DNA of 64,000 nucleotides. Source: Nesterenkonia sp. Act20 (lineage in GTDB: Bacteria; Actinomycetota; Actinomycetes; Actinomycetales; Micrococcaceae). The stretch is taken from positions 558,001-622,000 of the forward strand of contig NZ_JADPQH010000001.1 in NCBI RefSeq assembly GCF_019173455.1. Reading direction: 5' to 3'. Within the stretch, counting starts at the first letter, position 1. Every line of letters begins with the position of its first letter. Below, one piece after another: positions 1 through 64,000 of this stretch. Both the position numbers and the translations under genes were made by a program. The notes beneath the pieces were generated by a model. The model was not told the DNA's origin, did not search any database, and saw only the letters and a program-made list of their open reading frames with translations.

Positions 1-526
1 CTGCATCGGCGTGGATCTCGCGGCCCGCGGCACGGAATTCTCGGCGCACGAAGTCGAGCTTCTCGTGGTCGTTCTTCGCCCCGGCACAGTCGACGACGAC
101 GGCGCGTCGTCCCAGCGCGTCGAGCAGCTTCTTGCCCCGGTTGCCTCCGCTGTGACGCATCATGAGCGTGACATCAGCGGTGTCCTCCTCGAGGTACGCC
201 AGGGCGTCGGCGAGGAAGGTGTCATTCATGGCGGCGAGGTCCTCTGCAAGGATGAGCCGAGGTTCTCCGAAGAGCGAGGGAGAGGCGATGGTGGCCAGCT
301 CCCCCGGCGACGCGGCCGAGACGTCTATCCGGGTGAATTCGAGGTCGGGATGTTCCTGGCGCAGCGCCCGCTTGACCCGGTCCACGGCACGGCTGGCGAG
401 GTAGTCCTCGCCGCCCTTGAGCAGGATCAGCGGCGCAGGCTCGAGTGTGCGGAAGTCGGGCCCTTCGGTCGTCTTCGCGCCACGTCCCGCGCCGCTGCGT
501 GCTGTGCCTGCTCGTTGCGTCGCCAT
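1..526 (-). CDS. holA: DNA polymerase III delta subunit (5' part only)
   Basis: The visible N-terminal 175 residues, read from an ATG at 526, contain PLILLKGGEDYLASRAVDRV followed by an SLFGEPRLILAEDL segment. This is the clamp-loader delta subunit pattern, in which the AAA+-like domain 1 lacks a functional P-loop. In the family, HolA opens the beta sliding clamp as part of the DnaX complex. The rest of the gene lies beyond the left window edge. About 25 residues of low-complexity, basic sequence precede the conserved domain, which is common in actinobacterial HolA. The next gene on the same strand (the MaoC protein) ends 102 bases upstream, so holA probably has its own promoter there. Confidence 0.85.
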   Translation of the reverse strand, partial: MATQRAGTARSGAGRGAKTTEGPDFRTLEPAPLILLKGGEDYLASRAVDRVKRALRQEHPDLEFTRIDVSAASPGELATIASPSLFGEPRLILAEDLAAMNDTFLADALAYLEEDTADVTLMMRHSGGNRGKKLLDALGRRAVVVDCAGAKNDHEKLDFVRREFRAAGREIHADA

Positions 527-612
527 GGCTCCATCGTATCCGTCGGGTGGGACACGTTCAGGCCCGAGTGCGGCTCTGATCAGACCCGCTCAACCCAGGT
601 CTGCCGGGCCCG

Positions 613-656
613 CTTCAGCGGAGCGCGCTCAGCTCAGCCGAAGCTCTCCGCTGAAG
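613..656 (-). terminator. Hairpin over the end of the MaoC gene
   Basis: A perfect 11-bp inverted repeat (CTTCAGCGGAG at 613-623, CTCCGCTGAAG at 646-656) with a 22-base loop straddles the stop codon of the MaoC gene at 629. There is no U-run. It may act as a weak terminator of the fabG-maoC transcript or may be chance in GC-rich DNA. Confidence 0.35.
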
Positions 657-1555
657 TGCAGGCGCGACTTCCGTGGATTCCATCCCGTGAAGCGCAGCTG
701 CTGCGTATCGACATGCTCCGCGGCGAACGCCACCGTTGCCGGCAGCGCGACGGGTGCGGCGAAGTCAATGGACCAGCGGTGACCGGCGCCCTCAGGCTCC
801 CGGCCTTCAAGCATCCGTCCTGCCGAGTACATGCCGTGGACGATCGCCGATGGCATGCCCAGTGCCTTCGCAGCGAGGTTCGAGACGTGGATCGGGTTGT
901 AGTCCCCCGACACGGCGGCATAGGACCTGCCGGTCCCCGCGCTCAGGCGCCACGAGGCGGTCTTCACCGGAGGGACGAACTCCTGCCGCGGAGAGTCCGC
1001 AGCGTGAGGTGCGGTCTCCTCCACGAGATGGATCCCCCGGCTCAGGTAGGTGGAGACCCCGCGCCACAGCACGGCTTGCTCCTCGAGATTCTCCGGGTCT
1101 GCGGAGTCCTCCAGGACCATAACCCGGATGTCGACCTGGGTGCCCCGCCGATGCGCGCGCAGGTTCTCGGCACTGACCAGCACCTGCACCGGCTGGGCGA
1201 GCGTGATCGGCCGCAGGTGCTCGACCCGGTTGGCCAGGTGCACCAGTCCCATCAGCGGCAGCGGAAAGTCCTCGCGGCTCATCAGCGCCATCTGGACCGG
1301 GAATCCGATGATGTGCACCAACACCGAGGGCAGCGCGGTGCGATGTGCGCCGTCGAAGGGTTCTCCGGAGAAGAGCCTGCGGTAGCGCTCGGCCTGTTCC
1401 AGGCTCACTCCAGGGTGGCGGACCACAAGCGACTCCTGCGGCAGCTCGCTCGTGGCCGGCGTGGAGCGCAACCCGGGAAGCTTGGCGCGCGCTGCTCCCA
1501 GCGCCGCCTGGCCGTAGAGGGCGCTGAGCTGGGGCATCTCGATGCGGGTCGCCAC
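629..1555 (-). CDS. MaoC-like (R)-specific enoyl/3-hydroxyacyl hydratase
   Basis: This 308-residue protein has a GTG start at 1555. The C-terminal hot-dog domain carries the hydratase-2 motif SGDYNPIH at residues 216-223 followed by GMPSAIVHGM, with Asp and His in the expected catalytic positions. The N-terminal half looks like a second, degenerate hot-dog fold, so the chain probably forms a double hot-dog. It should hydrate/dehydrate (R)-3-hydroxyacyl thioesters. The start lies 3 bases after the stop of the FabG-type reductase, so the two are co-transcribed. The order thiolase - two-domain FabG - MaoC hydratase matches M. tuberculosis fadA2-fabG4-htdX (Rv0243-Rv0242c-Rv0241c), which favours an HtdX-like role. 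Whether it works in fatty-acid synthesis or degradation is not decided by the sequence. Confidence 0.85.
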   Translation of the reverse strand: MATRIEMPQLSALYGQAALGAARAKLPGLRSTPATSELPQESLVVRHPGVSLEQAERYRRLFSGEPFDGAHRTALPSVLVHIIGFPVQMALMSREDFPLPLMGLVHLANRVEHLRPITLAQPVQVLVSAENLRAHRRGTQVDIRVMVLEDSADPENLEEQAVLWRGVSTYLSRGIHLVEETAPHAADSPRQEFVPPVKTASWRLSAGTGRSYAAVSGDYNPIHVSNLAAKALGMPSAIVHGMYSAGRMLEGREPEGAGHRWSIDFAAPVALPATVAFAAEHVDTQQLRFTGWNPRKSRLHFSGELRLS

Positions 1556-1558
1556 GGC

Positions 1559-2926
1559 TCAGGCTCCCACGAGGTTCTGGCCACAGACCCGCAGGGTCAG
1601 CCCGGAGGTGCCACCGGCCTGGGGTGAGGCGAGGAACGCGATGGTCTCCGCCACGTCCACCGGCAGGCCCCCCTGGTTCAACGAGTTCAGCCGCCGCGCC
1701 ACCTCGCGGGTGGCGAACGGGATCTTCGCGGTCATCTCGGTCTCGATGAAGCCGGGAGCCACCGCATTGATCGTGCCGTGCCGAGAGGCCATCTGCGCGG
1801 AGGTCGCCGCGACCATCCCCATGACACCGGCCTTGGAGGCGGCATAGTTGGTCTGCCCACGATTGCCGGCGATCCCGGAGGTCGAGGCCAGCGAAACGAT
1901 GCGCGGACCCATTCCGGAGCCGCCATGGGCATCGGAGTTGAAGAGCTCGGAGGCCAGGAAGGCACGGTTCATGCGCAGCTGGGACTCGATGTTGACGGCG
2001 ATCACCGAGTTCCAGCGGGAGTCGTCCATATTGGCAAGCAGCTTGTCCCGCGTGATGCCGGCGTTGTGCACCACGATGTCGAGCCGGCCATAGTGCTGGG
2101 CGGCGTGGGCGAGGATCCGCTCCCCCGCGTCCTGCGCGGTGATGTCCAGCTGCAGGGCCGTGCCGGAGACCTCATTGGCCACCGCCGCCAGCTGCTCGCC
2201 CGCGGCGGGGATGTCCACCAGGATCACGGAGGCCCCATCGCGACGCAGCACGCGAGCGATGGCGGCTCCGATGCCGCGAGCGGCTCCCGTCACCACCGCA
2301 ACCTGGTCGCGCAGCGGTTGGTCCCAGTCCTGGGGCAGCGCACCGTTGACGGTGTCCACGGAGATGAACTGCCCGGAGACGAAGGCCGAGCGGCCCGAGA
2401 GAAGGAAGCGCAGGGCTCCTGCAGCACCGGGCGCCGAGGCGTCCAGCGAATCCGCCAGCACGATTCCGTTGGCGGTCCCGCCGGCGCGCATCTCATGTGC
2501 GGTGGAGCGGGTGAGGCCCTGCACGGCTGACCGTGCGGCGCGCACGGCAGGATCGCGGGTGCCGGTCGGGTCACGGAAGACCGTGATGACGCGACCGGAG
2601 GGCATCAGCTGCTTGAGCAGCGACCCCAGTTCCAGGACCACCTCGCTGAGCTGGGCCGGAGTCGAGACAGAGTCGAAGCAGGCGACGACGGCGGCCACCT
2701 TCTCCCTGGGTCCGATGTGGCGCCGCACATCAAGGCCCCAGCCGAGCATGCGCTCCGCGAGCGCCGCAGCGGCCTCCGTGGCGCCGAGCACGACCACCGG
2801 GCCCCGTGTGAGCGCCTGACCGGGGCGATGGCGTCGGAGCCGGGCAGGCTGCGGAAGACCGAGGTTCTTGGTCAGCTTCCGGCCGAAGCCGGTGTTGGCG
2901 AAGTCCGTGTAGATGTCCTTGGGCAT
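1559..2926 (-). CDS. fabG: Two-domain 3-oxoacyl-ACP/CoA reductase (FabG4 type)
   Basis: This 455-residue SDR protein starts at ATG 2926 (MPKDIYTDF), chosen because conserved family sequence begins there although the frame is open further upstream. Residues 1-200 form an extra N-terminal domain lacking SDR catalytic residues (VVVLGAT near 45). Residues 205-455 are a complete classical SDR: cofactor motif TGAARGIG at 213-220, HNAG at 287-290, Ser near 348-350, Tyr361 and Lys365 in the YxxxK motif. Standard FabG is about 245 residues, so this is the high-molecular-weight FabG4 class. It should reduce 3-oxoacyl thioesters with NAD(P)H. It lies 8 bases downstream of the thiolase and 3 bases upstream of the MaoC gene, in one operon. 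Confidence 0.9.
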   Translation of the reverse strand: MPKDIYTDFANTGFGRKLTKNLGLPQPARLRRHRPGQALTRGPVVVLGATEAAAALAERMLGWGLDVRRHIGPREKVAAVVACFDSVSTPAQLSEVVLELGSLLKQLMPSGRVITVFRDPTGTRDPAVRAARSAVQGLTRSTAHEMRAGGTANGIVLADSLDASAPGAAGALRFLLSGRSAFVSGQFISVDTVNGALPQDWDQPLRDQVAVVTGAARGIGAAIARVLRRDGASVILVDIPAAGEQLAAVANEVSGTALQLDITAQDAGERILAHAAQHYGRLDIVVHNAGITRDKLLANMDDSRWNSVIAVNIESQLRMNRAFLASELFNSDAHGGSGMGPRIVSLASTSGIAGNRGQTNYAASKAGVMGMVAATSAQMASRHGTINAVAPGFIETEMTAKIPFATREVARRLNSLNQGGLPVDVAETIAFLASPQAGGTSGLTLRVCGQNLVGA

Positions 2927-2934
2927 GGGTGGGT

Positions 2935-4227
2935 TCACCGTCCTTCGATGATCGCGGTGATGCCCTGGCCGCCGGCGGCGCACACCGAGATGAATCCCAG
3001 CTTGCCCGGCTTGCCATGAAGCTCTTTGGCGAGCGAGGCGACGATCCGTCCGCCGGTGGCGGCGAAGGGGTGCCCGGCCGCCAGCGAGGAGCCGTTGACG
3101 TTGAGCCGACTCCGATCGATCGTGCCCAGCGAGGAGTCCAGTCCGAGCTTGTTCTTGCAGAACTCCTCGGACTCCCACGCCTTGATCTGGGCCAGCACGG
3201 TGGAGGCAAAGGCCTCGTGGATCTCGAGGTACTCGAAGTCCTCGAAGCTCAGGTTGTTGCGCTTGAGCATCCGGGCCGCGGCGTAGGCCGGTGCCATCAG
3301 CAGACCCTCAGCGCCGTCCACGAAGTCCACTGCGCCCTCTTCGTAGTCGATGAAGTTCGCCAGCTTCGGCAGATCGTGTGCGTCGGCCCACTCCTCGGAG
3401 CCGAGCAGGACTGCGGAGGCGCCGTCGGTCAGCGCGGTGGAGTTGGCCGCCGTCATGGTGGCGTCCTCCCCAAGATCACGTCCGAAGGCCGGGGAGAGCT
3501 TACCCAGCTTCTCCATCGTCGAGTCGGCCCGCATGTTGTTGTCCCGGCTGAGTCCCTTGAAGGGGGTCACCAGGTCGTCGAAGAATCCGCGGTCGTAGGC
3601 GGCTGCCAGGTTCTTGTGGCTGGCCAGCGCGAGCTCGTCCTGCTCCGCCCGGGTGATGCCCCAGGCGTGGGCGGTGATCGCCATATGCTCACCCATGGAC
3701 AGCCCGGTGCGCGGCTCGTTGACACCGGGGGCCTGCGGCGCCAGGTGAGCCGGACGAATCTTGGACAGCGCCTTGAGCCGCTGGCTCAGCGTCTTGGCGC
3801 GGTTGGCTTCCATCAGGATGCCGCGCAGCTCATCGGTCACCACGATTGGGGCATCCGAGATCGAGTCCACGCCGCCGCCGATCGCCGAATCGATCTGACC
3901 CAGCTTGATCTTGTTCGCCAGGGAGCCGATGGCCTCCATGCCAGTGGCGCACGCCATCTGCACGTCGAAGGCCGGAGTCTTCGGGTCCAACGGGGTGCCC
4001 AGCACCGATTCGCGGGTCAGGTTGAAGTTCTTGGAGTGCTTCATCACCGCACCTGCGGCGACGGTGCCCAGCTGCTGGCCCTGGAGCCCGAACCGTGCCA
4101 CCAGTCCGTTCAGCGTGGAGGTCAGCATGTCTTGGTTTCCGGCGGTGGCGTAGGCGCTGTGGGCCCGGGCGAAGGGGATGCGGTTTCCGCCGATGATGAC
4201 GGCGTCGCGGACGTTCTGTGCACTCAT
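2935..4227 (-). CDS. Acetyl-CoA acetyltransferase (thiolase, FadA2/FadI type)
   Basis: This 430-residue thiolase starts at ATG 4227, placed 8 bases after AGGAG; a GTG at 4236 in the same frame would sit on top of that ribosome binding site. The nucleophilic Cys is in QMACATGMEA (about residue 93). The substrate-binding and catalytic His is in the NVNGSSLAAGHPFAATGGR segment, and the proton-transfer Cys is in CAAGGQG near the C terminus. It catalyses thiolytic cleavage or Claisen condensation of 3-oxoacyl-CoA. It is the first gene of the minus-strand operon thiolase-fabG-maoC and is divergent from an acyl-CoA dehydrogenase/oxidase, which fits a beta-oxidation-type set. Confidence 0.92.
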   Translation of the reverse strand: MSAQNVRDAVIIGGNRIPFARAHSAYATAGNQDMLTSTLNGLVARFGLQGQQLGTVAAGAVMKHSKNFNLTRESVLGTPLDPKTPAFDVQMACATGMEAIGSLANKIKLGQIDSAIGGGVDSISDAPIVVTDELRGILMEANRAKTLSQRLKALSKIRPAHLAPQAPGVNEPRTGLSMGEHMAITAHAWGITRAEQDELALASHKNLAAAYDRGFFDDLVTPFKGLSRDNNMRADSTMEKLGKLSPAFGRDLGEDATMTAANSTALTDGASAVLLGSEEWADAHDLPKLANFIDYEEGAVDFVDGAEGLLMAPAYAAARMLKRNNLSFEDFEYLEIHEAFASTVLAQIKAWESEEFCKNKLGLDSSLGTIDRSRLNVNGSSLAAGHPFAATGGRIVASLAKELHGKPGKLGFISVCAAGGQGITAIIEGR

Positions 4228-4308
4228 GGAACTCACTCCTGGTCTGGGGGTTGCAGGTCCCGACGGTCTGCGGCCCGGTGGGGCCGGACCCGCAGGTCTT
4301 GCATTTGT

Positions 4309-4325
4309 TACTGGTCAGTATCATA
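4309..4325. promoter_or_regulatory. Palindromic operator overlapping a -10 box
   Basis: TACTGGTCAGTA (4309-4320) has perfect 5-bp arms, TACTG and CAGTA, around GT. On the minus strand the consensus-like -10 hexamer TATGAT (4320-4325) abuts it, so a bound protein would block initiation of the thiolase operon. Arms of this kind are typical of TetR-family repressors of lipid genes; the regulator itself is not in the window. Confidence 0.5.
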
Positions 4326-4342
4326 GACTATTTTGTGTGCAG

Positions 4343-4353
4343 GATCACTGATC
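4343..4353. promoter_or_regulatory. Second palindrome in the divergent promoter
   Basis: GATCACTGATC is a perfect 5-1-5 palindrome, 43 bases upstream of the acyl-CoA dehydrogenase/oxidase start. It could be a second operator half or chance. Confidence 0.25.
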
Positions 4354-4395
4354 ATTCGAGTGGCCCGCCGCTCATCCCAGCTCTGAGGAGACTCC

Positions 4396-6453
4396 ATGTC
4401 CCACCACCCGGTCCCCGACCCCATTGACGCCGCCGACACCGAAGTCCGCGTGGACAAGAAGGTGATGGAGGACGTGCTGCTCGGACCCTGGGCCGACACT
4501 CGTCGCCATGCCCGTGAGCTGCTCAAGAATGAGGCCTTCCACAAGGTGGAGGGCATGTCCAAGGAGGATCACCGCGAGCGCGTCTTCAAGCAGATGCACC
4601 TGCTTGCAGAGGACGGCGCCGTACACCGGGCGTTCCCGAAAGAGTTCGGAGGCTCCGATGCCCACGGCGCGAACATCGCCGCCTTCGAAGAGCTCGTCAC
4701 TGCAGATCCTTCGCTGCAGATCAAGGCCGGCGTGCAGTGGGGCCTCTTCGCCGCGGCCGTGCTGCATCTGGGGTCCGAGGACCATCACCGCAGGTTCCTG
4801 CCCGCCACCATGGACCTCCGGGCTCCTGGCGCCTTTGCGATGACCGAGTTCGGCCACGGGTCCGACGTCGCCTCCATCGGCACCACCGCCACCTATGACC
4901 CGGCCACCGAGGAGTTCATCCTCAACACTCCCTTCCCCGCTGCCACCAAGCGCTACCTCGGCAATGCGGCGAATGACGCCAAGGACGCCGTCGTCTTCGC
5001 CCAGCTGATCACCAATGGGATCAATCACGGGGTGCACTGCCTCTACACCAACATTCGCGGTGAGGACGGCAAGCCGCTGGCAGGCATCACCATCACCGAC
5101 GAGGGTCAGAAGGGCGGCCTCAATGGGGTGGACAACGGCTGCTTCAGCTTCGACAACATCCGGGTGCCCCGCACCAATCTGCTCAACCGCTATGGTGACG
5201 TCGCAGCCGACGGCACGTACAGCTCGCCGATCGACTCCCCCGGTCGTCGATTCTTCACAATGCTCGGCACCCTGGTGCAAGGACGGGTCTCACTGACCGG
5301 CGCCTCGGTGGCGGCCTCGAAGCTGGCTCTCATCGGCGCAATCACCTACGGCAACCAGCGTCGCCAGTTCAACGCCTCCTCCACGATCGAAGAGGAGGTG
5401 CTGTTGGACTACCAGCTCCATCAGCGCCGCCTGCTGCCGCGCCTGGCCACCACGTTCGCAGCGAACTTCGCCCATGAGAACCTGCTGACGAAGCTCGACG
5501 ACGTCTTCTCCGGCAAGGATGATTCCGACGCGAACCGCCAGGAGCTGGAGACCCTCGCCGCCGCGATCAAGTCCGTCACCACCTGGCACGCGCTGGACAC
5601 TCTGCAGGAGGCCCGCGAGGCCTGTGGCGGCGCGGGCTTCATCTCCGAGAACCGGCTGGTCTCGCTGCGTGCGGACCTCGACGTCTACGTCACCTTCGAA
5701 GGCGATAACAACGTGCTGCTGCAGCTGGTCGCCAAGCGCCTGCTCAGCGACTATGCCGCGGAGTTCAAGGATGCCGACTTCGGGGTGCTCTCGCGCTACG
5801 TGGCCAATCAGGCGCAGTCCACGGTGCTGAATCGCTTCGGCCTGCGCCGGGCCGTGCAGTCGGTCCAGGACACCGGTGACGATCGGCGCAGCGCCAACTG
5901 GTTCAAGCAGACCGAGGTGCAGCGCCAGCTGCTCACCGAACGCTCCCGGCAGATGGTCATCGATGTCGCCGGTGAGCTGCGCTCGGCCTCGAAGCTGCCC
6001 GCCGCCAAGCAGGCAGCGATCTTCAATGAGCATCAGTTCGAGATCATCAATGCCGCGAAGGCCCACGCGGACCTGCTGCTCTGGGAGTCCTTCACCGAGG
6101 CGCTGGAGCGGGTGAGCGATCCGGGCACCAAACAGGTCATGACCTGGTTGCGGGACCTCTACGCGTTGACCCGCATCGAAGAGACGCTTGACTGGTATCT
6201 GCTCAACGGTCGGATCTCGTCTCAGCGGGCGCGCACGCTGACCCCCTACGTGAACCGGCTGCTCGAACGACTGCGTCCCCATGCCCAGGACATCGTGGAT
6301 TCCTTCGGCTACGAGCCCGAGCATGTGCGCATGGAGATCACCTCGGGGGCCGAGCAGCGCCGCCAGGACGAGTCCATGGAGTACTACCGGGCACTGCGTG
6401 CCTCCCCGGACGGCCCGGTGGACGAGAAGCTGATGCAGTCGCGGAAGAAGTGA
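4396..6453 (+). CDS. Acyl-CoA dehydrogenase/oxidase family flavoprotein
   Basis: This 685-residue protein starts at ATG 4396 after GAGGAG. It is longer than a typical acyl-CoA dehydrogenase (about 380-600). It carries the FAD-domain motif AMTEFGHGSDVASI followed by TTATYDPATEEFILNTP, wording typical of acyl-CoA oxidases (ACOX). EACGGAGFISENRL and DVYVTFEGDNNVLLQ in the C-terminal half also match the ACOX/long ACAD branch. It should introduce the alpha-beta double bond into acyl-CoA. Whether electrons go to ETF or to oxygen cannot be read from the sequence. It is divergent from the thiolase operon and shares its 168-bp intergenic region with two palindromes, so joint control by one repressor is likely. 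Confidence 0.85.
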   Translation: MSHHPVPDPIDAADTEVRVDKKVMEDVLLGPWADTRRHARELLKNEAFHKVEGMSKEDHRERVFKQMHLLAEDGAVHRAFPKEFGGSDAHGANIAAFEELVTADPSLQIKAGVQWGLFAAAVLHLGSEDHHRRFLPATMDLRAPGAFAMTEFGHGSDVASIGTTATYDPATEEFILNTPFPAATKRYLGNAANDAKDAVVFAQLITNGINHGVHCLYTNIRGEDGKPLAGITITDEGQKGGLNGVDNGCFSFDNIRVPRTNLLNRYGDVAADGTYSSPIDSPGRRFFTMLGTLVQGRVSLTGASVAASKLALIGAITYGNQRRQFNASSTIEEEVLLDYQLHQRRLLPRLATTFAANFAHENLLTKLDDVFSGKDDSDANRQELETLAAAIKSVTTWHALDTLQEAREACGGAGFISENRLVSLRADLDVYVTFEGDNNVLLQLVAKRLLSDYAAEFKDADFGVLSRYVANQAQSTVLNRFGLRRAVQSVQDTGDDRRSANWFKQTEVQRQLLTERSRQMVIDVAGELRSASKLPAAKQAAIFNEHQFEIINAAKAHADLLLWESFTEALERVSDPGTKQVMTWLRDLYALTRIEETLDWYLLNGRISSQRARTLTPYVNRLLERLRPHAQDIVDSFGYEPEHVRMEITSGAEQRRQDESMEYYRALRASPDGPVDEKLMQSRKK

Positions 6454-6460
6454 ACACCAC

Positions 6461-6480
6461 GCCCGAGCGGGCTTCTGCTT
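6461..6480 (+). terminator. Short possible terminator after the acyl-CoA dehydrogenase/oxidase gene
   Basis: GCCCG-AG-CGGGC followed by TTCTGCTT forms a 5-bp stem with a U-rich tail directly after the stop codon at 6453. It is small and only suggestive. Confidence 0.3.
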
Positions 6481-6490
6481 GAATAGCAGG

Positions 6491-9235
6491 ATGGATTCCG
6501 AGCTTGCTTTCCCCCGTGCCGATGAAGAGAACCTGACCCGCGAGGAGGCTGCCCAGCGCAGCGCCCTGCTCACGGTCCAGGACTATGAGGTCGAGGTGGA
6601 TCTGCGTGCCGCCGGGGCCGCCGATGCGGTGACCTACCCCGTGCACACCAAGATCCATTTCGAGGCCGCCGAGCCGGGGGCCTCGACCTACTTGGATCAT
6701 CTCGGGGATTCGGTCGAGTCCGTGGTGCTCAACGGGGTGGCGCTGGAGACCTCGGCCCATGTGGGCCCGGCGCGGATCCTGCTGCCGGAGCTCCGTGCGA
6801 CCAATGTGGTGGAGATCTTCTCCACCGCGCGGTACTCGCGCTCGGGCGAAGGTCTCCACCGGTTCGTGGATCCAGCCGATGACCAGGTGTACCTCTACAC
6901 GCAGTACGAGCCCGCCGATTCCCGGCGGGTCTTCCCGGTCTTCGAGCAGCCCGACCTCAAGGCACGGTTCGGCTTCTCCATCATCGGTCCGCAGGACTGG
7001 CAGCTGCGGTCCAACGGCGCGGAGATCTCCCGCGAGGTGCTCGACGACGGCGCGGCGGCTCAGCCGTCGGTGCGCGTGACCTTCGAGAAGACTCCTCGGA
7101 TGTCCTCCTACATCACGGCCGTCTTGGCGGGGCCGTACCACCGCGTCGAGGGGCACTACAGTCTCCAGAAGCACGCCGGCGACACCACCGGCATGCCCGA
7201 CGGTGATCCGCTGGAGATCGAGCTCGGGGTGCTCTGCCGCGCGTCGCTCGCGCAGCATTTCGACGCCGAGGCGCTGTTGGAGCTGACCCGGCGCGGCTTG
7301 GACTTCTTCCACCAGGAGTTCGGCTACGCCTACCCGTGGGGGAAGTACGATCAGGTCTTCGTGCCGGAGTACAACCTCGGTGCGATGGAGAACCCCGGCC
7401 TCGTCACCTTCACCGAGAAGTACGTCTTCGACACCGCCGCCACCGACGCACAGTATGAGACCCGCGCGAACACGCTGATGCATGAGATGGCGCATATGTG
7501 GTTCGGCGATCTGGTGACCATGCACTGGTGGGACGACCTGTGGCTCAAGGAGTCCTTCGCGGACTATATGGGCTCCCTCGCGGTCGACGAGGCCACCGAC
7601 TGGACGACCTCCTGGATCTCCTTCGCCAACGGCCGCAAGGCCTGGGCGTATGTGCAGGATCAGCTGCCGACCACACACCCGATCGTGGCGGACATCGGCG
7701 ACCTCGAAGCGGCCGACCAGAACTTCGATGGGATCACCTACGCCAAGGGCGCCTCGGTGCTCAAACAGCTGGCCGCCTATGCCGGTCGCCAATCCTTCCG
7801 TGAGGCAGCCCAGCGCTACTTCGCCCGGCATGCCTTCGGCAATGCCACCCTGGCGGATTTTCTCGCCGTTCTGGAGGAGGTCACCGGAGCCAATATGGAC
7901 AGCTGGGCGCAGGCCTGGCTGCAGACCGCCGGTGTTCCGGTGCTCTCCGCGGAGATCGACGACTCGCGTGGAGACCTCGCCGGCGGCGCCGTCGTGATCC
8001 GTCAGCAGGGTACAGACCCGGCCAGCGGAGAACCCGTGGCGCGCCCGCACCGCATCCGGGTGGGAGTCCACGTCTTGGATGCCGCCACGGGCACCTTGAA
8101 GCTTCACGCCGCCCAGGACGTCTTCCTGGACCCTGCTGCCCCAGGTGGACTGACCGAGGTCCCCGGGCTCAGCGTGCCGGGAGACCAGCCACGGCTGCTG
8201 CTGCCGAACGAGGATGACCTCACCTACGCCAAGATCAGCCTCGACGCAGAATCACTGGCCGCGGTGCTCAGCTACCCGGTGGCGGACCCGCTTGCCCGGG
8301 CCACCGTCTGGGCCGCCCTGTGGTCCATGGTGCGCGACGGCGAGCTCGGCTCCCGCCGCTTTCTGCAGGCCGTTCAGACCATGGGTCTGGGCATTGATGA
8401 GATCGTCGTCGTCCAGGGACTGCTGCGGCAGTCACTGACCGCTCTGGAGCGCTTCACCCCACCGGCCCAGCGCCCTGCGCTGCAACAGGAGCTCGCCGCT
8501 CGGCTGGCCGGGGAGCTGACCCGCACCATCGGAGACCATCAGCGCGCCATCGCACGAAGCCTCGCGGTCCTCTCCCGGCGAGAGGGTTCGCAGCTGGATC
8601 TGCTCGAGGCCCTGCTCGATGGCTCGGGCGAGGACTACGGGATCTCTGGACTGCGCATCGACGAGGAGCTGCGCTGGGCGTTCCTGCAGGCGCTCACCGC
8701 CCATGGTCGCGTGGACATAGGCCAGATCGACGCGGAGCTCGCCGCCAAGACCACCGCGCGGGCACGCATCGCACACCGGCTGGCCGCGGCCGCACGGCCC
8801 GACCGCCGAGTGAAGGCCGACGCGTTCGAACAGGCCCTCCGCGGCACTGACGGGGACGGACGCGAGCTGTCCAATGATCACCTCACCGCCACGGTGGAGG
8901 GCTTCGGCATCGCCGCGGATCCCGCCACTGCGTCTCTCGTCGCTGGAGCGACGGAGGCTTATTTCGAGTCTCTGCTGCGGGTCTGGGAGCAGATGAGCCA
9001 GGGCCAGGCCACCCGGGTCATCTCAGGCCTCTATCCCGGAGCCCAGGATCTCGAGGACGGCCAGGTGCCGGAGGAGCACCCGCTGGTGCTGCGCACCACC
9101 GCATGGCTCCAGGAGAACTCCGAGGCCCCCGCGGCGCTGCGCCGGCTGCTGATCGAGGAGCAGGACCACCTGCTCCGCGGGCTCCGCGCCCAGGCAGCCG
9201 CTCAGACCTCCGCTCAGTCCTCCGCTCAGTCCTGA
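6491..9235 (+). CDS. pepN: Aminopeptidase N (M1 family)
   Basis: This 914-residue zinc metallopeptidase uses ATG 6491; the frame is open to a TTG at 6479 but that has no ribosome binding site. The exopeptidase motif GAMEN lies near residue 297. The zinc motif HEMAH starts at residue 331, with the third ligand Glu 18 residues later in WLKESFADYMG (HExxH-18-E). The N-terminal beta domain begins ENLTREEAAQRSALLTVQDY, as in actinobacterial PepN, and the C-terminal half is the helical ERAP1-like domain. It removes N-terminal residues from cytoplasmic peptides; there is no signal peptide. The C terminus is a low-complexity Ala/Gln/Ser tail. Length is near the family norm of about 850-870 plus that tail. 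Confidence 0.95.
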   Translation: MDSELAFPRADEENLTREEAAQRSALLTVQDYEVEVDLRAAGAADAVTYPVHTKIHFEAAEPGASTYLDHLGDSVESVVLNGVALETSAHVGPARILLPELRATNVVEIFSTARYSRSGEGLHRFVDPADDQVYLYTQYEPADSRRVFPVFEQPDLKARFGFSIIGPQDWQLRSNGAEISREVLDDGAAAQPSVRVTFEKTPRMSSYITAVLAGPYHRVEGHYSLQKHAGDTTGMPDGDPLEIELGVLCRASLAQHFDAEALLELTRRGLDFFHQEFGYAYPWGKYDQVFVPEYNLGAMENPGLVTFTEKYVFDTAATDAQYETRANTLMHEMAHMWFGDLVTMHWWDDLWLKESFADYMGSLAVDEATDWTTSWISFANGRKAWAYVQDQLPTTHPIVADIGDLEAADQNFDGITYAKGASVLKQLAAYAGRQSFREAAQRYFARHAFGNATLADFLAVLEEVTGANMDSWAQAWLQTAGVPVLSAEIDDSRGDLAGGAVVIRQQGTDPASGEPVARPHRIRVGVHVLDAATGTLKLHAAQDVFLDPAAPGGLTEVPGLSVPGDQPRLLLPNEDDLTYAKISLDAESLAAVLSYPVADPLARATVWAALWSMVRDGELGSRRFLQAVQTMGLGIDEIVVVQGLLRQSLTALERFTPPAQRPALQQELAARLAGELTRTIGDHQRAIARSLAVLSRREGSQLDLLEALLDGSGEDYGISGLRIDEELRWAFLQALTAHGRVDIGQIDAELAAKTTARARIAHRLAAAARPDRRVKADAFEQALRGTDGDGRELSNDHLTATVEGFGIAADPATASLVAGATEAYFESLLRVWEQMSQGQATRVISGLYPGAQDLEDGQVPEEHPLVLRTTAWLQENSEAPAALRRLLIEEQDHLLRGLRAQAAAQTSAQSSAQS

Positions 9236-9316
9236 GCGTCACCCCTCAGCACACCTCGCTGGGCGGGATGCCCACCCCGTGGGATCGGCGGAACGCCGCG
9301 CAGTTCCACCCGGAGA

Positions 9317-10120
9317 TCAGTCCCGGATGAACTCTTCCATCTCGGCATCGGTCTCGGCTTCTCGCTTGGCGCGGCGCTTGTCATTGAGCAGGCACAGCAG
9401 AATGGCGATGCCGAAGAGCACGGCGAGCGGGATCGCAAGGAAGAACATCGTGACCGCGTCCCCGCCGGGGGCCGCCAGTGCCGAGACCACCGCGATGAGC
9501 ATGACCACTCCGCGCCAGGCCTTGAGCACCTGCTTGCCGCTGACCAGCCCCATCATGTTCACCCCGACGAGCACGACGGGGATGATCATGGCCAGGCCGA
9601 AGGCCAGGAACAGGTGCAGCACAAAGGTGAAGTAGACGTCCGGGTCGATGATGTTCGACGTGCCTTCAGGATTCAGTGCAAGGAAGAAGTCGATGGCCTG
9701 CGGAAGCACGCTGTAGGCGGCCGCGATGCCGGCGAGGAACAGCGGCACGGAAGCGCCGATGAACCCGATGGCGTAGCGCTTCTCGGTCTTGCGCAGCCCT
9801 GGCATGATGAAGGCCCAGATCTGGTAGAGCCAGATGGGCGAGGAGATCACAAACCCGACGAAGAGTGAGAGCCGGATCATCAGGTCCAGCGGACCGCCCA
9901 CAGTGCTGAAAGCGATATCGGCCAGGCGGCCGTCGTCCTCGTAGCCGAGTATGGGTTCGGCGAGGACCTGGACCAGCCAGTCGTACAGGAAGAAGCCGGC
10001 GACGGCGCCGGCAAGGATCCCCAGTGCAGCCTTGATGAGGCGATTGCGCAGCTCACGGAGATGGTCTTTCAGCGCCATGGTCCGCTCGGGGTCGCGCCGC
10101 CTCTTCTGCGTGGTGGCCAT
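9317..10120 (-). CDS. tatC: Sec-independent translocase subunit TatC
   Basis: This 267-residue polytopic membrane protein begins with a basic cytoplasmic tail and the family signature LKDHLRELRNRLIKA, followed by about six transmembrane segments and a charged C terminus. TatC is the twin-arginine signal-peptide receptor in the membrane and works with TatA, encoded 5 bases upstream. It is the last gene of the long minus-strand run. The 81-base gap to pepN holds no clear terminator. Confidence 0.97.
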   Translation of the reverse strand: MATTQKRRRDPERTMALKDHLRELRNRLIKAALGILAGAVAGFFLYDWLVQVLAEPILGYEDDGRLADIAFSTVGGPLDLMIRLSLFVGFVISSPIWLYQIWAFIMPGLRKTEKRYAIGFIGASVPLFLAGIAAAYSVLPQAIDFFLALNPEGTSNIIDPDVYFTFVLHLFLAFGLAMIIPVVLVGVNMMGLVSGKQVLKAWRGVVMLIAVVSALAAPGGDAVTMFFLAIPLAVLFGIAILLCLLNDKRRAKREAETDAEMEEFIRD

Positions 10121-10125
10121 GCGAG

Positions 10126-10422
10126 TTAGCGGTGGTCTCCCCGTGGCTCCCGCTCGCCGGAGCGGTTCTGCTCGGCAGTCGGGTCATTGGGGTTGAGCAC
10201 GCGGCCCTCGACGGGGGCACGGTCCTGCGAGGACTCCTCCGCGGTCGAGCCCGCGGAGTCATCGGAGTTCTTCCGCGATTCCTCGCTCATCGTGCGCACC
10301 TCAGACCGGAAGATGCGCATGGACTGACCCAGTGACTTCGCCAGTTTGGGCAGCTTGGGGGCTCCGAAGAGCAGGATGATGAGCAGTGCGATGATCGCGA
10401 TCTGCCAGCCGGTGATGTTCAT
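10126..10422 (-). CDS. tatA: Twin-arginine translocase subunit TatA
   Basis: This 98-residue protein starts at ATG 10422 after GGAAAGGACC. It has one N-terminal membrane helix (WQIAIIALLIILLFGAPKLP) with the TatA hinge FGAPKLPKLAKSLGQS and an amphipathic helix, then an acidic, Ser/Glu-rich tail. TatA oligomers form the export path recruited by TatC. It sits between pafBC (37 bases upstream) and tatC (5 bases downstream), the usual actinobacterial arrangement of tat genes after pafB-pafC. Confidence 0.95.
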   Translation of the reverse strand: MNITGWQIAIIALLIILLFGAPKLPKLAKSLGQSMRIFRSEVRTMSEESRKNSDDSAGSTAEESSQDRAPVEGRVLNPNDPTAEQNRSGEREPRGDHR

Positions 10423-10459
10423 AGCGCAGGTCCTTTCCTCGAGGCCAATGGTACGCCAC

Positions 10460-12445
10460 TCAGGCCGTGAGCTCGGACAGCTGGGCGCGGGCGCGATCAA
10501 GGACTTCGCGGCGCAGTTCGGCGGGGGCGAGCACTGCCACATCACCGCCCGCCTGCAGGCACAGCCTGATCAGCGCCTCTCGGCTCTGGAACCAGGTGCC
10601 GATGCTGCGGGCGCCGTCGGCGTGGGTGCGCTGGCGCTGCGGTGCGTACCGGTCGGCGAGCCCGGCGGCCGCCGGGGAGAAGCGAAGGACCACGTCGAAG
10701 GCGCCCGCTCCGCGCGGCGGCTGAGGAGGTTCCACCGGAGCCTGCGCGAGCGCGCGGGCCTGGTCACTGATCGGCTCCTCGGGCAGGGCCGTGCGCTCGA
10801 GGATGCGCGAACCGAGAAAGTTGCGCGGTGCCTGAGCCAGCCGACACCAGGCCTGCAGGTAGATGCGCGGCCCGTCGATATAGACCTGTGCGGGCTCCAC
10901 CACCCGTCGAGTGCGCGTGCCCTCGGCGTCCTCGTAGACGAGCTCCAGGCAGGTGCCCGCGCGGACCGCCTCGCGCAGCGCCGAAACTTCGTGGGTCTGC
11001 GCCTGCGCTCCAGCGGCGACCTGGGTGGCTGCGCGCTGCAGCCCTCCCGGAAGCACCGTGGTGATCTTTCCCCGCAGCGAGATCGCCGCCGGTAGCCAGA
11101 GGTCGACACCCGCTTCAGCCTCACCGATGATCGTGTTCAGCGCGATCAACAGCGAAAGCGCTCCTGGTTTGGTCAGTGTCAGCGGCCGGGCCAGCACGTC
11201 TCCGGTGCGCGCGGAGGGCATCGCGAGGGTGATCGGCTCATCGGCAGGCAGGTACTCCTCGGTGAACTGTGCAAGGTTCAGCGGCGGGGCAGGGTCGACA
11301 TCGATGAACTCGCCATACTGCCCTGGACCGAAGCTGCCTGACTGCTGGATGGAGAGCAGGTCTTTGAGCAGCTGCTTGGGGGTGATCTGATGTCGGCGCA
11401 GCAGCTCCGAGGGGCGCACCCCCGGGGAGCTGAGCAGATACGCGGCGATGGAGAGGACCCGCTCCACCTTGCGGTGCGCGGGGTCTGCCTGACGCGCGGG
11501 TGCCGCTCGAGCGAGCCGCGGAAGCCTGGGGCTCGGAGCAGTGTGCGCGTCGAGCACTCCACGGAGGAGCTCTGCGGGGTCCTCCGCCCCGGTGAACCCG
11601 TCGAACGCCGCACGGGCGTCCACTCCGGCGACGGCGCTGCGCTGGTCCTCGGTGAGCCGCGGCTGCGGTGTCAGGGCCCTGATGACCCCGTGCACACGAT
11701 CGAGCCGGAACACGCGACGAGCGTCTCGGTCCAGGTCATGACCGATCAGGTACCAGTGTCCGCGGGCTGCGTAGTCCAGCAGCACGACCCGTCGAGGCGA
11801 TGGCCGGGCGGCGCCCCGCGCGGTGTAGTCGAATCCGACGACCGTGCCTGCATCGAGCGCGGCGAGCTCGGTGAGCCGGTCGAACTCGTCGTCGCTGCCG
11901 AGGTTGAAGCTCAGCGCACCGGCCTGGTCCTCGAATCGAGGCGAGGCTGCGGACTCCGTGGACAGCGCCCAGCTCGCCTGCTCCAGCCAGGACCGCGTCC
12001 GACTTCCCGCCCACAGCTGGCTCGCACGAGTGAGCACGAGCCTCTCGGCGTCGGTGAGCGGAAGCGCCGGCAGTCCGTAGTCGTCCGGGTCGATGCGGTA
12101 CCGGTAGTCGTCCCGGTCGGCAGCCGGTTCTGCGATGGCGATCCCGCAGCTGCGCAGGTGATCCTTGTCCCGGCTGAACAGCCGCTCCCAGGCGTCCTCG
12201 GACTGGCCCTCGCCGAAGGAACGGTAGTGCTCCACCCGCTCGCGGATCTCGGTCTTGGTCAGCCCGCCGCTGCCCGCATCGAGGATGCTGGCAGCCAGCG
12301 AGAAGGCCCGCGCCACGCCGTAGTCGGCGTAGACGTCCTGGAGCTCGTCCTCCTCCTGGGCAGAGGCTGCCTGCGGCTCCGCGGAGGGCCCAGGCTGCGT
12401 GGACTCGAGAGGCGCGGCCGCACTGGCGTGCTGCGGATCCGTCAC
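10460..12445 (-). CDS. pafBC: Fused PafB-PafC WYL-domain transcriptional activator
   Basis: This 661-residue protein is a tandem duplication: each half has an N-terminal winged helix-turn-helix, a WYL domain and a WCX C-terminal extension. The first WYL domain includes GHWYLIGHDLDRDARRVFRLDRV; the second includes PRIYLQAWCRLAQAPRNFLGSRI. In mycobacteria PafB and PafC are separate and together activate the LexA-independent DNA-damage response; in Arthrobacter they are naturally fused, as here. The start is GTG 12445, 9 bases after the FKBP stop. It is encoded in the pupylation gene run but acts in transcription rather than in Pup chemistry. WYL domains are thought to sense single-stranded nucleic acid. 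Confidence 0.93.
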   Translation of the reverse strand: MTDPQHASAAAPLESTQPGPSAEPQAASAQEEDELQDVYADYGVARAFSLAASILDAGSGGLTKTEIRERVEHYRSFGEGQSEDAWERLFSRDKDHLRSCGIAIAEPAADRDDYRYRIDPDDYGLPALPLTDAERLVLTRASQLWAGSRTRSWLEQASWALSTESAASPRFEDQAGALSFNLGSDDEFDRLTELAALDAGTVVGFDYTARGAARPSPRRVVLLDYAARGHWYLIGHDLDRDARRVFRLDRVHGVIRALTPQPRLTEDQRSAVAGVDARAAFDGFTGAEDPAELLRGVLDAHTAPSPRLPRLARAAPARQADPAHRKVERVLSIAAYLLSSPGVRPSELLRRHQITPKQLLKDLLSIQQSGSFGPGQYGEFIDVDPAPPLNLAQFTEEYLPADEPITLAMPSARTGDVLARPLTLTKPGALSLLIALNTIIGEAEAGVDLWLPAAISLRGKITTVLPGGLQRAATQVAAGAQAQTHEVSALREAVRAGTCLELVYEDAEGTRTRRVVEPAQVYIDGPRIYLQAWCRLAQAPRNFLGSRILERTALPEEPISDQARALAQAPVEPPQPPRGAGAFDVVLRFSPAAAGLADRYAPQRQRTHADGARSIGTWFQSREALIRLCLQAGGDVAVLAPAELRREVLDRARAQLSELTA

Positions 12446-12454
12446 AGCTGCAGG

Positions 12455-12859
12455 TCAGGAGGCCTTGCGGACGCTGACCAGGTCCACCACGAAGATCAGG
12501 GTCTCGTTCGGACCGATGGCCGCGCCGGCACCCTGCTCACCATAGGCCAGGTGCGGAGGAATCTCGAAGCGACGCCGAGCACCCTCCTTCATGCCGATGA
12601 GCCCCTGGTCCCAGCCCTGAATGACTTGTCCGATGCCGGCGGTGAAGTCAAGGGTCTCACCACGGTTCCAGGAGGCGTCGAACTCCTCCCCGGTGGACCA
12701 GGAGACGCCCACGTAGTGGCAGGAGATCTGGTCCCCCGGCTCCACGGCGTGACCGCCGCCGGAGATCAGCTCCTCGATGACCAGCTCCTGCGGCGGGGTG
12801 TCCCCGGGAAAGTCGATCTCGGGGCGGGTGCGGTCATAGCTGCGCTGGCCGAAGGACAT
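12455..12859 (-). CDS. FKBP-type peptidyl-prolyl isomerase, cytoplasmic
   Basis: This 134-residue single FKBP domain has GDQISCHYVGVSWSTGEEFDASW, VIQGWDQGLIGMKEGARRRFEIPPHLAYGEQGAG and a C-terminal LIFVVDLVSV strand, covering the FKBP core active-site segments. No signal peptide is present, so it is cytoplasmic. It catalyses cis-trans isomerisation of proline peptide bonds and may act as a chaperone. Its ATG overlaps the stop of the lipid-anchored FKBP by one base (TAATG), so the two are translationally coupled. Confidence 0.93.
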   Translation of the reverse strand: MSFGQRSYDRTRPEIDFPGDTPPQELVIEELISGGGHAVEPGDQISCHYVGVSWSTGEEFDASWNRGETLDFTAGIGQVIQGWDQGLIGMKEGARRRFEIPPHLAYGEQGAGAAIGPNETLIFVVDLVSVRKAS

Positions 12860-14001
12860 TACTCGGTCTCCTCTTCGTTCTGGTTCTCAGAGTCGGTGTT
12901 CTCAGAGTCGCCGCCGGAGTCAGCCTCGCCACCCTCGGCGCCGCCCTCCTGCTGGCTCTCCATCTCTTCGATCATCTCCTGGATCTCTTCCTCAGTGAGC
13001 TCAGGCTGGCCCGACTGACCGCCCGGCTGACCGCCCGGCTGCGCCGGAGCGGCCTCCGGAGCGTCCGCGGAGGCGATGAGGTCCACCACGAAGATCAGGG
13101 TCTCCCCCGCGAGCTCGTGCTGAGCGTCTTCTTCGGCGCCCTCCTCGACCTCGCCGTAGCCGGCCTCGGGCGGGATGACCATCAGCACCCGGGAACCGAC
13201 CTGCTTGCCCTCGAGGCCCTCGGCCCAGCCTGGAACCAGGTTCGCCAAGGGGAATCCTGTCGGACCCGGATCGGCCTCCTCGTCGTCGGTCGGCCAGTTC
13301 GAGTCGAACTGCTCGCCGTCGGAGTACTTCCAGCCGGTGTAGCGCACCACGACCTGATCGTCGGCTGCGATCTCTTCGCCGTCGCCCTGGATCAGGACCT
13401 CGGAGGTGGTCTCCTCGGGGGCGTCGCCGGTGATCTCTCCGGCAAGCGCGGGGGCCTCACCCTCGGTGCTCTCGATCTCCGGGAGGTCCCCGCTCTGTTC
13501 CTGGGCCTCACCTGAGGCGTAGGCCTCGGACTGTCCCTCCACGCGCAGCACCAGCAGCGTGGCTGGCGCCTGTGACTCGGCGTTGGCAGGTTCGAAGAGG
13601 GCGATCTCGGAGCCCACCGTCAGATCTGTGTCGGTCAGCGAGTCGTAGATGAACTCACTCTGCTCCTGCATCTGGGGCAGGAAGACCATCGAGGGGTTGC
13701 CCTCCGTGAAGCTCTCTTCCTGGACCTCGCCGGTCTCGGGGTCGACCACGGCGTGGGACACCTCGAGGATCTGCTCCTCGTCCAGGTCCTCTCCGTCACC
13801 ACGGTCGAGGACCCTGGAGGCCTCCTCTTCGATCTCGAGCGGGTTGCGCAGGATGACCTCTGGGGTGCCCTCCTCGGTGTAGTGCAGCTCGACACCGGAG
13901 AGGGCGTCGGTGTCCCCCAGGCCCTCGGTGGAGCAGGAGGACAACAGCAGTACCGCCGGAACGGAAAGTGCCACAGTGGTGCGGCGGAACGAACGATGCA
14001 C
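12859..14001 (-). CDS. Lipid-anchored FKBP-type peptidyl-prolyl isomerase
   Basis: This 380-residue protein starts at GTG 14001 after AAGGA. A signal peptide with lipobox LLSSC (Cys near residue 23) marks it as a membrane-anchored lipoprotein outside the cell membrane. Residues about 190-315 form an FKBP domain (VVVRYTGWKYSDGEQFDSNW, LVPGWAEGLEGKQVGSRVLMVIPPEAGYGE). Residues about 35-170 resemble a second FKBP domain that has lost its active-site motifs. The last 65 residues are Gln/Gly/Pro- then Glu-rich and probably disordered. Such two-domain FKBP lipoproteins occur next to pafA in Micrococcales. The job inferred is folding of exported proteins; the link to pupylation is positional only. 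Confidence 0.88.
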   Translation of the reverse strand: MHRSFRRTTVALSVPAVLLLSSCSTEGLGDTDALSGVELHYTEEGTPEVILRNPLEIEEEASRVLDRGDGEDLDEEQILEVSHAVVDPETGEVQEESFTEGNPSMVFLPQMQEQSEFIYDSLTDTDLTVGSEIALFEPANAESQAPATLLVLRVEGQSEAYASGEAQEQSGDLPEIESTEGEAPALAGEITGDAPEETTSEVLIQGDGEEIAADDQVVVRYTGWKYSDGEQFDSNWPTDDEEADPGPTGFPLANLVPGWAEGLEGKQVGSRVLMVIPPEAGYGEVEEGAEEDAQHELAGETLIFVVDLIASADAPEAAPAQPGGQPGGQSGQPELTEEEIQEMIEEMESQQEGGAEGGEADSGGDSENTDSENQNEEETE

Positions 14002-14080
14002 AATGATTCCTTCGAGGTGGACAGCGACCGAGACACGGTCTGGGGCCTGCCAGCACTGTACAGGCCGGATACCAGGTTCG

Positions 14081-15574
14081 TCAGATCAGCGGAGGCTCAG
14101 CAAACTCCCGGGGAGAGGCAAGCGTATAGCGCTCACTCAGCGCCAGCGGCACCGCCTGTTCCCGGCGCTGCGCCAGGTTCTGCTCGCGCAGCGTCTCGAC
14201 ACGATCACCCAGCTTCGCCAGCAGGGTGTCCAGGCGCGGATCCTCCGCGAGCAGCGGGTCCTTGAGCATGAGCGCGTCCAAGGGACGGTCCACCAGTTTG
14301 TGGTGCACCCAGTCCACGGTGTGCTCGGCTCCCAGCGCGCGCGCTGTGGAGAGGAACCGACCGCGCAGCGCCGCGCGAGTGGTGCTTGGCGGGTCGACGA
14401 TGGCACGCTCGATCCGCTCCGGCTCCAGCTGGGTGCTGACCCTGCCGTGCGCTGCGAGCACATTGAATACCCCGCGGCGCGGGTGGACGTCGTGGTAGGC
14501 CATGTCCAGCTGTTCCAGCTTCGGATGTCCCTGGCGAAGGCCGCCGCGTTCGGCGACGTCGGTCAGCAGGCGCTTCTTGATCGCCCAGTCGATGTCCCGT
14601 TCGATCGAGCTGTGGTCTCCGCTGGCGACCGCCTGCAGCGTGCGTTCCCAGAGCTCGAAGATCTGCTCCACCTGGTCATGATGCGCCCCGTTCTCCCGCA
14701 CGAAGCGCCGGGCGCGGTCCAGCAGACCCGACTGGATGTCCACAGCGGTCATCTCGGGGCCGTTGCGGACCTTCACGGTGGCAGTTCCGCTGATGTCGTG
14801 GCTGATGTGGCGGATCGCCCCGATCGGGTTCTCCAGCTCGAAGTCGCCCACCGGGACGCCGGACTCGACCATGCGCAGCACCAGGTCGGTGGCGCCGTAG
14901 CGCAGCAGGCTCGTGGTCTCGGACATGTTCGAGTCTCCGACGATCACATGCAGCCGGCGGTGCAGCGCCGCATCGGCATGCGGCTCATCCCGAGTGTTGA
15001 TGATCGGGCGTGAGCGCGTGGTGGCCGAGGAGATGCCTTCCCACATGTGATCGGCGCGCTGGGAGAACGCGTAGTGCGCCGGAGTCTCGTCAGTGGCCGG
15101 CACGAGTCGTCCGGCACCGACGAGGATCTGCCGGGTCACCAGGAAGGGCAGCAGGATCGTGGAGAGCCGGCGGAAGTGGGTGGTGCGCGGGATCATGTAG
15201 TTCTCGTGGCTGCCATAGGAGTTGCCCTGGGAGTCCACGTTGTTCTTGAGCAGATAGACGCTGCCGTCGAATCCGTCCTCAGCCATGGCTGCCTCGGCAC
15301 GCTGTGCCAGATCATGCATAATGAGCTCGCCGGCCCGATCAGAGGCGATCAGGTCCAGCAGGTCGTCGCATTCAGCGGTGGCGTACTCGGGGTGCGATCC
15401 GACATCGAGATAGAGCCGCGAGGCATTCGGGATGAAGACGTTGGAGCTGCGACCCCATTTCAGCACGGGCCGGAAGATGTAGCGGGCCAGCTCGTCAGGC
15501 GGCAGCCCGCGATGCTCGCCACCCTGGTGGGTGATCCCGAACTCGGTCTCCACCCCGAAGACACGACGCTCCAT
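14081..15574 (-). CDS. pafA: Pup-protein ligase PafA
   Basis: This 497-residue enzyme belongs to the carboxylate-amine ligase (glutamine-synthetase-like) superfamily. It carries the ATP/Mg motif VETEFGI with Glu9, the catalytic Asp57 in LYLDVGSHPEYAT, the KNNVDSQGNSYGSHENYMIP segment and RPIINTRDEPHAD. PafA phosphorylates the C-terminal Glu of Pup and joins it to lysines of target proteins. Length matches the family (about 450-500). Its ATG lies only 6 bases after the pup stop codon. In proteasome-bearing actinobacteria prcB and prcA follow pup, so their place is empty here. Confidence 0.97.
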   Translation of the reverse strand: MERRVFGVETEFGITHQGGEHRGLPPDELARYIFRPVLKWGRSSNVFIPNASRLYLDVGSHPEYATAECDDLLDLIASDRAGELIMHDLAQRAEAAMAEDGFDGSVYLLKNNVDSQGNSYGSHENYMIPRTTHFRRLSTILLPFLVTRQILVGAGRLVPATDETPAHYAFSQRADHMWEGISSATTRSRPIINTRDEPHADAALHRRLHVIVGDSNMSETTSLLRYGATDLVLRMVESGVPVGDFELENPIGAIRHISHDISGTATVKVRNGPEMTAVDIQSGLLDRARRFVRENGAHHDQVEQIFELWERTLQAVASGDHSSIERDIDWAIKKRLLTDVAERGGLRQGHPKLEQLDMAYHDVHPRRGVFNVLAAHGRVSTQLEPERIERAIVDPPSTTRAALRGRFLSTARALGAEHTVDWVHHKLVDRPLDALMLKDPLLAEDPRLDTLLAKLGDRVETLREQNLAQRREQAVPLALSERYTLASPREFAEPPLI

Positions 15575-15580
15575 GGAGTG

Positions 15581-15781
15581 CTACTCGCCGCCCTTCTGGA
15601 CGAACCCCTTGACGAACTCCTCGGCGTTGGATTCGAGCACCGAGTCGATCTCGTCCAACATGCTGTCCAGCTCCCCGGCGCGCTTCTGGGCCTGGGCGCT
15701 TCCGCTCACTGGTGTCGCCTCGGCGGCAGGCCCGCCGTCCTCGTCTCCGCCGTGGGGTCGCTTCTGCGGTTGAGTGGACAT
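15581..15781 (-). CDS. pup: Prokaryotic ubiquitin-like protein Pup
   Basis: This 66-residue, acidic, largely disordered protein starts at ATG 15781 after AAAGGAGAG. The C-terminal half is the conserved LDSMLDEIDSVLESNAEEFVKGFVQKGGE region (residues 38-66), which binds the ARC coiled coil and PafA. It ends in GGE rather than GGQ, so it is ready for ligation and needs no Dop deamidation. The gene lies 28 bases after dop and 6 bases before pafA. The frame is open upstream, but family length and the strong ribosome binding site fix the start. Confidence 0.96.
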   Translation of the reverse strand: MSTQPQKRPHGGDEDGGPAAEATPVSGSAQAQKRAGELDSMLDEIDSVLESNAEEFVKGFVQKGGE

Positions 15782-15809
15782 GGTTCTCTCCTTTGATGGC
15801 CGAGCGACG

Positions 15810-17549
15810 TCATCGCCCCAGCAGACGCTGGAGTCCGGTGATGAGGTCCGCGTTGGTCTTCGCGCTGACAAGTGTATTCTCCGCAGCCGCACGGGTCCCC
15901 GAATAGGGGTCCGGAAGCCCCAGGCGCACCGTCGGGGCCACGGCATCGGCCCGCAGCAGGACCTGGTCCCAGCTGGCACCGACGACGACGTCGGGGTGTT
16001 GACTCACCAGCCGTCCGCGAAGCCAGGCTCTGGTCTCCTCGGGTGGGTGCTCCGCGGCCGAGGCGATCTGCTGATCGGTGAAGAGCCGGCGCATCCTGCC
16101 GGCGCGCGCCAGCTTGTAGTAGAGCCCCTTCTCCTCACGGAGATCGGCGTACTGCAGATCCACCATGGCCAGGACGGGGGCATCCCAGTCCAGAGAGTCG
16201 CGGCGCCGGTAGGACTCGAGCAGCGAGAGTTTCGCCACCCAGTCGACCCGGTCCGCGGCGCTGAAGACGTCTTCGGTGAGGTCGCGCAGCAGCTCCTGCC
16301 AGGCCTCGAGGACCTCGGCGGTCTCGGTATCGGGAACCGCGGGGGTCGACTCGGGCCCGGTCTTCTCCTGAGCCCAGTCCATGGCGGCCTGCAGGTACAG
16401 CTGCTGGATGTCCACAGCGGTGAGCGGGCCCCGAGAGGTGGGCACCGTGGCGCTCAGGCTCGGATCATGGGAGATCGTCTTGAGCGCCGCCACGGGGTCC
16501 TCGAGGGTGATCTCCGGGGCGCGTCCGGACTCGATCAGGTCCAGCACCAGCGCGGTGGTGCCCACCCGCAGCCAGGCCGAGTACTCACTCATATTGGCAT
16601 CGCCGATGATGACATGCAGCCGCCGGAACCGATCCTGATCGGCATGGGGCTCGTCGCGGGTGTTGATGATGGGCCGACGCACGGTCGTCTCCAGACCGAC
16701 CTCCTCCTCGAAGAAGTCGGCGCGCTGGGAGATCTGGTACCCCGGCTCCCCGCTGGTCTGACCGATCCCGACTCGTCCGGCGCCGCAGATGACCTGCCGA
16801 GACGCGAAGAAGGGAAGCAGCCCGGCGACCAGTGCGTCGAACCGGACCGCTCGCGGGACCAGGTAGTTCTCATGGGCGCCGTAGGAGACGGACTTGTTGT
16901 CCGTGTTGTTCTTGTACAGCAGCACCTGCGGGGAGTGCTCCTCCTGGCTCAGCCGCTGCGCCGCCGCGCGGACCACCCGGTCGCCGGCGACGTCGTAGAG
17001 CACCGCCCGGCGCGCTCCGAGCGCCTCGGGAGAGGAATATTCCGGGTGGGCGTGATCCACATAGAACCGTGCGCCGTTGCCCAGCACCAGGTTCATCAGC
17101 AGCTGCGGCTGACCCTCGCGCGGCTGGAAGTAGTCGCCGCGCCAATGCGCCGACCCAGGCGCGTGGTAGGCCCCTGCGACGTCGGCCGGGCTGGGGTCTC
17201 CCCCGCTGACGTTTCCCAGCGCGTCGCGGACGGGCCCCTGTCCGGACTCCTGCTCGGTGGCATAGCTCAGCGCCTCGTCGTAGCGCGCGTGGTCCAAGGC
17301 CTCCTCGGTGTCGGTGAGCTGCGAGGGATGGGCGGCGGAGCGCGGAAGCACCCAGCCCCGGGCGTCCACCAGCGGGGACTCCGACTGATAGTCCCACTCG
17401 GTGCCCGCCACGGCACCGCCGGTCTCGGTCACATGGGCGGCATAGGCGTTGACCAGCTCGATGGACAGCGCCACATGGCTGGCCCTGGGGTTGGCGGGGG
17501 CATGGATCCCGTACTCGGTCTCCATCCCGATCAGCCTGCGCACGCTCAT
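15810..17549 (-). CDS. dop: Depupylase / Pup deamidase Dop
   Basis: This 579-residue PafA paralogue has GMETEYGI (Glu10), WDYQSESPLVDARGW, the catalytic Asp in NGARFYVDHAHPEYSS (about residue 165), YKNNTDNKSVSYGAHENYLVP and RPIINTRDEPHAD. Dop hydrolyses the isopeptide bond between Pup and lysine and, where needed, deamidates Pup-Gln. Here Pup already ends in Glu, so only depupylation is required. The protein is about 80 residues longer than the roughly 500 usual. The extra length lies between residues 66 and 157, the position of the regulatory Dop-loop. The start overlaps the ARC stop by 4 bases. Confidence 0.96.
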   Translation of the reverse strand: MSVRRLIGMETEYGIHAPANPRASHVALSIELVNAYAAHVTETGGAVAGTEWDYQSESPLVDARGWVLPRSAAHPSQLTDTEEALDHARYDEALSYATEQESGQGPVRDALGNVSGGDPSPADVAGAYHAPGSAHWRGDYFQPREGQPQLLMNLVLGNGARFYVDHAHPEYSSPEALGARRAVLYDVAGDRVVRAAAQRLSQEEHSPQVLLYKNNTDNKSVSYGAHENYLVPRAVRFDALVAGLLPFFASRQVICGAGRVGIGQTSGEPGYQISQRADFFEEEVGLETTVRRPIINTRDEPHADQDRFRRLHVIIGDANMSEYSAWLRVGTTALVLDLIESGRAPEITLEDPVAALKTISHDPSLSATVPTSRGPLTAVDIQQLYLQAAMDWAQEKTGPESTPAVPDTETAEVLEAWQELLRDLTEDVFSAADRVDWVAKLSLLESYRRRDSLDWDAPVLAMVDLQYADLREEKGLYYKLARAGRMRRLFTDQQIASAAEHPPEETRAWLRGRLVSQHPDVVVGASWDQVLLRADAVAPTVRLGLPDPYSGTRAAAENTLVSAKTNADLITGLQRLLGR

Positions 17550-19378
17550 CGTCGGCCCCGCTGCTGCGCAGGGGCGCTGGGGGCGCTGGTGTCAGCCCCG
17601 ACGGCGGGCCGCTCGATGCGCACCACGGGAGAGCTCGAGGCGCCGACGACGCGTGACCAGGCCTGCGGATCCGAGGTGTTCACCAGGTCCTCCTGGTCTC
17701 GGAGCTCCTCTTCAGCGGCGTCGAAGAGGTGGTCCAGAGTGAGGCCCTTCTGCGCCGGATCGGTGCCGGAGCCCAGGAAGTCCTTGATCGCGGCCTTCTT
17801 CGCCCGGTCGACGATGTTGCTGAGCACCGCCCCGGACATGAAGTCGGCGGCCTGGAAGGGCGTGGACGTTCCATCGGCATGGATCAGGCGCAGGCGTGCC
17901 TGCTGGGTCTGCGGGAAGAGCCGGTCCAACAGCGAATCGACGAGGAACGCCACCGCCGAGGACCGGTCGCCATGCTCGGCGAGCAGGTCAGGGTGCAGCG
18001 GGACGGCCCCGCCGAGATGGATGCCGAGGATCTCTCCGGCACCTTCACGGCCGGGTCGCTGGACGCGGATCTTCACATCCAGCCGGCCAGGCCTCAGGAT
18101 GGCCGGGTCGATCATGTCTTCCCGGTTGGAGGCACCGATGACGATCACGTTCTCCAGCGACTCCACGCCGTCGATCTCCGCCAGCAGCTGCGGTACGATG
18201 GTGGTCTCCACATCGGAGGAGACGCCGCTGCCGCGCGTGCGGAACAGGGCCTCCATCTCATCGAAGAAGACCACCACGGGCTGGCCGGAGGAGGCGCGTT
18301 CGCGAGCGCGGGAGAAGATCACCCGGATATGCCGTTCGGTCTCACCGACGTATTTGTTCAGCAGCTCCGGGCCCTTGATGTTCAAGAAGAAGGCCCCCGT
18401 GCCCTGGCCCTCGGAGGCTGCATCGCCGCCGTCGGACGTGGCGTTCCGGACCGTCGTCTCAGCTCCTCCGGCCCGCGCGCCGCTGCCGCTGCCGGCGAGG
18501 GAGCTGGCGACGGCTTTCGCGATCATGGTCTTGCCGCAGCCAGGCGGGCCGTAGAGCAGGATGCCCTTGGGGGCGCGCAGTCCGTGCTCCTGGTACAGGT
18601 CGGCGTGCAGGAACGGCAGTTCCACGGCGTCACGGATGGCCTCGATCTGCTCGGAGAGCCCCCCGATGTCCGAGTAGGAGACGTCGGGTGACTCTTCGAG
18701 CACCACATCCTCGACCTCCGAGAGCGGAACGATCTCGGTGGCAGTGCCGGTGCGCAGGTCCACCATCACGGCATCGCCGACGCGGGCGCTGTGCAGCCCC
18801 TCGGCCTTGGCCTGCGCCTGTGCGGCAGCGGTGAGGGTCACGACGCGTTCGTCCTCGCCGCGGGAGACGATCACCAGGCGGGAGTCGGGCAGCACTTCTT
18901 TGACCCGCGCGAGCTCGCCGGTCGGCTCGGCCCCCAGGACCGCCACGACGGTGAAGTTCTCATTGAGCAGCACCTCGTCTCCGGCCTGGAGCTCCTCGGG
19001 GGTGATCAGCGGGGAGAGGCTCACGCGCAGCTTGCGTCCCGCCTGGAGGATGTCGACTCCGGCCACCGTGGTGGCCTGGATCTCCCGGCCAGTCACCTGC
19101 TCGTGGGCCGGGCGGTAGCCGATCACGGTGCCGAAGGTGAAGGGCGCCTGTCCATCAGCCTGCAGCGCATTGCGCAGCTCGGAGATCTCGTTGCGGGTGG
19201 TCTCCAGCAGATCCACCATGCGCTGGTTGTTCCGCCCTGCGCTCTGCAGCTGAGTCTCCAGCTGCTTGGCGCGGCTGCGCAGCGTGTCCAGCTGGCGGTG
19301 GGCCTGGTTCAGCCGGTTCTGCAGCTGCTGGGCCTCGCGGCTCTGCTGCGGGGCCTCGTTACCTGTCTGCTCACTCAC
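17546..19378 (-). CDS. arc: Pup-recognising AAA+ ATPase ARC (Mpa homologue)
   Basis: This 610-residue protein starts at GTG 19378. An N-terminal coiled coil (residues 10-75) should bind Pup, and two OB-type interdomains follow (80-225). The AAA+ domain has Walker A GPPGCGKT at 277-284, pore loop KYVG at 342-345, Walker B VVVFFDEM at 368-375, and GASNREDMIDPAILRPGRLD. ARC hexamers unfold pupylated proteins. Two things are odd: a Gly/Ala/Ser-rich insertion (about 296-327) after the Walker A helix, and a C terminus ending in PAQQRGRR instead of the GQYL-type tail that docks on the 20S proteasome. Downstream genes dop, pup and pafA overlap or are closely spaced. Confidence 0.96.
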   Translation of the reverse strand: MSEQTGNEAPQQSREAQQLQNRLNQAHRQLDTLRSRAKQLETQLQSAGRNNQRMVDLLETTRNEISELRNALQADGQAPFTFGTVIGYRPAHEQVTGREIQATTVAGVDILQAGRKLRVSLSPLITPEELQAGDEVLLNENFTVVAVLGAEPTGELARVKEVLPDSRLVIVSRGEDERVVTLTAAAQAQAKAEGLHSARVGDAVMVDLRTGTATEIVPLSEVEDVVLEESPDVSYSDIGGLSEQIEAIRDAVELPFLHADLYQEHGLRAPKGILLYGPPGCGKTMIAKAVASSLAGSGSGARAGGAETTVRNATSDGGDAASEGQGTGAFFLNIKGPELLNKYVGETERHIRVIFSRARERASSGQPVVVFFDEMEALFRTRGSGVSSDVETTIVPQLLAEIDGVESLENVIVIGASNREDMIDPAILRPGRLDVKIRVQRPGREGAGEILGIHLGGAVPLHPDLLAEHGDRSSAVAFLVDSLLDRLFPQTQQARLRLIHADGTSTPFQAADFMSGAVLSNIVDRAKKAAIKDFLGSGTDPAQKGLTLDHLFDAAEEELRDQEDLVNTSDPQAWSRVVGASSSPVVRIERPAVGADTSAPSAPAQQRGRR

Positions 19379-20438
19379 GGGTGAACACCTCCTTGGCCTG
19401 TGCGGCGATCTTCTGGGAGTAGGCCGCGGCCTTGCGGCTCTTCTTCCCCGAGACGGTGCGGGTCTTCAGGCTTGCCTCGTCCCAGACAGCCTCGGGATCG
19501 TTGGCGGGCCATGCGGCGCGGTCCTCCTCGCTCACTGTGGAGACCTTCTCGCGCTTCTTCAGCTGCAAGGGGGTCTGGTCATCGGCGAGCCGCCGCGCGG
19601 AGAGCAGGAAGCCGGTGTGCGCCACCATGCGGTGATCCGGCCGTACGGCCAGTCCGTCCAGATGCCAGGTGCGCAGCATGGTCTCGTGGGCCTCGGGCTC
19701 GGTGAACCCCTGTGAGGCGCGGATCTCCTCGGCGAGACGGGACAGCTGGGTCACGGAGGCCACATAGCTGACCCAGACTCCCCCGGGCGCCAGGACGGTC
19801 TTCACCGCGTCCAGGCACTCCCAGGGTGCGAGCATGTCCAGCACCACCCGGTCCACGCTGCCGGGCTCCTCCACGGTGAGGACCTCCTCCTGCATGTCCC
19901 CGAGATAGACCTCCCAGCCTGGGTGGGACTCGCCGAAGAACGCCTCGACGTTTCCGACCGCGATGTCCTTGAAGTCAGCACGCCGCTCGTAGGAATGGAG
20001 CACCCCGTTCTCCCCGACGGCGCGGAGCAGCGAGATCGACAGCGCGCCGGAGCCCACGCCGGCCTCGACCACCCGAGCACCCGGGAAGATGTCGGCGACC
20101 TGCACGATCTGTGCGGAGTCCTTCGGGTAGACCACTGTCGCGCCGCGGGGCATGGAGAGCACGAAGTCGTTGAGCAGCGGGCGCAGCACCTGGTACTCAT
20201 GACCCGCGTCATTGGCCACCAGGATCCCCTCGCTGGCGCCGATGAGCAGATCGTGGCGGAGCACGCCCTGATGGGTGTGCCATTCTCCGCCGGGCTGCAG
20301 CGTGATGGTGCTGGGCCGGCCCCGGCGGTCGGTGAGCTGAACCCGCTGACCTGCGCGCAGCGGTCCTGAGCGCATATGTGCTCCGATGGGGCCGGAGGTG
20401 GTCGTCGACGGGGTCTCGCCGGAGGCGCTGGTGCTCAC
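19371..20438 (-). CDS. trmI: tRNA (adenine-58-N1)-methyltransferase
   Basis: This 355-residue class I SAM methyltransferase starts at GTG 20438. It has an N-terminal beta domain, then motif I ARVVEAGVGSGALSISLLRAVG, YERRADFKDIAVGNVEAFFG, and the active-site strand DRVVLDMLAPWECL. It methylates A58 in the T-loop of tRNA. Lys-rich and Ser-rich residues form the C-terminal tail, an extension beyond the usual 280 residues. The stop overlaps the ARC start by 8 bases; trmI upstream of arc/mpa is a standard actinobacterial arrangement. A 132-base gap upstream probably holds the main promoter of the pupylation operon. Confidence 0.93.
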   Translation of the reverse strand: MSTSASGETPSTTTSGPIGAHMRSGPLRAGQRVQLTDRRGRPSTITLQPGGEWHTHQGVLRHDLLIGASEGILVANDAGHEYQVLRPLLNDFVLSMPRGATVVYPKDSAQIVQVADIFPGARVVEAGVGSGALSISLLRAVGENGVLHSYERRADFKDIAVGNVEAFFGESHPGWEVYLGDMQEEVLTVEEPGSVDRVVLDMLAPWECLDAVKTVLAPGGVWVSYVASVTQLSRLAEEIRASQGFTEPEAHETMLRTWHLDGLAVRPDHRMVAHTGFLLSARRLADDQTPLQLKKREKVSTVSEEDRAAWPANDPEAVWDEASLKTRTVSGKKSRKAAAYSQKIAAQAKEVFTRE

Positions 20439-20570
20439 TGAATCTCGCTCTCTGAGGGGCTGTCGCTCCGGAGACCAGGGAGGTGGCCGCCGCAGCTGTG
20501 TTCTGAGTTCAGCCTATCGCTGTCGAGGCCGTCGGCGCTGTGGACGGTCATGCACCGAGAAGGCGCTCGC

Positions 20571-21326
20571 TCAGCGGGACCTGCTCAGCCGCGCGTTGGC
20601 CACCCGGATGCTCTCCGAGGCGCCCTGCCAGAGGAAGAAGCTCACCATCACCGCCACCACGACCACCACCAGGCTGATCTCGCGGATCCCGGTGATCACC
20701 AGCACAGCCAGTCCGCTCAGCAGCAGCACGACGACGACGCGCCCCGCCCACCCCGCTGCGCGCAGTCCGCGGTCCTGGCTGCCCGTGGCACCCCAGACGG
20801 CGGATTCCACGATGCGTCCACCATCCAGCGGCAGACCAGGCAACAGGTTGAAGACTCCGACCATGAAGTTCACCAGCACGGTGACCTGGATCAGCAGCGC
20901 GGCCACCCCGGTCAGTTCGAAGAGTCCGGAGAAGTACCAGCCGAGCCCGGCGATCACCAGGTTCGCCGCCGGGCCAGCCAGGGAAACGGCGAGCGACTTC
21001 ACCGGTGTGGCGCGGTGTGCGAGAAACTCGGTGTGCCCGCCCCAGAGGTTCAGCTCGATCTCGGTGGAAGGCCAGCCGAACGATCTCGCGGCCAGGGCGT
21101 GGGCAAGTTCGTGGGCGAGCACCGAGAGCATCAGCAGCAGCGCGTAGCCCAGGGCGACGGCGTAGGCCAGGATTCCCAGTTCTGGAAAGATGCGCTGCAC
21201 CTGAGGGCCGAACAGCAGCACGATGGCACCGCTGACCAAGAACCAGGAGACCCGGAAGCGGACGGGCACCCCGGCGATCCGCATCCGCGCGGAGCGGCGT
21301 GCGCCTGTGCCGGGGCGGGACGTCAT
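20571..21326 (-). CDS. Site-2-protease-like M50 membrane metalloprotease
   Basis: This 251-residue integral membrane protein has the zinc motif HELAH in the third transmembrane segment (LAHELAHALAAR) and the second conserved motif NLLPGLPLDGGR supplying the Asp ligand. About six hydrophobic segments are visible, with no PDZ or CBS domain. This is the minimal S2P subfamily. The family cleaves transmembrane substrates; this protein's target is unknown. The start overlaps the HAD gene stop by 4 bases, so the pair is co-translated. Confidence 0.88.
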   Translation of the reverse strand: MTSRPGTGARRSARMRIAGVPVRFRVSWFLVSGAIVLLFGPQVQRIFPELGILAYAVALGYALLLMLSVLAHELAHALAARSFGWPSTEIELNLWGGHTEFLAHRATPVKSLAVSLAGPAANLVIAGLGWYFSGLFELTGVAALLIQVTVLVNFMVGVFNLLPGLPLDGGRIVESAVWGATGSQDRGLRAAGWAGRVVVVLLLSGLAVLVITGIREISLVVVVVAVMVSFFLWQGASESIRVANARLSRSR

Positions 21327-22081
21327 CGGGGCAGCAGCTGTTCGAGGCTGGCCGCGTCGACCCCGCTGAGACCCGGGAGCAGCTGCCAGCGGTCGTCCTC
21401 GGGGATCGGCGTGTAATGCGGCACGGCGATGGTGACCAGACCCGAGTCGGCCGCAGAGGAGACTCCGGGAATCGAATCTTCGATCGCGATGCAGCGGTTC
21501 ATCTGCAGCTTGACACCGGTGCGCTGAAGGTGGTCCGCCGCCATCTTCTGGAAGGCCTGCAGGTAGGCCTCCGGATCGGGCTTGCCCCGGGAGACCATGT
21601 CACCACTGACGATGAACTCCATCTGCCCGCTCGGCAGCGCCTCGACGATCGCTTGGGCCAGCGGCTTCTCGCTCATGGTCACCAGCGCGCAGCGCACACC
21701 GGCGGCGTTGAGATCGGCGAGCAGCTCGCGGGCCCCGGGGCGCCAGGGCATATCGGCCTGGGCGCGAGCCGCCACGCGCGTGATGAGGTGGTCGATGATC
21801 TCGCGGGAGGTCATCGCCACGCCGGCCTCCTGAAGCACGACCGCGCTATGAGTCAGGGCCTGCCCGACGAGGCTGTGCGCCTGCTCCTCGGTCCAGACAC
21901 CGCCGTGCGCCTCGACCAGGCTGCGCTCCTCAGCGATCCAGAACGGCTCGGTATCGACCATGGTGCCATCCATGTCCCAGAACACCGCCTGCAGCGCTCC
22001 GGTGACCCCTTCGGGGGCATCCTCTGGCTGCTCTGTCCTGGTCTGCACTGCTGAGGGGAAGGTCGAAGACATGGGCAACAT
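21323..22081 (-). CDS. HAD-superfamily phosphatase
   Basis: This 252-residue protein carries HAD motif I WDMDGTMVDTEP, motif II as VTMSEKP, motif III Lys in SRGKPDPEAYL and motif IV AIEDSIPG. It should dephosphorylate a small phosphorylated metabolite, in the beta-phosphoglucomutase/phosphoglycolate-like subclass. ATG 22081 and ATG 22072 are both possible starts. The gene is divergent from the PAC2 gene with only 34 bases between starts, so transcripts are probably leaderless or have overlapping promoters. It ends within the start of the M50 protease gene. Confidence 0.88.
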   Translation of the reverse strand: MLPMSSTFPSAVQTRTEQPEDAPEGVTGALQAVFWDMDGTMVDTEPFWIAEERSLVEAHGGVWTEEQAHSLVGQALTHSAVVLQEAGVAMTSREIIDHLITRVAARAQADMPWRPGARELLADLNAAGVRCALVTMSEKPLAQAIVEALPSGQMEFIVSGDMVSRGKPDPEAYLQAFQKMAADHLQRTGVKLQMNRCIAIEDSIPGVSSAADSGLVTIAVPHYTPIPEDDRWQLLPGLSGVDAASLEQLLPR

Positions 22082-22115
22082 CGTACGCTTCTAATGCACC
22101 CCCCAGGGGGATAGT

Positions 22116-23132
22116 GTGAGTTGCGTGAATGAAGAGATCCCACCGGAGGAGACGTCCGCCGACGGCACTGATCCGGGAGCTGAACGGCACACCGGAGAAG
22201 GCCAGACCGGAGAAGGCTCCGTGCCTGAGGGCTTCGCCCAGCGCTTCGCGGATCATCTGCGCGCGGCGCAGTCTGCCGCGGCCACCGATGAGGAGAGCCA
22301 GCGCGCAGGGGCGCGCCCCACCGTGATGGTCATGGCCTTCGAGGGATGGAACGACGCCGGGGCGGCCGCCTCTTCGGCCGTGCGTGCAGTCGGTCAGGCC
22401 TGCGGCGCGGAGCTCATCGGCAAGGTCGAGGATGAGGGATATTACGACTACCAGTTCTCCCGCCCCAAGGTGCGCAGCACCGGCGGCCACCGGGAGATCA
22501 TCTGGCCCTCGACGAAGATCTACCGTGCCCGCCCGGCGCGCGCCGCCGTCGACCTGTTGCTGGTCCACGGCGTGGAACCGAGCTTCCGCTGGCAGGCCTT
22601 CACCGCAGATCTCCTGACCCGTGCGGCCGAGAACGATGTCTCCGGGATCGTCCTGGTGGGCGCGCTGCTCGCCGATGTCCCGCACACCCGACCGATCCCG
22701 GCCTCGCTCTCCAGCGAGGACGTGGCGCTGCAGGAGATCCTCGAAATCGATGAACCCAGCTATGAGGGCCCCACCGGGATCGTGGGGGTGCTCGCCCATA
22801 CGGCGGCGCAGGCAGGACTGCCGGCGGTGTCGCTGTGGGCCGCCATCCCCCACTATGTGGGCCAGGCACCCTCACCGAAGGCGCAGCTCGCCATCATGCG
22901 TGAGCTCGAGGACCTGCTGGGTCTCACGCTGGATGAGAGCGAAGTGGCCGAGGACGCGGAGGCCTGGGAGCGCGGCGTCGATGATCTGGCCGAGGAGGAC
23001 ACGGAGATCGCCGACTATGTCAAGCAGCTTGAAGAGGCCACGGACACGACGAACCTTCCTGAGGCCAGCGGCGAGGCGATCGCCCAGGAGTTCGAACGCT
23101 ACCTGCGCCGTCGCAAACCGCCGGAGAGCTGA
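22116..23132 (+). CDS. PAC2 family protein (proteasome-assembly-chaperone-like fold)
   Basis: This 338-residue protein starts at GTG 22116 after CAGGGGGAT. The PAC2 core contains PTVMVMAFEGWNDAGAAASSA, GYYDYQFSRPKV and GLPAVSLWAAIPHYVG. The first 65 residues are acidic and low-complexity, and the C terminus is helical and charged. PAC2 proteins resemble eukaryotic proteasome assembly chaperones in fold, but their bacterial role is not established. It lies near, but on the opposite strand from, the pupylation genes, and it is widespread in actinobacteria with and without proteasomes. Confidence 0.88.
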   Translation: MSCVNEEIPPEETSADGTDPGAERHTGEGQTGEGSVPEGFAQRFADHLRAAQSAAATDEESQRAGARPTVMVMAFEGWNDAGAAASSAVRAVGQACGAELIGKVEDEGYYDYQFSRPKVRSTGGHREIIWPSTKIYRARPARAAVDLLLVHGVEPSFRWQAFTADLLTRAAENDVSGIVLVGALLADVPHTRPIPASLSSEDVALQEILEIDEPSYEGPTGIVGVLAHTAAQAGLPAVSLWAAIPHYVGQAPSPKAQLAIMRELEDLLGLTLDESEVAEDAEAWERGVDDLAEEDTEIADYVKQLEEATDTTNLPEASGEAIAQEFERYLRRRKPPES

Positions 23133-23143
23133 GCTTCTTCAGC

Positions 23144-24514
23144 TCAACGCAGCGCCTCGACGCCCGAGGCGGCCATGCTGTGGGCCGGCTCCGCGGCGAG
23201 GAGCTCGATCCCCAGAAGCGCCTTGACCACGGCGGCCACGCGCTCCCGGCTTGAATCTGCTGCCAACCGACCCTCGGCCCACATGTCGAGCGTCTCCAGC
23301 GCGGCGGGGGCGTTCAGGTTCTGTGACAGTGCCGAGTGCAGGGCGTACTGGAGGTCATCCGGGACGGCGGAGTCCGTGCCGAGTTCGCCGTAGCCGTCGG
23401 TCTCGGGCGCCGAGGCGAGTGCCTGGTTCCACCGCGTCCAGCGCTGGGCGGCGTCGCGGAGCTGATCCGGCGCGTAGCTCCAGTCTTCGCGGTAGTGGTG
23501 CGAGAGCAGCAGCGTGCGGATCACCTGGGGGTCGATGCCTTCGGCGCGCAGTCGCGAGGAGAGCACAAGGTTCCCCTTGGACTTGGACATCTTCTCCCCG
23601 TCCAGGCCGACCATTCCGGTGTGCATGTAGGTGCTGGCCAGGGCGACGCCGTCGGCCGCTGTGGCGTGGGCGGCGCTGAACTCGTGGTGCGGGAAGCGCA
23701 GGTCGGACCCGCCTCCCTGGACCATGAACGGGGCGGGGAGATGGCGCCGTGCGATCACCGAACATTCGATGTGCCATCCGGGCCGCCCTTCGCCGAGGCT
23801 GCGACCGTCCCAGTGCGGCTCCCCGTCGCGGCGGGCTCGCCAGAGCAGCGGATCCAGCGGGTCACGCTTATGCGGCCGCTGCGGGTCACCACCACGCTGC
23901 GGGAAGAGCTCCTCCATCTGGGCGCGGTCGTAGTTGCCGATGCTGCCCAGGGTCCACGGAGTGGTGGCCTCAGCCTGAGCGGTGTCGAAGTAGATGTCGA
24001 AGGCTTCAGCGGAACCGGGCGCCACGCCGTCGGCGAGCTCCTGGACCGGGACGGGCACGGGGTAGGCCATGCCGAGCTCGACCAGGCGCTCCACATCCTT
24101 CGCGACCACCGGGATCGTCTCAACGGCGCCGAGGTAGGCATCGGGGGCGATCACACCCAGCGCAGACATGTCTTCGCGGAAGAGCTCGGTCTGCTCCTGC
24201 GCCAGGTCGAACCAGTCGACGCCGGTGGCGGTGGCTCTCTCGAGCAGCGGGTCATCGATGTCGGTGACGTTCTGCACGTAGTTAACCTCCAGCCCGGCGG
24301 CGCGCCAATAGCGGACCAGCAGGTCGAACTGGACATACGTGTTGGCGTGACCCAGGTGGGTCGCGTCATAGGGGGTGATGCCGCAGACGTAGAGCGACCC
24401 CACGCCGTCGTCGGACGTCACCGGCACCAGCGCCCCCGTGGAGGTGTCGTGCAGCTGCAGATTTTCGGGCAGCGCAGGCAGGGCGGGCACGTCCGGGGAG
24501 GTCCACGATTTCAC
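23144..24514 (-). CDS. mshC: Mycothiol ligase (cysteine:GlcN-Ins ligase)
   Basis: This 456-residue class I cysteinyl-tRNA-synthetase homologue starts at GTG 24514 after AAAGGACC. It has YVCGITPYDATHLGHA with the HIGH motif and a zinc-binding Cys, GWHIECSVIA, GGSDLRFPHHEFSAAH and the KMSKSKGN loop. The ITPYDATHLGHA wording and the absence of a tRNA anticodon-binding C-terminal domain distinguish MshC from CysS. It joins cysteine to GlcN-inositol using ATP in mycothiol synthesis, which marks the host as an actinobacterium. The adjacent uppP gene is on the same strand, a common pairing. Confidence 0.95.
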   Translation of the reverse strand: MKSWTSPDVPALPALPENLQLHDTSTGALVPVTSDDGVGSLYVCGITPYDATHLGHANTYVQFDLLVRYWRAAGLEVNYVQNVTDIDDPLLERATATGVDWFDLAQEQTELFREDMSALGVIAPDAYLGAVETIPVVAKDVERLVELGMAYPVPVPVQELADGVAPGSAEAFDIYFDTAQAEATTPWTLGSIGNYDRAQMEELFPQRGGDPQRPHKRDPLDPLLWRARRDGEPHWDGRSLGEGRPGWHIECSVIARRHLPAPFMVQGGGSDLRFPHHEFSAAHATAADGVALASTYMHTGMVGLDGEKMSKSKGNLVLSSRLRAEGIDPQVIRTLLLSHHYREDWSYAPDQLRDAAQRWTRWNQALASAPETDGYGELGTDSAVPDDLQYALHSALSQNLNAPAALETLDMWAEGRLAADSSRERVAAVVKALLGIELLAAEPAHSMAASGVEALR

Positions 24515-24594
24515 GCAGGGGTCCTTTCACCGTTGGGGTCAGCAGTCATGCGACGGGATCGTCAGCGCAACAGGTCTCAGAAGTCCAACGCGGA

Positions 24595-25422
24595 TCAGGC
24601 GTTGATGATTCCGAGGCCCAGCATGATGTAGACGAAGAGACCCAGCAGGATCCGGTAGTTGACGAAGATCGTGTACGAGTTGGTGGAGACGTATTTCAGG
24701 AACCAGCCGATGATCACATAGGCCACAAAGAACCCGACAACCGTGGCCACCAGGGTCTGACCCATGGTGTAGGGACCGGGCTGCTCCCCGAGGGTGCCGA
24801 AGAGCTTGTAGAACCCGGATCCGAACACGGCGGGGATGGCCAGCAGGAAGGAATAGCGGGCCGCGGCCTCGCGGGTGTAGCCCAGCAGCAGGCCCGCCGT
24901 GATGGACCCGCCCGAACGGGAGACTCCGGGGATCAGCGCCAGCGCCTGGGCGAAGCCGAAGATGATGCCGTCACGGACGCTGAGCTGATCCAGGGGTTTG
25001 CGCTGTTTGCCGTAGGCGTCGGCGAAGGCCAGCGCCACAGCGAAGACGACCAGCATCGTGGCGGTGAGCCAGAGCGTGCGGAAGACCGATTCGATCATGT
25101 CCTCGAGCAGCAGCCCCAGCACCACGATCGGGATGGTGCCGATGATGATCAGCCAGCCCATCCGCACATCGGCGTCTGAATGTGGAAGCTTGCCCGCGAG
25201 CGCGGCGAACCATGCTTTCACGATCCGCACGATGTCGCGCCAGAAGTAGACCAGCACCGCCAGCTCGGTGCCGAGCTGGGTGATGGCCGTGAAGGCCGCC
25301 CCTGGATCCGCGGCACCGGGCAGGAACTCCCCCACGATGCGCAGGTGCGCAGAGGAGGAGATGGGGAGGAATTCGGTCAGCCCCTGGACCAGTCCGAGTA
25401 TGATCGCTTCAATCCACTGCAC
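24595..25422 (-). CDS. uppP: Undecaprenyl-diphosphate phosphatase (BacA family)
   Basis: This 275-residue multi-pass membrane protein has the BacA signature [23 protein letters not shown] at the N terminus (residues 5-27) and [17 protein letters not shown] in the second repeat. These hold the catalytic Glu, Ser and Arg residues. It regenerates undecaprenyl phosphate for peptidoglycan synthesis and can confer bacitracin tolerance. The start is GTG 25422. An 80-base gap separates it from mshC downstream. Confidence 0.96.
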
Positions 25423-25510
25423 ACGCCGAGCTTAGAGCATCAGGCCTCGGTGCGGGGCGATCAACAGCGGTGTCGGTGCTGATCAGATGCGACTCTCAGG
25501 CCGCGACGGG

Positions 25511-25816
25511 CTAGCGCTGCTCTTCTTCCTCGTCCTCGTAGATCTCTTCCTCGGAGTCGAGGGCCGGGTCATCCTCGGAGTCCTCGTCCTCGTCGAGGTC
25601 GTCCTCGCCGTCTTCCTCGTCATAGAGATCCAGCGGGGTCACCTCACCGCTGGCGGCGAAGAGCGCATCCTCGTAGGCCTCGAAGGCGTCGGAGATGTTG
25701 TAGAAGGCTGACTCGACCGCCGGATCCTCATCTCCACGGCGGTTCATCGAGGCGGAGAGGTGCTCTTCGAGAGCGTTTGTCAGCGCGTTGAGTGCCACGC
25801 GAGGATCCATAGTCAT
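25511..25816 (-). CDS. Small acidic conserved actinobacterial protein
   Basis: This 101-residue protein starts at ATG 25816 after GGTGAG. Residues 1-65 form a predicted helical domain beginning MTMDPRVALNALTNALEEHL and containing SAFYNISDAFEAYEDALFA. Residues 68-101 are almost entirely Asp/Glu with a short final QR. Similar small proteins occur near uppP/mshC in actinobacteria and are sometimes labelled primosomal, without proof known to me. The function is unknown. Confidence 0.75.
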   Translation of the reverse strand: MTMDPRVALNALTNALEEHLSASMNRRGDEDPAVESAFYNISDAFEAYEDALFAASGEVTPLDLYDEEDGEDDLDEDEDSEDDPALDSEEEIYEDEEEEQR

Positions 25817-25929
25817 ACGCTCACCGTACCAACGAGACACCACTTCGGTAAGTCCTGGTCATGAACTCGGAGTCGGGGGCCTTCCCACGTAGGCTGAGGC
25901 TTCCCGGCGAAAGTGAAGGTGAACACCCG

Positions 25930-26178
25930 ATGGCGCAGCAGAACTGGTGGTCCCAGCCCACCGCTGAGCTCTATTCAGAGGTCGACGACGCGGGCCCCAC
26001 CTGGGAGTACATGGTCATCACCTGCCAGCCGCAGGAATCCCTGAATCAGGCGCGCAGGCGGGTCATCGACCATGCCGAGTACGGCAAATGGGAGCTCCGC
26101 CGCTCCGTGATGTACACCGGCGGACTGCGCAGATATTGGCTGCGCCGGCGTGTGATGCGGGTCCAGCGCACACTCTGA
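25930..26178 (+). CDS. DUF5703 family protein
   Basis: This 82-residue protein starts at ATG 25930 after GAAGGTGA. It is rich in Trp, Tyr and Arg (NWWSQPTAELYSEVDD, GPTWEYMVITCQPQESLNQARR, RRYWLRRRVMRVQRTL). I recognise the DUF5703 pattern, short proteins conserved in actinobacteria whose function is unknown. The basic Arg-rich C terminus could bind nucleic acid or a membrane surface. It is divergent from the small acidic protein, 113 bases away. Confidence 0.78.
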   Translation: MAQQNWWSQPTAELYSEVDDAGPTWEYMVITCQPQESLNQARRRVIDHAEYGKWELRRSVMYTGGLRRYWLRRRVMRVQRTL

Positions 26179-26253
26179 CCGTGTCGGATGCCCGGTTGCC
26201 GCCGAGCTGCGTCCTGGAGGGGCTGCGCCAGTGGGTCTCAGAGCCAGCGGGTC

Positions 26254-27414
26254 TCAGAGTGGGCCCAGGGTGTAGGTCGCCAGCGTGCGATGAGCGGATT
26301 CGTCATCGGAGGGGTGATGGATCCCCGCGAGCGAATCCCGGTAGAGCCTGCTGAGCTCCGATTCCCGGTGATACTGCGCCCCGCCGCTGACGCTGAGCAC
26401 CTGGTCCACGACCTGACGTGCGGTCCGGGTCGCCGTGGTCCGCAGCGCCGCGAGGCGAGGGAACCAGGAGGCCCCGTGCTCCGCTCCCGACTCCACCTCC
26501 CCGGCGATCCCGCGGAGCTGTGAGTCCAGGGAGAGCTGCGCGAGCTGAGCCTCCGCCAGCTTGTAGCGCACGTCTGGGTCCCGATCCATGGACTCTCCGC
26601 TGGTCAGGGAGGTCCGCTTGGCCACCAGCTCCGCACCGAGCGTGAGTGCTCGATCGCCGATACCGGTGTAGACCGCGGCGAGCAGGGTCAGGAACGAGGA
26701 GAAGATCGCGAAGACCAGCGGATCCGGGTTCGGGCCCACGGGAAGCCGTCGGACGATCCGATCCGCCGGGATTCGGGCGCCCTCGAGGGACGTGGCATGT
26801 GACTGCGTCGCGCGCATCCCGAGAGTGTCCCAATTCTCGAGGGTGCGCCAGCCGGAGGTCTCTCGTTCGAGGAAGCCGAAGATCAGCGGGGTCTCGCCCT
26901 CGGCCCCCGTGGCTGAGGTGTCTTTGCCGAAGAGCCCGAGTCGGGTCCATACCGGGGCCAGCGTGGTGAAGATCTTAGTCCCTGTGAAGGTGACCGAGCC
27001 GTCGTCGTCGACGCTCGCCTCGGTCGTGGAGTCGAAGAGCACCGCATCGTTGCCCGCCTCCGAGATGCCGAAGGCGAAGACCTCTCCTGCTGCCGCCTCG
27101 TGGAGCACCTGCTCGAACTCGGTGTGGCCGCGCTCGACCATCTGCCGGGACACGCTGACCCAGATATGGTGCATGTTCACGGCCAACGCGGTCGCTGGGG
27201 CGGCCGCGGCGAGGCGGCGCTGAGCGGCGACGAGACTCGGCAGGTCCCAGCCCAGGCCTCCTCGATCCACGGGGACCAGGGCGCGCAGATACCCGGCGGC
27301 GGTGAGCTCGGCGAGGTCTTCGTGGCAGAACTCATTGCGCTCGTCGTAGCCGGGTGCCCTGGCGGCGATGCGCGCCAGCAGCGCCTCGCTCAGCACGGCG
27401 GTGATCGGATCCAT
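26254..27414 (-). CDS. Acyl-CoA dehydrogenase-fold flavoprotein, possibly a monooxygenase
   Basis: This 386-residue protein has the ACAD fold: an N-terminal helical domain, a central FAD domain with FAFGISEAGNDAVLF and VTFTGTKIFTTLAP, and a C-terminal four-helix domain. The C-terminal motif LYRDSLAGIHHPSDDESAHRTL resembles the ACAD-like flavin monooxygenases (DszC, HsaA, SfnB) more than true beta-oxidation dehydrogenases, and I see no clear catalytic Glu region. It may therefore oxidise a non-CoA substrate with reduced flavin from a partner. No flavin reductase lies beside it. The M20 peptidase gene upstream is on the same strand, 88 bases away. Confidence 0.8.
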   Translation of the reverse strand: MDPITAVLSEALLARIAARAPGYDERNEFCHEDLAELTAAGYLRALVPVDRGGLGWDLPSLVAAQRRLAAAAPATALAVNMHHIWVSVSRQMVERGHTEFEQVLHEAAAGEVFAFGISEAGNDAVLFDSTTEASVDDDGSVTFTGTKIFTTLAPVWTRLGLFGKDTSATGAEGETPLIFGFLERETSGWRTLENWDTLGMRATQSHATSLEGARIPADRIVRRLPVGPNPDPLVFAIFSSFLTLLAAVYTGIGDRALTLGAELVAKRTSLTSGESMDRDPDVRYKLAEAQLAQLSLDSQLRGIAGEVESGAEHGASWFPRLAALRTTATRTARQVVDQVLSVSGGAQYHRESELSRLYRDSLAGIHHPSDDESAHRTLATYTLGPL

Positions 27415-27502
27415 GGATGCTCCTGATGTGGGGGCTCGACTGGTGTGGTGCTATGTGGGCGCGCCGCTGGGGGCCGCGCGCCGTCGTCGTCTGCCAGGGT
27501 CC

Positions 27503-28828
27503 CTACTGGGCCGCGAGGAAGCGGTGCAGCACCCGGACTCCGAAGACCAGCGCCTCCACGGGGACGCGCTCGTCGACTCCGTGGAACATTCCGGTGAAGT
27601 CGAGCTCCGCGGGCAGCTGCAGCGGGGCGAAGCCGTACCCCGAGATGCCCAAGGAGGCCAGGTGTTTGTTGTCGGTGCCGCCGCCGAGCATGTAGGGCAG
27701 CACCGCGGCATCGGGGTCCTCGGCCTTGAGCGAGGCGACCATCTGCTCGACCAGCAGTCCGGAGAACGGCACCTCCAGGGAAGGGCCTCCGTTGAGCAGC
27801 TCGAAGCTGACCTTCTCGCCGGCGAGCTCCTCGAGCTTCGCGGCGACCTGGGCGTCCTGCTCGGGCAGCGTGCGCGCGTCCACCAGCGCGGAGGCGGATC
27901 CGGGGACCACGTTGTGCTTGTATCCGGCCTCGAGCAGGGTCGGGTTCGACGTGTTGCGCAGCGTGGCGGAGATGAACTTCGAGGCGCTGCCGGTGGCGGC
28001 GAGCAGCTCGGAGGGGTCCTCCTCATCGAAGGGGATGCCGGTGAGCTCGGAGAGCTGCTCCATCAGCGCGCGGGTGGTCTTGGTGTAGTCCAGCGGCCAC
28101 TCGTACTCACCGATGGCGGCTACGGCGGCCCCGAGCCGGACGACCGGGTTGTCGCTGTGGATCGCGGATCCATGCCCAGCCGTCCCGGAGGCGGTCATCT
28201 TGGTCCAGTGCAGGCCCTTCTCCCCGGTCTGGATCAGGTAGGCACGCTTCCCGGCGACGTCGGTGGAGAAGCCGCCGACCTCGCTGATGGCCTCGGTGGC
28301 ACCTTCGAAGACCTCGGGGTGGTTCTTGACCATCCACTTGGCGCCGAAGTTTCCGTTGTCCTCCTCATCGGCGAAGAAGGCGAAGATGAGATCACGCTGC
28401 GGCTGGTGACCCTCACGGTGCATCCGCAGCATGGAGGCCAGAATCATCGCGTCCATGTCCTTCATGTCCACGGCACCGCGGCCCCAGATCATGCCGTCGC
28501 GGATCTCCGCGGCGAAGGGGTCCACCTGCCAGTCCTGCGCCTGAGCGGGGACCACATCAAGGTGCCCGTGCACGACCAGCGCGCCGAGCTCCGGGTTGCT
28601 GCCGGTCATCCGGGCGACGACGGACGTGCGGCCCGGCGCGGACTCGAAGATCTCTGGAGCCAGGCCCGCCTGTCGCATGATGGCAGCACAGTACTCGGCG
28701 GCCTCGCGCTCACCGTTGGACCGCCCCTCCCCCCAGTTGGACGTATCGAGCCTGATCAGGTCTCGGCAGAAGTCGACGACCTCTGCTTCAGCCGCTGCTG
28801 CGGGGGTCGCGCCGGATGCGGTGCTCAC
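27503..28828 (-). CDS. M20 family metallopeptidase/dipeptidase
   Basis: This 441-residue protein carries the M20 metal-binding pattern: VVHGHLDVVPA, GRGAVDMKDMDAM with the bridging Asp, and FFADEEDNGNFGAKWM with catalytic and ligand Glu residues. A dimerisation lid domain occupies the middle, and GGGTDNKHLASLGISGYGF is near the C terminus. It should hydrolyse dipeptides or N-acyl amino acids in the cytoplasm with two zinc ions. The start at GTG 28828 is not supported by a strong ribosome binding site; the N-terminal 12 residues are low-complexity Ala. Confidence 0.88.
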   Translation of the reverse strand: MSTASGATPAAAAEAEVVDFCRDLIRLDTSNWGEGRSNGEREAAEYCAAIMRQAGLAPEIFESAPGRTSVVARMTGSNPELGALVVHGHLDVVPAQAQDWQVDPFAAEIRDGMIWGRGAVDMKDMDAMILASMLRMHREGHQPQRDLIFAFFADEEDNGNFGAKWMVKNHPEVFEGATEAISEVGGFSTDVAGKRAYLIQTGEKGLHWTKMTASGTAGHGSAIHSDNPVVRLGAAVAAIGEYEWPLDYTKTTRALMEQLSELTGIPFDEEDPSELLAATGSASKFISATLRNTSNPTLLEAGYKHNVVPGSASALVDARTLPEQDAQVAAKLEELAGEKVSFELLNGGPSLEVPFSGLLVEQMVASLKAEDPDAAVLPYMLGGGTDNKHLASLGISGYGFAPLQLPAELDFTGMFHGVDERVPVEALVFGVRVLHRFLAAQ

Positions 28829-28962
28829 AGATGCTCTCCTCAGGGGGTCGGGATCTCTGTGCCCAGCCTAGCCACTTCGGGATTCGCCTGCGGAGTCGTG
28901 CGCACGCCCGGTCCATCACGCCGAGACGTGCCCACACGGGGGTACTCGGATATGCTCCTGAC

Positions 28963-29064
28963 ATGATCTTCAGAACAGTACTCATGTGGCTCGGCCGAAA
29001 GCTCTTCCGGATGTTCCGCAATCGTTCGCGGAAGAACCCCGGTTCAGGCACTCCCACCAACTGA
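28963..29064 (+). CDS. Possible 33-residue basic peptide
   Basis: The ORF MIFRTVLMWLGRKLFRMF... (33 residues) starts at ATG 28963. It begins with a short hydrophobic stretch followed by Arg/Lys-rich sequence (RKLFRMFRNRSRK). TATGCT 13 bases upstream could be a -10 of a nearly leaderless transcript; no ribosome binding site is evident. The amphipathic, cationic make-up would fit a membrane-associated small protein. The 519-base stretch between the M20 gene and the lipoprotein contains otherwise only the two inverted repeats described separately. Confidence 0.4.
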   Translation: MIFRTVLMWLGRKLFRMFRNRSRKNPGSGTPTN

Positions 29065-29078
29065 CCCACCGCCAGCCG

Positions 29079-29102
29079 CGCTGAGTGGCGGACCCCACTC
29101 CA
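29079..29102 (+). repeat. 22-24 bp accessory module before a 74-bp inverted repeat
   Basis: The unit begins CGCTGAGTGGCGGACCCCAC and directly abuts the inverted repeat at 29103. It resembles two tandem units at 59652-59696 that stand in the same position before the fourth inverted repeat. Confidence 0.6.
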
Positions 29103-29176
29103 CGCTGAGGGGCGGATTCTCCGAGTAGATAGGGCCTATCGCCCCATCAAGTACTCGTAGAATCCGCCCCTCAGCG
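29103..29176. repeat. 74-bp inverted repeat element, copy 1
   Basis: The 25-base arms (29103-29127 and 29152-29176) match at 24 of 25 positions; the left arm begins CGCTGAGGGGCGGATTCT. The 24-base centre contains its own palindrome GATAGG-G-CCTATC. It is the most perfect copy of a four-copy family. Confidence 0.85.
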
Positions 29177-29218
29177 CGTGATGTGGGTCTTATGGCGCAT
29201 AAGGACTGAGGTTTTTTC

Positions 29219-29291
29219 CGTCGGGTGGCGGAATATCCGCGTACTTGGTTCCGAAACGGCTCGACATGCTCCGAGAATCCACCTCTGAAAA
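29219..29291. repeat. 73-bp inverted repeat element, copy 2 (degenerate)
   Basis: The left arm starts at 29219 with CGTCGGGTGGCGGAATAT and the right arm ends near 29291. Each matches the family arm consensus CGYYGAGNGGCGGATTCT and its continuation at about 20 of 25 positions. It lies 42 bases after copy 1 and 56 bases before the lipoprotein start, so it may overlap that gene's promoter. Confidence 0.65.
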
Positions 29292-29347
29292 GGCACAGAA
29301 TGCCGATTATTGTTCACATCGGAACAGTGAATATGTAAGGTGTGTTC

Positions 29348-30028
29348 ATGCTGAGGAAAACCTGGTCACCTGTCCTGTCGATCGCCGCCGCGGCGCTGCT
29401 GCTCTCAGCCTGCGCGGCTGACGCCCCTGCCGCAGATGTCACGGCGGCAGATTCCAGTGACACGGAGTCGGCGCCAAGCCCCAGCGAGACGACCCAGACC
29501 ATCGTTGATGCCAGCCAGGAAGAATCCGCCGTGGCAGGCGATGCGGTGGACGCTGGTGAACGTCGCGGCGGCCAACAAATCACGATCGGTTCGGATGGTG
29601 TCGACTTCCACTACATCTCCCCGGAAGAGGACGACGGCGCCGAAGTCCACCACCTCTACTGCGACGACGACGAGGCGCTGGCCGAGAAGACCGAGCACAA
29701 CAACGGCGAACAGCCGGTCGGGTGGCCTCAGGAGTGGGACGGCACCGGGGCGATGCCAGATCCGTTGTGCCACCCTGACTACCTGGAGATTGGTGAGTGG
29801 GAGTATCTGGAGGCCCACACCGCGTGCTGGGAGGGGAATGAGACGTCGACGCTGGTCCGGACCGGACAGTCTGAGGATGAGATCAATGCGAGGCTCTGGG
29901 AGCAGTCCCAGGCCCGCGCCGACTGGGAACCTAATCCTGCCGGCGGAACCTGCGCGGAGCAGTGGGCGGAGAACGACGGCGGCGAACCCGAAGACTACTC
30001 GGACATCGCCAACGCCGACGATCGCTGA
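29348..30028 (+). CDS. Unrecognised lipoprotein
   Basis: This 226-residue protein starts at ATG 29348 after AAGGTG. An N-terminal signal peptide ends in the lipobox LLSAC (Cys near residue 22), followed by an Ala/Ser/Asp/Glu linker. The mature domain is acidic with paired Cys residues (LYCDDDE, DPLCHPDYLEIGEWEYLEAHTACWEG, GGTCAEQW), compatible with disulfides outside the membrane. I do not recognise a family. Upstream DNA (29200-29345) is more A/T-rich than its neighbours and probably holds the promoter. The gene is bracketed by inverted repeat copies 1 and 2 upstream and copy 3 downstream, and its last codons lie in a 7-bp tandem repeat. These features suggest a recently acquired or rearranged locus. 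Confidence 0.75.
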   Translation: MLRKTWSPVLSIAAAALLLSACAADAPAADVTAADSSDTESAPSPSETTQTIVDASQEESAVAGDAVDAGERRGGQQITIGSDGVDFHYISPEEDDGAEVHHLYCDDDEALAEKTEHNNGEQPVGWPQEWDGTGAMPDPLCHPDYLEIGEWEYLEAHTACWEGNETSTLVRTGQSEDEINARLWEQSQARADWEPNPAGGTCAEQWAENDGGEPEDYSDIANADDR

Positions 30029-30051
30029 TCGGTGATCGCTGATCGCTGATC
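30020..30051 (+). repeat. 7-bp tandem repeat across a stop codon
   Basis: GATCGCT, GATCGGT, GATCGCT, GATCGCT and GATC follow one another. The array starts inside the last codons of the lipoprotein gene and includes its TGA at 30026-30028. Because the unit is not a multiple of three, slippage would alter the reading frame at the end of the protein. Confidence 0.8.
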
Positions 30052-30105
30052 CGAGCACAGCCCGTCGGTCCGCGACAAGACCGAGTCTCGCAGCCCTCCC
30101 CCCTC

Positions 30106-30179
30106 CGTTGAGCGGCGGAAATACCGGGCAGCACAGGCCGAAAACCTCATGAGACATCCGGAGAATCCGCCCCTCAACG
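30106..30179. repeat. 74-bp inverted repeat element, copy 3
   Basis: The left arm begins CGTTGAGCGGCGGAAATA (30106) and the right arm is the complement of CGTTGAGGGGCGGATTCT, ending at 30179. The total length is again 74 bp. It lies downstream of the lipoprotein gene. Confidence 0.75.
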
Positions 30180-30202
30180 CGGCGGGAGAGGGACGGGCAC
30201 AG

Positions 30203-30242
30203 AAAACCCCGGCCGACGGGATCTCTCCTCGTCAGACCGGGG
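30203..30242 (-). terminator. Intrinsic terminator of tRNA-Leu
   Basis: On the minus strand CCCCGG (30237-30242) pairs with CCGGGG (30207-30212), with inner GACG/CGTC pairing, and is followed by TTTT (30203-30206). It is 34 bases downstream of the tRNA 3' end. A further 7-bp hairpin, TGCGGCA/TGCCGCA (30247-30266), lies between. Confidence 0.7.
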
Positions 30243-30275
30243 CCTGTGCGGCATTTGTGTGCCGCATTCACAATG

Positions 30276-30361
30276 TGCGCGGAAGGGGACTTGAACCCCT
30301 ACCCTCTTATACGAGGACTAGCACCTCAAGCTAGCGCGTCTACCTATTCCGCCACCCGCGC
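30276..30361 (-). tRNA. tRNA-Leu, anticodon GAG
   Basis: The 86-base gene folds as a class II tRNA. The acceptor GCGCGGG pairs with TCCGCGC (one G-U). The anticodon stem CTAGC/GCTAG encloses loop TTGAGGT with anticodon GAG, there is a long variable arm, and the T arm contains GGTTCAAGTCC. The discriminator base is A and no CCA is encoded. It reads CUC (and CUU) leucine codons. Confidence 0.95.
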
Positions 30362-30479
30362 ATTGTTTCTGCCTCATTGGCAGCGACAAGAAACATTAGC
30401 ACGGCGCGGAACCAGACGGCGAATCGGGGACCCGTGCACGCGACGTCGTCGTCCTCGGGGATCGCGCGATCCTCCCAGC

Positions 30480-31571
30480 TCAGGGCACTCTGGCGGTCCA
30501 CGCCTGGGTGCTGAACTTCTCCTCCACGAGCTTTTCCGCGCGCGCGAGCTCCTCTGGACGAATCTCGGCGACCTTGGCGTCGTACTTCCGCGCGAAGGTC
30601 TCCACGAAGACCTTCAGGATCTCCTCCCGCGCCAGGCCCGTCTGACTGCGCAACGGATCCACGCGCTTCGCCGCCGAGGTGATCCCCTTGTCGGAGATCT
30701 TCTCCCGGCCGATGCGCAGCACCTGAAGCATGTCGTCGGCGTTCATGTCGTAGCTCATCGTCACGTGGTGCACCATCGCACCGCTGGCCAACCGCTTCTG
30801 CGCGGCCCCGCCGATCTTGCCCTCGGCGGAGACGATGTCGTTGAGCGGCTTATAGGAGGCGGAGATTCCGATCTCGGTCAGCGCCTCCATCGCCCAGGCG
30901 TCGAGGAACGGATAGGAATCGGCGAAGCTGAGCCCGTCCACCAGCGACTGCGGCACGGAGAGCGAGTAGGTGACGAAGCTGCCTTCGTCCATGTACATCG
31001 CTCCCCCACCGGTGATTCGACGCACCACGGTGGCTCCCATGCGCTCGGCGGCCTCGGAATCCACCTCGTTGGCCAGCGACTGGAAGGACCCGATCACCAC
31101 GGCCCGGCCCGAGTAGTCCCACATGCGCATCAGCGGAGGGCGATTGCCCAGTCCCACCTCTTCGGTGAGCACCTGGTCCAGCGCCACATGCATCTCCACG
31201 GGCAGCTGCACCGCGGGCATGACCTCCCACGCGTGGTCCTCCCAGCGCGTGGCATGACCCAGAGCGCGGCGCACCGCAGTGGCGATCGCGTACTCATCGA
31301 AGCCGAACATATGCGCCTCCGTCGGCAGCTGGACGCGCACGGATTCGGCGATCTCTTCCCGCGTGGCACGAACCGGCAGCCCGACCAGCGCGGCATTGAG
31401 CGAGTCCAGCGCCTCATCGGGCTCCAAGAAGAAGTCCCCGTTGACCGAGGCGACCGTGATCGTCGCTTCTCGCGGATGGGTGCGCAGGTCGAGGTCGGTC
31501 TGGAGATCGACGACGACGAGCTTGCCGCCGACGACCTTGTACTCACCGTGATGCTGATGCGTCTCCGTCAT
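30480..31571 (-). CDS. lplA: Lipoate-protein ligase A family protein with N-terminal accessory domain
   Basis: This 363-residue protein has a lipoyl/biotin ligase catalytic domain at about residues 115-340: MWDYSGRAVVIGSFQS, RRITGGGAMYMDEGSFVTYSL (the RRxxGGG motif) and KPLNDIVSAEGKIGGAAQKR with the catalytic Lys. Residues 1-105 resemble the LplA accessory domain (ITVASVNGDFFLEPDEALDSLNAAL), which in E. coli LplA is C-terminal and in archaeal systems is a separate LplB. The order is thus reversed. It should activate lipoate with ATP and attach it to dehydrogenase E2 or GcvH proteins. The start is ATG 31571, 118 bases upstream of tRNA-Leu on the same strand. Confidence 0.88.
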   Translation of the reverse strand: MTETHQHHGEYKVVGGKLVVVDLQTDLDLRTHPREATITVASVNGDFFLEPDEALDSLNAALVGLPVRATREEIAESVRVQLPTEAHMFGFDEYAIATAVRRALGHATRWEDHAWEVMPAVQLPVEMHVALDQVLTEEVGLGNRPPLMRMWDYSGRAVVIGSFQSLANEVDSEAAERMGATVVRRITGGGAMYMDEGSFVTYSLSVPQSLVDGLSFADSYPFLDAWAMEALTEIGISASYKPLNDIVSAEGKIGGAAQKRLASGAMVHHVTMSYDMNADDMLQVLRIGREKISDKGITSAAKRVDPLRSQTGLAREEILKVFVETFARKYDAKVAEIRPEELARAEKLVEEKFSTQAWTARVP

Positions 31572-31642
31572 AGGACAATCCTATTCCTGCGGCCGCATCG
31601 AGATGTCCGAAGGCGTGTTGTTCTGACGACGGGCCGGTTCCG

Positions 31643-31855
31643 TCAACCCGAGCTCTTGCCACCGCGGCCTTCCAGCATCCGTCCCAAGGGTGTGCGCGAA
31701 GAACAGAGGTCCAACCCGCGCCAGGCGTTGCGGTACAGGTCTTTGGAACTCCACTGGATGACCGGAATGCGTTCCCTGGCGGGTACCGAGGTTCTGCCGA
31801 TATAGGCGAAGAGGGCAACGGTGAAGAGCAACACTGCGAGTAGAGCGAGCATCAT
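31643..31855 (-). CDS. Small membrane protein coupled to yczE
   Basis: This 70-residue protein begins MMLALLAVLLFTVALFAYIG, a single transmembrane segment, then a polar tail ending RMLEGRGGKSSG. Its ATG overlaps the yczE stop codon by 4 bases (ATGA), good evidence that it is translated. I do not recognise a family. Overlapping frames of similar length exist here, but this one has both the coupling and the membrane pattern. Confidence 0.6.
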   Translation of the reverse strand: MMLALLAVLLFTVALFAYIGRTSVPARERIPVIQWSSKDLYRNAWRGLDLCSSRTPLGRMLEGRGGKSSG

Positions 31856-32499
31856 GATCCTTGTACGTAGGCTGGCGCTTCTTGCTCAAGCCTGGCGTTC
31901 TCGAGCTCTTGGCGGGTCGGGATTCGGAAAATGGGCAGCGCCAGATGGACCAGAGGCCCGATGAGCAGCACGACGGCCACCGTTCCCAGTCCCACGGGAC
32001 CGCCGAGGAGCCAACCGAGGAGCAGGACCGTGCCCTCGATCAGGGTGCGAACCAGCCAGATGGGCCACCCGAAGCGACGATGTACCCCCGTCATGAGCCC
32101 GTCTCTGGGGCCGGGTCCATACTGCGCGCCGATGTAGAGTCCACTGGCCACGGCCAGCAGGACCAGGCCTCCGGTGAACAAGAGGATCCGTGCCCATAGA
32201 GCCTCCGGCTCGCCCAGCACTGCGAGGCCGACCTCAGCACTTGGACCGACGAGCAGGACGTTGAGGACGGTCCCGATGCCAGGCTTCTGCCGCAGCGGGA
32301 TCCAGAGCAGGAGCACGATGAGCCCGATGATGTTGGTCATGACACCGAACGGGAGTCCTGTCTGCAGCGCAGAGCCTTGACCCAAGACATCCCAGGGCGA
32401 GACTCCGAGCGTTGCTCTGATCATCATGGCGAGTGAGAACCCGTAGAGGAACAATCCGATCAGCAGCTGAGACACGCGCCATGCACGAAGAAGAGTCAT
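31852..32499 (-). CDS. yczE: YczE/YitT-like integral membrane protein
   Basis: This 215-residue protein has about five to six transmembrane segments. It begins with RAWRVSQLLIGLFLYGFSLAMMIRATLGVSPWDVLGQG and later has SGLYIGAQYGPGPRDGLMTGVHRR, both diagnostic of the YczE family. The transported or sensed compound is unknown. It is divergently transcribed from yczR, a MocR-type regulator, across a 61-base gap containing three copies of a 6-bp half-site. This regulator-transporter pairing is conserved across many bacteria. Confidence 0.88.
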   Translation of the reverse strand: MTLLRAWRVSQLLIGLFLYGFSLAMMIRATLGVSPWDVLGQGSALQTGLPFGVMTNIIGLIVLLLWIPLRQKPGIGTVLNVLLVGPSAEVGLAVLGEPEALWARILLFTGGLVLLAVASGLYIGAQYGPGPRDGLMTGVHRRFGWPIWLVRTLIEGTVLLLGWLLGGPVGLGTVAVVLLIGPLVHLALPIFRIPTRQELENARLEQEAPAYVQGS

Positions 32500-32519
32500 A
32501 GGAGAAGTTCACCAGCAGA

Positions 32520-32551
32520 TTGGCATTACAACAAGATGCCAATTGTGGCAT
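32520..32551. promoter_or_regulatory. YczR operator: three TGGCAT half-sites
   Basis: TGGCAT occurs at 32521-32526, inverted as ATGCCA at 32536-32541, and direct again at 32546-32551. The first two form a perfect inverted repeat TTGGCAT-N9-ATGCCAA; the first and third are direct repeats 25 bp apart. The cluster sits between the yczE and yczR starts. Confidence 0.7.
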
Positions 32552-32560
32552 GGTGGACTG

Positions 32561-33976
32561 ATGATGATTCTCACTGCCCGCCGGTTGGTCACGGAACTCG
32601 GAGCGTGGCGCGCAAGCGGCCCCGCCTACGGCGCTCTGGCTGATCGGGTCAGGCTCCTGGCGCTTGACGGACGGATCCCACTCGGCACGCGGCTGCCGGC
32701 CGAGCGTGAACTTGCCTCGGAGCTGGGGGTGAGTCGGACAACCGTCGCGGCCGCCTATGCGCGTCTGCGCGAGGCTGGCTACCTTCGCAGCACCCGCGGT
32801 TCCGGCAGTGTGGTCACCATTCCGGGACGCCACAGCCCGTTGGAGGACATCGAGGCGCGAACCACCACCACGCTCGACTTCAGCAAAGTCGCCCTGCCTG
32901 CGGCTCCGCAGGTGGGTGAGGCCTCGTTGCGTGCCGCGCAGGAGCTGCCGGCCTATCTGGGTGGCACCGGCTATGACCTCTTCGGACTGCCCCGTTTGCG
33001 CCAGGTGCTGGCCGAGCGGTACACGGCCAAGGGTCTCCCGACAGAACCCGGGAACATCATGGTCACACTCGGAGCTCAGCAAGCAATCTCGCTGATCACC
33101 AAGACGTTCCTGTCCCGAGCAGACACCGCGTTGGTGGAGACTCCCAGTTATCCTCATGCCACGGACGCGCTGAGACTGAAGGCTCGCAAGCTCGTGCCCG
33201 TCGCCGTCGATCCGCGTCGGGGCTGGGATGAGCACGGACTTGCGCAGACCTTTCGCGAGGCAAGACCTGCTCTTGCCTACGTGATGCCCGACTTCCACAA
33301 CCCGACAGGTGCCGTCATGCCGGCTCAGCAGCGCGAGCTGCTGGTGAACCTCGCCAGAGACCACGACTCGCTCCTGGTGGCAGACGAGACCACCGCGGAC
33401 CTGTGCATCGATGGTGCCGCGGGAGCTCCGTTGGCGGCCTATGGGCCGGCACTGCTCGTCGGTTCCATGAGTAAGACCGTATGGGGCGGCCTGAGGATCG
33501 GATGGATCCGTGCGGAGCAGGACAAGATCCGACGCCTCGAACAATCCCGATACGCCCACGATCTGGGCACCCCCATCCTCGAGCAGCTCATCGCCCTGGA
33601 GCTGCTCGGACAGTACGACGAGATCCTTCGCTACCGCACGGTGCAGCTTCGGGAAGGGCGAGACCACGCGGAGAAACTGCTCCGATCACACTTCCCGCAT
33701 TGGGATGTGCCCCACGTGGCCGGGGGGTTGTGCATCTGGGTCAATATCGGAGATCCGGTGAGCTCCCAGCTTGCATTGGCCGCGCGTGAGGGGGGCCTCC
33801 CCATCGGCGCAGGTCCGCGGTTCGGACTCGGCGGAGCCTTTGAGCGCTTCCTTCGCTTCCCCTTCGGCTACCCGGAGGAGGAGACCAGCCTGGCTGTAGA
33901 GATTCTCGCGGACGCGTGGCGTCGCGTGGAACCGCTCCGCACGGTCGGAACAGAGTTCAAGCCTGCCCTGGTCTGA
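32561..33976 (+). CDS. yczR: MocR-family transcriptional regulator YczR
   Basis: This 471-residue protein starts at ATG 32561; a GTG at 32543 in frame would lie inside the operator. Residues 15-85 are a GntR winged helix-turn-helix (GTRLPAERELASELGVSRTTVAAAYARLREAGYL). The rest is a fold-type I aminotransferase domain with the PLP Lys in VGSMSKTVWGGLRIGWIRAEQ, PDFHNPTGAVM, and ADETTADL supplying the PLP-ring Asp. MocR proteins bind PLP or an aldimine as effector. The divergent yczE gene is the expected target. Note ADETT in place of the usual DE-x-Y, a substitution typical of the YczR group as far as I recall. Confidence 0.88.
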   Translation: MMILTARRLVTELGAWRASGPAYGALADRVRLLALDGRIPLGTRLPAERELASELGVSRTTVAAAYARLREAGYLRSTRGSGSVVTIPGRHSPLEDIEARTTTTLDFSKVALPAAPQVGEASLRAAQELPAYLGGTGYDLFGLPRLRQVLAERYTAKGLPTEPGNIMVTLGAQQAISLITKTFLSRADTALVETPSYPHATDALRLKARKLVPVAVDPRRGWDEHGLAQTFREARPALAYVMPDFHNPTGAVMPAQQRELLVNLARDHDSLLVADETTADLCIDGAAGAPLAAYGPALLVGSMSKTVWGGLRIGWIRAEQDKIRRLEQSRYAHDLGTPILEQLIALELLGQYDEILRYRTVQLREGRDHAEKLLRSHFPHWDVPHVAGGLCIWVNIGDPVSSQLALAAREGGLPIGAGPRFGLGGAFERFLRFPFGYPEEETSLAVEILADAWRRVEPLRTVGTEFKPALV

Positions 33977-34035
33977 ACGGCGCACGCCCCGACTGGGGCC
34001 GCCTCAGCATCAGGGCGCGGGAGCTGCAGACAGCA

Positions 34036-34066
34036 GAAGGGCCGCAGTCAGCGACTGCGGCCCTTC
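34036..34066. terminator. Bidirectional terminator between yczR and rpmE2
   Basis: A perfect 14-bp stem (GAAGGGCCGCAGTC, 34036-34049, with its complement at 34053-34066) has a 3-base loop and lies between two convergent genes. It lacks a long U-run but the stem is strong. Confidence 0.75.
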
Positions 34067-34097
34067 GTGAAAGCTGGGGTGTGAAGCAGGGAGTACC

Positions 34098-34355
34098 TTA
34101 CTTCTTGCCTCCGAAGCCCTTGAAGCGAGCGTTGAAGCGCTCGACGCGACCGGCGGAGTCCATGATGCGCTGCTTGCCGGTGTAGAACGGGTGCGACGCA
34201 GCGGAGATCTCGACGTCGATGACCGGGTAGGTGTTGCCGTCTTCCCATTCCATCGTCTTGTTCGACGAGGTGGTGGAGCGGGTCAGGATCTTTTCGCCGG
34301 AGGCCAGGTCGTTGAAGATGACCGGCTCGTACTTGGGGTGGATATCAGACTTCAT
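34098..34355 (-). CDS. rpmE2: Ribosomal protein L31 type B (zinc-independent)
   Basis: This 85-residue protein starts at ATG 34355 after [27 protein letters not shown] and [20 protein letters not shown] define L31. The CxxC zinc-ribbon cysteines of type A are absent, so this is the type B paralogue used when zinc is scarce. Type B genes are often under Zur control in actinobacteria. The upstream region contains a good -10 (TATAGT on the minus strand near 34436-34441), but I find no convincing Zur palindrome. Confidence 0.95.
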
Positions 34356-34500
34356 GAGGTGTGTCCTTTTCATCTGCCGCTGGATTTTGCCAGAAGCGTG
34401 GAACTGAGGCGTGGCCAGAATGGACCAACACAGCACTATATCAAATCAGGCACTCCCCTGCCCCGGAGCATGCCGGGACGCCGTCGAGATGCCAAACCCT

Positions 34501-34558
34501 CCTGGGCAGTTGAGTTTTCCGGCGGATACGAAGTAGCCGGAAAACTCAACTGCCCAGG
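34501..34558. repeat. Hairpin repeat family 2, copy A / terminator of the TSUP gene
   Basis: Perfect 23-base arms (34501-34523 and 34536-34558; left arm begins CCTGGGCAGTTGAGTTTTCC) enclose a 12-base loop. The hairpin begins 5 bases after the TSUP stop codon, so it can serve as a terminator. It shares GGGCAGTTGAGTTYTCCGGC and the flank GGAAGGGT with a second hairpin at 46109. Confidence 0.8.
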
Positions 34559-34563
34559 AAGGG

Positions 34564-35471
34564 TCAGCCGATGAATAGGTTGCGCAGCATCACGAACAGC
34601 GCCACCAGGCCGAGCGTGACGATGACCGCCCGAAGCAGCAGCGGGGAGAGTCTCCGGCCCACCCATGCTCCGATGAGGCCACCGAGCGTGGAGGCGACCG
34701 CGATGATGGCCACGACGCCCCAGAGGATCACCCGCTCATCCGGCTCACGCAGCAGATAGTCCACCAGGACGTAGCTGATGGCGGCAGTGAGGTTCACGAC
34801 GGCGACCAGCAGGTTCTTCACGCCGTTGGCCTGCTGGATGTTCGCCATCAGGAAGATGCCCAGGATGCCCATCAGCAGAATGCCCTGCGCAGCGACGAAA
34901 TATCCGCCATAGATCCCGGCCGCGAAGACGAGCAGCATCAGCACCAGGCTCACCGTGGGCATGGACGGAGTCTTCGAAGGCTCCTCCGGTGCGCCCTGCG
35001 TAGCGGGCTCTGCGGAGGGGGTGGAACCGTCTGCACTCGATTCCCGCCGGGCGGCGCGCGCTCTGACCCAGGCCGAAAGCCTGGGCTGCGCCAGCACGAA
35101 GATCAACGAGACCACGATCAGGATCGGTGCGACCCGTCCGAAGACCTCCTCGGGCAGCGTGATCAGCAGCGCCGCCCCGATCACTCCGCCCAGCACCGAG
35201 GCCGGAATCAGCTTGATCAGCACCGACTTCACCTGGCGGATCTCACGCCGGTAGCCCCAGGCTCCGGTGAAGTTTCCTGCGATCAGACCCATCGCGTTGG
35301 ACACGGTGGCCGAGACCGGTGGCACACCCATGGCCACCAGCACGGGAAAGGTCACCAGCGTGCCGGAGCCGACCACAGTGTTGATGGCGCCCGCCCAGAT
35401 GCCGGCGACGAAGATCAGCGCCAGCATCTCCAGACCAAGCCCGTGCAGGGCAATGTCGCTGAGCGCCTCCA

Positions 35472-35472
<1 letters not shown>
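34564..35472 (-). CDS. TSUP family permease (TauE/SafE)
   Basis: This 302-residue membrane protein has about eight hydrophobic segments and the family hallmarks LALIFVAGIWAGAINTVVGSGTLVTFP near the N terminus and LGGLIGAWVGRRLSPLLLRAVIV near the C terminus. A charged central loop (RAARRESSADGSTPSAEP) separates the two halves. TSUP carriers export small sulfur-containing or organic anions; the substrate cannot be read here. The start overlaps the stop of the upstream ABC ATPase by one base (TGATG), so they are coupled, although the two families are not usually functional partners. Confidence 0.88.
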
Positions 35473-36269
<797 letters not shown>

Positions 36270-36317
36270 GGCCTCAACACTATCGAACGGGACCTGGAGC
36301 TATAGGCTGAACACGCT

Positions 36318-37280
36318 ATGACTGCGCTCCCACACCCTGACGTCCCGCAAGGCACCGTGGCCCTCCTGGCGGCCCCCTCCCTGGACGGCCCGCTCATCCG
36401 CTCGCTGACCCATGAGTTCTCCCGTCGCGGCGTGGTGCACAGCGTGGAGCTGCGAAACGTCCAGGTCGCCGGTGATGACGAGGTCCAGGCCGCCCGCTGG
36501 TCTGTGACACTGGATGACGCCGATGATTCCTATGGGGCTCAGCTCGCGGTCTCGCTCCTGGAGGACGCCGCCGATCAGCTCCAGGGCCCCGTCACTCAGA
36601 CGGTGCTGCCCGGACAGCAGCGTGAGACGCTGCACGCCGAGGACGGACGGCTCATGCTGCTCATGGACGTGGACTCCACGCTGATCGATCAGGAGGTCAT
36701 CGAACTGCTGGCCCGCGGAGCCGGACGCGAGGCCGAGGTCGCGGAGGTCACCGAGCGGGCCATGCGCGGCGAGATCGACTTCGAGGCCTCGTTGCACCAG
36801 CGGGTCGCCGTGCTGAGCGGCCTCCCCGAGGACGTGGTCACCTCCACTCTCACCTCGATCACCCCCACCCAGGGCGCCGAGGCGCTGCTCGCCGAGCTGG
36901 CCCGCCGCGGCTGGCCCAGCTACGCCGTCTCGGGCGGGTTTCTCCAGGTCCTGGCTCCGCTGGCCCAACGACTGGGACTCACCGGGTTCCACGCCAATGA
37001 CCTCGCCATCTCCGCCACCGGCACCCTCGAGGGCACTGTGCGCGGCGCCGTCGTCGACCGCGCAGCCAAGAAGGAGTATCTTGAACAGTGGTCAGCATCA
37101 CAGGGGCTGCGACCTGGCAATGTCGTCGCCGTCGGCGATGGGGCCAATGATCTCGACATGATCACAGCCGCCGGAGTGGGAATCGCGTTCTGCGCGAAGC
37201 CTGCCCTGGAGGAGCAGGCAGACCTCGTCATCCGCCACCGATCCTTCGAGCTCATCGCGCTGGCCCTGGGATTGGGCTGA
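36318..37280 (+). CDS. serB: Phosphoserine phosphatase
   Basis: This 320-residue HAD enzyme has an N-terminal ACT-like region (residues 10-100) and then motif I MDVDSTLIDQEVIELLA, the cap segment with MRGEIDFEASLHQRVAVLSGL, motif II SGGFLQV, the conserved Lys in RAAKKEYLEQW and motif III GDGANDLDMI. These match SerB. It hydrolyses O-phosphoserine in the last step of serine synthesis. The 209 bases downstream to tkt contain no gene. Confidence 0.95.
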   Translation: MTALPHPDVPQGTVALLAAPSLDGPLIRSLTHEFSRRGVVHSVELRNVQVAGDDEVQAARWSVTLDDADDSYGAQLAVSLLEDAADQLQGPVTQTVLPGQQRETLHAEDGRLMLLMDVDSTLIDQEVIELLARGAGREAEVAEVTERAMRGEIDFEASLHQRVAVLSGLPEDVVTSTLTSITPTQGAEALLAELARRGWPSYAVSGGFLQVLAPLAQRLGLTGFHANDLAISATGTLEGTVRGAVVDRAAKKEYLEQWSASQGLRPGNVVAVGDGANDLDMITAAGVGIAFCAKPALEEQADLVIRHRSFELIALALGLG

Positions 37281-37489
37281 CGCAGCACCACAGATCGCCC
37301 TGCATTGGCGCAGGCGCCCAGATCTGATACCGAAGATCTCATATCCGCGGTCGTCGCGCGTGAGCATTCTGCAATGCCGCGATGATCTGCCAGGAATAGC
37401 CTCTATCCCGGTAGGGTTGTCCCTGCGCGGCACAACGATGTGCGCGGACCTCGTTGTCCACCGTCACTCACCCTTTGGAGGAACCCCTC

Positions 37490-39601
37490 GTGACCGAGAA
37501 TGCCGTATTCACCGATCTGGATAAGCGGGCAGTCGACACGCTGCGCGTGCTGGCCGCCGACTCCGTGGAGAAGGTCGGCTCAGGCCACCCGGGCACCGCG
37601 ATGTCGCTGGCCCCCGCTGCCTACCTGCTCTTCCAGAAGGTGATGAAGCATGATCCCACCGATCCCCAGTGGATCGGTCGCGACCGCTTCATCCTCTCCC
37701 CCGGCCACACCTCGCTGACCCTGTACCTGCAGCTCTACTTCTCCGGCTATGGCCTGGAGGTCGAAGACCTGGGGGCGCTGCGCACCTGGGACTCGCTGAC
37801 TCCGGGCCACCCTGAGTACGGCCACACTGCCGGCGTGGAGATCACCACCGGCCCCTTGGGCCAGGGCCTGGCCTCCTCGGTCGGCTTCGCCTACGGCCAG
37901 CGCCGGATGCGCGGCCTGATGGATCCCGACGCACCTGCCGGCGAGTCCCCCTTCGATCACACGGTGTGGGTCATCGCCTCCGACGGTGACCTCCAGGAGG
38001 GCGTGACCTCCGAGGCCTCCTCGCTGGCCGGCCACCAGGAGCTCGGCAACCTCGTGGTGATCTGGGATGACAACAAGATCTCCATCGAGGATGACACGGA
38101 CATCGCCTTCACCGAAGACGTCTCGGCCCGCTACGAGGCCTATGGCTGGCACGTGCAGCGCGTGGATTGGAAGAAGTCCGGCGACTACGACGAGGACATC
38201 AACGAGCTCCACCGCGCCCTGCTGGCTGCGAAGGCCGAGACCTCGAAGCCCTCGCTCATCGCGCTGCGCACCGTGATCGGCTACCCCTCCCCGAAGAAGC
38301 AGAACACCGGCGGCATCCACGGCTCCAAGCTGGGCACCGATGAGCTGGTGGCGCTCAAGGAGCTCCTCGGCTTCGACACCGAGGCGCACTTCGCGGTGGA
38401 GGACGAGGTCCTGACCCACGCACGCAAGATCCTCGAGCGCAGCGTCGAGACCCGTCAGGAGTGGGACAAGAAGTACCAGTCCTGGCGCGAGGCGAACCCT
38501 GATGAGGCGAAGCTGCTGGACCGACTGACCGCCGGCGAGCTTCCCGAAGGCTGGGAGTCCCAGCTGCCCGAGTTCCCGGCCGGGGAGGACATGGCCACCC
38601 GCGCCGCCTCCGGCAAGGTGCTCAACGGCATCGCAGAGGTCCTTCCCGAGCTGTGGGGCGGCTCCGCCGACCTCGCGGGATCGAACAACACGCACCTCGA
38701 CGGCTACGAATCCTTCATCCCGGAGTCCCACTCCACGGAGAAGTTCAGCGGCAACCCCTACGGACGCAACCTGCACTTCGGCATCCGCGAGCATGCAGCC
38801 GCGGCGATCACCAACGGCATCTCGCTGTCCACGCCGCTGCGCACCTACAACGGCACCTTCCTGATCTTCTCGGACTATCAGCGTCCGGCGATCCGCCTGG
38901 CGGCGCTGATGGGCATCGGCTCGATCTTCGTATGGACCCATGACTCCATCGGACTGGGCGAAGATGGACCCACCCACCAGCCGGTGGAGCAGCTCGCGAC
39001 TCTGCGCGCGATCCCGAACCTCGATGTGGTGCGCCCCGGCGACCCCAACGAGGTGGCCATCGCCTGGCGCGAGGTGCTGCGCCGCAGCGACCGTCCGGCC
39101 GGTCTGGCGCTGACCCGTCAGGGCATCCCCACCTACGCACGCGGCGCGGGAGCGGCCACCGCCACGGAGTTCGGCTCGGTGGAGGGCGCGGCCAAGGGCG
39201 CCTACGTGCTGGCAGAGTCCGTCAAGGACGGCGAAGTGGTGACCCCCGACGTCGTGCTGATCGGCACCGGCTCCGAGGTGCAGCTGGCCGTCGAGGCACG
39301 CGAGGCACTCGCCGAGCAGGGCGTCGCCGCCCGCGTGGTCTCCATGACCTGCCGCGAGTGGTTCTTCGAGCAGGACGAGGCCTACCGCGAGAGCGTCATC
39401 CCCGCGGCCGTGAAGGCGCGCGTCTCAGTGGAAGCCGCCTCCCCGATGGGCTGGCGCGACATCGTCGGCGACGCCGGCCGGATCGTCGGACTCGATCACT
39501 TCGGGGCGTCTGCCGACTACAAGGTGCTCTACGAGCAGTTCGGCATCACCGCAGCAGCCGTCACCGAGGCCGCCCAGGAATCCATCGCCGCGGCCTCCTG
39601 A
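37490..39601 (+). CDS. tkt: Transketolase
   Basis: This 703-residue protein starts at GTG 37490, placed after TTGGAGGA; an in-frame TTG at 37454 would precede that site. It has the substrate-binding His in [12 protein letters not shown], the thiamine diphosphate motif [32 protein letters not shown], and the C-terminal [16 protein letters not shown] and [20 protein letters not shown] segments. It transfers two-carbon units in the non-oxidative pentose phosphate pathway. It heads the plus-strand run tkt-tal-pgi-zwf-opcA-pgl. Confidence 0.97.
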
Positions 39602-39693
39602 GGCAGTCCGCCTCGGTTCCCGCAGCTGAGTCTGCGGGGACCGCGGCGGCCGGCCCACCCCATACCCACCCCCTGGCATCAGGAGCATTGAAT

Positions 39694-40815
39694 ATGACTG
39701 CAAACACCAACACTCAGGCGCTGTCCGACCTCGGCGTCTCCATCTGGCTCGACGACCTCTCCCGTGAGCGGTTGAACTCGGGCTCGCTGGCGAAGCTGAT
39801 CGACACCCACAACGTCGTCGGCGTGACCACGAACCCGACCATCTTCGAATCCGCGCTGAAGGACGGCGAGGCGTACGAGCAGCAGCTGGCCGAGCTGGCT
39901 GCCGCCGGGGCCGACGCCGAGAAGGCCGTCTTCGACATCACCACCTCCGACGTGCGCGAGGCCTGCGACGTGTTCGCCGGCGTCTACGCCGCCTCCAACG
40001 GCGTTGACGGTCGCGTCTCCATCGAGGTGGATCCCCGTCTGGCTCGCGATGCCGCAGGGACCATCGCCCAGGCCCGCGAGCTGTACAAGGCCGTGGACCG
40101 CGAGAACGTGATGATCAAGATCCCGGCCACCGTCGAGGGCATCGAAGCGATCGCCGCCGTGGTCTCCGAGGGCATCAGCGTCAACGTCACGCTGGTCTTC
40201 TCACTGGAGCGCTACCGCGCGGTGATCAACGCCTTCATGCTGGGCCTGGAGAAGGCCCACTCCGAGGGCATCGACATCTCCAAGATCCACTCGGTGGCGT
40301 CCTTCTTCGTCTCCCGCGTGGACGCCGAGATCGACAAGCGCCTGGAGCTGGCAGCCGAGGAGGGCAAGCCCGGCACCGAGAAGCTGAAGTCCCAGGCCGC
40401 CGTCGCAAACGCTCGGCTGGCTCACCAGATCGCAGTGGAGACCTTCTCCTCCGAGCGCTGGCAGCTGCTGGCCGAGCGCGGAGGCCGTCCGCAGCGCCTG
40501 CTGCTCGCCTCCACCGGCACCAAGGACCCCAACCTCTCCGACACCCTCTATGTCACCGAGCTCGCCGGCGCCGACGTGGTCAACACCATGCCGGAGAAGA
40601 CGCTCCTGGCACTGGCGGATCATGGGGTGGTGGAGCGCGACACGCTCTCCGGCACCTATGTGGAGGCCAACCGGGTCCTCGACGGCATCTCCGCGGCAGG
40701 CATCAGCTACCGCGAGGTCGTGGACGCCCTGGAGAATGAAGGCCTGCAGAAGTTCGAGGTCTCCTGGAAGGGCCTGCTCGGCACCATCGAGGATGGCCTG
40801 AAGCGCAACAGCTGA
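39694..40815 (+). CDS. tal: Transaldolase
   Basis: This 373-residue protein starts at ATG 39694 after AGGAG. It has [36 protein letters not shown], the Schiff-base Lys in [31 protein letters not shown] and [15 protein letters not shown]. This is the long actinobacterial transaldolase class. It exchanges three-carbon units between sedoheptulose-7-phosphate and glyceraldehyde-3-phosphate. It follows tkt by 92 bases. Confidence 0.97.
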
Positions 40816-40870
40816 GCTGAGCCCGCGGGGCACGTCCTCACGGGCGGGCCCGGCGACTGTTCACTCCGTA

Positions 40871-40958
40871 CGGTGCCCGGTCAGGGGTCACAAGATCCCA
40901 TGGTCTGAGAATCTCGAGGTCTGTGGATCTCGAGGTGTCAGATCCCGACCGGGCACCG
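40871..40958 (+). other. Large stem-loop between tal and pgi
   Basis: Perfect 12-bp arms CGGTGCCCGGTC (40871-40882) and GACCGGGCACCG (40947-40958) enclose 64 bases. The interior contains ATCTCGAGGT twice (40911-40920 and 40927-40936). The element sits in the 240-base gap between tal and pgi. Just after it, CCCTATAAG (near 40993-41001) could be the -10 of a pgi promoter. It could be a terminator, a leader structure or part of a small RNA. Confidence 0.4.
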
Positions 40959-41055
40959 GTCAGGGTCAACAGCCGTGTGAATCCCACCGGCCCCCTATAA
41001 GTGCAGATGCTGGCCAGGTCGAACCCAGGCGTTCGGCTGAGAAAGGAAGCACGTC

Positions 41056-42705
41056 ATGAGCTCACTCTCCCTGACACTGACCGGGGCGGCCCGCGAAGCC
41101 GCTGAGAACCAGGTCCCCGGCCTGCTGGACCACGAGTTCGCCTCCCGGCTGGCGGCGAAGGACCACACCCTCTGGGGAGTCGAGGCCGAGGACGAGGCCA
41201 GCCAGCGACTCGGCTGGGTCGACCTCTTCGAGGGGTCCCGTCAGCTTCTGCCCCAGATCACCGCGCTGCGCGAAGAGCTCGCCGGGGAAGGCGTCACCCG
41301 TGTGGTGCTGGCAGGCATGGGCGGGTCCTCACTGGCCCCCGAGGTCATCTGCGCCACCGCAGGCGTCGAGCTGACCGTGCTGGACTCCACTGACCCTCAG
41401 CACGTCGCCTCGGTCCTCGGCACCGACATCGAGAAGACCGTGCTCGTGGTGTCCTCGAAGTCAGGCTCCACCGTGGAGACCGACTCCCAGCGGCGAATCG
41501 TGCAGCAGGCGATGACCGACGCCGGCATCGACGCCCAGTCCCGCACCGTGATCGTGACCGATCCCGGCTCGCCGCTGGCGAAGTCCTCCGCTGAGGCGGG
41601 CGTGCGCGCGGTCTTCGAGGCGGACCCCACCGTGGGCGGCCGCTACTCCGCGCTGACCGCCTTCGGGCTGGTCCCCTCCGGCCTGGCCGGTGCCGATCTT
41701 GAATCGCTCCTCGATGACGCTGAGGAGACCCTCGCCATCCTGGCCGAGGACGACGCCGACAACCCCGGTCTGCGCCTCGGCGCCGCCATCGGTGGCACCG
41801 ACCCGTTGCGGAACAAGCTCGTCGTCGTCGACGCGGGCTCTCCGCTGCTGGGCCTGGGGGCCTGGATCGAGCAGCTCATCGCTGAATCCACCGGCAAGAA
41901 CGGCACTGGGCTGCTGCCGGTGATCGTGGGCGACGGCGAGCCCGAGCTGCACCGCGACGCCGACGATGTGTTGACCGTGCAGATCATCGACGTCGACGCC
42001 GAGGACGGCTCCTCTGTAGACAATGACATCGCCGATCTGGTCGTCAGCTCGCACAAGGTCCGCACCGGTGGCAGCCTCGGCGCGCAGTTCATGCTCTGGG
42101 AGGTCGCCACCGCCGTCGCGGGCGCGCTGCTGGGCATCAACCCCTTCGATCAGCCCGATGTGGAGTCCGCAAAGGTCGCCGCCCGCGGGATGCTGGACGC
42201 CGAGACCCCGGAGTCCACCGAGGCTGAGGTCGACGGTGCTGTGGAGATCCGCACACTGGGCAGCTCCGCGCTCACCGACGCTGACACCGCCAGCCTGGAG
42301 GCTGCGTTGAAGGCGCTCCTGGAGACGGTGCCGCAGAATGGCTACCTCGCTGTGATGGCCTACCTCGACCGCACCAGTGAGCACGAGCTCGAGAGCATCC
42401 GCGCGCAGCTCTCCTCCCTGGCCGGGCGACCGGTGACCTTCGGCTGGGGCCCACGGTTCCTGCACTCCACCGGTCAGTTCCACAAGGGCGGACCCCACAT
42501 CGGCGCGTTCCTGCAGATCACCACCGACTCCGAGGGCGATGTCGAGGTTCCCGACCGTCCCTTCACGCTGACCAAGCTCATCGCGGCCCAGGCCGCCGGC
42601 GATGCCCAGGTGCTGGCCGATCATGACATGCCCGTGCTCCGCGTCCACCTGCAGGACCGGCAGGCAGGGCTGACCCAGCTCATCGACACGGTGGAGGCCC
42701 TGTGA
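41056..42705 (+). CDS. pgi: Glucose-6-phosphate isomerase
   Basis: This 549-residue protein starts at ATG 41056 after AAAGGAAG. SIS-domain signatures are visible: VVLAGMGGSSLAPEVI, VLVVSSKSGSTVETDSQ, GLGAWIEQLIAESTGKNGTGLLPV (catalytic Glu/Lys region) and FGWGPRFLHSTGQFHKGGPHIGAF near the C terminus. It is the atypical actinobacterial Pgi seen beside tal and zwf. It interconverts glucose-6-phosphate and fructose-6-phosphate. The stop overlaps the zwf GTG by 4 bases. Confidence 0.94.
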   Translation: MSSLSLTLTGAAREAAENQVPGLLDHEFASRLAAKDHTLWGVEAEDEASQRLGWVDLFEGSRQLLPQITALREELAGEGVTRVVLAGMGGSSLAPEVICATAGVELTVLDSTDPQHVASVLGTDIEKTVLVVSSKSGSTVETDSQRRIVQQAMTDAGIDAQSRTVIVTDPGSPLAKSSAEAGVRAVFEADPTVGGRYSALTAFGLVPSGLAGADLESLLDDAEETLAILAEDDADNPGLRLGAAIGGTDPLRNKLVVVDAGSPLLGLGAWIEQLIAESTGKNGTGLLPVIVGDGEPELHRDADDVLTVQIIDVDAEDGSSVDNDIADLVVSSHKVRTGGSLGAQFMLWEVATAVAGALLGINPFDQPDVESAKVAARGMLDAETPESTEAEVDGAVEIRTLGSSALTDADTASLEAALKALLETVPQNGYLAVMAYLDRTSEHELESIRAQLSSLAGRPVTFGWGPRFLHSTGQFHKGGPHIGAFLQITTDSEGDVEVPDRPFTLTKLIAAQAAGDAQVLADHDMPVLRVHLQDRQAGLTQLIDTVEAL

Positions 42706-44255
42706 GCGGCTCCCGCAGCAGAAGCAGCAATCCCCTCCGGGACGCCCGGGACCGCCGGCTCAACCGAATCGCGGGGCCTTCGGCGATGGTCATGTTCGGC
42801 GTCACCGGCGACCTCGCCCGCAAGAAGCTGCTGCCCGCCATCTACGATCTGGCGAACCGGGGCCTGCTGCCGCCGAGCTTCTCGCTGGTCGGCTTCGGGC
42901 GCCGGGACTGGACCCACGAGCAGTTCGCCGCGGACGTGCTCGATCATGTCAAGGCCTCAGCGCGCACTCCGTTCGACCAGCGGGTCTGGGACCAGCTGGC
43001 GGCCGGACTGCGCTTCGTCAAGGCCTCGGGCTTCGACGACGACGACGCCTACGCCCTGCTCGGAGAGACGCTCAAAGAGCTGAAAGAAGCGCGGGGCACG
43101 CGCGGCAATCACGCCTATTACCTCTCCATTCCTCCGAACTCCTTCGAGGTCGTCTGCCAGAAGCTCTCCGCCCACGGCCTGACCAGCCCGCAGTCCTCCC
43201 CTGAGGATCCATGGAGCCGAGTGGTGATCGAGAAGCCCTTCGGCCACGACCTCGAATCCGCGCAGGAGCTCAACACAGTGGTGGAATCGGTCTTCCCGCC
43301 GGATGCGGTCTTCCGGATCGACCACTACCTGGGCAAAGAGACGGTCCAGAACCTCCTGGCGCTGCGCTTCGCGAACCAGCTCTTTGAGCCCCTGTGGAAC
43401 GCCCAGCATGTGGACCATGTGCAGATCACCATGGCCGAGAGCATCGGGATCGGTGGACGGGCCAGCTATTACGACGGCGTCGGTGCCGCGCGCGATGTCA
43501 TTCAGAATCATCTGCTGCAGCTGCTGGCGCTGACCGCGATGGAGGAGCCCATCTCCTTCGACGCGCACCACCTTCGCGCAGAGAAGGAGAAGGTGCTCGA
43601 AGCGATCCGGCTTCCAGACGATCTGGATGCAGCCTCAGCCCGGGGACAGTACACCTCCGGCTGGCAGGGCGGTGAGCAGGTCGTCGGCTTCCTGGACGAG
43701 GAGGGGTTCAATCCTCACTCCACCACGGAGACCTTCGCTGCGTTGAAGCTTGACGTCAACACCCGCCGGTGGGCCGGTGCCCCCTTCTATCTCCGCGCCG
43801 GCAAGCGGCTGGGTCGCCGCGTCACCGAGATCGCCGTGATCTTCAAGCGCGCGCCGAATCTGCTCTTCAAGGACCACAATGACCACGAGTTCGGCCAGAA
43901 CGCCGTCGTCATCAGGGTCCAGCCGGACGAGGGGGCCACGATCCGCTTCGCCTCCAAGGTGCCCGGCACCCAGATGGAGGTCCGGGATGTGACGATGGAC
44001 TTCGGCTATGGACATGCCTTCACCGAGGACAGCCCCGAGGCCTACGAAAGGCTGATCCTCGATGTGCTCCTCGGTGAGCCTCCGCTGTTTCCGCGGCAGG
44101 AGGAGGTGGAGCTCTCCTGGAAGATCCTCGATCCCTTCGAGAAGCACTGGGAGGCGCAGCAGGTCCAGCCCGAACCCTATGCTCCCGGCGGATGGGGGCC
44201 GCAGTCAGCTCACGACCTGCTGGCCCGTGACGGTCGCACCTGGCGCAGGCCCTAA
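42702..44255 (+). CDS. zwf: Glucose-6-phosphate 1-dehydrogenase
   Basis: This 517-residue protein starts at GTG 42702, overlapping the pgi stop. It has the Rossmann motif VMFGVTGDLARKKLLPAI, VVIEKPFGHDLESAQELN, and the active-site RIDHYLGKETVQNLLALRFAN with the catalytic His nearby in VDHVQITMAES. It oxidises glucose-6-phosphate to 6-phosphogluconolactone, making NADPH. It is followed 8 bases later by opcA, its activator or assembly factor. Confidence 0.97.
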   Translation: MSGSRSRSSNPLRDARDRRLNRIAGPSAMVMFGVTGDLARKKLLPAIYDLANRGLLPPSFSLVGFGRRDWTHEQFAADVLDHVKASARTPFDQRVWDQLAAGLRFVKASGFDDDDAYALLGETLKELKEARGTRGNHAYYLSIPPNSFEVVCQKLSAHGLTSPQSSPEDPWSRVVIEKPFGHDLESAQELNTVVESVFPPDAVFRIDHYLGKETVQNLLALRFANQLFEPLWNAQHVDHVQITMAESIGIGGRASYYDGVGAARDVIQNHLLQLLALTAMEEPISFDAHHLRAEKEKVLEAIRLPDDLDAASARGQYTSGWQGGEQVVGFLDEEGFNPHSTTETFAALKLDVNTRRWAGAPFYLRAGKRLGRRVTEIAVIFKRAPNLLFKDHNDHEFGQNAVVIRVQPDEGATIRFASKVPGTQMEVRDVTMDFGYGHAFTEDSPEAYERLILDVLLGEPPLFPRQEEVELSWKILDPFEKHWEAQQVQPEPYAPGGWGPQSAHDLLARDGRTWRRP

Positions 44256-44263
44256 GGAGAACC

Positions 44264-45226
44264 ATGATCGTCGATATCGAGAACACCACCACCTCCAAGG
44301 TCTCGAAGAAGCTGCGCGAGCTTCGCGAAGCCGGAGGCGTGGTCGCACTGAGCCGAGTCCTCACCCTGGTCATCCTGACCTCCAAGGACAACGCCGAACC
44401 CGCCATCGAAGCGGCGAACCTCGCCTCGCGGGAGCACCCCTGCCGGATCATCGTGCTTGCCGCCGGCAACGCCTCGGAGGCCACCCGACTTGACGCCCAG
44501 ATTCGGGTGGGCGGGGACGCCGGGGCCTCTGAGGTCATCGTCCTGAAAGCTTCCGGGGAGCTTGCTGAGCAGAATGAGGCGATGGTTTCGGCACTGCTGC
44601 TGCCTGATGCCCCCATCGTCGCCTGGTGGGCGGATGAGCTTCCCAATGGGGTCAGCAAGACTCCCATCGGACAGATCGCCCATCGGCGGATCACCGACAC
44701 TGCCATGGATCCGCGCCCGCTGGATGCGCTGCGCCGGCTCTCCGCGCACTACAGCGAGGGCGACACAGACCTGGCCTGGACGCGGCTGACCGGTTGGCGC
44801 ATCCAGCTGGCCAGCATCCTGGACACCCTGGACCCCGACGAGATCTCCACCGTGACAGTCGAGGCTGCCGCCGATCTGCCGAGCGCTGCGCTGCTGGCGG
44901 CCTGGTTGAAGATGGCCCTAGAGGTGCCGGTGGATTTGATCTCCACCGCGACCCCGGAAGGGTCAGAGCTCCCCCTGACCCTGACTGCCGTCACCTTCCA
45001 TCGGGATCCCGGCGATGTGAGCCTTTCGCGTCCGCGCGGTGAGGAGATCGCGGTGCTGCACTCGGCCGACGGCCTCGTCCAGGGCGTCCCACTGCCCGTC
45101 CGCACGCTCCAGGTCTGCCTGGCGGAGGAGCTGCGACGGCTCGACTCCGACGAGGTCTTCGGCGAAGTGCTCACCCGAGCCCTCCCGGCGATGGAATTCC
45201 CGGAGACCGTCGGGTCCGCTGACTGA
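44264..45226 (+). CDS. opcA: Glucose-6-phosphate dehydrogenase assembly protein OpcA
   Basis: This 320-residue protein starts at ATG 44264 after AAGGAG. MIVDIENTTTSKVSKKLRELREAGGVVALSRVLTLVI and PDAPIVAWWADELPNG are characteristic OpcA segments. OpcA is needed for full activity or oligomerisation of Zwf in actinobacteria and cyanobacteria; it has no catalytic motif of its own. The gene position between zwf and pgl is the standard one. Confidence 0.96.
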   Translation: MIVDIENTTTSKVSKKLRELREAGGVVALSRVLTLVILTSKDNAEPAIEAANLASREHPCRIIVLAAGNASEATRLDAQIRVGGDAGASEVIVLKASGELAEQNEAMVSALLLPDAPIVAWWADELPNGVSKTPIGQIAHRRITDTAMDPRPLDALRRLSAHYSEGDTDLAWTRLTGWRIQLASILDTLDPDEISTVTVEAAADLPSAALLAAWLKMALEVPVDLISTATPEGSELPLTLTAVTFHRDPGDVSLSRPRGEEIAVLHSADGLVQGVPLPVRTLQVCLAEELRRLDSDEVFGEVLTRALPAMEFPETVGSAD

Positions 45227-45285
45227 CGCACCCACTATGCTCGGACCACGTACCGTCCACGACAGCCCTGAGAGGACCCGCAGAC

Positions 45286-46089
45286 ATGACTGATTCCGGT
45301 AACGCCGCCGTGGCCGCGCCGCGCACCGAGATCTACGCAGGCAAGGACGAGCTGGTGAACGTGGTCGCCGAGCGGCTGCTGGCCGTCCTGGTGGACGCCG
45401 TCGCAGACCACGGCAGCGCGCATGCGGTCCTGACCGGCGGCAGCGCCGGAATCGCCGTGCTGGAGAAAGTTGCTGAGCTGGTCGCCGAACCCGGCACGGA
45501 GACCCCGTCCTGGTCGGCAGTGCACTTCTGGTGGGGCGATGAGCGGCTGCTTCCCAGTGATGATCCCGAGCGCAACGCCATGCAGGCCCACACGGCGCTC
45601 TTGGATGCCCTCATCGCCGAGCACGGGCTCCCCGCGCAGAACGTGCACCGCATGCCCACTTCAGAGGATGCGGCGTCGCCGATCGTGGGGGCGGAGATGT
45701 ACGCAGCGAGTCTGGAGGCATTTGCCGACGAGGGCGGCCGTTCAGGTCTCGCCCTCCCCCGCTTCGACGTCCTCCTGCTCGGCGTCGGCCCGGACGGCCA
45801 TATCGCGAGCCTCTTCCCGGGCAAGGACTCGCTGGGCGTGAGCGGAGTGGTCACCGTGGGCGAGGAGGACTCCCCCAAGCCGCCGCCGCAGCGCGTGTCG
45901 CTGACCTTCGACGCGATCCACAGCGCGGATCGCGTCTGGACCGTGGTGGTGGGCCAGGACAAGGCCGCGGCCGCCGCGAAGGCCCTCACTGAGGGCACAG
46001 ATCCGCAGGAGATTCCGGCCACTCGCGTGGCCGGCACCTTGGAGACGATCTGGCACCTGGACCGGGCAGCCGCCGCAGGGCTCGGCTGA
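45286..46089 (+). CDS. pgl: 6-phosphogluconolactonase
   Basis: This 267-residue protein belongs to the NagB/RpiA-like fold. It carries SAHAVLTGGSAGIAVLEKVAEL, VHFWWGDERLLPSDDPERNAMQAH, and LLGVGPDGHIASLFPGKDSL, which together give the phosphate-binding and catalytic residues of DevB-type lactonases. It hydrolyses 6-phosphogluconolactone, the step after zwf. It ends the plus-strand operon; a 42-bp palindrome 19 bases downstream may terminate it. Confidence 0.95.
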   Translation: MTDSGNAAVAAPRTEIYAGKDELVNVVAERLLAVLVDAVADHGSAHAVLTGGSAGIAVLEKVAELVAEPGTETPSWSAVHFWWGDERLLPSDDPERNAMQAHTALLDALIAEHGLPAQNVHRMPTSEDAASPIVGAEMYAASLEAFADEGGRSGLALPRFDVLLLGVGPDGHIASLFPGKDSLGVSGVVTVGEEDSPKPPPQRVSLTFDAIHSADRVWTVVVGQDKAAAAAKALTEGTDPQEIPATRVAGTLETIWHLDRAAAAGLG

Positions 46090-46108
46090 ACCCCAGTCAT
46101 CCCGGGCA

Positions 46109-46150
46109 GTTGAGTTCTCCGGCGGCTACGTAGCCGCCGGAGAACTCAAC
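46109..46150. repeat. Hairpin repeat family 2, copy B / bidirectional terminator
   Basis: A perfect 42-bp palindrome (left half GTTGAGTTCTCCGGCGGCTA) is centred on TACGTA. It lies between convergent pgl and secG, so it can stop both transcripts. GGGCAGTTGAGTTYTCCGGCGG on the left and GGAAGGGT on the right are shared with the hairpin at 34501. Confidence 0.8.
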
Positions 46151-46170
46151 CAGCCAGGAAGGGTGGTCGG

Positions 46171-46422
46171 TCAGATGTCGGCGCTGACCTGGACCAGCAG
46201 CGCCAGGGCGACCACGATCAGGCCCCAGATCACGCCCAGAGTGATGGTCAGTCGATTGAGGTTCCGCTCGGCGACGCCGGAGGAGCCCAACGACGATGTC
46301 ACACCGCCGCCGAACATATCGGACATGCCACCGCCGCGCCCCTTATGGAGCAGGATGAGCATGATCAGCATGATGCTGATGAGCGCCAGGATAACCTGGA
46401 GTGCGATGGTCAGCGCAGACAC
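46171..46422 (-). CDS. secG: Preprotein translocase subunit SecG
   Basis: This 83-residue protein starts at GTG 46422 after AAAGGTC. It has two transmembrane helices around the conserved loop LLHKGRGGGMSDMFGGGVTSSLGSSGVAERNLNRLT. SecG assists SecYEG-dependent export. It follows tpiA by 73 bases, the usual actinobacterial gap-pgk-tpi-secG order. Confidence 0.96.
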   Translation of the reverse strand: MSALTIALQVILALISIMLIMLILLHKGRGGGMSDMFGGGVTSSLGSSGVAERNLNRLTITLGVIWGLIVVALALLVQVSADI

Positions 46423-46495
46423 AGCGACCTTTCGTGATGAATCGTGGGCGTATCAGTTACCAGGATAACCCGAGACGGGGTCACCCCTGAGCGGG

Positions 46496-47314
46496 TCAGC
46501 CCTGGGCGGCGATGTGCTTCTCGAAGGAGATGATCTTTGCGAACTCCTCGGGATCCAGGCTTGCTCCGCCCACGAGGGCGCCGTCCACGTCCGGCCCGGC
46601 CAGCACCGCGGCGACGTTCTTGGACTTGACCGAACCGCCGTAGAGCACCCGCACGGTGTCGGCGAACTCCTGCGAGTAGAGCTCCGCCAGCTTGGTGCGG
46701 ACGGCGGCGGACATCTCCTGCGCATCCTCGGGACCGGCGACCTTGCCCGTGCCGATGGCCCAGACGGGCTCATAGGCGACGACGAGTTCGGTGAGATCCT
46801 CCGCGGAGAGACCCTTCAGCGCGCCCTCGAGCTGGGCCAGCGTGTGAGACACGTGGTTCCCGGCTTCGCGCACCTCGAGGCCTTCGCCCACGCAGAGCAC
46901 CGGTGCCAGGTCGTGGCGCAGCGCGGCAGAGAGCTTGGCGCCCAGCTGCTCATCGGTCTCCCCATGGACCTCGCGACGCTCCGAATGTCCGATGAGGACC
47001 TGCGAGCAGCCGAGCTTCTTCAAGAATGCTCCGGAGATGTCTCCGGTGTAGGCCCCGGAGTCCTGATCCGAGAGGTCCTGGGCGCCGTAGTCGACCTTGA
47101 GCTTGTCTCCGGAGACCAGGGTCTGGACCCCGCGCAGATCGGTGAAGGGTGGGAAGACCGAGACCTGGACACGTTCATAGTCGTGGCCCGCGTCGTCGAG
47201 CGTCCACGCAAGCTTCTGCACCAGTGCGATCGCTTCCATATGGTCGATGTTCATCTTCCAGTTGCCGGCGATCAGCGGCCGGCGCACATAGGCGCCGTTC
47301 TTTTGAGTAGTCAT
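46496..47314 (-). CDS. tpiA: Triosephosphate isomerase
   Basis: This 272-residue TIM barrel starts at ATG 47314. It has [14 protein letters not shown] (catalytic Lys and Asn), [19 protein letters not shown] (catalytic His), [23 protein letters not shown] (catalytic Glu with loop 6) and [17 protein letters not shown]. It interconverts dihydroxyacetone phosphate and glyceraldehyde-3-phosphate. It lies 71 bases after pgk. Confidence 0.98.
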
Positions 47315-47385
47315 GGAGAAGATTTCCCTTTCAACAGTGATGAGATCGGTGACGGAGTCACAACAGCACAGACACGATGGGCAGC

Positions 47386-48612
47386 TCAGCCGCCGAGCGC
47401 GTCGATGCCGGGCAGCGACTTGCCCTCAAGGTATTCCAGGCTCGCGCCGCCGCCGGTGGAGATGTGCCCGAAGCTGTGCTCGTCGAAGCCGAGGGCACGC
47501 ACCGCAGCTGCGGAGTCGCCGCCGCCGACCACGGTGAAGCCTTCGGTGGCGGTGAGCGCCTCAGCAATCGCGGCGGTTCCCTTGGCGAACGCCTCCATCT
47601 CGAAGACGCCCATAGGACCGTTCCAAAAGACGGTGTTGGACTGCGCGATCTCCTTGCTGAATGCTGCGGCAGTATCGGGACCGATGTCGAGTCCCAGCGC
47701 CTGCTCGCCGTGCTTGCCGGACTCGAGAGACTCGGTGGGCAGCACCTCGACCTCGGCGTCCGCGGCAAAGGCTGACGCCATGGCGATATCAGTGGGAAGA
47801 ACGATGCGGCAGTTCATCCGCTCGGCCTCCGCGAGGAAGCCCTTGACCGTCTCGAGCTTGTCGTTCTCCACGAGGGACTTGCCGATGCCGTAACCCTGCG
47901 CCTTCAGGAAGGTGAAGACCATGCCGCCGCCGATGAGCAGCGTGTCGGCGCGGCTCATCAGATTCTCGATCACAGCCAGCTTGTCCGAGACCTTGGAGCC
48001 GCCGAGCACCACCGTGTAGGGACGCTGCGGAGTCTCGGTCAGCCGTTTCAGGACCTCGAGCTCGTCGCGGACCAGGTCCCCCTGGTAGGCGGGCAGCTTC
48101 GCGGTGATGTCTGCGACCGAGGCGTGCCGACGGTGCACGGCGCCGAAGGCGTCGTTGACATAGGCCCCGGTCTCGCCGACCAGTGCGGCGAGCTCTGCTG
48201 CGAGTGCGGCGCGCTCGTCGTCGTCCTTCGAGGTCTCGCGAGGGTCGAAGCGGACGTTCTCGAGGAGCAGGATCTCACCCTCGCCCAGCTCTTCGCTGGC
48301 GGCTGCGGCACTCTCGCCGACGAGATCCTCCGCGCGGCGCACGGTGACCTCGGTGAGCTCAGCCATGCGTGCTGCGACAGGGGCCAGGGAGTATTGCGGG
48401 TCGGGCTCCCCCTTGGGGCGCCCGAGGTGCGCGGTGACCAGAACGCGGGCACCGGCGGCCGCCAGCTTCTCCAGCACCGGCAGTGAAGCGCGGATGCGGC
48501 CGTCGTCGGTGACCGCCCCGTCCTTGAGCGGCACGTTGAGGTCGGAGCGGACCAGGACACGGCGGCCGGTGAGGCCTTCGGAGATCAGGGCGTCAAGGGT
48601 GGCTGCAGTCAT
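47386..48612 (-). CDS. pgk: Phosphoglycerate kinase
   Basis: This 408-residue protein starts at ATG 48612 ([10 protein letters not shown]), chosen because the conserved [24 protein letters not shown] follows; the frame stays open upstream into non-conserved sequence. [40 protein letters not shown] and the C-terminal [15 protein letters not shown] segments mark both substrate domains. It makes ATP and 3-phosphoglycerate. It follows gapA by 109 bases, with a strong hairpin between. Confidence 0.97.
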
Positions 48613-48664
48613 GAGTTCAGGGTACCAATCGCTGGAAGGGGCAAACAGGGACGCGGCATGCGAG

Positions 48665-48704
48665 AGGCCCCGGTCTCGACGAGGATTCGTCGAGACCGGG
48701 GCCT
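48665..48704 (-). terminator. Strong hairpin between gapA and pgk
   Basis: A perfect 18-bp stem (AGGCCCCGGTCTCGACGA at 48665-48682 with its complement at 48687-48704) has a 4-base loop, 17 bases after the gapA stop. With no U-run it could be a full terminator or a partial one that lowers pgk relative to gapA. Confidence 0.75.
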
Positions 48705-48721
48705 TCGTCACGTGGTCGGGA

Positions 48722-49789
<1,068 letters not shown>

Positions 49790-49833
49790 TCAGCCCGCAG
49801 AGATCTCTCCGGGCAACATGTCCCTAGACACGC

Positions 49834-49891
49834 GTTGGGGATCAGCAGCTCGACCGTAGTCGAACCGCTGACCCCCAACAACATCGTTGTT
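49834..49891 (-). promoter_or_regulatory. Hairpin and operator-like palindrome in the gapA leader
   Basis: GTTGGGG-A-TCAGC (49834-49846) pairs with GCTGA-C-CCCCAAC (49867-49879) apart from one mismatch. Overlapping its outer end is a perfect 6-3-6 palindrome, AACAACATCGTTGTT (49877-49891). An A/T-rich stretch at 49905-49945, probably the promoter, lies just upstream, so the palindrome is well placed for a repressor of the LacI/GntR kind. Confidence 0.45.
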
Positions 49892-50012
49892 CTCAGGCTG
49901 TCTGCAGAACGCGATTTTCAGTTTTCCTGTTTCTTATTCAATCACGTCGCCGCGACTGGCCCAAACATCTGCGGGCCGGTGCTCACGCGGCGTGATCAGG
50001 AACTGCCCGTGA

Positions 50013-50636
50013 TCAGGGCGTGACGAGCTTGGAGGCACCCGACCGGGCGGCCTCCAGGCGTGAGGCGACATCCGCCCAGTTGATGATGTTCCAGAAGGCC
50101 TTCACGTAGTCAGGCTTCACGTTCTGGTAGTCGAGGTAGAAGGCGTGCTCCCACATGTCCAGCATCAGCAGCGGGATGGTGCCCACGGGCACGCCGTTCT
50201 GCTGATCGTAGAACTGCTCGATCACCACGTTGCCACCGATGGGCTCGTAGGCGAGGATCGCCCAGCCGGAGCCTTGGATGGTGAGGGCGGCCTGTGTGAA
50301 CTGCTGCTGGAACGCCTCGAAGGAGCCGAAGTACTCGTCGATCGCGGCGGCGAGCTCACCCTCGGGGCGCTCCTGGCCCTCTGGGGAGAGGTTCTTCCAG
50401 AAGATCGAGTGGTTGGTGTGCCCGCCCAGGTTGAACTGCAGGTCCTTGAGCAGCTTGGGGGTCGTGGCGTAGTCGCCCTTTTCGCGGGCTTCGGCCAGCT
50501 TCTCCAGTGCAGTGTTGGCACCGGTGACGTAGGTCTGATGGTGCTTGGAGTGATGAAGCTCCATGATCCGTGCGGAGATGTGTGGCTCCAGCGCGGAGTA
50601 GTCATAGTCCAGTTCAGGAAGCGTGAAATCAGTCAA
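50013..50636 (-). CDS. sodA: Superoxide dismutase (Fe/Mn family)
   Basis: This 207-residue protein appears to start at TTG 50636, 5 bases after AGGAGG. Metal ligands are visible: His in [12 protein letters not shown], His in [11 protein letters not shown], and Asp and His in [31 protein letters not shown]. The Mn/Fe preference cannot be fixed by eye. It dismutates superoxide in the cytoplasm. A 7-bp hairpin GTCGAGG/CCTCGAC lies in its leader at about 50663-50685, with a possible -10 (TAGGAT) upstream. It separates gapA from whiA, which are usually adjacent in actinobacteria. Confidence 0.96.
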
Positions 50637-50804
50637 AATGTCCTCCTAGTGACAGGGGTTTGTCGAGGCCGACAGCACCTCGACTCACTGCTCATCCTAT
50701 GCCGTCGGCGGCGGGCCAGAAAGGAGTTGACGGCCTATGACCTGCAGTGTTCACCACTGGAGTAACTTCGCCGAGGGAGCCCCAGACTGCTGCCCGGGCA
50801 GGCT

Positions 50805-51785
50805 TCAGCTCTCGAGCATGTCAGGAGTCACGCTGGACTCTGTGCCTTCAATGTTCAGCTCCCCGGCGCGTTTGTCCGCCATGGCCAGCAGCCTGCGGAT
50901 CCGACCTGCAATCGCATCCTTGGTCATCGGCGGATCGGCCAGCCGCCCGAGCTCGTCGAGCGAGGCCTGCTTATGTGCAAGGCGCAGCTCGCCCGCGTAC
51001 TTCAGGTGGTACGGCGCCTCGGGGCCGAGGATCTCCAGCGCACGCTCCACGCGCGCACCAGCGGCCACGGCGGCCTGAGCCGAACGTCGGAGGTTCGCGT
51101 CGTCGAAGTTTGCCAGTCGATTGGCAGTGGCGCGGACCTCTTTGCGCATCCGTCGTTCTTCCCAGACCAGCAGCGTCTGATGCGCTCCCATGAGGGTGAG
51201 CAGCTTAGCGATCGAGTCGCCGTCGCGGATCACCACGCGGTCCACGTTGCGGACCTCCCGGGCTTTGGCGGGAATGCCGAGCCTGCGCGCAGACCCGACC
51301 AGCGCGAGCGCAGCCTCGGGACCGGGGCAGGTGACCTCCAACGACGACGACCGTCCGGGCTCGGTCAGCGATCCGTGGGCGAGGAATGCTCCGCGCCAGG
51401 CGGAGACGGCGTCGGCCATCGAACCGTTGACCACTACGGAGGGCAGGCCCCGAACGGGGCGGCCGCGCGCATCGAGCAGACCGGTCTGCCGGGCGAGCGC
51501 CTCGCCTTCACGGACCACCCGCACCACATAGCGTGAGCCGCGCTTGATGCCGTTGCCGGAGACCACGATCACCTCCGGGTTGTGCCCGTAGACCTCCATG
51601 ACGGTGGTCTTGAGCCGCCGAGCGGTGGCGGCGTGGTCCAGCTCAGCCTCGATCACGATGCGACCAGAGATGATGTGCAGCCCCCCGGCGAACCGGAGCA
51701 TCGCCGAGACTTCGGCCTTGCGCTCCGAGGTGGTCTTGACGTGCTGGCGGGAGAGCTCTTCTTTGACCGACTCGGTCAGCGCCAT
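50805..51785 (-). CDS. whiA: Sporulation/cell-division regulator WhiA
   Basis: This 326-residue protein has an N-terminal domain related to LAGLIDADG homing endonucleases (residues about 1-215, e.g. [38 protein letters not shown]). A C-terminal helix-turn-helix region follows ([63 protein letters not shown]). WhiA is a DNA-binding regulator conserved in Gram-positives, also in non-sporulating species. It belongs to the conserved block uvrC-rapZ-yvcK-whiA. Confidence 0.97.
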
Positions 51786-51873
51786 ATGTATCGTCCTCTG
51801 GTCTTCGTGTGATGCAGCTCAGCCATCGTACCCAATGCCGTCACCGTGCCCCTCTCACGGGCAGCGGCTCGGT

Positions 51874-52890
51874 TCACTCGGTGAAGACCTCACTGAAGGC
51901 GATGGCAAGCCGCAGCGGGTCATGGATCTCCGGCTGTCCCGCCTTCCCGACGTCGTGATAGCAGACCCGTGCACCGAGCGCGTCGGCGGCCTCGGCGAAC
52001 TCCGCCCGCTCCTGATCGGGGACCGAAGCCGGGTCCGCGATGATGCGGTCAATGCGCAGACCAGGGGCGTACTGGTGGAGCACGTGCAGGTGGTCGGCTG
52101 GGCTCATGCCGGTGGTCTCATCGGTGTGCGGTGAGAGGTTCATCACAATACACCGCTGAGCTTCGGTCTCATAGAGCGCGTCCCGGAGCTCCGGGAGCAG
52201 CAGGTGCGGCAGTACGGAGGTGTACCAGGATCCCGGGCCTAGCACGACCCAGTCGCTGAGTTCGATGGCGGTGAGCGCCTCCGCGCAGGCTGCCGCCTCC
52301 TGCGGGTGGAGCTGCACGTCGCGAAGTCGACCCAGGCTCCCGGCGTGGGCCAGCGCCACCTGGGAGGAGAGCCGCTCGCCGTTGTTGAAGGCTGGGTCGG
52401 AGAGCGATTGACCTTCTGCGGGCTCCACCGTTCCGGACATGGTGAGCGGCTGCCGCGACATCGGCAATACCTGGCCGCGGGCGCCCAGCAGCGTCCCGGC
52501 CCAGCGCAGCCCCTCCACAGAATCCCCGATCAGCTCCCAGAGGGCGACGATCAGCAGGTTCCCCATGGCGTGATCGTCCAGGCTGCCGGTGACGCCTTCG
52601 CGCGAGCGGAACCGGTGCTGCATCACCTGCGCCCAGGTCCGACCCCATTCGGTGTCGTCACAGAGCGCGGCAAGCGCCATGCGGAGATCGCCTGGAGGCA
52701 GCACATCCATGTCCTCACGGAGCCGGCCGGAAGATCCGCCGTCGTCGGCCACGGTCACGATCGCGGTCAGATGCTCTGCGGCGATCACCCGCAGCGCGGA
52801 GAGCGTGGCGGAGAGGCCGTGTCCCCCGCCCAGCGCGGAGACCCTGAAGGTGCCGCGGTTCAGCGGCACCGGCAGCTGACTCACGCTCAC
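51874..52890 (-). CDS. yvcK: YvcK/CofD-like gluconeogenesis factor
   Basis: This 338-residue Rossmann-like protein has the nucleotide-binding ALGGGHGLSATLSALR, TVADDGGSSGRLREDMDVLPPGDLR, and HAMGNLLIVALWE segments, plus VVLGPGSWYTSVLPHLL. YvcK (CuvA in mycobacteria) binds UDP-sugars and influences cell-wall growth. The start is GTG 52890, overlapping the rapZ stop by 4 bases, so the two are translationally coupled. Confidence 0.95.
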   Translation of the reverse strand: MSVSQLPVPLNRGTFRVSALGGGHGLSATLSALRVIAAEHLTAIVTVADDGGSSGRLREDMDVLPPGDLRMALAALCDDTEWGRTWAQVMQHRFRSREGVTGSLDDHAMGNLLIVALWELIGDSVEGLRWAGTLLGARGQVLPMSRQPLTMSGTVEPAEGQSLSDPAFNNGERLSSQVALAHAGSLGRLRDVQLHPQEAAACAEALTAIELSDWVVLGPGSWYTSVLPHLLLPELRDALYETEAQRCIVMNLSPHTDETTGMSPADHLHVLHQYAPGLRIDRIIADPASVPDQERAEFAEAADALGARVCYHDVGKAGQPEIHDPLRLAIAFSEVFTE

Positions 52891-53780
52891 TCACGTCCCA
52901 GATCGCGGTGGATGGTGTTCACGGTGACGTTGGGGAGCTGGGCCAGGCGGCGAGAGAGCTCTTCCGCGACGGCCACCGAACGGTGCTTGCCGCCGGTGCA
53001 GCCCACGGCGACGTTGGCGTAGTGCTTGTTCTCCCGCCGGTAGCCCTCGATCACCGGCTGGATGGCCTCGACATAGCGATCGATGAACTCACCCGCCCCC
53101 TCGTTGCCCAGCACGTACTCGCTCACCGCGGCGTCCTGACCGGTGAACGGGCGAAGCTCGGGCACCCAGTGCGGGTTCGGAATGAAGCGCATGTCGGCGA
53201 TGAAGTTCGCGTCCGCCGGGACTCCGTATTTGAACCCGAAGCTCATCACGTTCAGGCGCAGCTGGACCGGACCGTCCTCGTTGAAGATCTCGATGATCTC
53301 CTTGGCCAATCCATGCACGTTCAGATCTGTGGTGTCGAGCACGATCTCTGCAGCGGCCTTGACCTCTTTGAGCAGGTCACGCTCCGCCGTGATGCCGTCG
53401 AGGATACGGCCGGAGCCCTGCAGCGGATGGGGCCGCCGCCCCTGTTCAAACCGACGAACCAGAAGCTCGTCCGAGGAGTCCAGGAAGAGCATGCGGTAGG
53501 TCACGCCCGTGGCCTTGAGCTGCTCCAGTGCTCCGAGCATGTTCGAGAAGAGCGCGCGGGTTCGGACGTCGATCACGACGGCGAGCTTCTCCATCGAGCC
53601 CGGATGGCGGGAGATGAGGTCGATCATGGTGGTGATCAGCTCGGGAGGCAGGCCCTCCACCACGTACCAGCCCAGATCCTCCAGGGCGTGGGCAGCAGTG
53701 GTGCGACCGGCGCCGGACATGCCGGTGACGATCAACAGTTCGTTCTCGGGCGGCTTCACCGGGGTCAGACCAACATCCAT
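52887..53780 (-). CDS. rapZ: RNase adapter RapZ / nucleotide-binding protein
   Basis: This 297-residue P-loop ATPase has Walker A GMSGAGRTTAAHALEDLGW, FLDSSDELLVRRFEQGRRPHPL, DTTDLNVHGL, NVMSFGFKYGVPADANFIADMRFIPNPHW and VAVGCTGGKHRSVAVAEEL. In E. coli RapZ controls GlmZ/glmS; in actinobacteria the small-RNA partners are absent and it is probably linked to cell-wall precursor control with YvcK. It overlaps yvcK and lies 48 bases after uvrC. Confidence 0.96.
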   Translation of the reverse strand: MDVGLTPVKPPENELLIVTGMSGAGRTTAAHALEDLGWYVVEGLPPELITTMIDLISRHPGSMEKLAVVIDVRTRALFSNMLGALEQLKATGVTYRMLFLDSSDELLVRRFEQGRRPHPLQGSGRILDGITAERDLLKEVKAAAEIVLDTTDLNVHGLAKEIIEIFNEDGPVQLRLNVMSFGFKYGVPADANFIADMRFIPNPHWVPELRPFTGQDAAVSEYVLGNEGAGEFIDRYVEAIQPVIEGYRRENKHYANVAVGCTGGKHRSVAVAEELSRRLAQLPNVTVNTIHRDLGRE

Positions 53781-53828
53781 GCTTAGACCTTAGCCGTGAT
53801 GCGCGGGTGGGGTGAAGCCGATGACCCG

Positions 53829-55802
53829 TCAGGAGGCCGAGCTGGTCGTCTCGGCCTCCGCCTTCAGGTGGTCAAGGATCTTCTGCGCGGTGCCCCGTCC
53901 CAGACCTGGCACCTCGGAGATCTCCTCCACGGAGGCCTTCTTCAGGTTCGCCACCGAGCCGAAGTGCGCCACGATGGCCGCCCGGCGGCTCGGCCCGAGA
54001 CCCGGCACGTCGTCGAGCGCGGAGGCGGTCATCTGCTTGGACCGTTTGGAGCGGTGGTAGGCGATCGCGAATCGGTGCGCCTCGTCTCGGATGCGCTGCA
54101 GCATGTACAGCGCCTCCGATGAGCGTGGGAGCACCAGCGGGAAGTCATCGCCGGGAAGCCAGACCTCTTCAAGCCGCTTGGCGAGCCCGACCACAGGGAG
54201 ATCTGTGATGCCGAGATCGTCCAGGGCCTGCTTGGCCACGTTCACCTGCGGCTGTCCCCCGTCGACGACGACGAGGCTCGGCGGGTACGCGAAGCGCTCC
54301 GCCTCCCGCTCCACCACCGTGGAGTCCCGCACCTCTTCCTCGTCCCCTTCGGTGGGTTCGGTCACGGCAGTGGTGGCCTGTTCCTGGTCCCTCAGATGCC
54401 GCGCGAAGCGGCGAGAGATCACGTCATACATCGCCGAGGTGTCGTCGCGCGCTGCATCCCCCTTCACGGAGAACCTTCGGTAGTCGCGCTTCTTCGCCAG
54501 GCCGTCCTCGAGCACCACCATCGAGGCCACCACGTTGGTGCCTGAGGTGTGCGAGATGTCGAAGCACTCGATGCGCAGCAGCGGCTCGACGGCGCCGAGC
54601 GCCTCCTGGAGATCGCGCAGCGCCGCAGACCGGGTGGTGATGTCCGAGCTGCGCCTGGCCTTATGCAGTCGCAGCGCCTGCTCCGCGTTCTCCTGCACCG
54701 TTCCCAGCAGGGCGGCCTTGTCCCCGCGCTGCGGCACGCGCAGACTGATCTGCGCCCGGCCCTCTCCCGAGTCGCTGCGCAGCTGACGCAGCCAGGCGGT
54801 CATCTCCTCGGCGTTGTCGGGCAGCGCCGGAACAAGCACCTCAGGCGGAATGCGTTCGGTGTCGGCCATCGAGCCATAGACCTGCATCAGCAGCTGCTCG
54901 ACCATTGCGCCGGCGTCGGTCTCTTCCACCTTCTCCACGACCCAGCCGCGCTGACCCCGGATGCGGCCCTGCCTCACATGGAAGACCTGGGCGGCGGCTT
55001 CGAGCTCATCCTCGGCGAAGGCGAAGATGTCGGCCTCGGTGTCCTCGGAGAGCACCACGGCGTTGCGCTCGAAGACGCGGCGGATGGCTTCGAGGTCATC
55101 GCGGTGTCGACCCGCGTCCTCAAAGCGGAGATCGGCCACGGCCGCCTTCATCTGATTCTCGATCCGCTTCACCTGCGGACCGGGGCGTCCGGCCATCACA
55201 TCGCAGAACTCTTCGGCGAGCTTGCGGTGGTCCTCTTCGCTGATCTCCCCCACGCAGGGTGCGGCACATTTTCCGATGTAGCCCAGCAGGCAAGGCCTGC
55301 CCGAGGCCTTGGCGCGCTTGAAGACCCCGGCGGAACAGCTGCGCACCGGGAAGACCCGCAGCATCGTGTCCACGGTCTCGCGGATCGCTTTCGCCGGATA
55401 GAAGGGGCCGAAGTACTTCACCCCGGGCTTCTTGTCCCCGCGCATGACCTGGACTCGGGGGTACTTCTCATTCATGGTCACGGCGAGGTAGGGGTAGGAC
55501 TTGTCATCCCGGTACATGATGTTGAACCGCGGAGTGTGCTGCTTGATCCAGGTGTATTCGAGCTGGATCGCCTCGAGCTCTGAGCCGACCACGGTCCACT
55601 CGACGCTGGCGGCGGCATGGACCATGGCGTAGGTCTTGGCTGGGAGCGTGCTCACCCGAGCGAAATAAGAGTTCAGCCGGGAGCGTAGGTTCTTGGCCTT
55701 GCCCACGTAGACCACACGCCCGTGAGGGTCGATGAATCGGTAGACCCCAGGGGTGGTGGGGATCTCGCCCGGCTTCGGCCGGTAGCTGCTGGGATCAGCC
55801 AT
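53829..55802 (-). CDS. uvrC: Excinuclease ABC subunit C
   Basis: This 657-residue protein starts at ATG 55802 (MADPSSYRPKPGEIPTTPGVYRF), although the frame is open further upstream. It has the GIY-YIG nuclease domain (PGVYRF ... VVYVGKAKNLRSRLNSYF), a Cys cluster CLLGYIGKCAAPCVGEIS, a UVR domain, and an RNase H-like second nuclease domain with ECFDISHTSGTNVVASMVV. The C terminus carries helix-hairpin-helix motifs (LDDVPGLGPSRRAAIVAHFGS). It makes both incisions in nucleotide excision repair with UvrAB. The start overlaps the plsC stop by 8 bases; uvrA is two genes upstream. Confidence 0.97.
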   Translation of the reverse strand: MADPSSYRPKPGEIPTTPGVYRFIDPHGRVVYVGKAKNLRSRLNSYFARVSTLPAKTYAMVHAAASVEWTVVGSELEAIQLEYTWIKQHTPRFNIMYRDDKSYPYLAVTMNEKYPRVQVMRGDKKPGVKYFGPFYPAKAIRETVDTMLRVFPVRSCSAGVFKRAKASGRPCLLGYIGKCAAPCVGEISEEDHRKLAEEFCDVMAGRPGPQVKRIENQMKAAVADLRFEDAGRHRDDLEAIRRVFERNAVVLSEDTEADIFAFAEDELEAAAQVFHVRQGRIRGQRGWVVEKVEETDAGAMVEQLLMQVYGSMADTERIPPEVLVPALPDNAEEMTAWLRQLRSDSGEGRAQISLRVPQRGDKAALLGTVQENAEQALRLHKARRSSDITTRSAALRDLQEALGAVEPLLRIECFDISHTSGTNVVASMVVLEDGLAKKRDYRRFSVKGDAARDDTSAMYDVISRRFARHLRDQEQATTAVTEPTEGDEEEVRDSTVVEREAERFAYPPSLVVVDGGQPQVNVAKQALDDLGITDLPVVGLAKRLEEVWLPGDDFPLVLPRSSEALYMLQRIRDEAHRFAIAYHRSKRSKQMTASALDDVPGLGPSRRAAIVAHFGSVANLKKASVEEISEVPGLGRGTAQKILDHLKAEAETTSSAS

Positions 55803-56505
55803 CGGCCTCTGCCGGTGGCGCGTTGTAGCTCGCCACGCGTTCCTGGCCGCTGAGCGCGGCGATCGACTCCATGATCTCTTCGGTAGCCTTGCGGCGGGCG
55901 GGCAGCGGGTGCTTCTTGCCCAGCTGTTCGAAGTGCAGCGCCTCCCCCACGTGCATCTCGAACTTTCGCGGCCGGACCATTCGAGAGTCCGGCTTCTGCA
56001 GCGCTTCGGTCCCGCGCAGTCCGACGGGAACCACGGGCAGCCCGGTGGCGACTGCGAGCCATCCGACACCGTTCTTGCCGCGGTAGAGCCGGCCGTCGCG
56101 ACTCCTGGTGCCTTCCGGGTAGATCCCGACGCCGTGACCTGACGAGGCGATGGCGCCCAGCGAGAAGAGCGCCTCCACCGAGGCCGACTGATGCTGGCGC
56201 TCCACGGGGACCGAACCGACCGACTCGAAGAACAGCTTCATCGCGCGGCCCTTCACCCCGGTCTGGTTGAAGTACTCCGCCTTGGCGAAGAAGCTGACCG
56301 TGCGCGGGAACAGCGCCTGGATCAGCACCGAGTCCAGGAAGGACAGGTGGTTGGAGGCGACGATGAACCCGCCTTCGGCCGGAGTGTGCTCGAGCCCGGT
56401 GATCACCGGTCGGCAGGACAGCTTCACCGCGATCTCGAAAGCTTTGCGGACCGCATCATTGGTGGCGACGCGCTCAGGCTCCTGCGCCTCGGGGGTGGTG
56501 CTCAC
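55795..56505 (-). CDS. plsC: 1-acyl-sn-glycerol-3-phosphate acyltransferase family protein
   Basis: This 236-residue protein carries PlsC motifs: NHLSFLDSVLIQALFP (HX4D), GSVPVER, GIYPEGTRSRDGRLYRGKNGVGWLA (EGTRS) and VPVGLRGTE. It transfers an acyl chain to lysophosphatidic acid or a related lipid at the membrane face. It starts at GTG 56505, 78 bases after the uvrA stop, and runs into uvrC by 8 bases. Confidence 0.93.
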   Translation of the reverse strand: MSTTPEAQEPERVATNDAVRKAFEIAVKLSCRPVITGLEHTPAEGGFIVASNHLSFLDSVLIQALFPRTVSFFAKAEYFNQTGVKGRAMKLFFESVGSVPVERQHQSASVEALFSLGAIASSGHGVGIYPEGTRSRDGRLYRGKNGVGWLAVATGLPVVPVGLRGTEALQKPDSRMVRPRKFEMHVGEALHFEQLGKKHPLPARRKATEEIMESIAALSGQERVASYNAPPAEADG

Positions 56506-56583
56506 CTGGTGCCTCCGCTTACTCGCTGATCAGCGACGTCGTCCTGCTCTGTGCCGTGGGTGCCGGTCTGTGAACTGGCCCAC

Positions 56584-59580
<2,997 letters not shown>

Positions 59581-59607
59581 GTGCTTCAGTGTAGAACCCC
59601 GGAGGGG

Positions 59608-59625
59608 TTCGAACAAATGTTCGAA
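59608..59625. promoter_or_regulatory. LexA (SOS) box upstream of uvrA
   Basis: TTCGAACAAATGTTCGAA matches the actinobacterial/Bacillus-type LexA consensus CGAACRNRYGTTCG with perfect 7-bp arms. It lies 28 bases before the uvrA start, on the side of the divergent HAD gene. Confidence 0.9.
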
Positions 59626-59651
59626 GCGAGAGTGCGGCAGATCACCCATTC

Positions 59652-59696
59652 CGTTGAGGTGAGGTCCCCACGCCGTCGAGTGGTGGTCCCCCACCC
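59652..59696 (+). repeat. Two tandem accessory modules before inverted repeat copy 4
   Basis: CGTTGAGGTGAGGTCCCCAC (unit at 59652-59673) and CGTCGAGTGGTGGTCCCCCA (unit at 59674-59696) are imperfect 22-23 bp repeats. They share CGYYGAG with the hairpin arm that follows and resemble the unit at 29079-29102. Confidence 0.6.
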
Positions 59697-59770
59697 CGTC
59701 GAGAGGCGGATTCTACGAGCATCTCAAGCGGTTCTTGGACCCAACTGCTCGGAGATTCCGCCGCTCAGCG
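59697..59770. repeat. 74-bp inverted repeat element, copy 4
   Basis: The arms (59697-59721, beginning CGTCGAGAGGCGGATTCT, and 59746-59770) match at about 20 of 25 positions and enclose 24 bases. The length equals that of copies 1 and 3. It lies between the uvrA LexA box and the HAD gene start. Confidence 0.8.
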
Positions 59771-59806
59771 CAGGAGGGGCGCCGGAGGGCGTGCCAGAAT
59801 GGCGCG

Positions 59807-60646
59807 GTGACCTTCGACTCATCCTCTGCCACCCCCCTCCCCACCGATCTCTCGGCCGGTGCGGCCGACCCCTTCGGCACCCGTGCGGTGCTCTTCGACC
59901 TCGACGGCACGCTGGTGGACCCGGCGGGCGCCATCACCAGCGGCATCAGTCACGCGCTGGGGGTGCACGGCATCGAGGTTCCAGACCAGGAGCGACTGGA
60001 CTCGTTCGTCGGCCCGCCGTTGGCCGCCTCACTGGCGAGCCTGCCCGGAGTCACCGATGCGCTGATCCCGTCCATCGTGGAGGAATACCGACAGCAGTAT
60101 CTTGCCGAAGGCATGCAGGCCAGCAGGGTCTACCCGGGCATCGAAGAGCTGCTGAGCACGCTCAATGCGGCAGGCGTGACCTGCGCGGTGGCCACCTCGA
60201 AGCCCACCGGTCTGGCCGAGCGGCTGCTGAGCATCATGGGCATCCGTGACCACTTCGCCGCGGTGCACGGCTCCCCGGAGGATGAGTCGATCCCGCACGC
60301 GGGCAAGGGCCCCATCGTCGGCGCCGCGCTGACAGCGATCGGCCTGAGCTCCTCCACCACCCATGACCCTGCGTCCAGCCGTGAAGCCCGAGTCGTCATG
60401 GTGGGTGACCGGATCTTCGATGTGGAGGGCGCCGCGGACCATGGCCTGCAGTGCATCGGAGTGACCTGGGGGTATGCACCCGAAGGGGAGCTGCAGCAGG
60501 CCGGGGCGGGCCCCATCGTGGACACGGCGGACCAGCTCCGGCGGGCCCTCGTCGAAGCGGGAATCATGCCACCCAGTGATCCGCCTGACTCCGGCGCGGA
60601 GCAGGCCGAGCCCGTGGCCGCACCAGCGCGCCAGGTCCTAGACTGA
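59807..60646 (+). CDS. HAD hydrolase, phosphoglycolate-phosphatase-like
   Basis: This 279-residue protein probably starts at GTG 59807; GGAGGG is about 20 bases upstream, so the start is not certain. Motif I is VLFDLDGTLVDPAG, motif II is ATSKPTGLAER, and motif IV is VMVGDRIFDVEGAADHGLQCIGVTWGYAPEGEL. The pattern matches Gph-type or 5'-nucleotidase-like HAD phosphatases. A 25-residue Pro/Ala tail ends the protein. It is followed 5 bases later by the metallo-beta-lactamase gene. Confidence 0.87.
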   Translation: MTFDSSSATPLPTDLSAGAADPFGTRAVLFDLDGTLVDPAGAITSGISHALGVHGIEVPDQERLDSFVGPPLAASLASLPGVTDALIPSIVEEYRQQYLAEGMQASRVYPGIEELLSTLNAAGVTCAVATSKPTGLAERLLSIMGIRDHFAAVHGSPEDESIPHAGKGPIVGAALTAIGLSSSTTHDPASSREARVVMVGDRIFDVEGAADHGLQCIGVTWGYAPEGELQQAGAGPIVDTADQLRRALVEAGIMPPSDPPDSGAEQAEPVAAPARQVLD

Positions 60647-60651
60647 GCCCC

Positions 60652-61350
60652 ATGGCCTCTGACAGCACCCTGCTCTATGATCTGCCCGCAATCACGCTTC
60701 GGCGCGTGTCCGTCTCCGAGATGGACAACAACGTCTATCTGCTGACCGCGAAGAAGACCGGGGTCCAGGTGCTGATCGATGCCGCCGACGACGCCGGGGC
60801 GATCCGGGAGCTGCTGGCCTCCGCCACGCCTGACACCCCCTGCCCGCTGGAGCTCACTGCGGTGCTCACCAGCCATTCGCACTGGGACCATATCCGGGCG
60901 CTCCCCGAACTGCTCGGCACCCGCACGGCGGACACCGCCGCAGGCACGCACCCTCGGATCGAGGCTGCCGCCGGGGAAGCGGATGCTCCGGCCATCGAGG
61001 CGGAGAAGGGCGTCACCATCGACCGCCGAGTCCAGCACGGCGATCAGCTGACCTACGACGGCATCGCCCTGGACGTGATCCACCTGCGCGGGCACACGCC
61101 CGGCTCCGTGGCCTTCGTCTACCCGGTGGAGGACGGCCCCACTCACATCTTCACCGGGGACTCGCTGTTCCCCGGCGGAGTCGGCAAGACGTGGGCGCAG
61201 GAAGACTTCAGCACGCTGCTCGACGACGTCGAAGCGCGGATCTTCGATCTCTACGAGGACGACACGATCATCCACCCCGGTCACGGCGCACCCACGACGT
61301 TGGGCGCCGAACGCGCCCAGCTCCCCGCATGGCGGGAACGCGGCTGGTGA
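60652..61350 (+). CDS. Metallo-beta-lactamase fold hydrolase (glyoxalase II-like)
   Basis: This 232-residue protein has the metal motif HSHWDH at residues 75-80, further ligands in LRGHTPGSVAFVYP and FTGDSLFPGGVGKTW, and the final His in IIHPGHGAPTTLG. DNNVYLLTAKKTGVQVLIDA at the N terminus also fits the glyoxalase II/thioesterase group. It should hydrolyse a thioester or similar bond with two metal ions. Its TGA overlaps the helicase GTG by 4 bases, and it follows the HAD gene closely, so the three genes form an operon. Confidence 0.9.
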   Translation: MASDSTLLYDLPAITLRRVSVSEMDNNVYLLTAKKTGVQVLIDAADDAGAIRELLASATPDTPCPLELTAVLTSHSHWDHIRALPELLGTRTADTAAGTHPRIEAAAGEADAPAIEAEKGVTIDRRVQHGDQLTYDGIALDVIHLRGHTPGSVAFVYPVEDGPTHIFTGDSLFPGGVGKTWAQEDFSTLLDDVEARIFDLYEDDTIIHPGHGAPTTLGAERAQLPAWRERGW

Positions 61351-64000
61351 ACGCCGCGACCGCCTCCAAGCGTCTGCACAAACTGGAATCTCCCGCCGGA
61401 TCAGCGGGGTCTCCCGGACCCGAGGAGCTCTTCGCCGCCTTCGAATCCTGGACCCAGACGCAGGGACTGACGCTCTACCCCGCGCAGCAGGACGCGATCC
61501 TGGAGCTCGCCGACGGGCAGCACGTCATCATGTCCACGCCCACCGGCTCGGGGAAGTCCCTGGTGGCCACGGCCGCGCACTTCTTCGCGCTGTCTCGCGG
61601 GGAACGCAGCGTCTACACCGCGCCCATCAAGGCCCTGGTCTCCGAGAAGTTCTTCTCCCTGGTGGAGATCTTCGGGGCCGAGAACGTCGGCATGGTCACC
61701 GGTGACTCCTCGGTCAATGCGTCGGCGCCGGTCATCTGCTGCACCGCGGAGATCCTCGCCAACGAGGCCCTGCGCGACGGCCGAGACGCCGACGTCGGGC
61801 CCGTCATCATGGATGAGTTCCACTTCTACGCCGACCCGCAGCGCGGCTGGGCGTGGCAGGTGCCCCTTTTGGAGCTCACCGGCCGGGCGGAACCGGGCAG
61901 CCCGGGTCGCGGAGCCGCCGGCAGCCGTGCGCAGTTCCTGCTCATGTCCGCCACCCTGGGCGACACGACCCGTTTCGAGACCCGACTCAGCGAGGGCACC
62001 GGGCGCGACGTCGTCACCGTGAGCAGCGCCGAACGTCCCGTGCCGCTGAGCTTCGAATACTCCACCACTCCCCTGCAGACCAAGCTCGAGGAGCTCGTCA
62101 CCACGCACCAGGCTCCGGTCTATGTGGTGCACTTCTCCCAGAGGGAGGCGGCCGAGCGCGCCGTCGGCCTGGCCTCGCTCAATGTGGTCTCCAAGGAGGA
62201 GCGTGAGCTGATCCGGGTGAAGCTGGAGACCTTCCGCTTCGCCAAGGGCTTCGGCAAGACGCTGAACCGGCTGCTCAGGGCAGGCATCGGCGTGCACCAC
62301 GCCGGGATGCTGCCGAAGTATCGCCGGCTGGTGGAGCAGCTCTCCCAGCAGGGTCTGCTCAAGGTCATCTGCGGCACCGACACTCTCGGCGTCGGGATCA
62401 ACGTGCCCATCCGCACTGTGCTGCTGACTGCGCTGAGCAAATACGACGGCACACGCACCCGGCAGCTCAACGCCCGTGAGTTCCACCAGATCGCCGGCCG
62501 TGCCGGACGCGCCGGCTATGACACCGCCGGGACTGTGGTGGTCCAGGCCCCGGAGCACGTGATCGAGAATGAGCAGGCCATCGCCAAGGCTCGGTCCAAG
62601 CACGGCGACGATGAGAAGAAGGTCTCCCAGGCGATCCGCTCCGCCGGCAAGAAGAAGCCCCGCGAGGGATTCGTCTCCTGGAGCGAGAAGACCTTCGAGC
62701 GGATCATCACGGCGACGCCGGAGCCGATGGTCTCGCGCATGCAGGTCAGCTATTCGATGGTGCTGCATCTGCTGGAGCGTCCCGAAGATCCGATCCGTGC
62801 CATGCGACGGATGATCCTGGCCGCCGATGAGACCCCGGTCCGCAAGGCGCAGCTCCAGCGGCAGGCGCTGCAGATCCTGCGCGAGCTGCTCACGGCGGGG
62901 GTGCTCGAGCGCCTGGAGCGCCCCGACGAGGACGGACGCACGGTCGACCTGACCCTGGACCTGCAGGACAACTTCGCGCTGAACCAGCCGCTGGCGCCCT
63001 TCGCGATGGCGGCCGTGGAGCTGCTCGACGCCGAGTCGGAGTCCTATGCGCTGGACGTGATCAGCGTGATCGAGTCCATCCTGGAGACCCCCCACCAGAT
63101 CACCGGCGCGCAGATGAAGCAGCTGAAGTCGGAGAAGATCGGCGAGCTCAAGGCCGAAGGGGTGGACTATGTGGAGCGCATGCGCATCCTCGATGAGCTC
63201 ACTCCCCCGCAGCCGCTGGCGGAGCTGCTGACCCAGCAGTTCGAGGTCTACCGGGGCAGCGCCCCGTGGGTCTCGGATTATGCGCTGCAGCCCAAATCAG
63301 TGGTGCGGGACATGCTCGAGCGAGCCTTCGGGTTCACCGATATGGTCAACCACTACCAGATCGCGCGCTCGGAAGGTGTGCTGCTGCGCTACCTCAGCGA
63401 CGCCTACAAGGCGCTGAAGCAGACCGTGCCGGAGAACCGGCTCACCGAGGAGCTTCAGGACCTCTTGGAGTGGCTCGGTGAGGTCGTCCGGCAGACCGAC
63501 AGCTCGCTGCTCGAGGAGTGGGAGCGTCTTCAGGCGGGAGACGATCCTGAGAAGCTGGCAGAGCTCGCCGCCATGGAGTCCGACATCTCCGCGCTGGACC
63601 ATCCAGACCGGGTGACCTCCAACCCGCGCGCCTTCAAGGTGATGGTCCGCAACGCGATGTTCCTGCGCGCGGAGCTCTTCGCCCAGGAGAAGGAGGCGAA
63701 GCTCGCCGAGCTCGACGCCGAGCACGGGTGGGACGCTGATCGCTGGGGCCAGGCGCTCGATGCGTACTTCGACGTCTACGAGGACCTCTACACCGACGCC
63801 CAGTCCCGCGGACCGTCACTGGTCCGCATCGACGTCTCACCGAAGGACACCCCCGATCCCGAGCGCCGGTGGTGGCGTGCCGTGCAGGTCCTGGATGACC
63901 CCGACTCCCACCACGACTGGGGAATCCACGCCTGGATCGACCTCACCGCCTCGGATGAGACCGGCACCCCGGTGGTCATCATGGACCGAGTGGGCGAACT
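61347..64000 (+). CDS. DEAD/DEAH-box helicase with DUF3516 (3' end outside window)
   Basis: The frame runs from GTG 61347 for at least 884 residues and is cut by the right window edge. It has a Q-like LYPAQQDAILEL, Walker A STPTGSGKS, TAPIKALV, Walker B VIMDEFHFY (DEFH), motif III MSATL, and motif VI HQIAGRAGRAGYDT with GTDTLGVGINVP. These are Ski2-like superfamily 2 features. The region after residue 430 corresponds to DUF3516, usual in this actinobacterial helicase. It probably remodels RNA or RNP, but the substrate is not known. It is coupled to the metallo-beta-lactamase gene by a GTGA overlap. Confidence 0.9.
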   Translation, partial: MNAATASKRLHKLESPAGSAGSPGPEELFAAFESWTQTQGLTLYPAQQDAILELADGQHVIMSTPTGSGKSLVATAAHFFALSRGERSVYTAPIKALVSEKFFSLVEIFGAENVGMVTGDSSVNASAPVICCTAEILANEALRDGRDADVGPVIMDEFHFYADPQRGWAWQVPLLELTGRAEPGSPGRGAAGSRAQFLLMSATLGDTTRFETRLSEGTGRDVVTVSSAERPVPLSFEYSTTPLQTKLEELVTTHQAPVYVVHFSQREAAERAVGLASLNVVSKEERELIRVKLETFRFAKGFGKTLNRLLRAGIGVHHAGMLPKYRRLVEQLSQQGLLKVICGTDTLGVGINVPIRTVLLTALSKYDGTRTRQLNAREFHQIAGRAGRAGYDTAGTVVVQAPEHVIENEQAIAKARSKHGDDEKKVSQAIRSAGKKKPREGFVSWSEKTFERIITATPEPMVSRMQVSYSMVLHLLERPEDPIRAMRRMILAADETPVRKAQLQRQALQILRELLTAGVLERLERPDEDGRTVDLTLDLQDNFALNQPLAPFAMAAVELLDAESESYALDVISVIESILETPHQITGAQMKQLKSEKIGELKAEGVDYVERMRILDELTPPQPLAELLTQQFEVYRGSAPWVSDYALQPKSVVRDMLERAFGFTDMVNHYQIARSEGVLLRYLSDAYKALKQTVPENRLTEELQDLLEWLGEVVRQTDSSLLEEWERLQAGDDPEKLAELAAMESDISALDHPDRVTSNPRAFKVMVRNAMFLRAELFAQEKEAKLAELDAEHGWDADRWGQALDAYFDVYEDLYTDAQSRGPSLVRIDVSPKDTPDPERRWWRAVQVLDDPDSHHDWGIHAWIDLTASDETGTPVVIMDRVGE

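Follow-up and report, generated by a model that had tools for sequence, protein, structure and literature searches.

A proteasome-free Pup system with a tail-less ARC unfoldase in Nesterenkonia sp. Act20

What can a pupylation system do in a cell when its locus lacks the genes of the 20S proteasome core? The question is raised by a stretch of 64,000 nucleotides of Nesterenkonia sp. Act20 (contig NZ_JADPQH010000001.1, positions 558,001 to 622,000; hereafter the window), in which trmI, arc, dop, pup and pafA form one run on the minus strand. A preliminary description, which covered pafA, pup and dop (14081..17549), had pointed out that pafA follows pup after 6 bases, and the sequence bears this out: pup (15581..15781) and pafA (14081..15574) are separated by bases 15575..15580, at the site of prcB and prcA in relatives. 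The same run continues into arc (17546..19378), which overlaps dop (15810..17549) by 4 bases, and whose start overlaps by 8 bases the neighbouring gene of a TrmI-like tRNA methyltransferase (19371..20438; Pfam TrmI-like_N and GCD14). Also on the minus strand are genes for two FKBP-type peptidyl-prolyl isomerases (12859..14001, PF00254, 50.2 bits; 12455..12859, PF00254, 104.2 bits), a 661-residue WYL-domain transcription factor (10460..12445; two WYL stretches, HTH_PafC and WCX) that is probably PafBC encoded in one frame, and tatC (9317..10120, PF00902) preceded by a TatA-like open reading frame (10126..10545, PF02416). A plasmid origin of the locus was considered and rejected, as relatives of PafA occurred in just 2 of 72,556 plasmid records, both at less than 60% identity.

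All four products scored above the NCBIfam cut-off of their family: Pup (66 aa; TIGR03687, 71.5 bits versus 41.45), the Pup-protein ligase PafA (497 aa; TIGR03686, 653.7 versus 551.3), the depupylase Dop (579 aa; TIGR03688, 593.8 versus 492.3), and the Pup-dependent AAA+ unfoldase ARC, or Mpa (610 aa from a GTG start; TIGR03689, 675 bits versus a curated cut-off of 504.75). Matches to proteins of known structure were found for PafA (4b0t, 462.7 bits), Dop (5lrt Depupylase, 466.2 bits) and residues 8-602 of ARC (7px9, phmmer, 506.5 bits). Pup ends in QKGGE, with the terminal Glu encoded directly. The loop of Dop is long, with 154 residues between two fixed motifs where g2, g4, g14, g16 and g21, the neighbouring genera, have 97-103. 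Relative to the close relative G066, omega was 0.029 for pafA, 0.071 for dop and 0.144 for arc. Judged from the sequence, Pup, PafA, Dop and ARC are all present and under purifying selection.

The preliminary description had proposed a proteasome-free Pup system, a proposal that an intact prcB-prcA pair at another site of the genome would overturn. A search of the whole genome (2 contigs, 2,930,097 bases, 97.26% complete) for the proteasome fold PF00227 gave no match, while the same search was positive in 10 of 14 control genomes; nor was there a PF00227 match in any of the seven sampled genomes of the genus (this one and six congeners). Bpa (PF10759) had no match in the genome either. In five of the seven genomes pup and pafA lie 6 bases apart; the remaining two have gaps of 3 and 4 bases. 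The nearest relatives with a name belong to Nesterenkonia. Given a completeness of 97.26%, one could suppose that prcBA exist and are absent from the assembly only. However, at their usual site pup and pafA are joined within a contig, just 6 bases apart, and the absence is repeated in all seven sampled genomes and in three named Nesterenkonia loci (from a scan in which 80 loci were kept out of at least 594), which makes such a gap extremely improbable. The proposal is thus backed by both the whole genome and its relatives.

The comparison of synteny that had been suggested was run on 148 loci of the family. Pup was found in 148 of 149 family genomes, versus PF00227 in 79; the single genome without Pup is 82% complete. 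At the level of the order (n = 198), 121 genomes had both, 60 had Pup alone, one (77% complete) had PF00227 alone, and 16 had neither. Here 20 of the 70 family genomes negative for prcBA were listed as such individually and the rest are defined by absence from the 79 listed matches, and the states of Bpa and of the order are to be read likewise. The distance from pup to pafA, measured in 108 loci, was about 1490-1700 bp in prcBA-positive and -4 to 91 bp in prcBA-negative ones, with one exception (G008, 269 bp); the 40 other loci, including those of g21 and g16, lacked a recognizable pafA start motif. When 18 frames (PrcB and PrcA of nine genomes) were compared by tblastn with 69 prcBA-negative loci at E 0.01, 35 matches were obtained, and PrcA frames matched G008 alone. 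The matches of PrcB frames (those of G001, G026, G053 and G030) were rejected as relics, as they fall at the position of pup; we read them as due to the sequence that precedes PrcB when a frame is taken from stop to stop. Where the core is present, the PrcB active-site pattern occurs in 77 of 79 genomes, with the two misses (G004 and G045) keeping the residues and differing in one adjacent letter, and the PrcA activation-pocket pattern in 77 of 78.

The C-terminus of ARC was compared across the 148 loci, and 39 tails were aligned. The 20S-docking motif GQYL ends ARC in 76 of 79 prcBA-positive genomes versus 1 of the 68 readable prcBA-negative ones (one was unreadable); the ARC of the window ends in RGRR (17549..17560) at this position. 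Besides the one with GQYL, none of the readable prcBA-negative ARCs has a penultimate aromatic residue. Besides its GQYL, that single genome still has a remnant of the 3' part of prcA together with a shortened bpa, and represents a recent loss of the core. After correction for kinship the association comes down to six independent pairs, of which four agree, none disagrees and two show no difference (median p 0.125), so that the corrected link is thin and not significant. We consider it very probable that the window carries an intact Pup system that is proteasome-free and undocked; we explain it by secondary loss of the 20S core genes.

In such a system, PafA would ligate Pup to lysines of target proteins, ARC would probably grip Pup and unfold or disassemble the tagged protein without handing it over to a protease, and Dop would take Pup off for re-use. 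Since the C-terminus of Pup is Glu from the outset, the deamidase step of Dop would not be needed. We infer that Pup and ARC here serve to unfold and recycle proteins without degrading them, a mode of action of ARC that is carried over from Corynebacterium. Our literature search found no Pup experiment on Nesterenkonia. Alternatively, ARC could pass pupylated proteins to ClpP, FtsH or another protease, with Pup remaining a degradation tag. The AAA+ body of ARC is intact and its gene is maintained, and a strong AAA match, presumably FtsH, lies outside the locus (C1:1628587-1629288, E 2.1e-77, open frame of 656 aa), as would suit such a hand-over. Nevertheless, no shared new motif has taken the place of GQYL, the last four residues occurring in 56 different forms among the 68 readable prcBA-negative ARCs, and the stretch from trmI to pafA showed no gene for a protease. 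A hand-over therefore seems rather improbable to us.

The preliminary description had also named ferritin disassembly among the tasks of Pup without a proteasome, and for this organism that suggestion was not supported. The genome has the gene set of Corynebacterium glutamicum and shares its lack of prcBA, and the function is treated for that species in the relevant parts of two reviews (PMC8223512, PMC12288473). However, the only PF00210 match in the genome (72.8 bits) is a Dps: its best PDB matches are 4cy9 DpsA (201.9 bits) and 1uvh (196.4 bits), and its best NCBIfam match is PRK09448 Dps (99.2 bits, under the cut-off of 114). As the PF00210 search found no classical ferritin in the genome, such a protein is unlikely as a substrate here. 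Across the family, the best E-values left an empty interval between 2.7e-23 and 2.2e-27, and the stronger group was taken as ferritin, by E-value alone except for the genome of the window. So defined, a ferritin-class match is absent from 21 of 70 prcBA-negative and 35 of 79 prcBA-positive genomes, and a link between ferritin class and the state of the core was rejected as not significant (Fisher p 0.09). All 21 of these prcBA-negative genomes carry Pup, an argument against ferritin as the general reason for keeping the system. Ferritin disassembly as the function here is thus very unlikely.

The relatives bear on the order in which the parts were lost. In the rpoB tree, the clade that unites the window with g4, g14, g16, g2 and g21 is recovered (87/87; 100/99* without g1). 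GQYL is absent from all 30 readable ARCs of this clade (of 31), and PrcBA are present in G001 (g2) and in two of seven g21 genomes (G093 and G110). These three have PrcBA with an intact active-site pattern and intact Arg and Lys of the activation pocket, an ARC without GQYL, and no Bpa match. The named locus L245 of Enteractinococcus coprophilus DSM 24083 has PrcBA together with an ARC tail identical to that of G110. The combination recurs in two other families: two genomes of f11 (with the pocket residues kept) and one of f20 have PrcBA, no GQYL and no Bpa match. For the two PrcBA subunits of the g21 pair omega was 0.112 and 0.110 (at dS of 1.5 and 1.3, near saturation), similar to coupled lineages; the pair is thus under purifying selection, and simple decay was rejected. 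A Cdc48-like activator was likewise rejected: none of ten genomes (G001, G093, G110, G206, G310 and five others) had a match above the CDC48 cut-off, with weaker AAA matches in all ten.

The existence of genomes with PrcBA and with neither GQYL nor Bpa in this clade suggests that docking was lost before the core. We tentatively propose that the common ancestor of the clade first gave up the ARC tail and bpa, and that the core was later lost several times, in Nesterenkonia as well as in a number of sister genera, and kept in two lineages, where the remaining 20S either has an undiscovered activator or runs without ATPase coupling on the way to a proteasome-free state. Alternatively, a single loss of the core at the root of the clade may have been followed by its regain through transfer in g2 and g21, the newcomers not yet being coupled to ARC. 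Unordered parsimony, with six prcBA and four GQYL changes on the locus tree and seven prcBA changes on the rpoB tree of 30, allows repeated loss as well as loss with regain and does not separate them. A regain would fit the long stem of the g2 and g21 PrcBA (1.2 changes per column) and their distances, which exceed the prediction from PafA plus Dop by 0.05-0.08 (SD 0.03). Against it, these PrcBA form one clade (100/99*) inside the family (99/96*) and outside the 10 outgroup loci used, and their genes sit in the usual slot between pup and pafA. Moreover, the rpoB tree places g16 between g2 and g21 (99/91*), so that a regain needs one more loss. We regard a regain as rather unlikely.

The arrangement itself, with secondary loss of prcBA, pup directly ahead of pafA and an ARC devoid of the docking tail, is already published, and the window adds another case. 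According to the passage of a review on this point, the core genes have disappeared from the locus in about half of the sequenced actinobacteria, which still have the pupylation enzymes (PMC6466877). In the parts of the sources dealing with Corynebacterium and Micrococcus luteus (PMC3511204, PMC8223512, PMC4254994), Pup, PafA, Dop and ARC are described as kept, prcBA and bpa as absent, pup as directly preceding pafA, and the ATPase as devoid of the interaction motif. The locus of the window agrees with them in each of these respects, but belongs to another genus, lies in a genome whose search yielded no classical ferritin, and is part of a clade with members that have PrcBA despite an ARC without GQYL. 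With the mycobacterial or Arthrobacter-type Pup-proteasome it shares homologous enzymes and the order arc-dop-pup-(prcB-prcA)-pafA; it differs in having no prcB, prcA or Bpa match, in ending ARC with RGRR instead of GQYL, and in ending Pup with Glu instead of Gln. Propionibacterium acnes, described in the relevant part of PMC4254994 as having 20S genes without ARC and Bpa, resembles the g2 and g21 relatives in that no GQYL activator of the 20S core is known; however, ARC is wholly absent there, whereas in g2 and g21 it is present without GQYL.

The window thus represents one more clean case of Pup kept without the 20S core. Since the search of this genome revealed no classical ferritin, the single worked-out function of such systems cannot be taken for granted here. 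Among its relatives are a genome that shows the loss soon after it happened and lineages in which the 20S persists with neither the ARC tail nor a Bpa match; with them a yes-or-no pattern becomes a testable succession of losses.

On the minus strand of the window, trmI (19371-20438) is followed in transcription order by arc (17546-19378), dop (15810-17549), pup (15581-15781) and pafA (14081-15574), and on the same strand 3' of pafA lie two FKBP isomerases, then a pafBC frame and then tatA-tatC. The arc, dop, pup and pafA products exceed the curated NCBIfam cut-offs; Pup consists of 66 residues and ends in QKGGE. The preliminary description, whose coordinates span dop, pup and pafA, placed pafA 6 bases after pup, and 6 bases indeed separate the pup stop from the pafA start. 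According to PMC3511204, pup directly precedes pafA where prcB and prcA (prcBA), the genes of the 20S core, are missing. Solved structures were matched by the window ARC, the Pup-dependent unfoldase (7px9, 506.5 bits, residues 8-602 of 610), by Dop (5lrt, 466.2 bits, in two stretches) and by PafA (4b0t, 462.7 bits, residues 2-467 of 497). Between the window and its close relative G066, whose PafA is 99.6% identical, omega values were 0.029 (pafA), 0.071 (dop) and 0.144 (arc); these low values suggest that the Pup system of the window is in use although the 20S core is missing.

Intact prcB and prcA elsewhere in the genome, sought with the profile of the proteasome-fold family PF00227, were not found: the search gave 0 matches in 2,930,097 bases (2 contigs, 97.26% complete), so that the absence initially noted for the window extends to the assembly. 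The same search was positive in 10 of 14 control genomes, some of these matches presumably being HslV. In the family set, PF00227 was matched in 79 of 149 genomes and 19 of 32 genera, with no match in six further sampled members of the window's genus, and Pup was present in 148 of the 149, the one miss being an 82% complete genome. The 198 genomes of the order set comprised 121 with both Pup and PF00227, 60 with Pup only, 16 with neither and a single one, 77% complete, with PF00227 only. Among 80 named loci (of at least 594), the best matches to the window PafA came from Nesterenkonia halophila (74% identity), N. ebinurensis (70%) and N. sphaerica (68%); the scan of these named contigs gave no PrcB or PrcA match in their loci, and their ARCs do not end in GQYL, the C-terminal 20S-docking motif. 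The window probably comes from Nesterenkonia or a closely allied genus. As proteasome-free Pup loci go, that of the window is ordinary and well preserved, and it belongs to an already known type. Earlier papers describe a subgroup that lacks prcBA, likely through secondary loss, the figure showing Micrococcus luteus and Corynebacterium glutamicum among its species (PMC8223512), and loss of the core genes in about half of sequenced actinobacteria (PMC6466877). Our literature search, which covered few subscription papers, found no paper on Nesterenkonia with pupylation and none on Micrococcaceae with the 20S proteasome.

A C-terminal Glu is encoded by pup at 8 of 148 loci (7/69 without prcBA, five in the window's genus and two in genus g3, versus 1/79 with prcBA); such PupE forms are known (PMC3511204). 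Since the Pup of the window already ends in Glu, the deamidase step of Dop would be dispensable, and Dop would be kept as a depupylase. Ferritin disassembly, proposed by analogy with the C. glutamicum ferritin model (PMC8223512, PMC12288473), found little support here. The only PF00210 match in the genome is a 176-residue protein that among solved structures comes closest to DpsA (4cy9) and a starvation protein (1uvh), and whose best NCBIfam match, the Dps model, scores below the cut-off. Across the family, the best PF00210 E-values form two groups separated by a gap, and a ferritin-class match occurs in 49 of 70 prcBA-negative versus 44 of 79 prcBA-positive genomes. Judged from these matches, the model does not simply carry over to the window's organism.

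The window ARC ends in RGRR. In the family set, a terminal GQYL was found in 76 of 79 prcBA-positive versus 1 of 68 negative genomes, one further negative genome, with no ARC on its contig, being outside this count. The 68 negative ARCs end in 56 different four-residue forms, with an aromatic next-to-last residue in none but the GQYL bearer. Of the 80 named loci (from at least 594), 65 had PrcB and PrcA matches, 11 had pup without them and 4 were not scorable; where the tail was readable, GQYL was present in 54/56 positive loci (the exceptions being L245, from Enteractinococcus coprophilus DSM 24083, and L255, whose best frame looks wrong) and in 0/10 negative ones. Among the ARCs read from other families of the order, GQYL was carried by those of 9 of 11 20S-bearing genomes and by those of none of 9 prcBA-negative ones, the frame being unsure in three of the latter (G250, G167, G156). 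The lack of the interaction motif in the ATPase where the core is missing has already been published (PMC3511204). Shared ancestry weakens the statistics of this association; corrected for kinship, 6 independent pairs remained (4 agreeing, 0 disagreeing, 2 without difference; median p 0.125). Bpa (PF10759) was matched in 68 of 79 prcBA-positive genomes, one of which (G076) scores below the family cut-off, versus 1 of 69 Pup-positive negatives. The 11 20S-bearing family genomes without a Bpa match were G001, G015, G025, G045, G053, G057, G069, G093, G106, G110 and G145. Some loci were irregular: a contig whose title, possibly wrongly, names a Bifidobacterium breve MAG (L256) carries PrcB, PrcA and ARC with a terminal GQYL; at G155:C3:440279-441803 ARC is matched in two reading frames that share some ten bases, the pattern that a frameshift would give; in G208:C7 some 9 kb separate pup (205427) from prcB (214714), which are usually adjacent; and in the 40-contig assembly G276, ARC and Pup are on separate contigs (C10 and C24).

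The three family genomes that have PrcB and PrcA but no GQYL on ARC are G001 (genus g2) and G093 and G110 (genus g21); PF00227 was unmatched in the five remaining g21 genomes of the sample. The subunits of G110 and G001 exceed the curated bacterial 20S models, and in G093, with its single PF00227 match, the second subunit was located within the locus by phmmer. PrcB matches the active-site pattern in all three genomes, with Thr, Asp and Lys conserved. As we place them, an Arg and a Lys that correspond to the pocket residues Arg26 and Lys52 appear to be retained in their PrcA proteins; PMC9599533 describes these two residues as essential in M. tuberculosis. Their ARCs lack GQYL and resemble those of prcBA-negative neighbours in g4, g14, g16 and g21, with LRML- or LRVL-like residues where GQYL-bearing ARCs show IRTI. 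These three genomes gave neither a Bpa match nor a match to a CDC48-type activator above the cut-off. Omega between G093 and G110 was 0.112 for PrcB and 0.110 for PrcA, suggesting that both genes are maintained in g21, with the high dS as a caveat. A second, partial rpoB match in G110 (C4:336836-337489) possibly reflects contamination. Elsewhere in the order, two genomes of family f11 (L267 in G206, L268 in G310) combine PrcBA with an intact active-site pattern and pocket residues with an ARC without GQYL and no Bpa match. Their PrcBA are very divergent (tree branches 1.57 and 4.78), and the PF00227 matches in the order sample include no other f11 genome. The 20S-bearing G185 (family f20) has neither GQYL nor a Bpa match, and G153 (f6) has Bpa and lacks GQYL. 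P. acnes is described in PMC4254994 as having the core genes with neither ARC nor Bpa; in the literature on GQYL and the proteasome that we covered, which included few subscription papers, we found no report of a 20S-bearing genome with a tail-less ARC.

In the rpoB tree of 30 genomes, the window's genus (g1) groups with g4, g14, g2, g16 and g21 (support 87/87, or 100/99 without g1), and of the 31 loci in this clade, 30 gave a readable ARC, none with GQYL. Every sampled genome of g2, g14, g16 and g21 has a Dop loop of 97 residues, as do seven of the eight from g4, the remaining one having 103; the loop is longer in g1, at 131-154 residues, and measures 154 in the window. In the PrcBA tree, the proteins of g2 and g21 cluster as a single group (100/99) that falls inside the family (99/96) and has a long stem. 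We read this as loss of the ARC tail in the ancestor, after which the core genes would have been lost separately in g1, g4, g14, g16 and within g21; that the core was instead lost and then regained in g2 and g21 seems to us less likely. Another exception is G008 (genus g9; loci L166 and L186), whose ARC ends in GQYL though PF00227 gives no match. Within its 269-bp pup-pafA gap, the C-terminal end of PrcA is matched (best E 3.4e-6), a remnant of the 3' part, and its bpa is truncated, with a frame of 139 residues in which the Bpa match starts from profile position 51. Here the core genes may have been lost too recently for their partners to have eroded. The relatives of the window are the more interesting part, and yield a testable order of loss.
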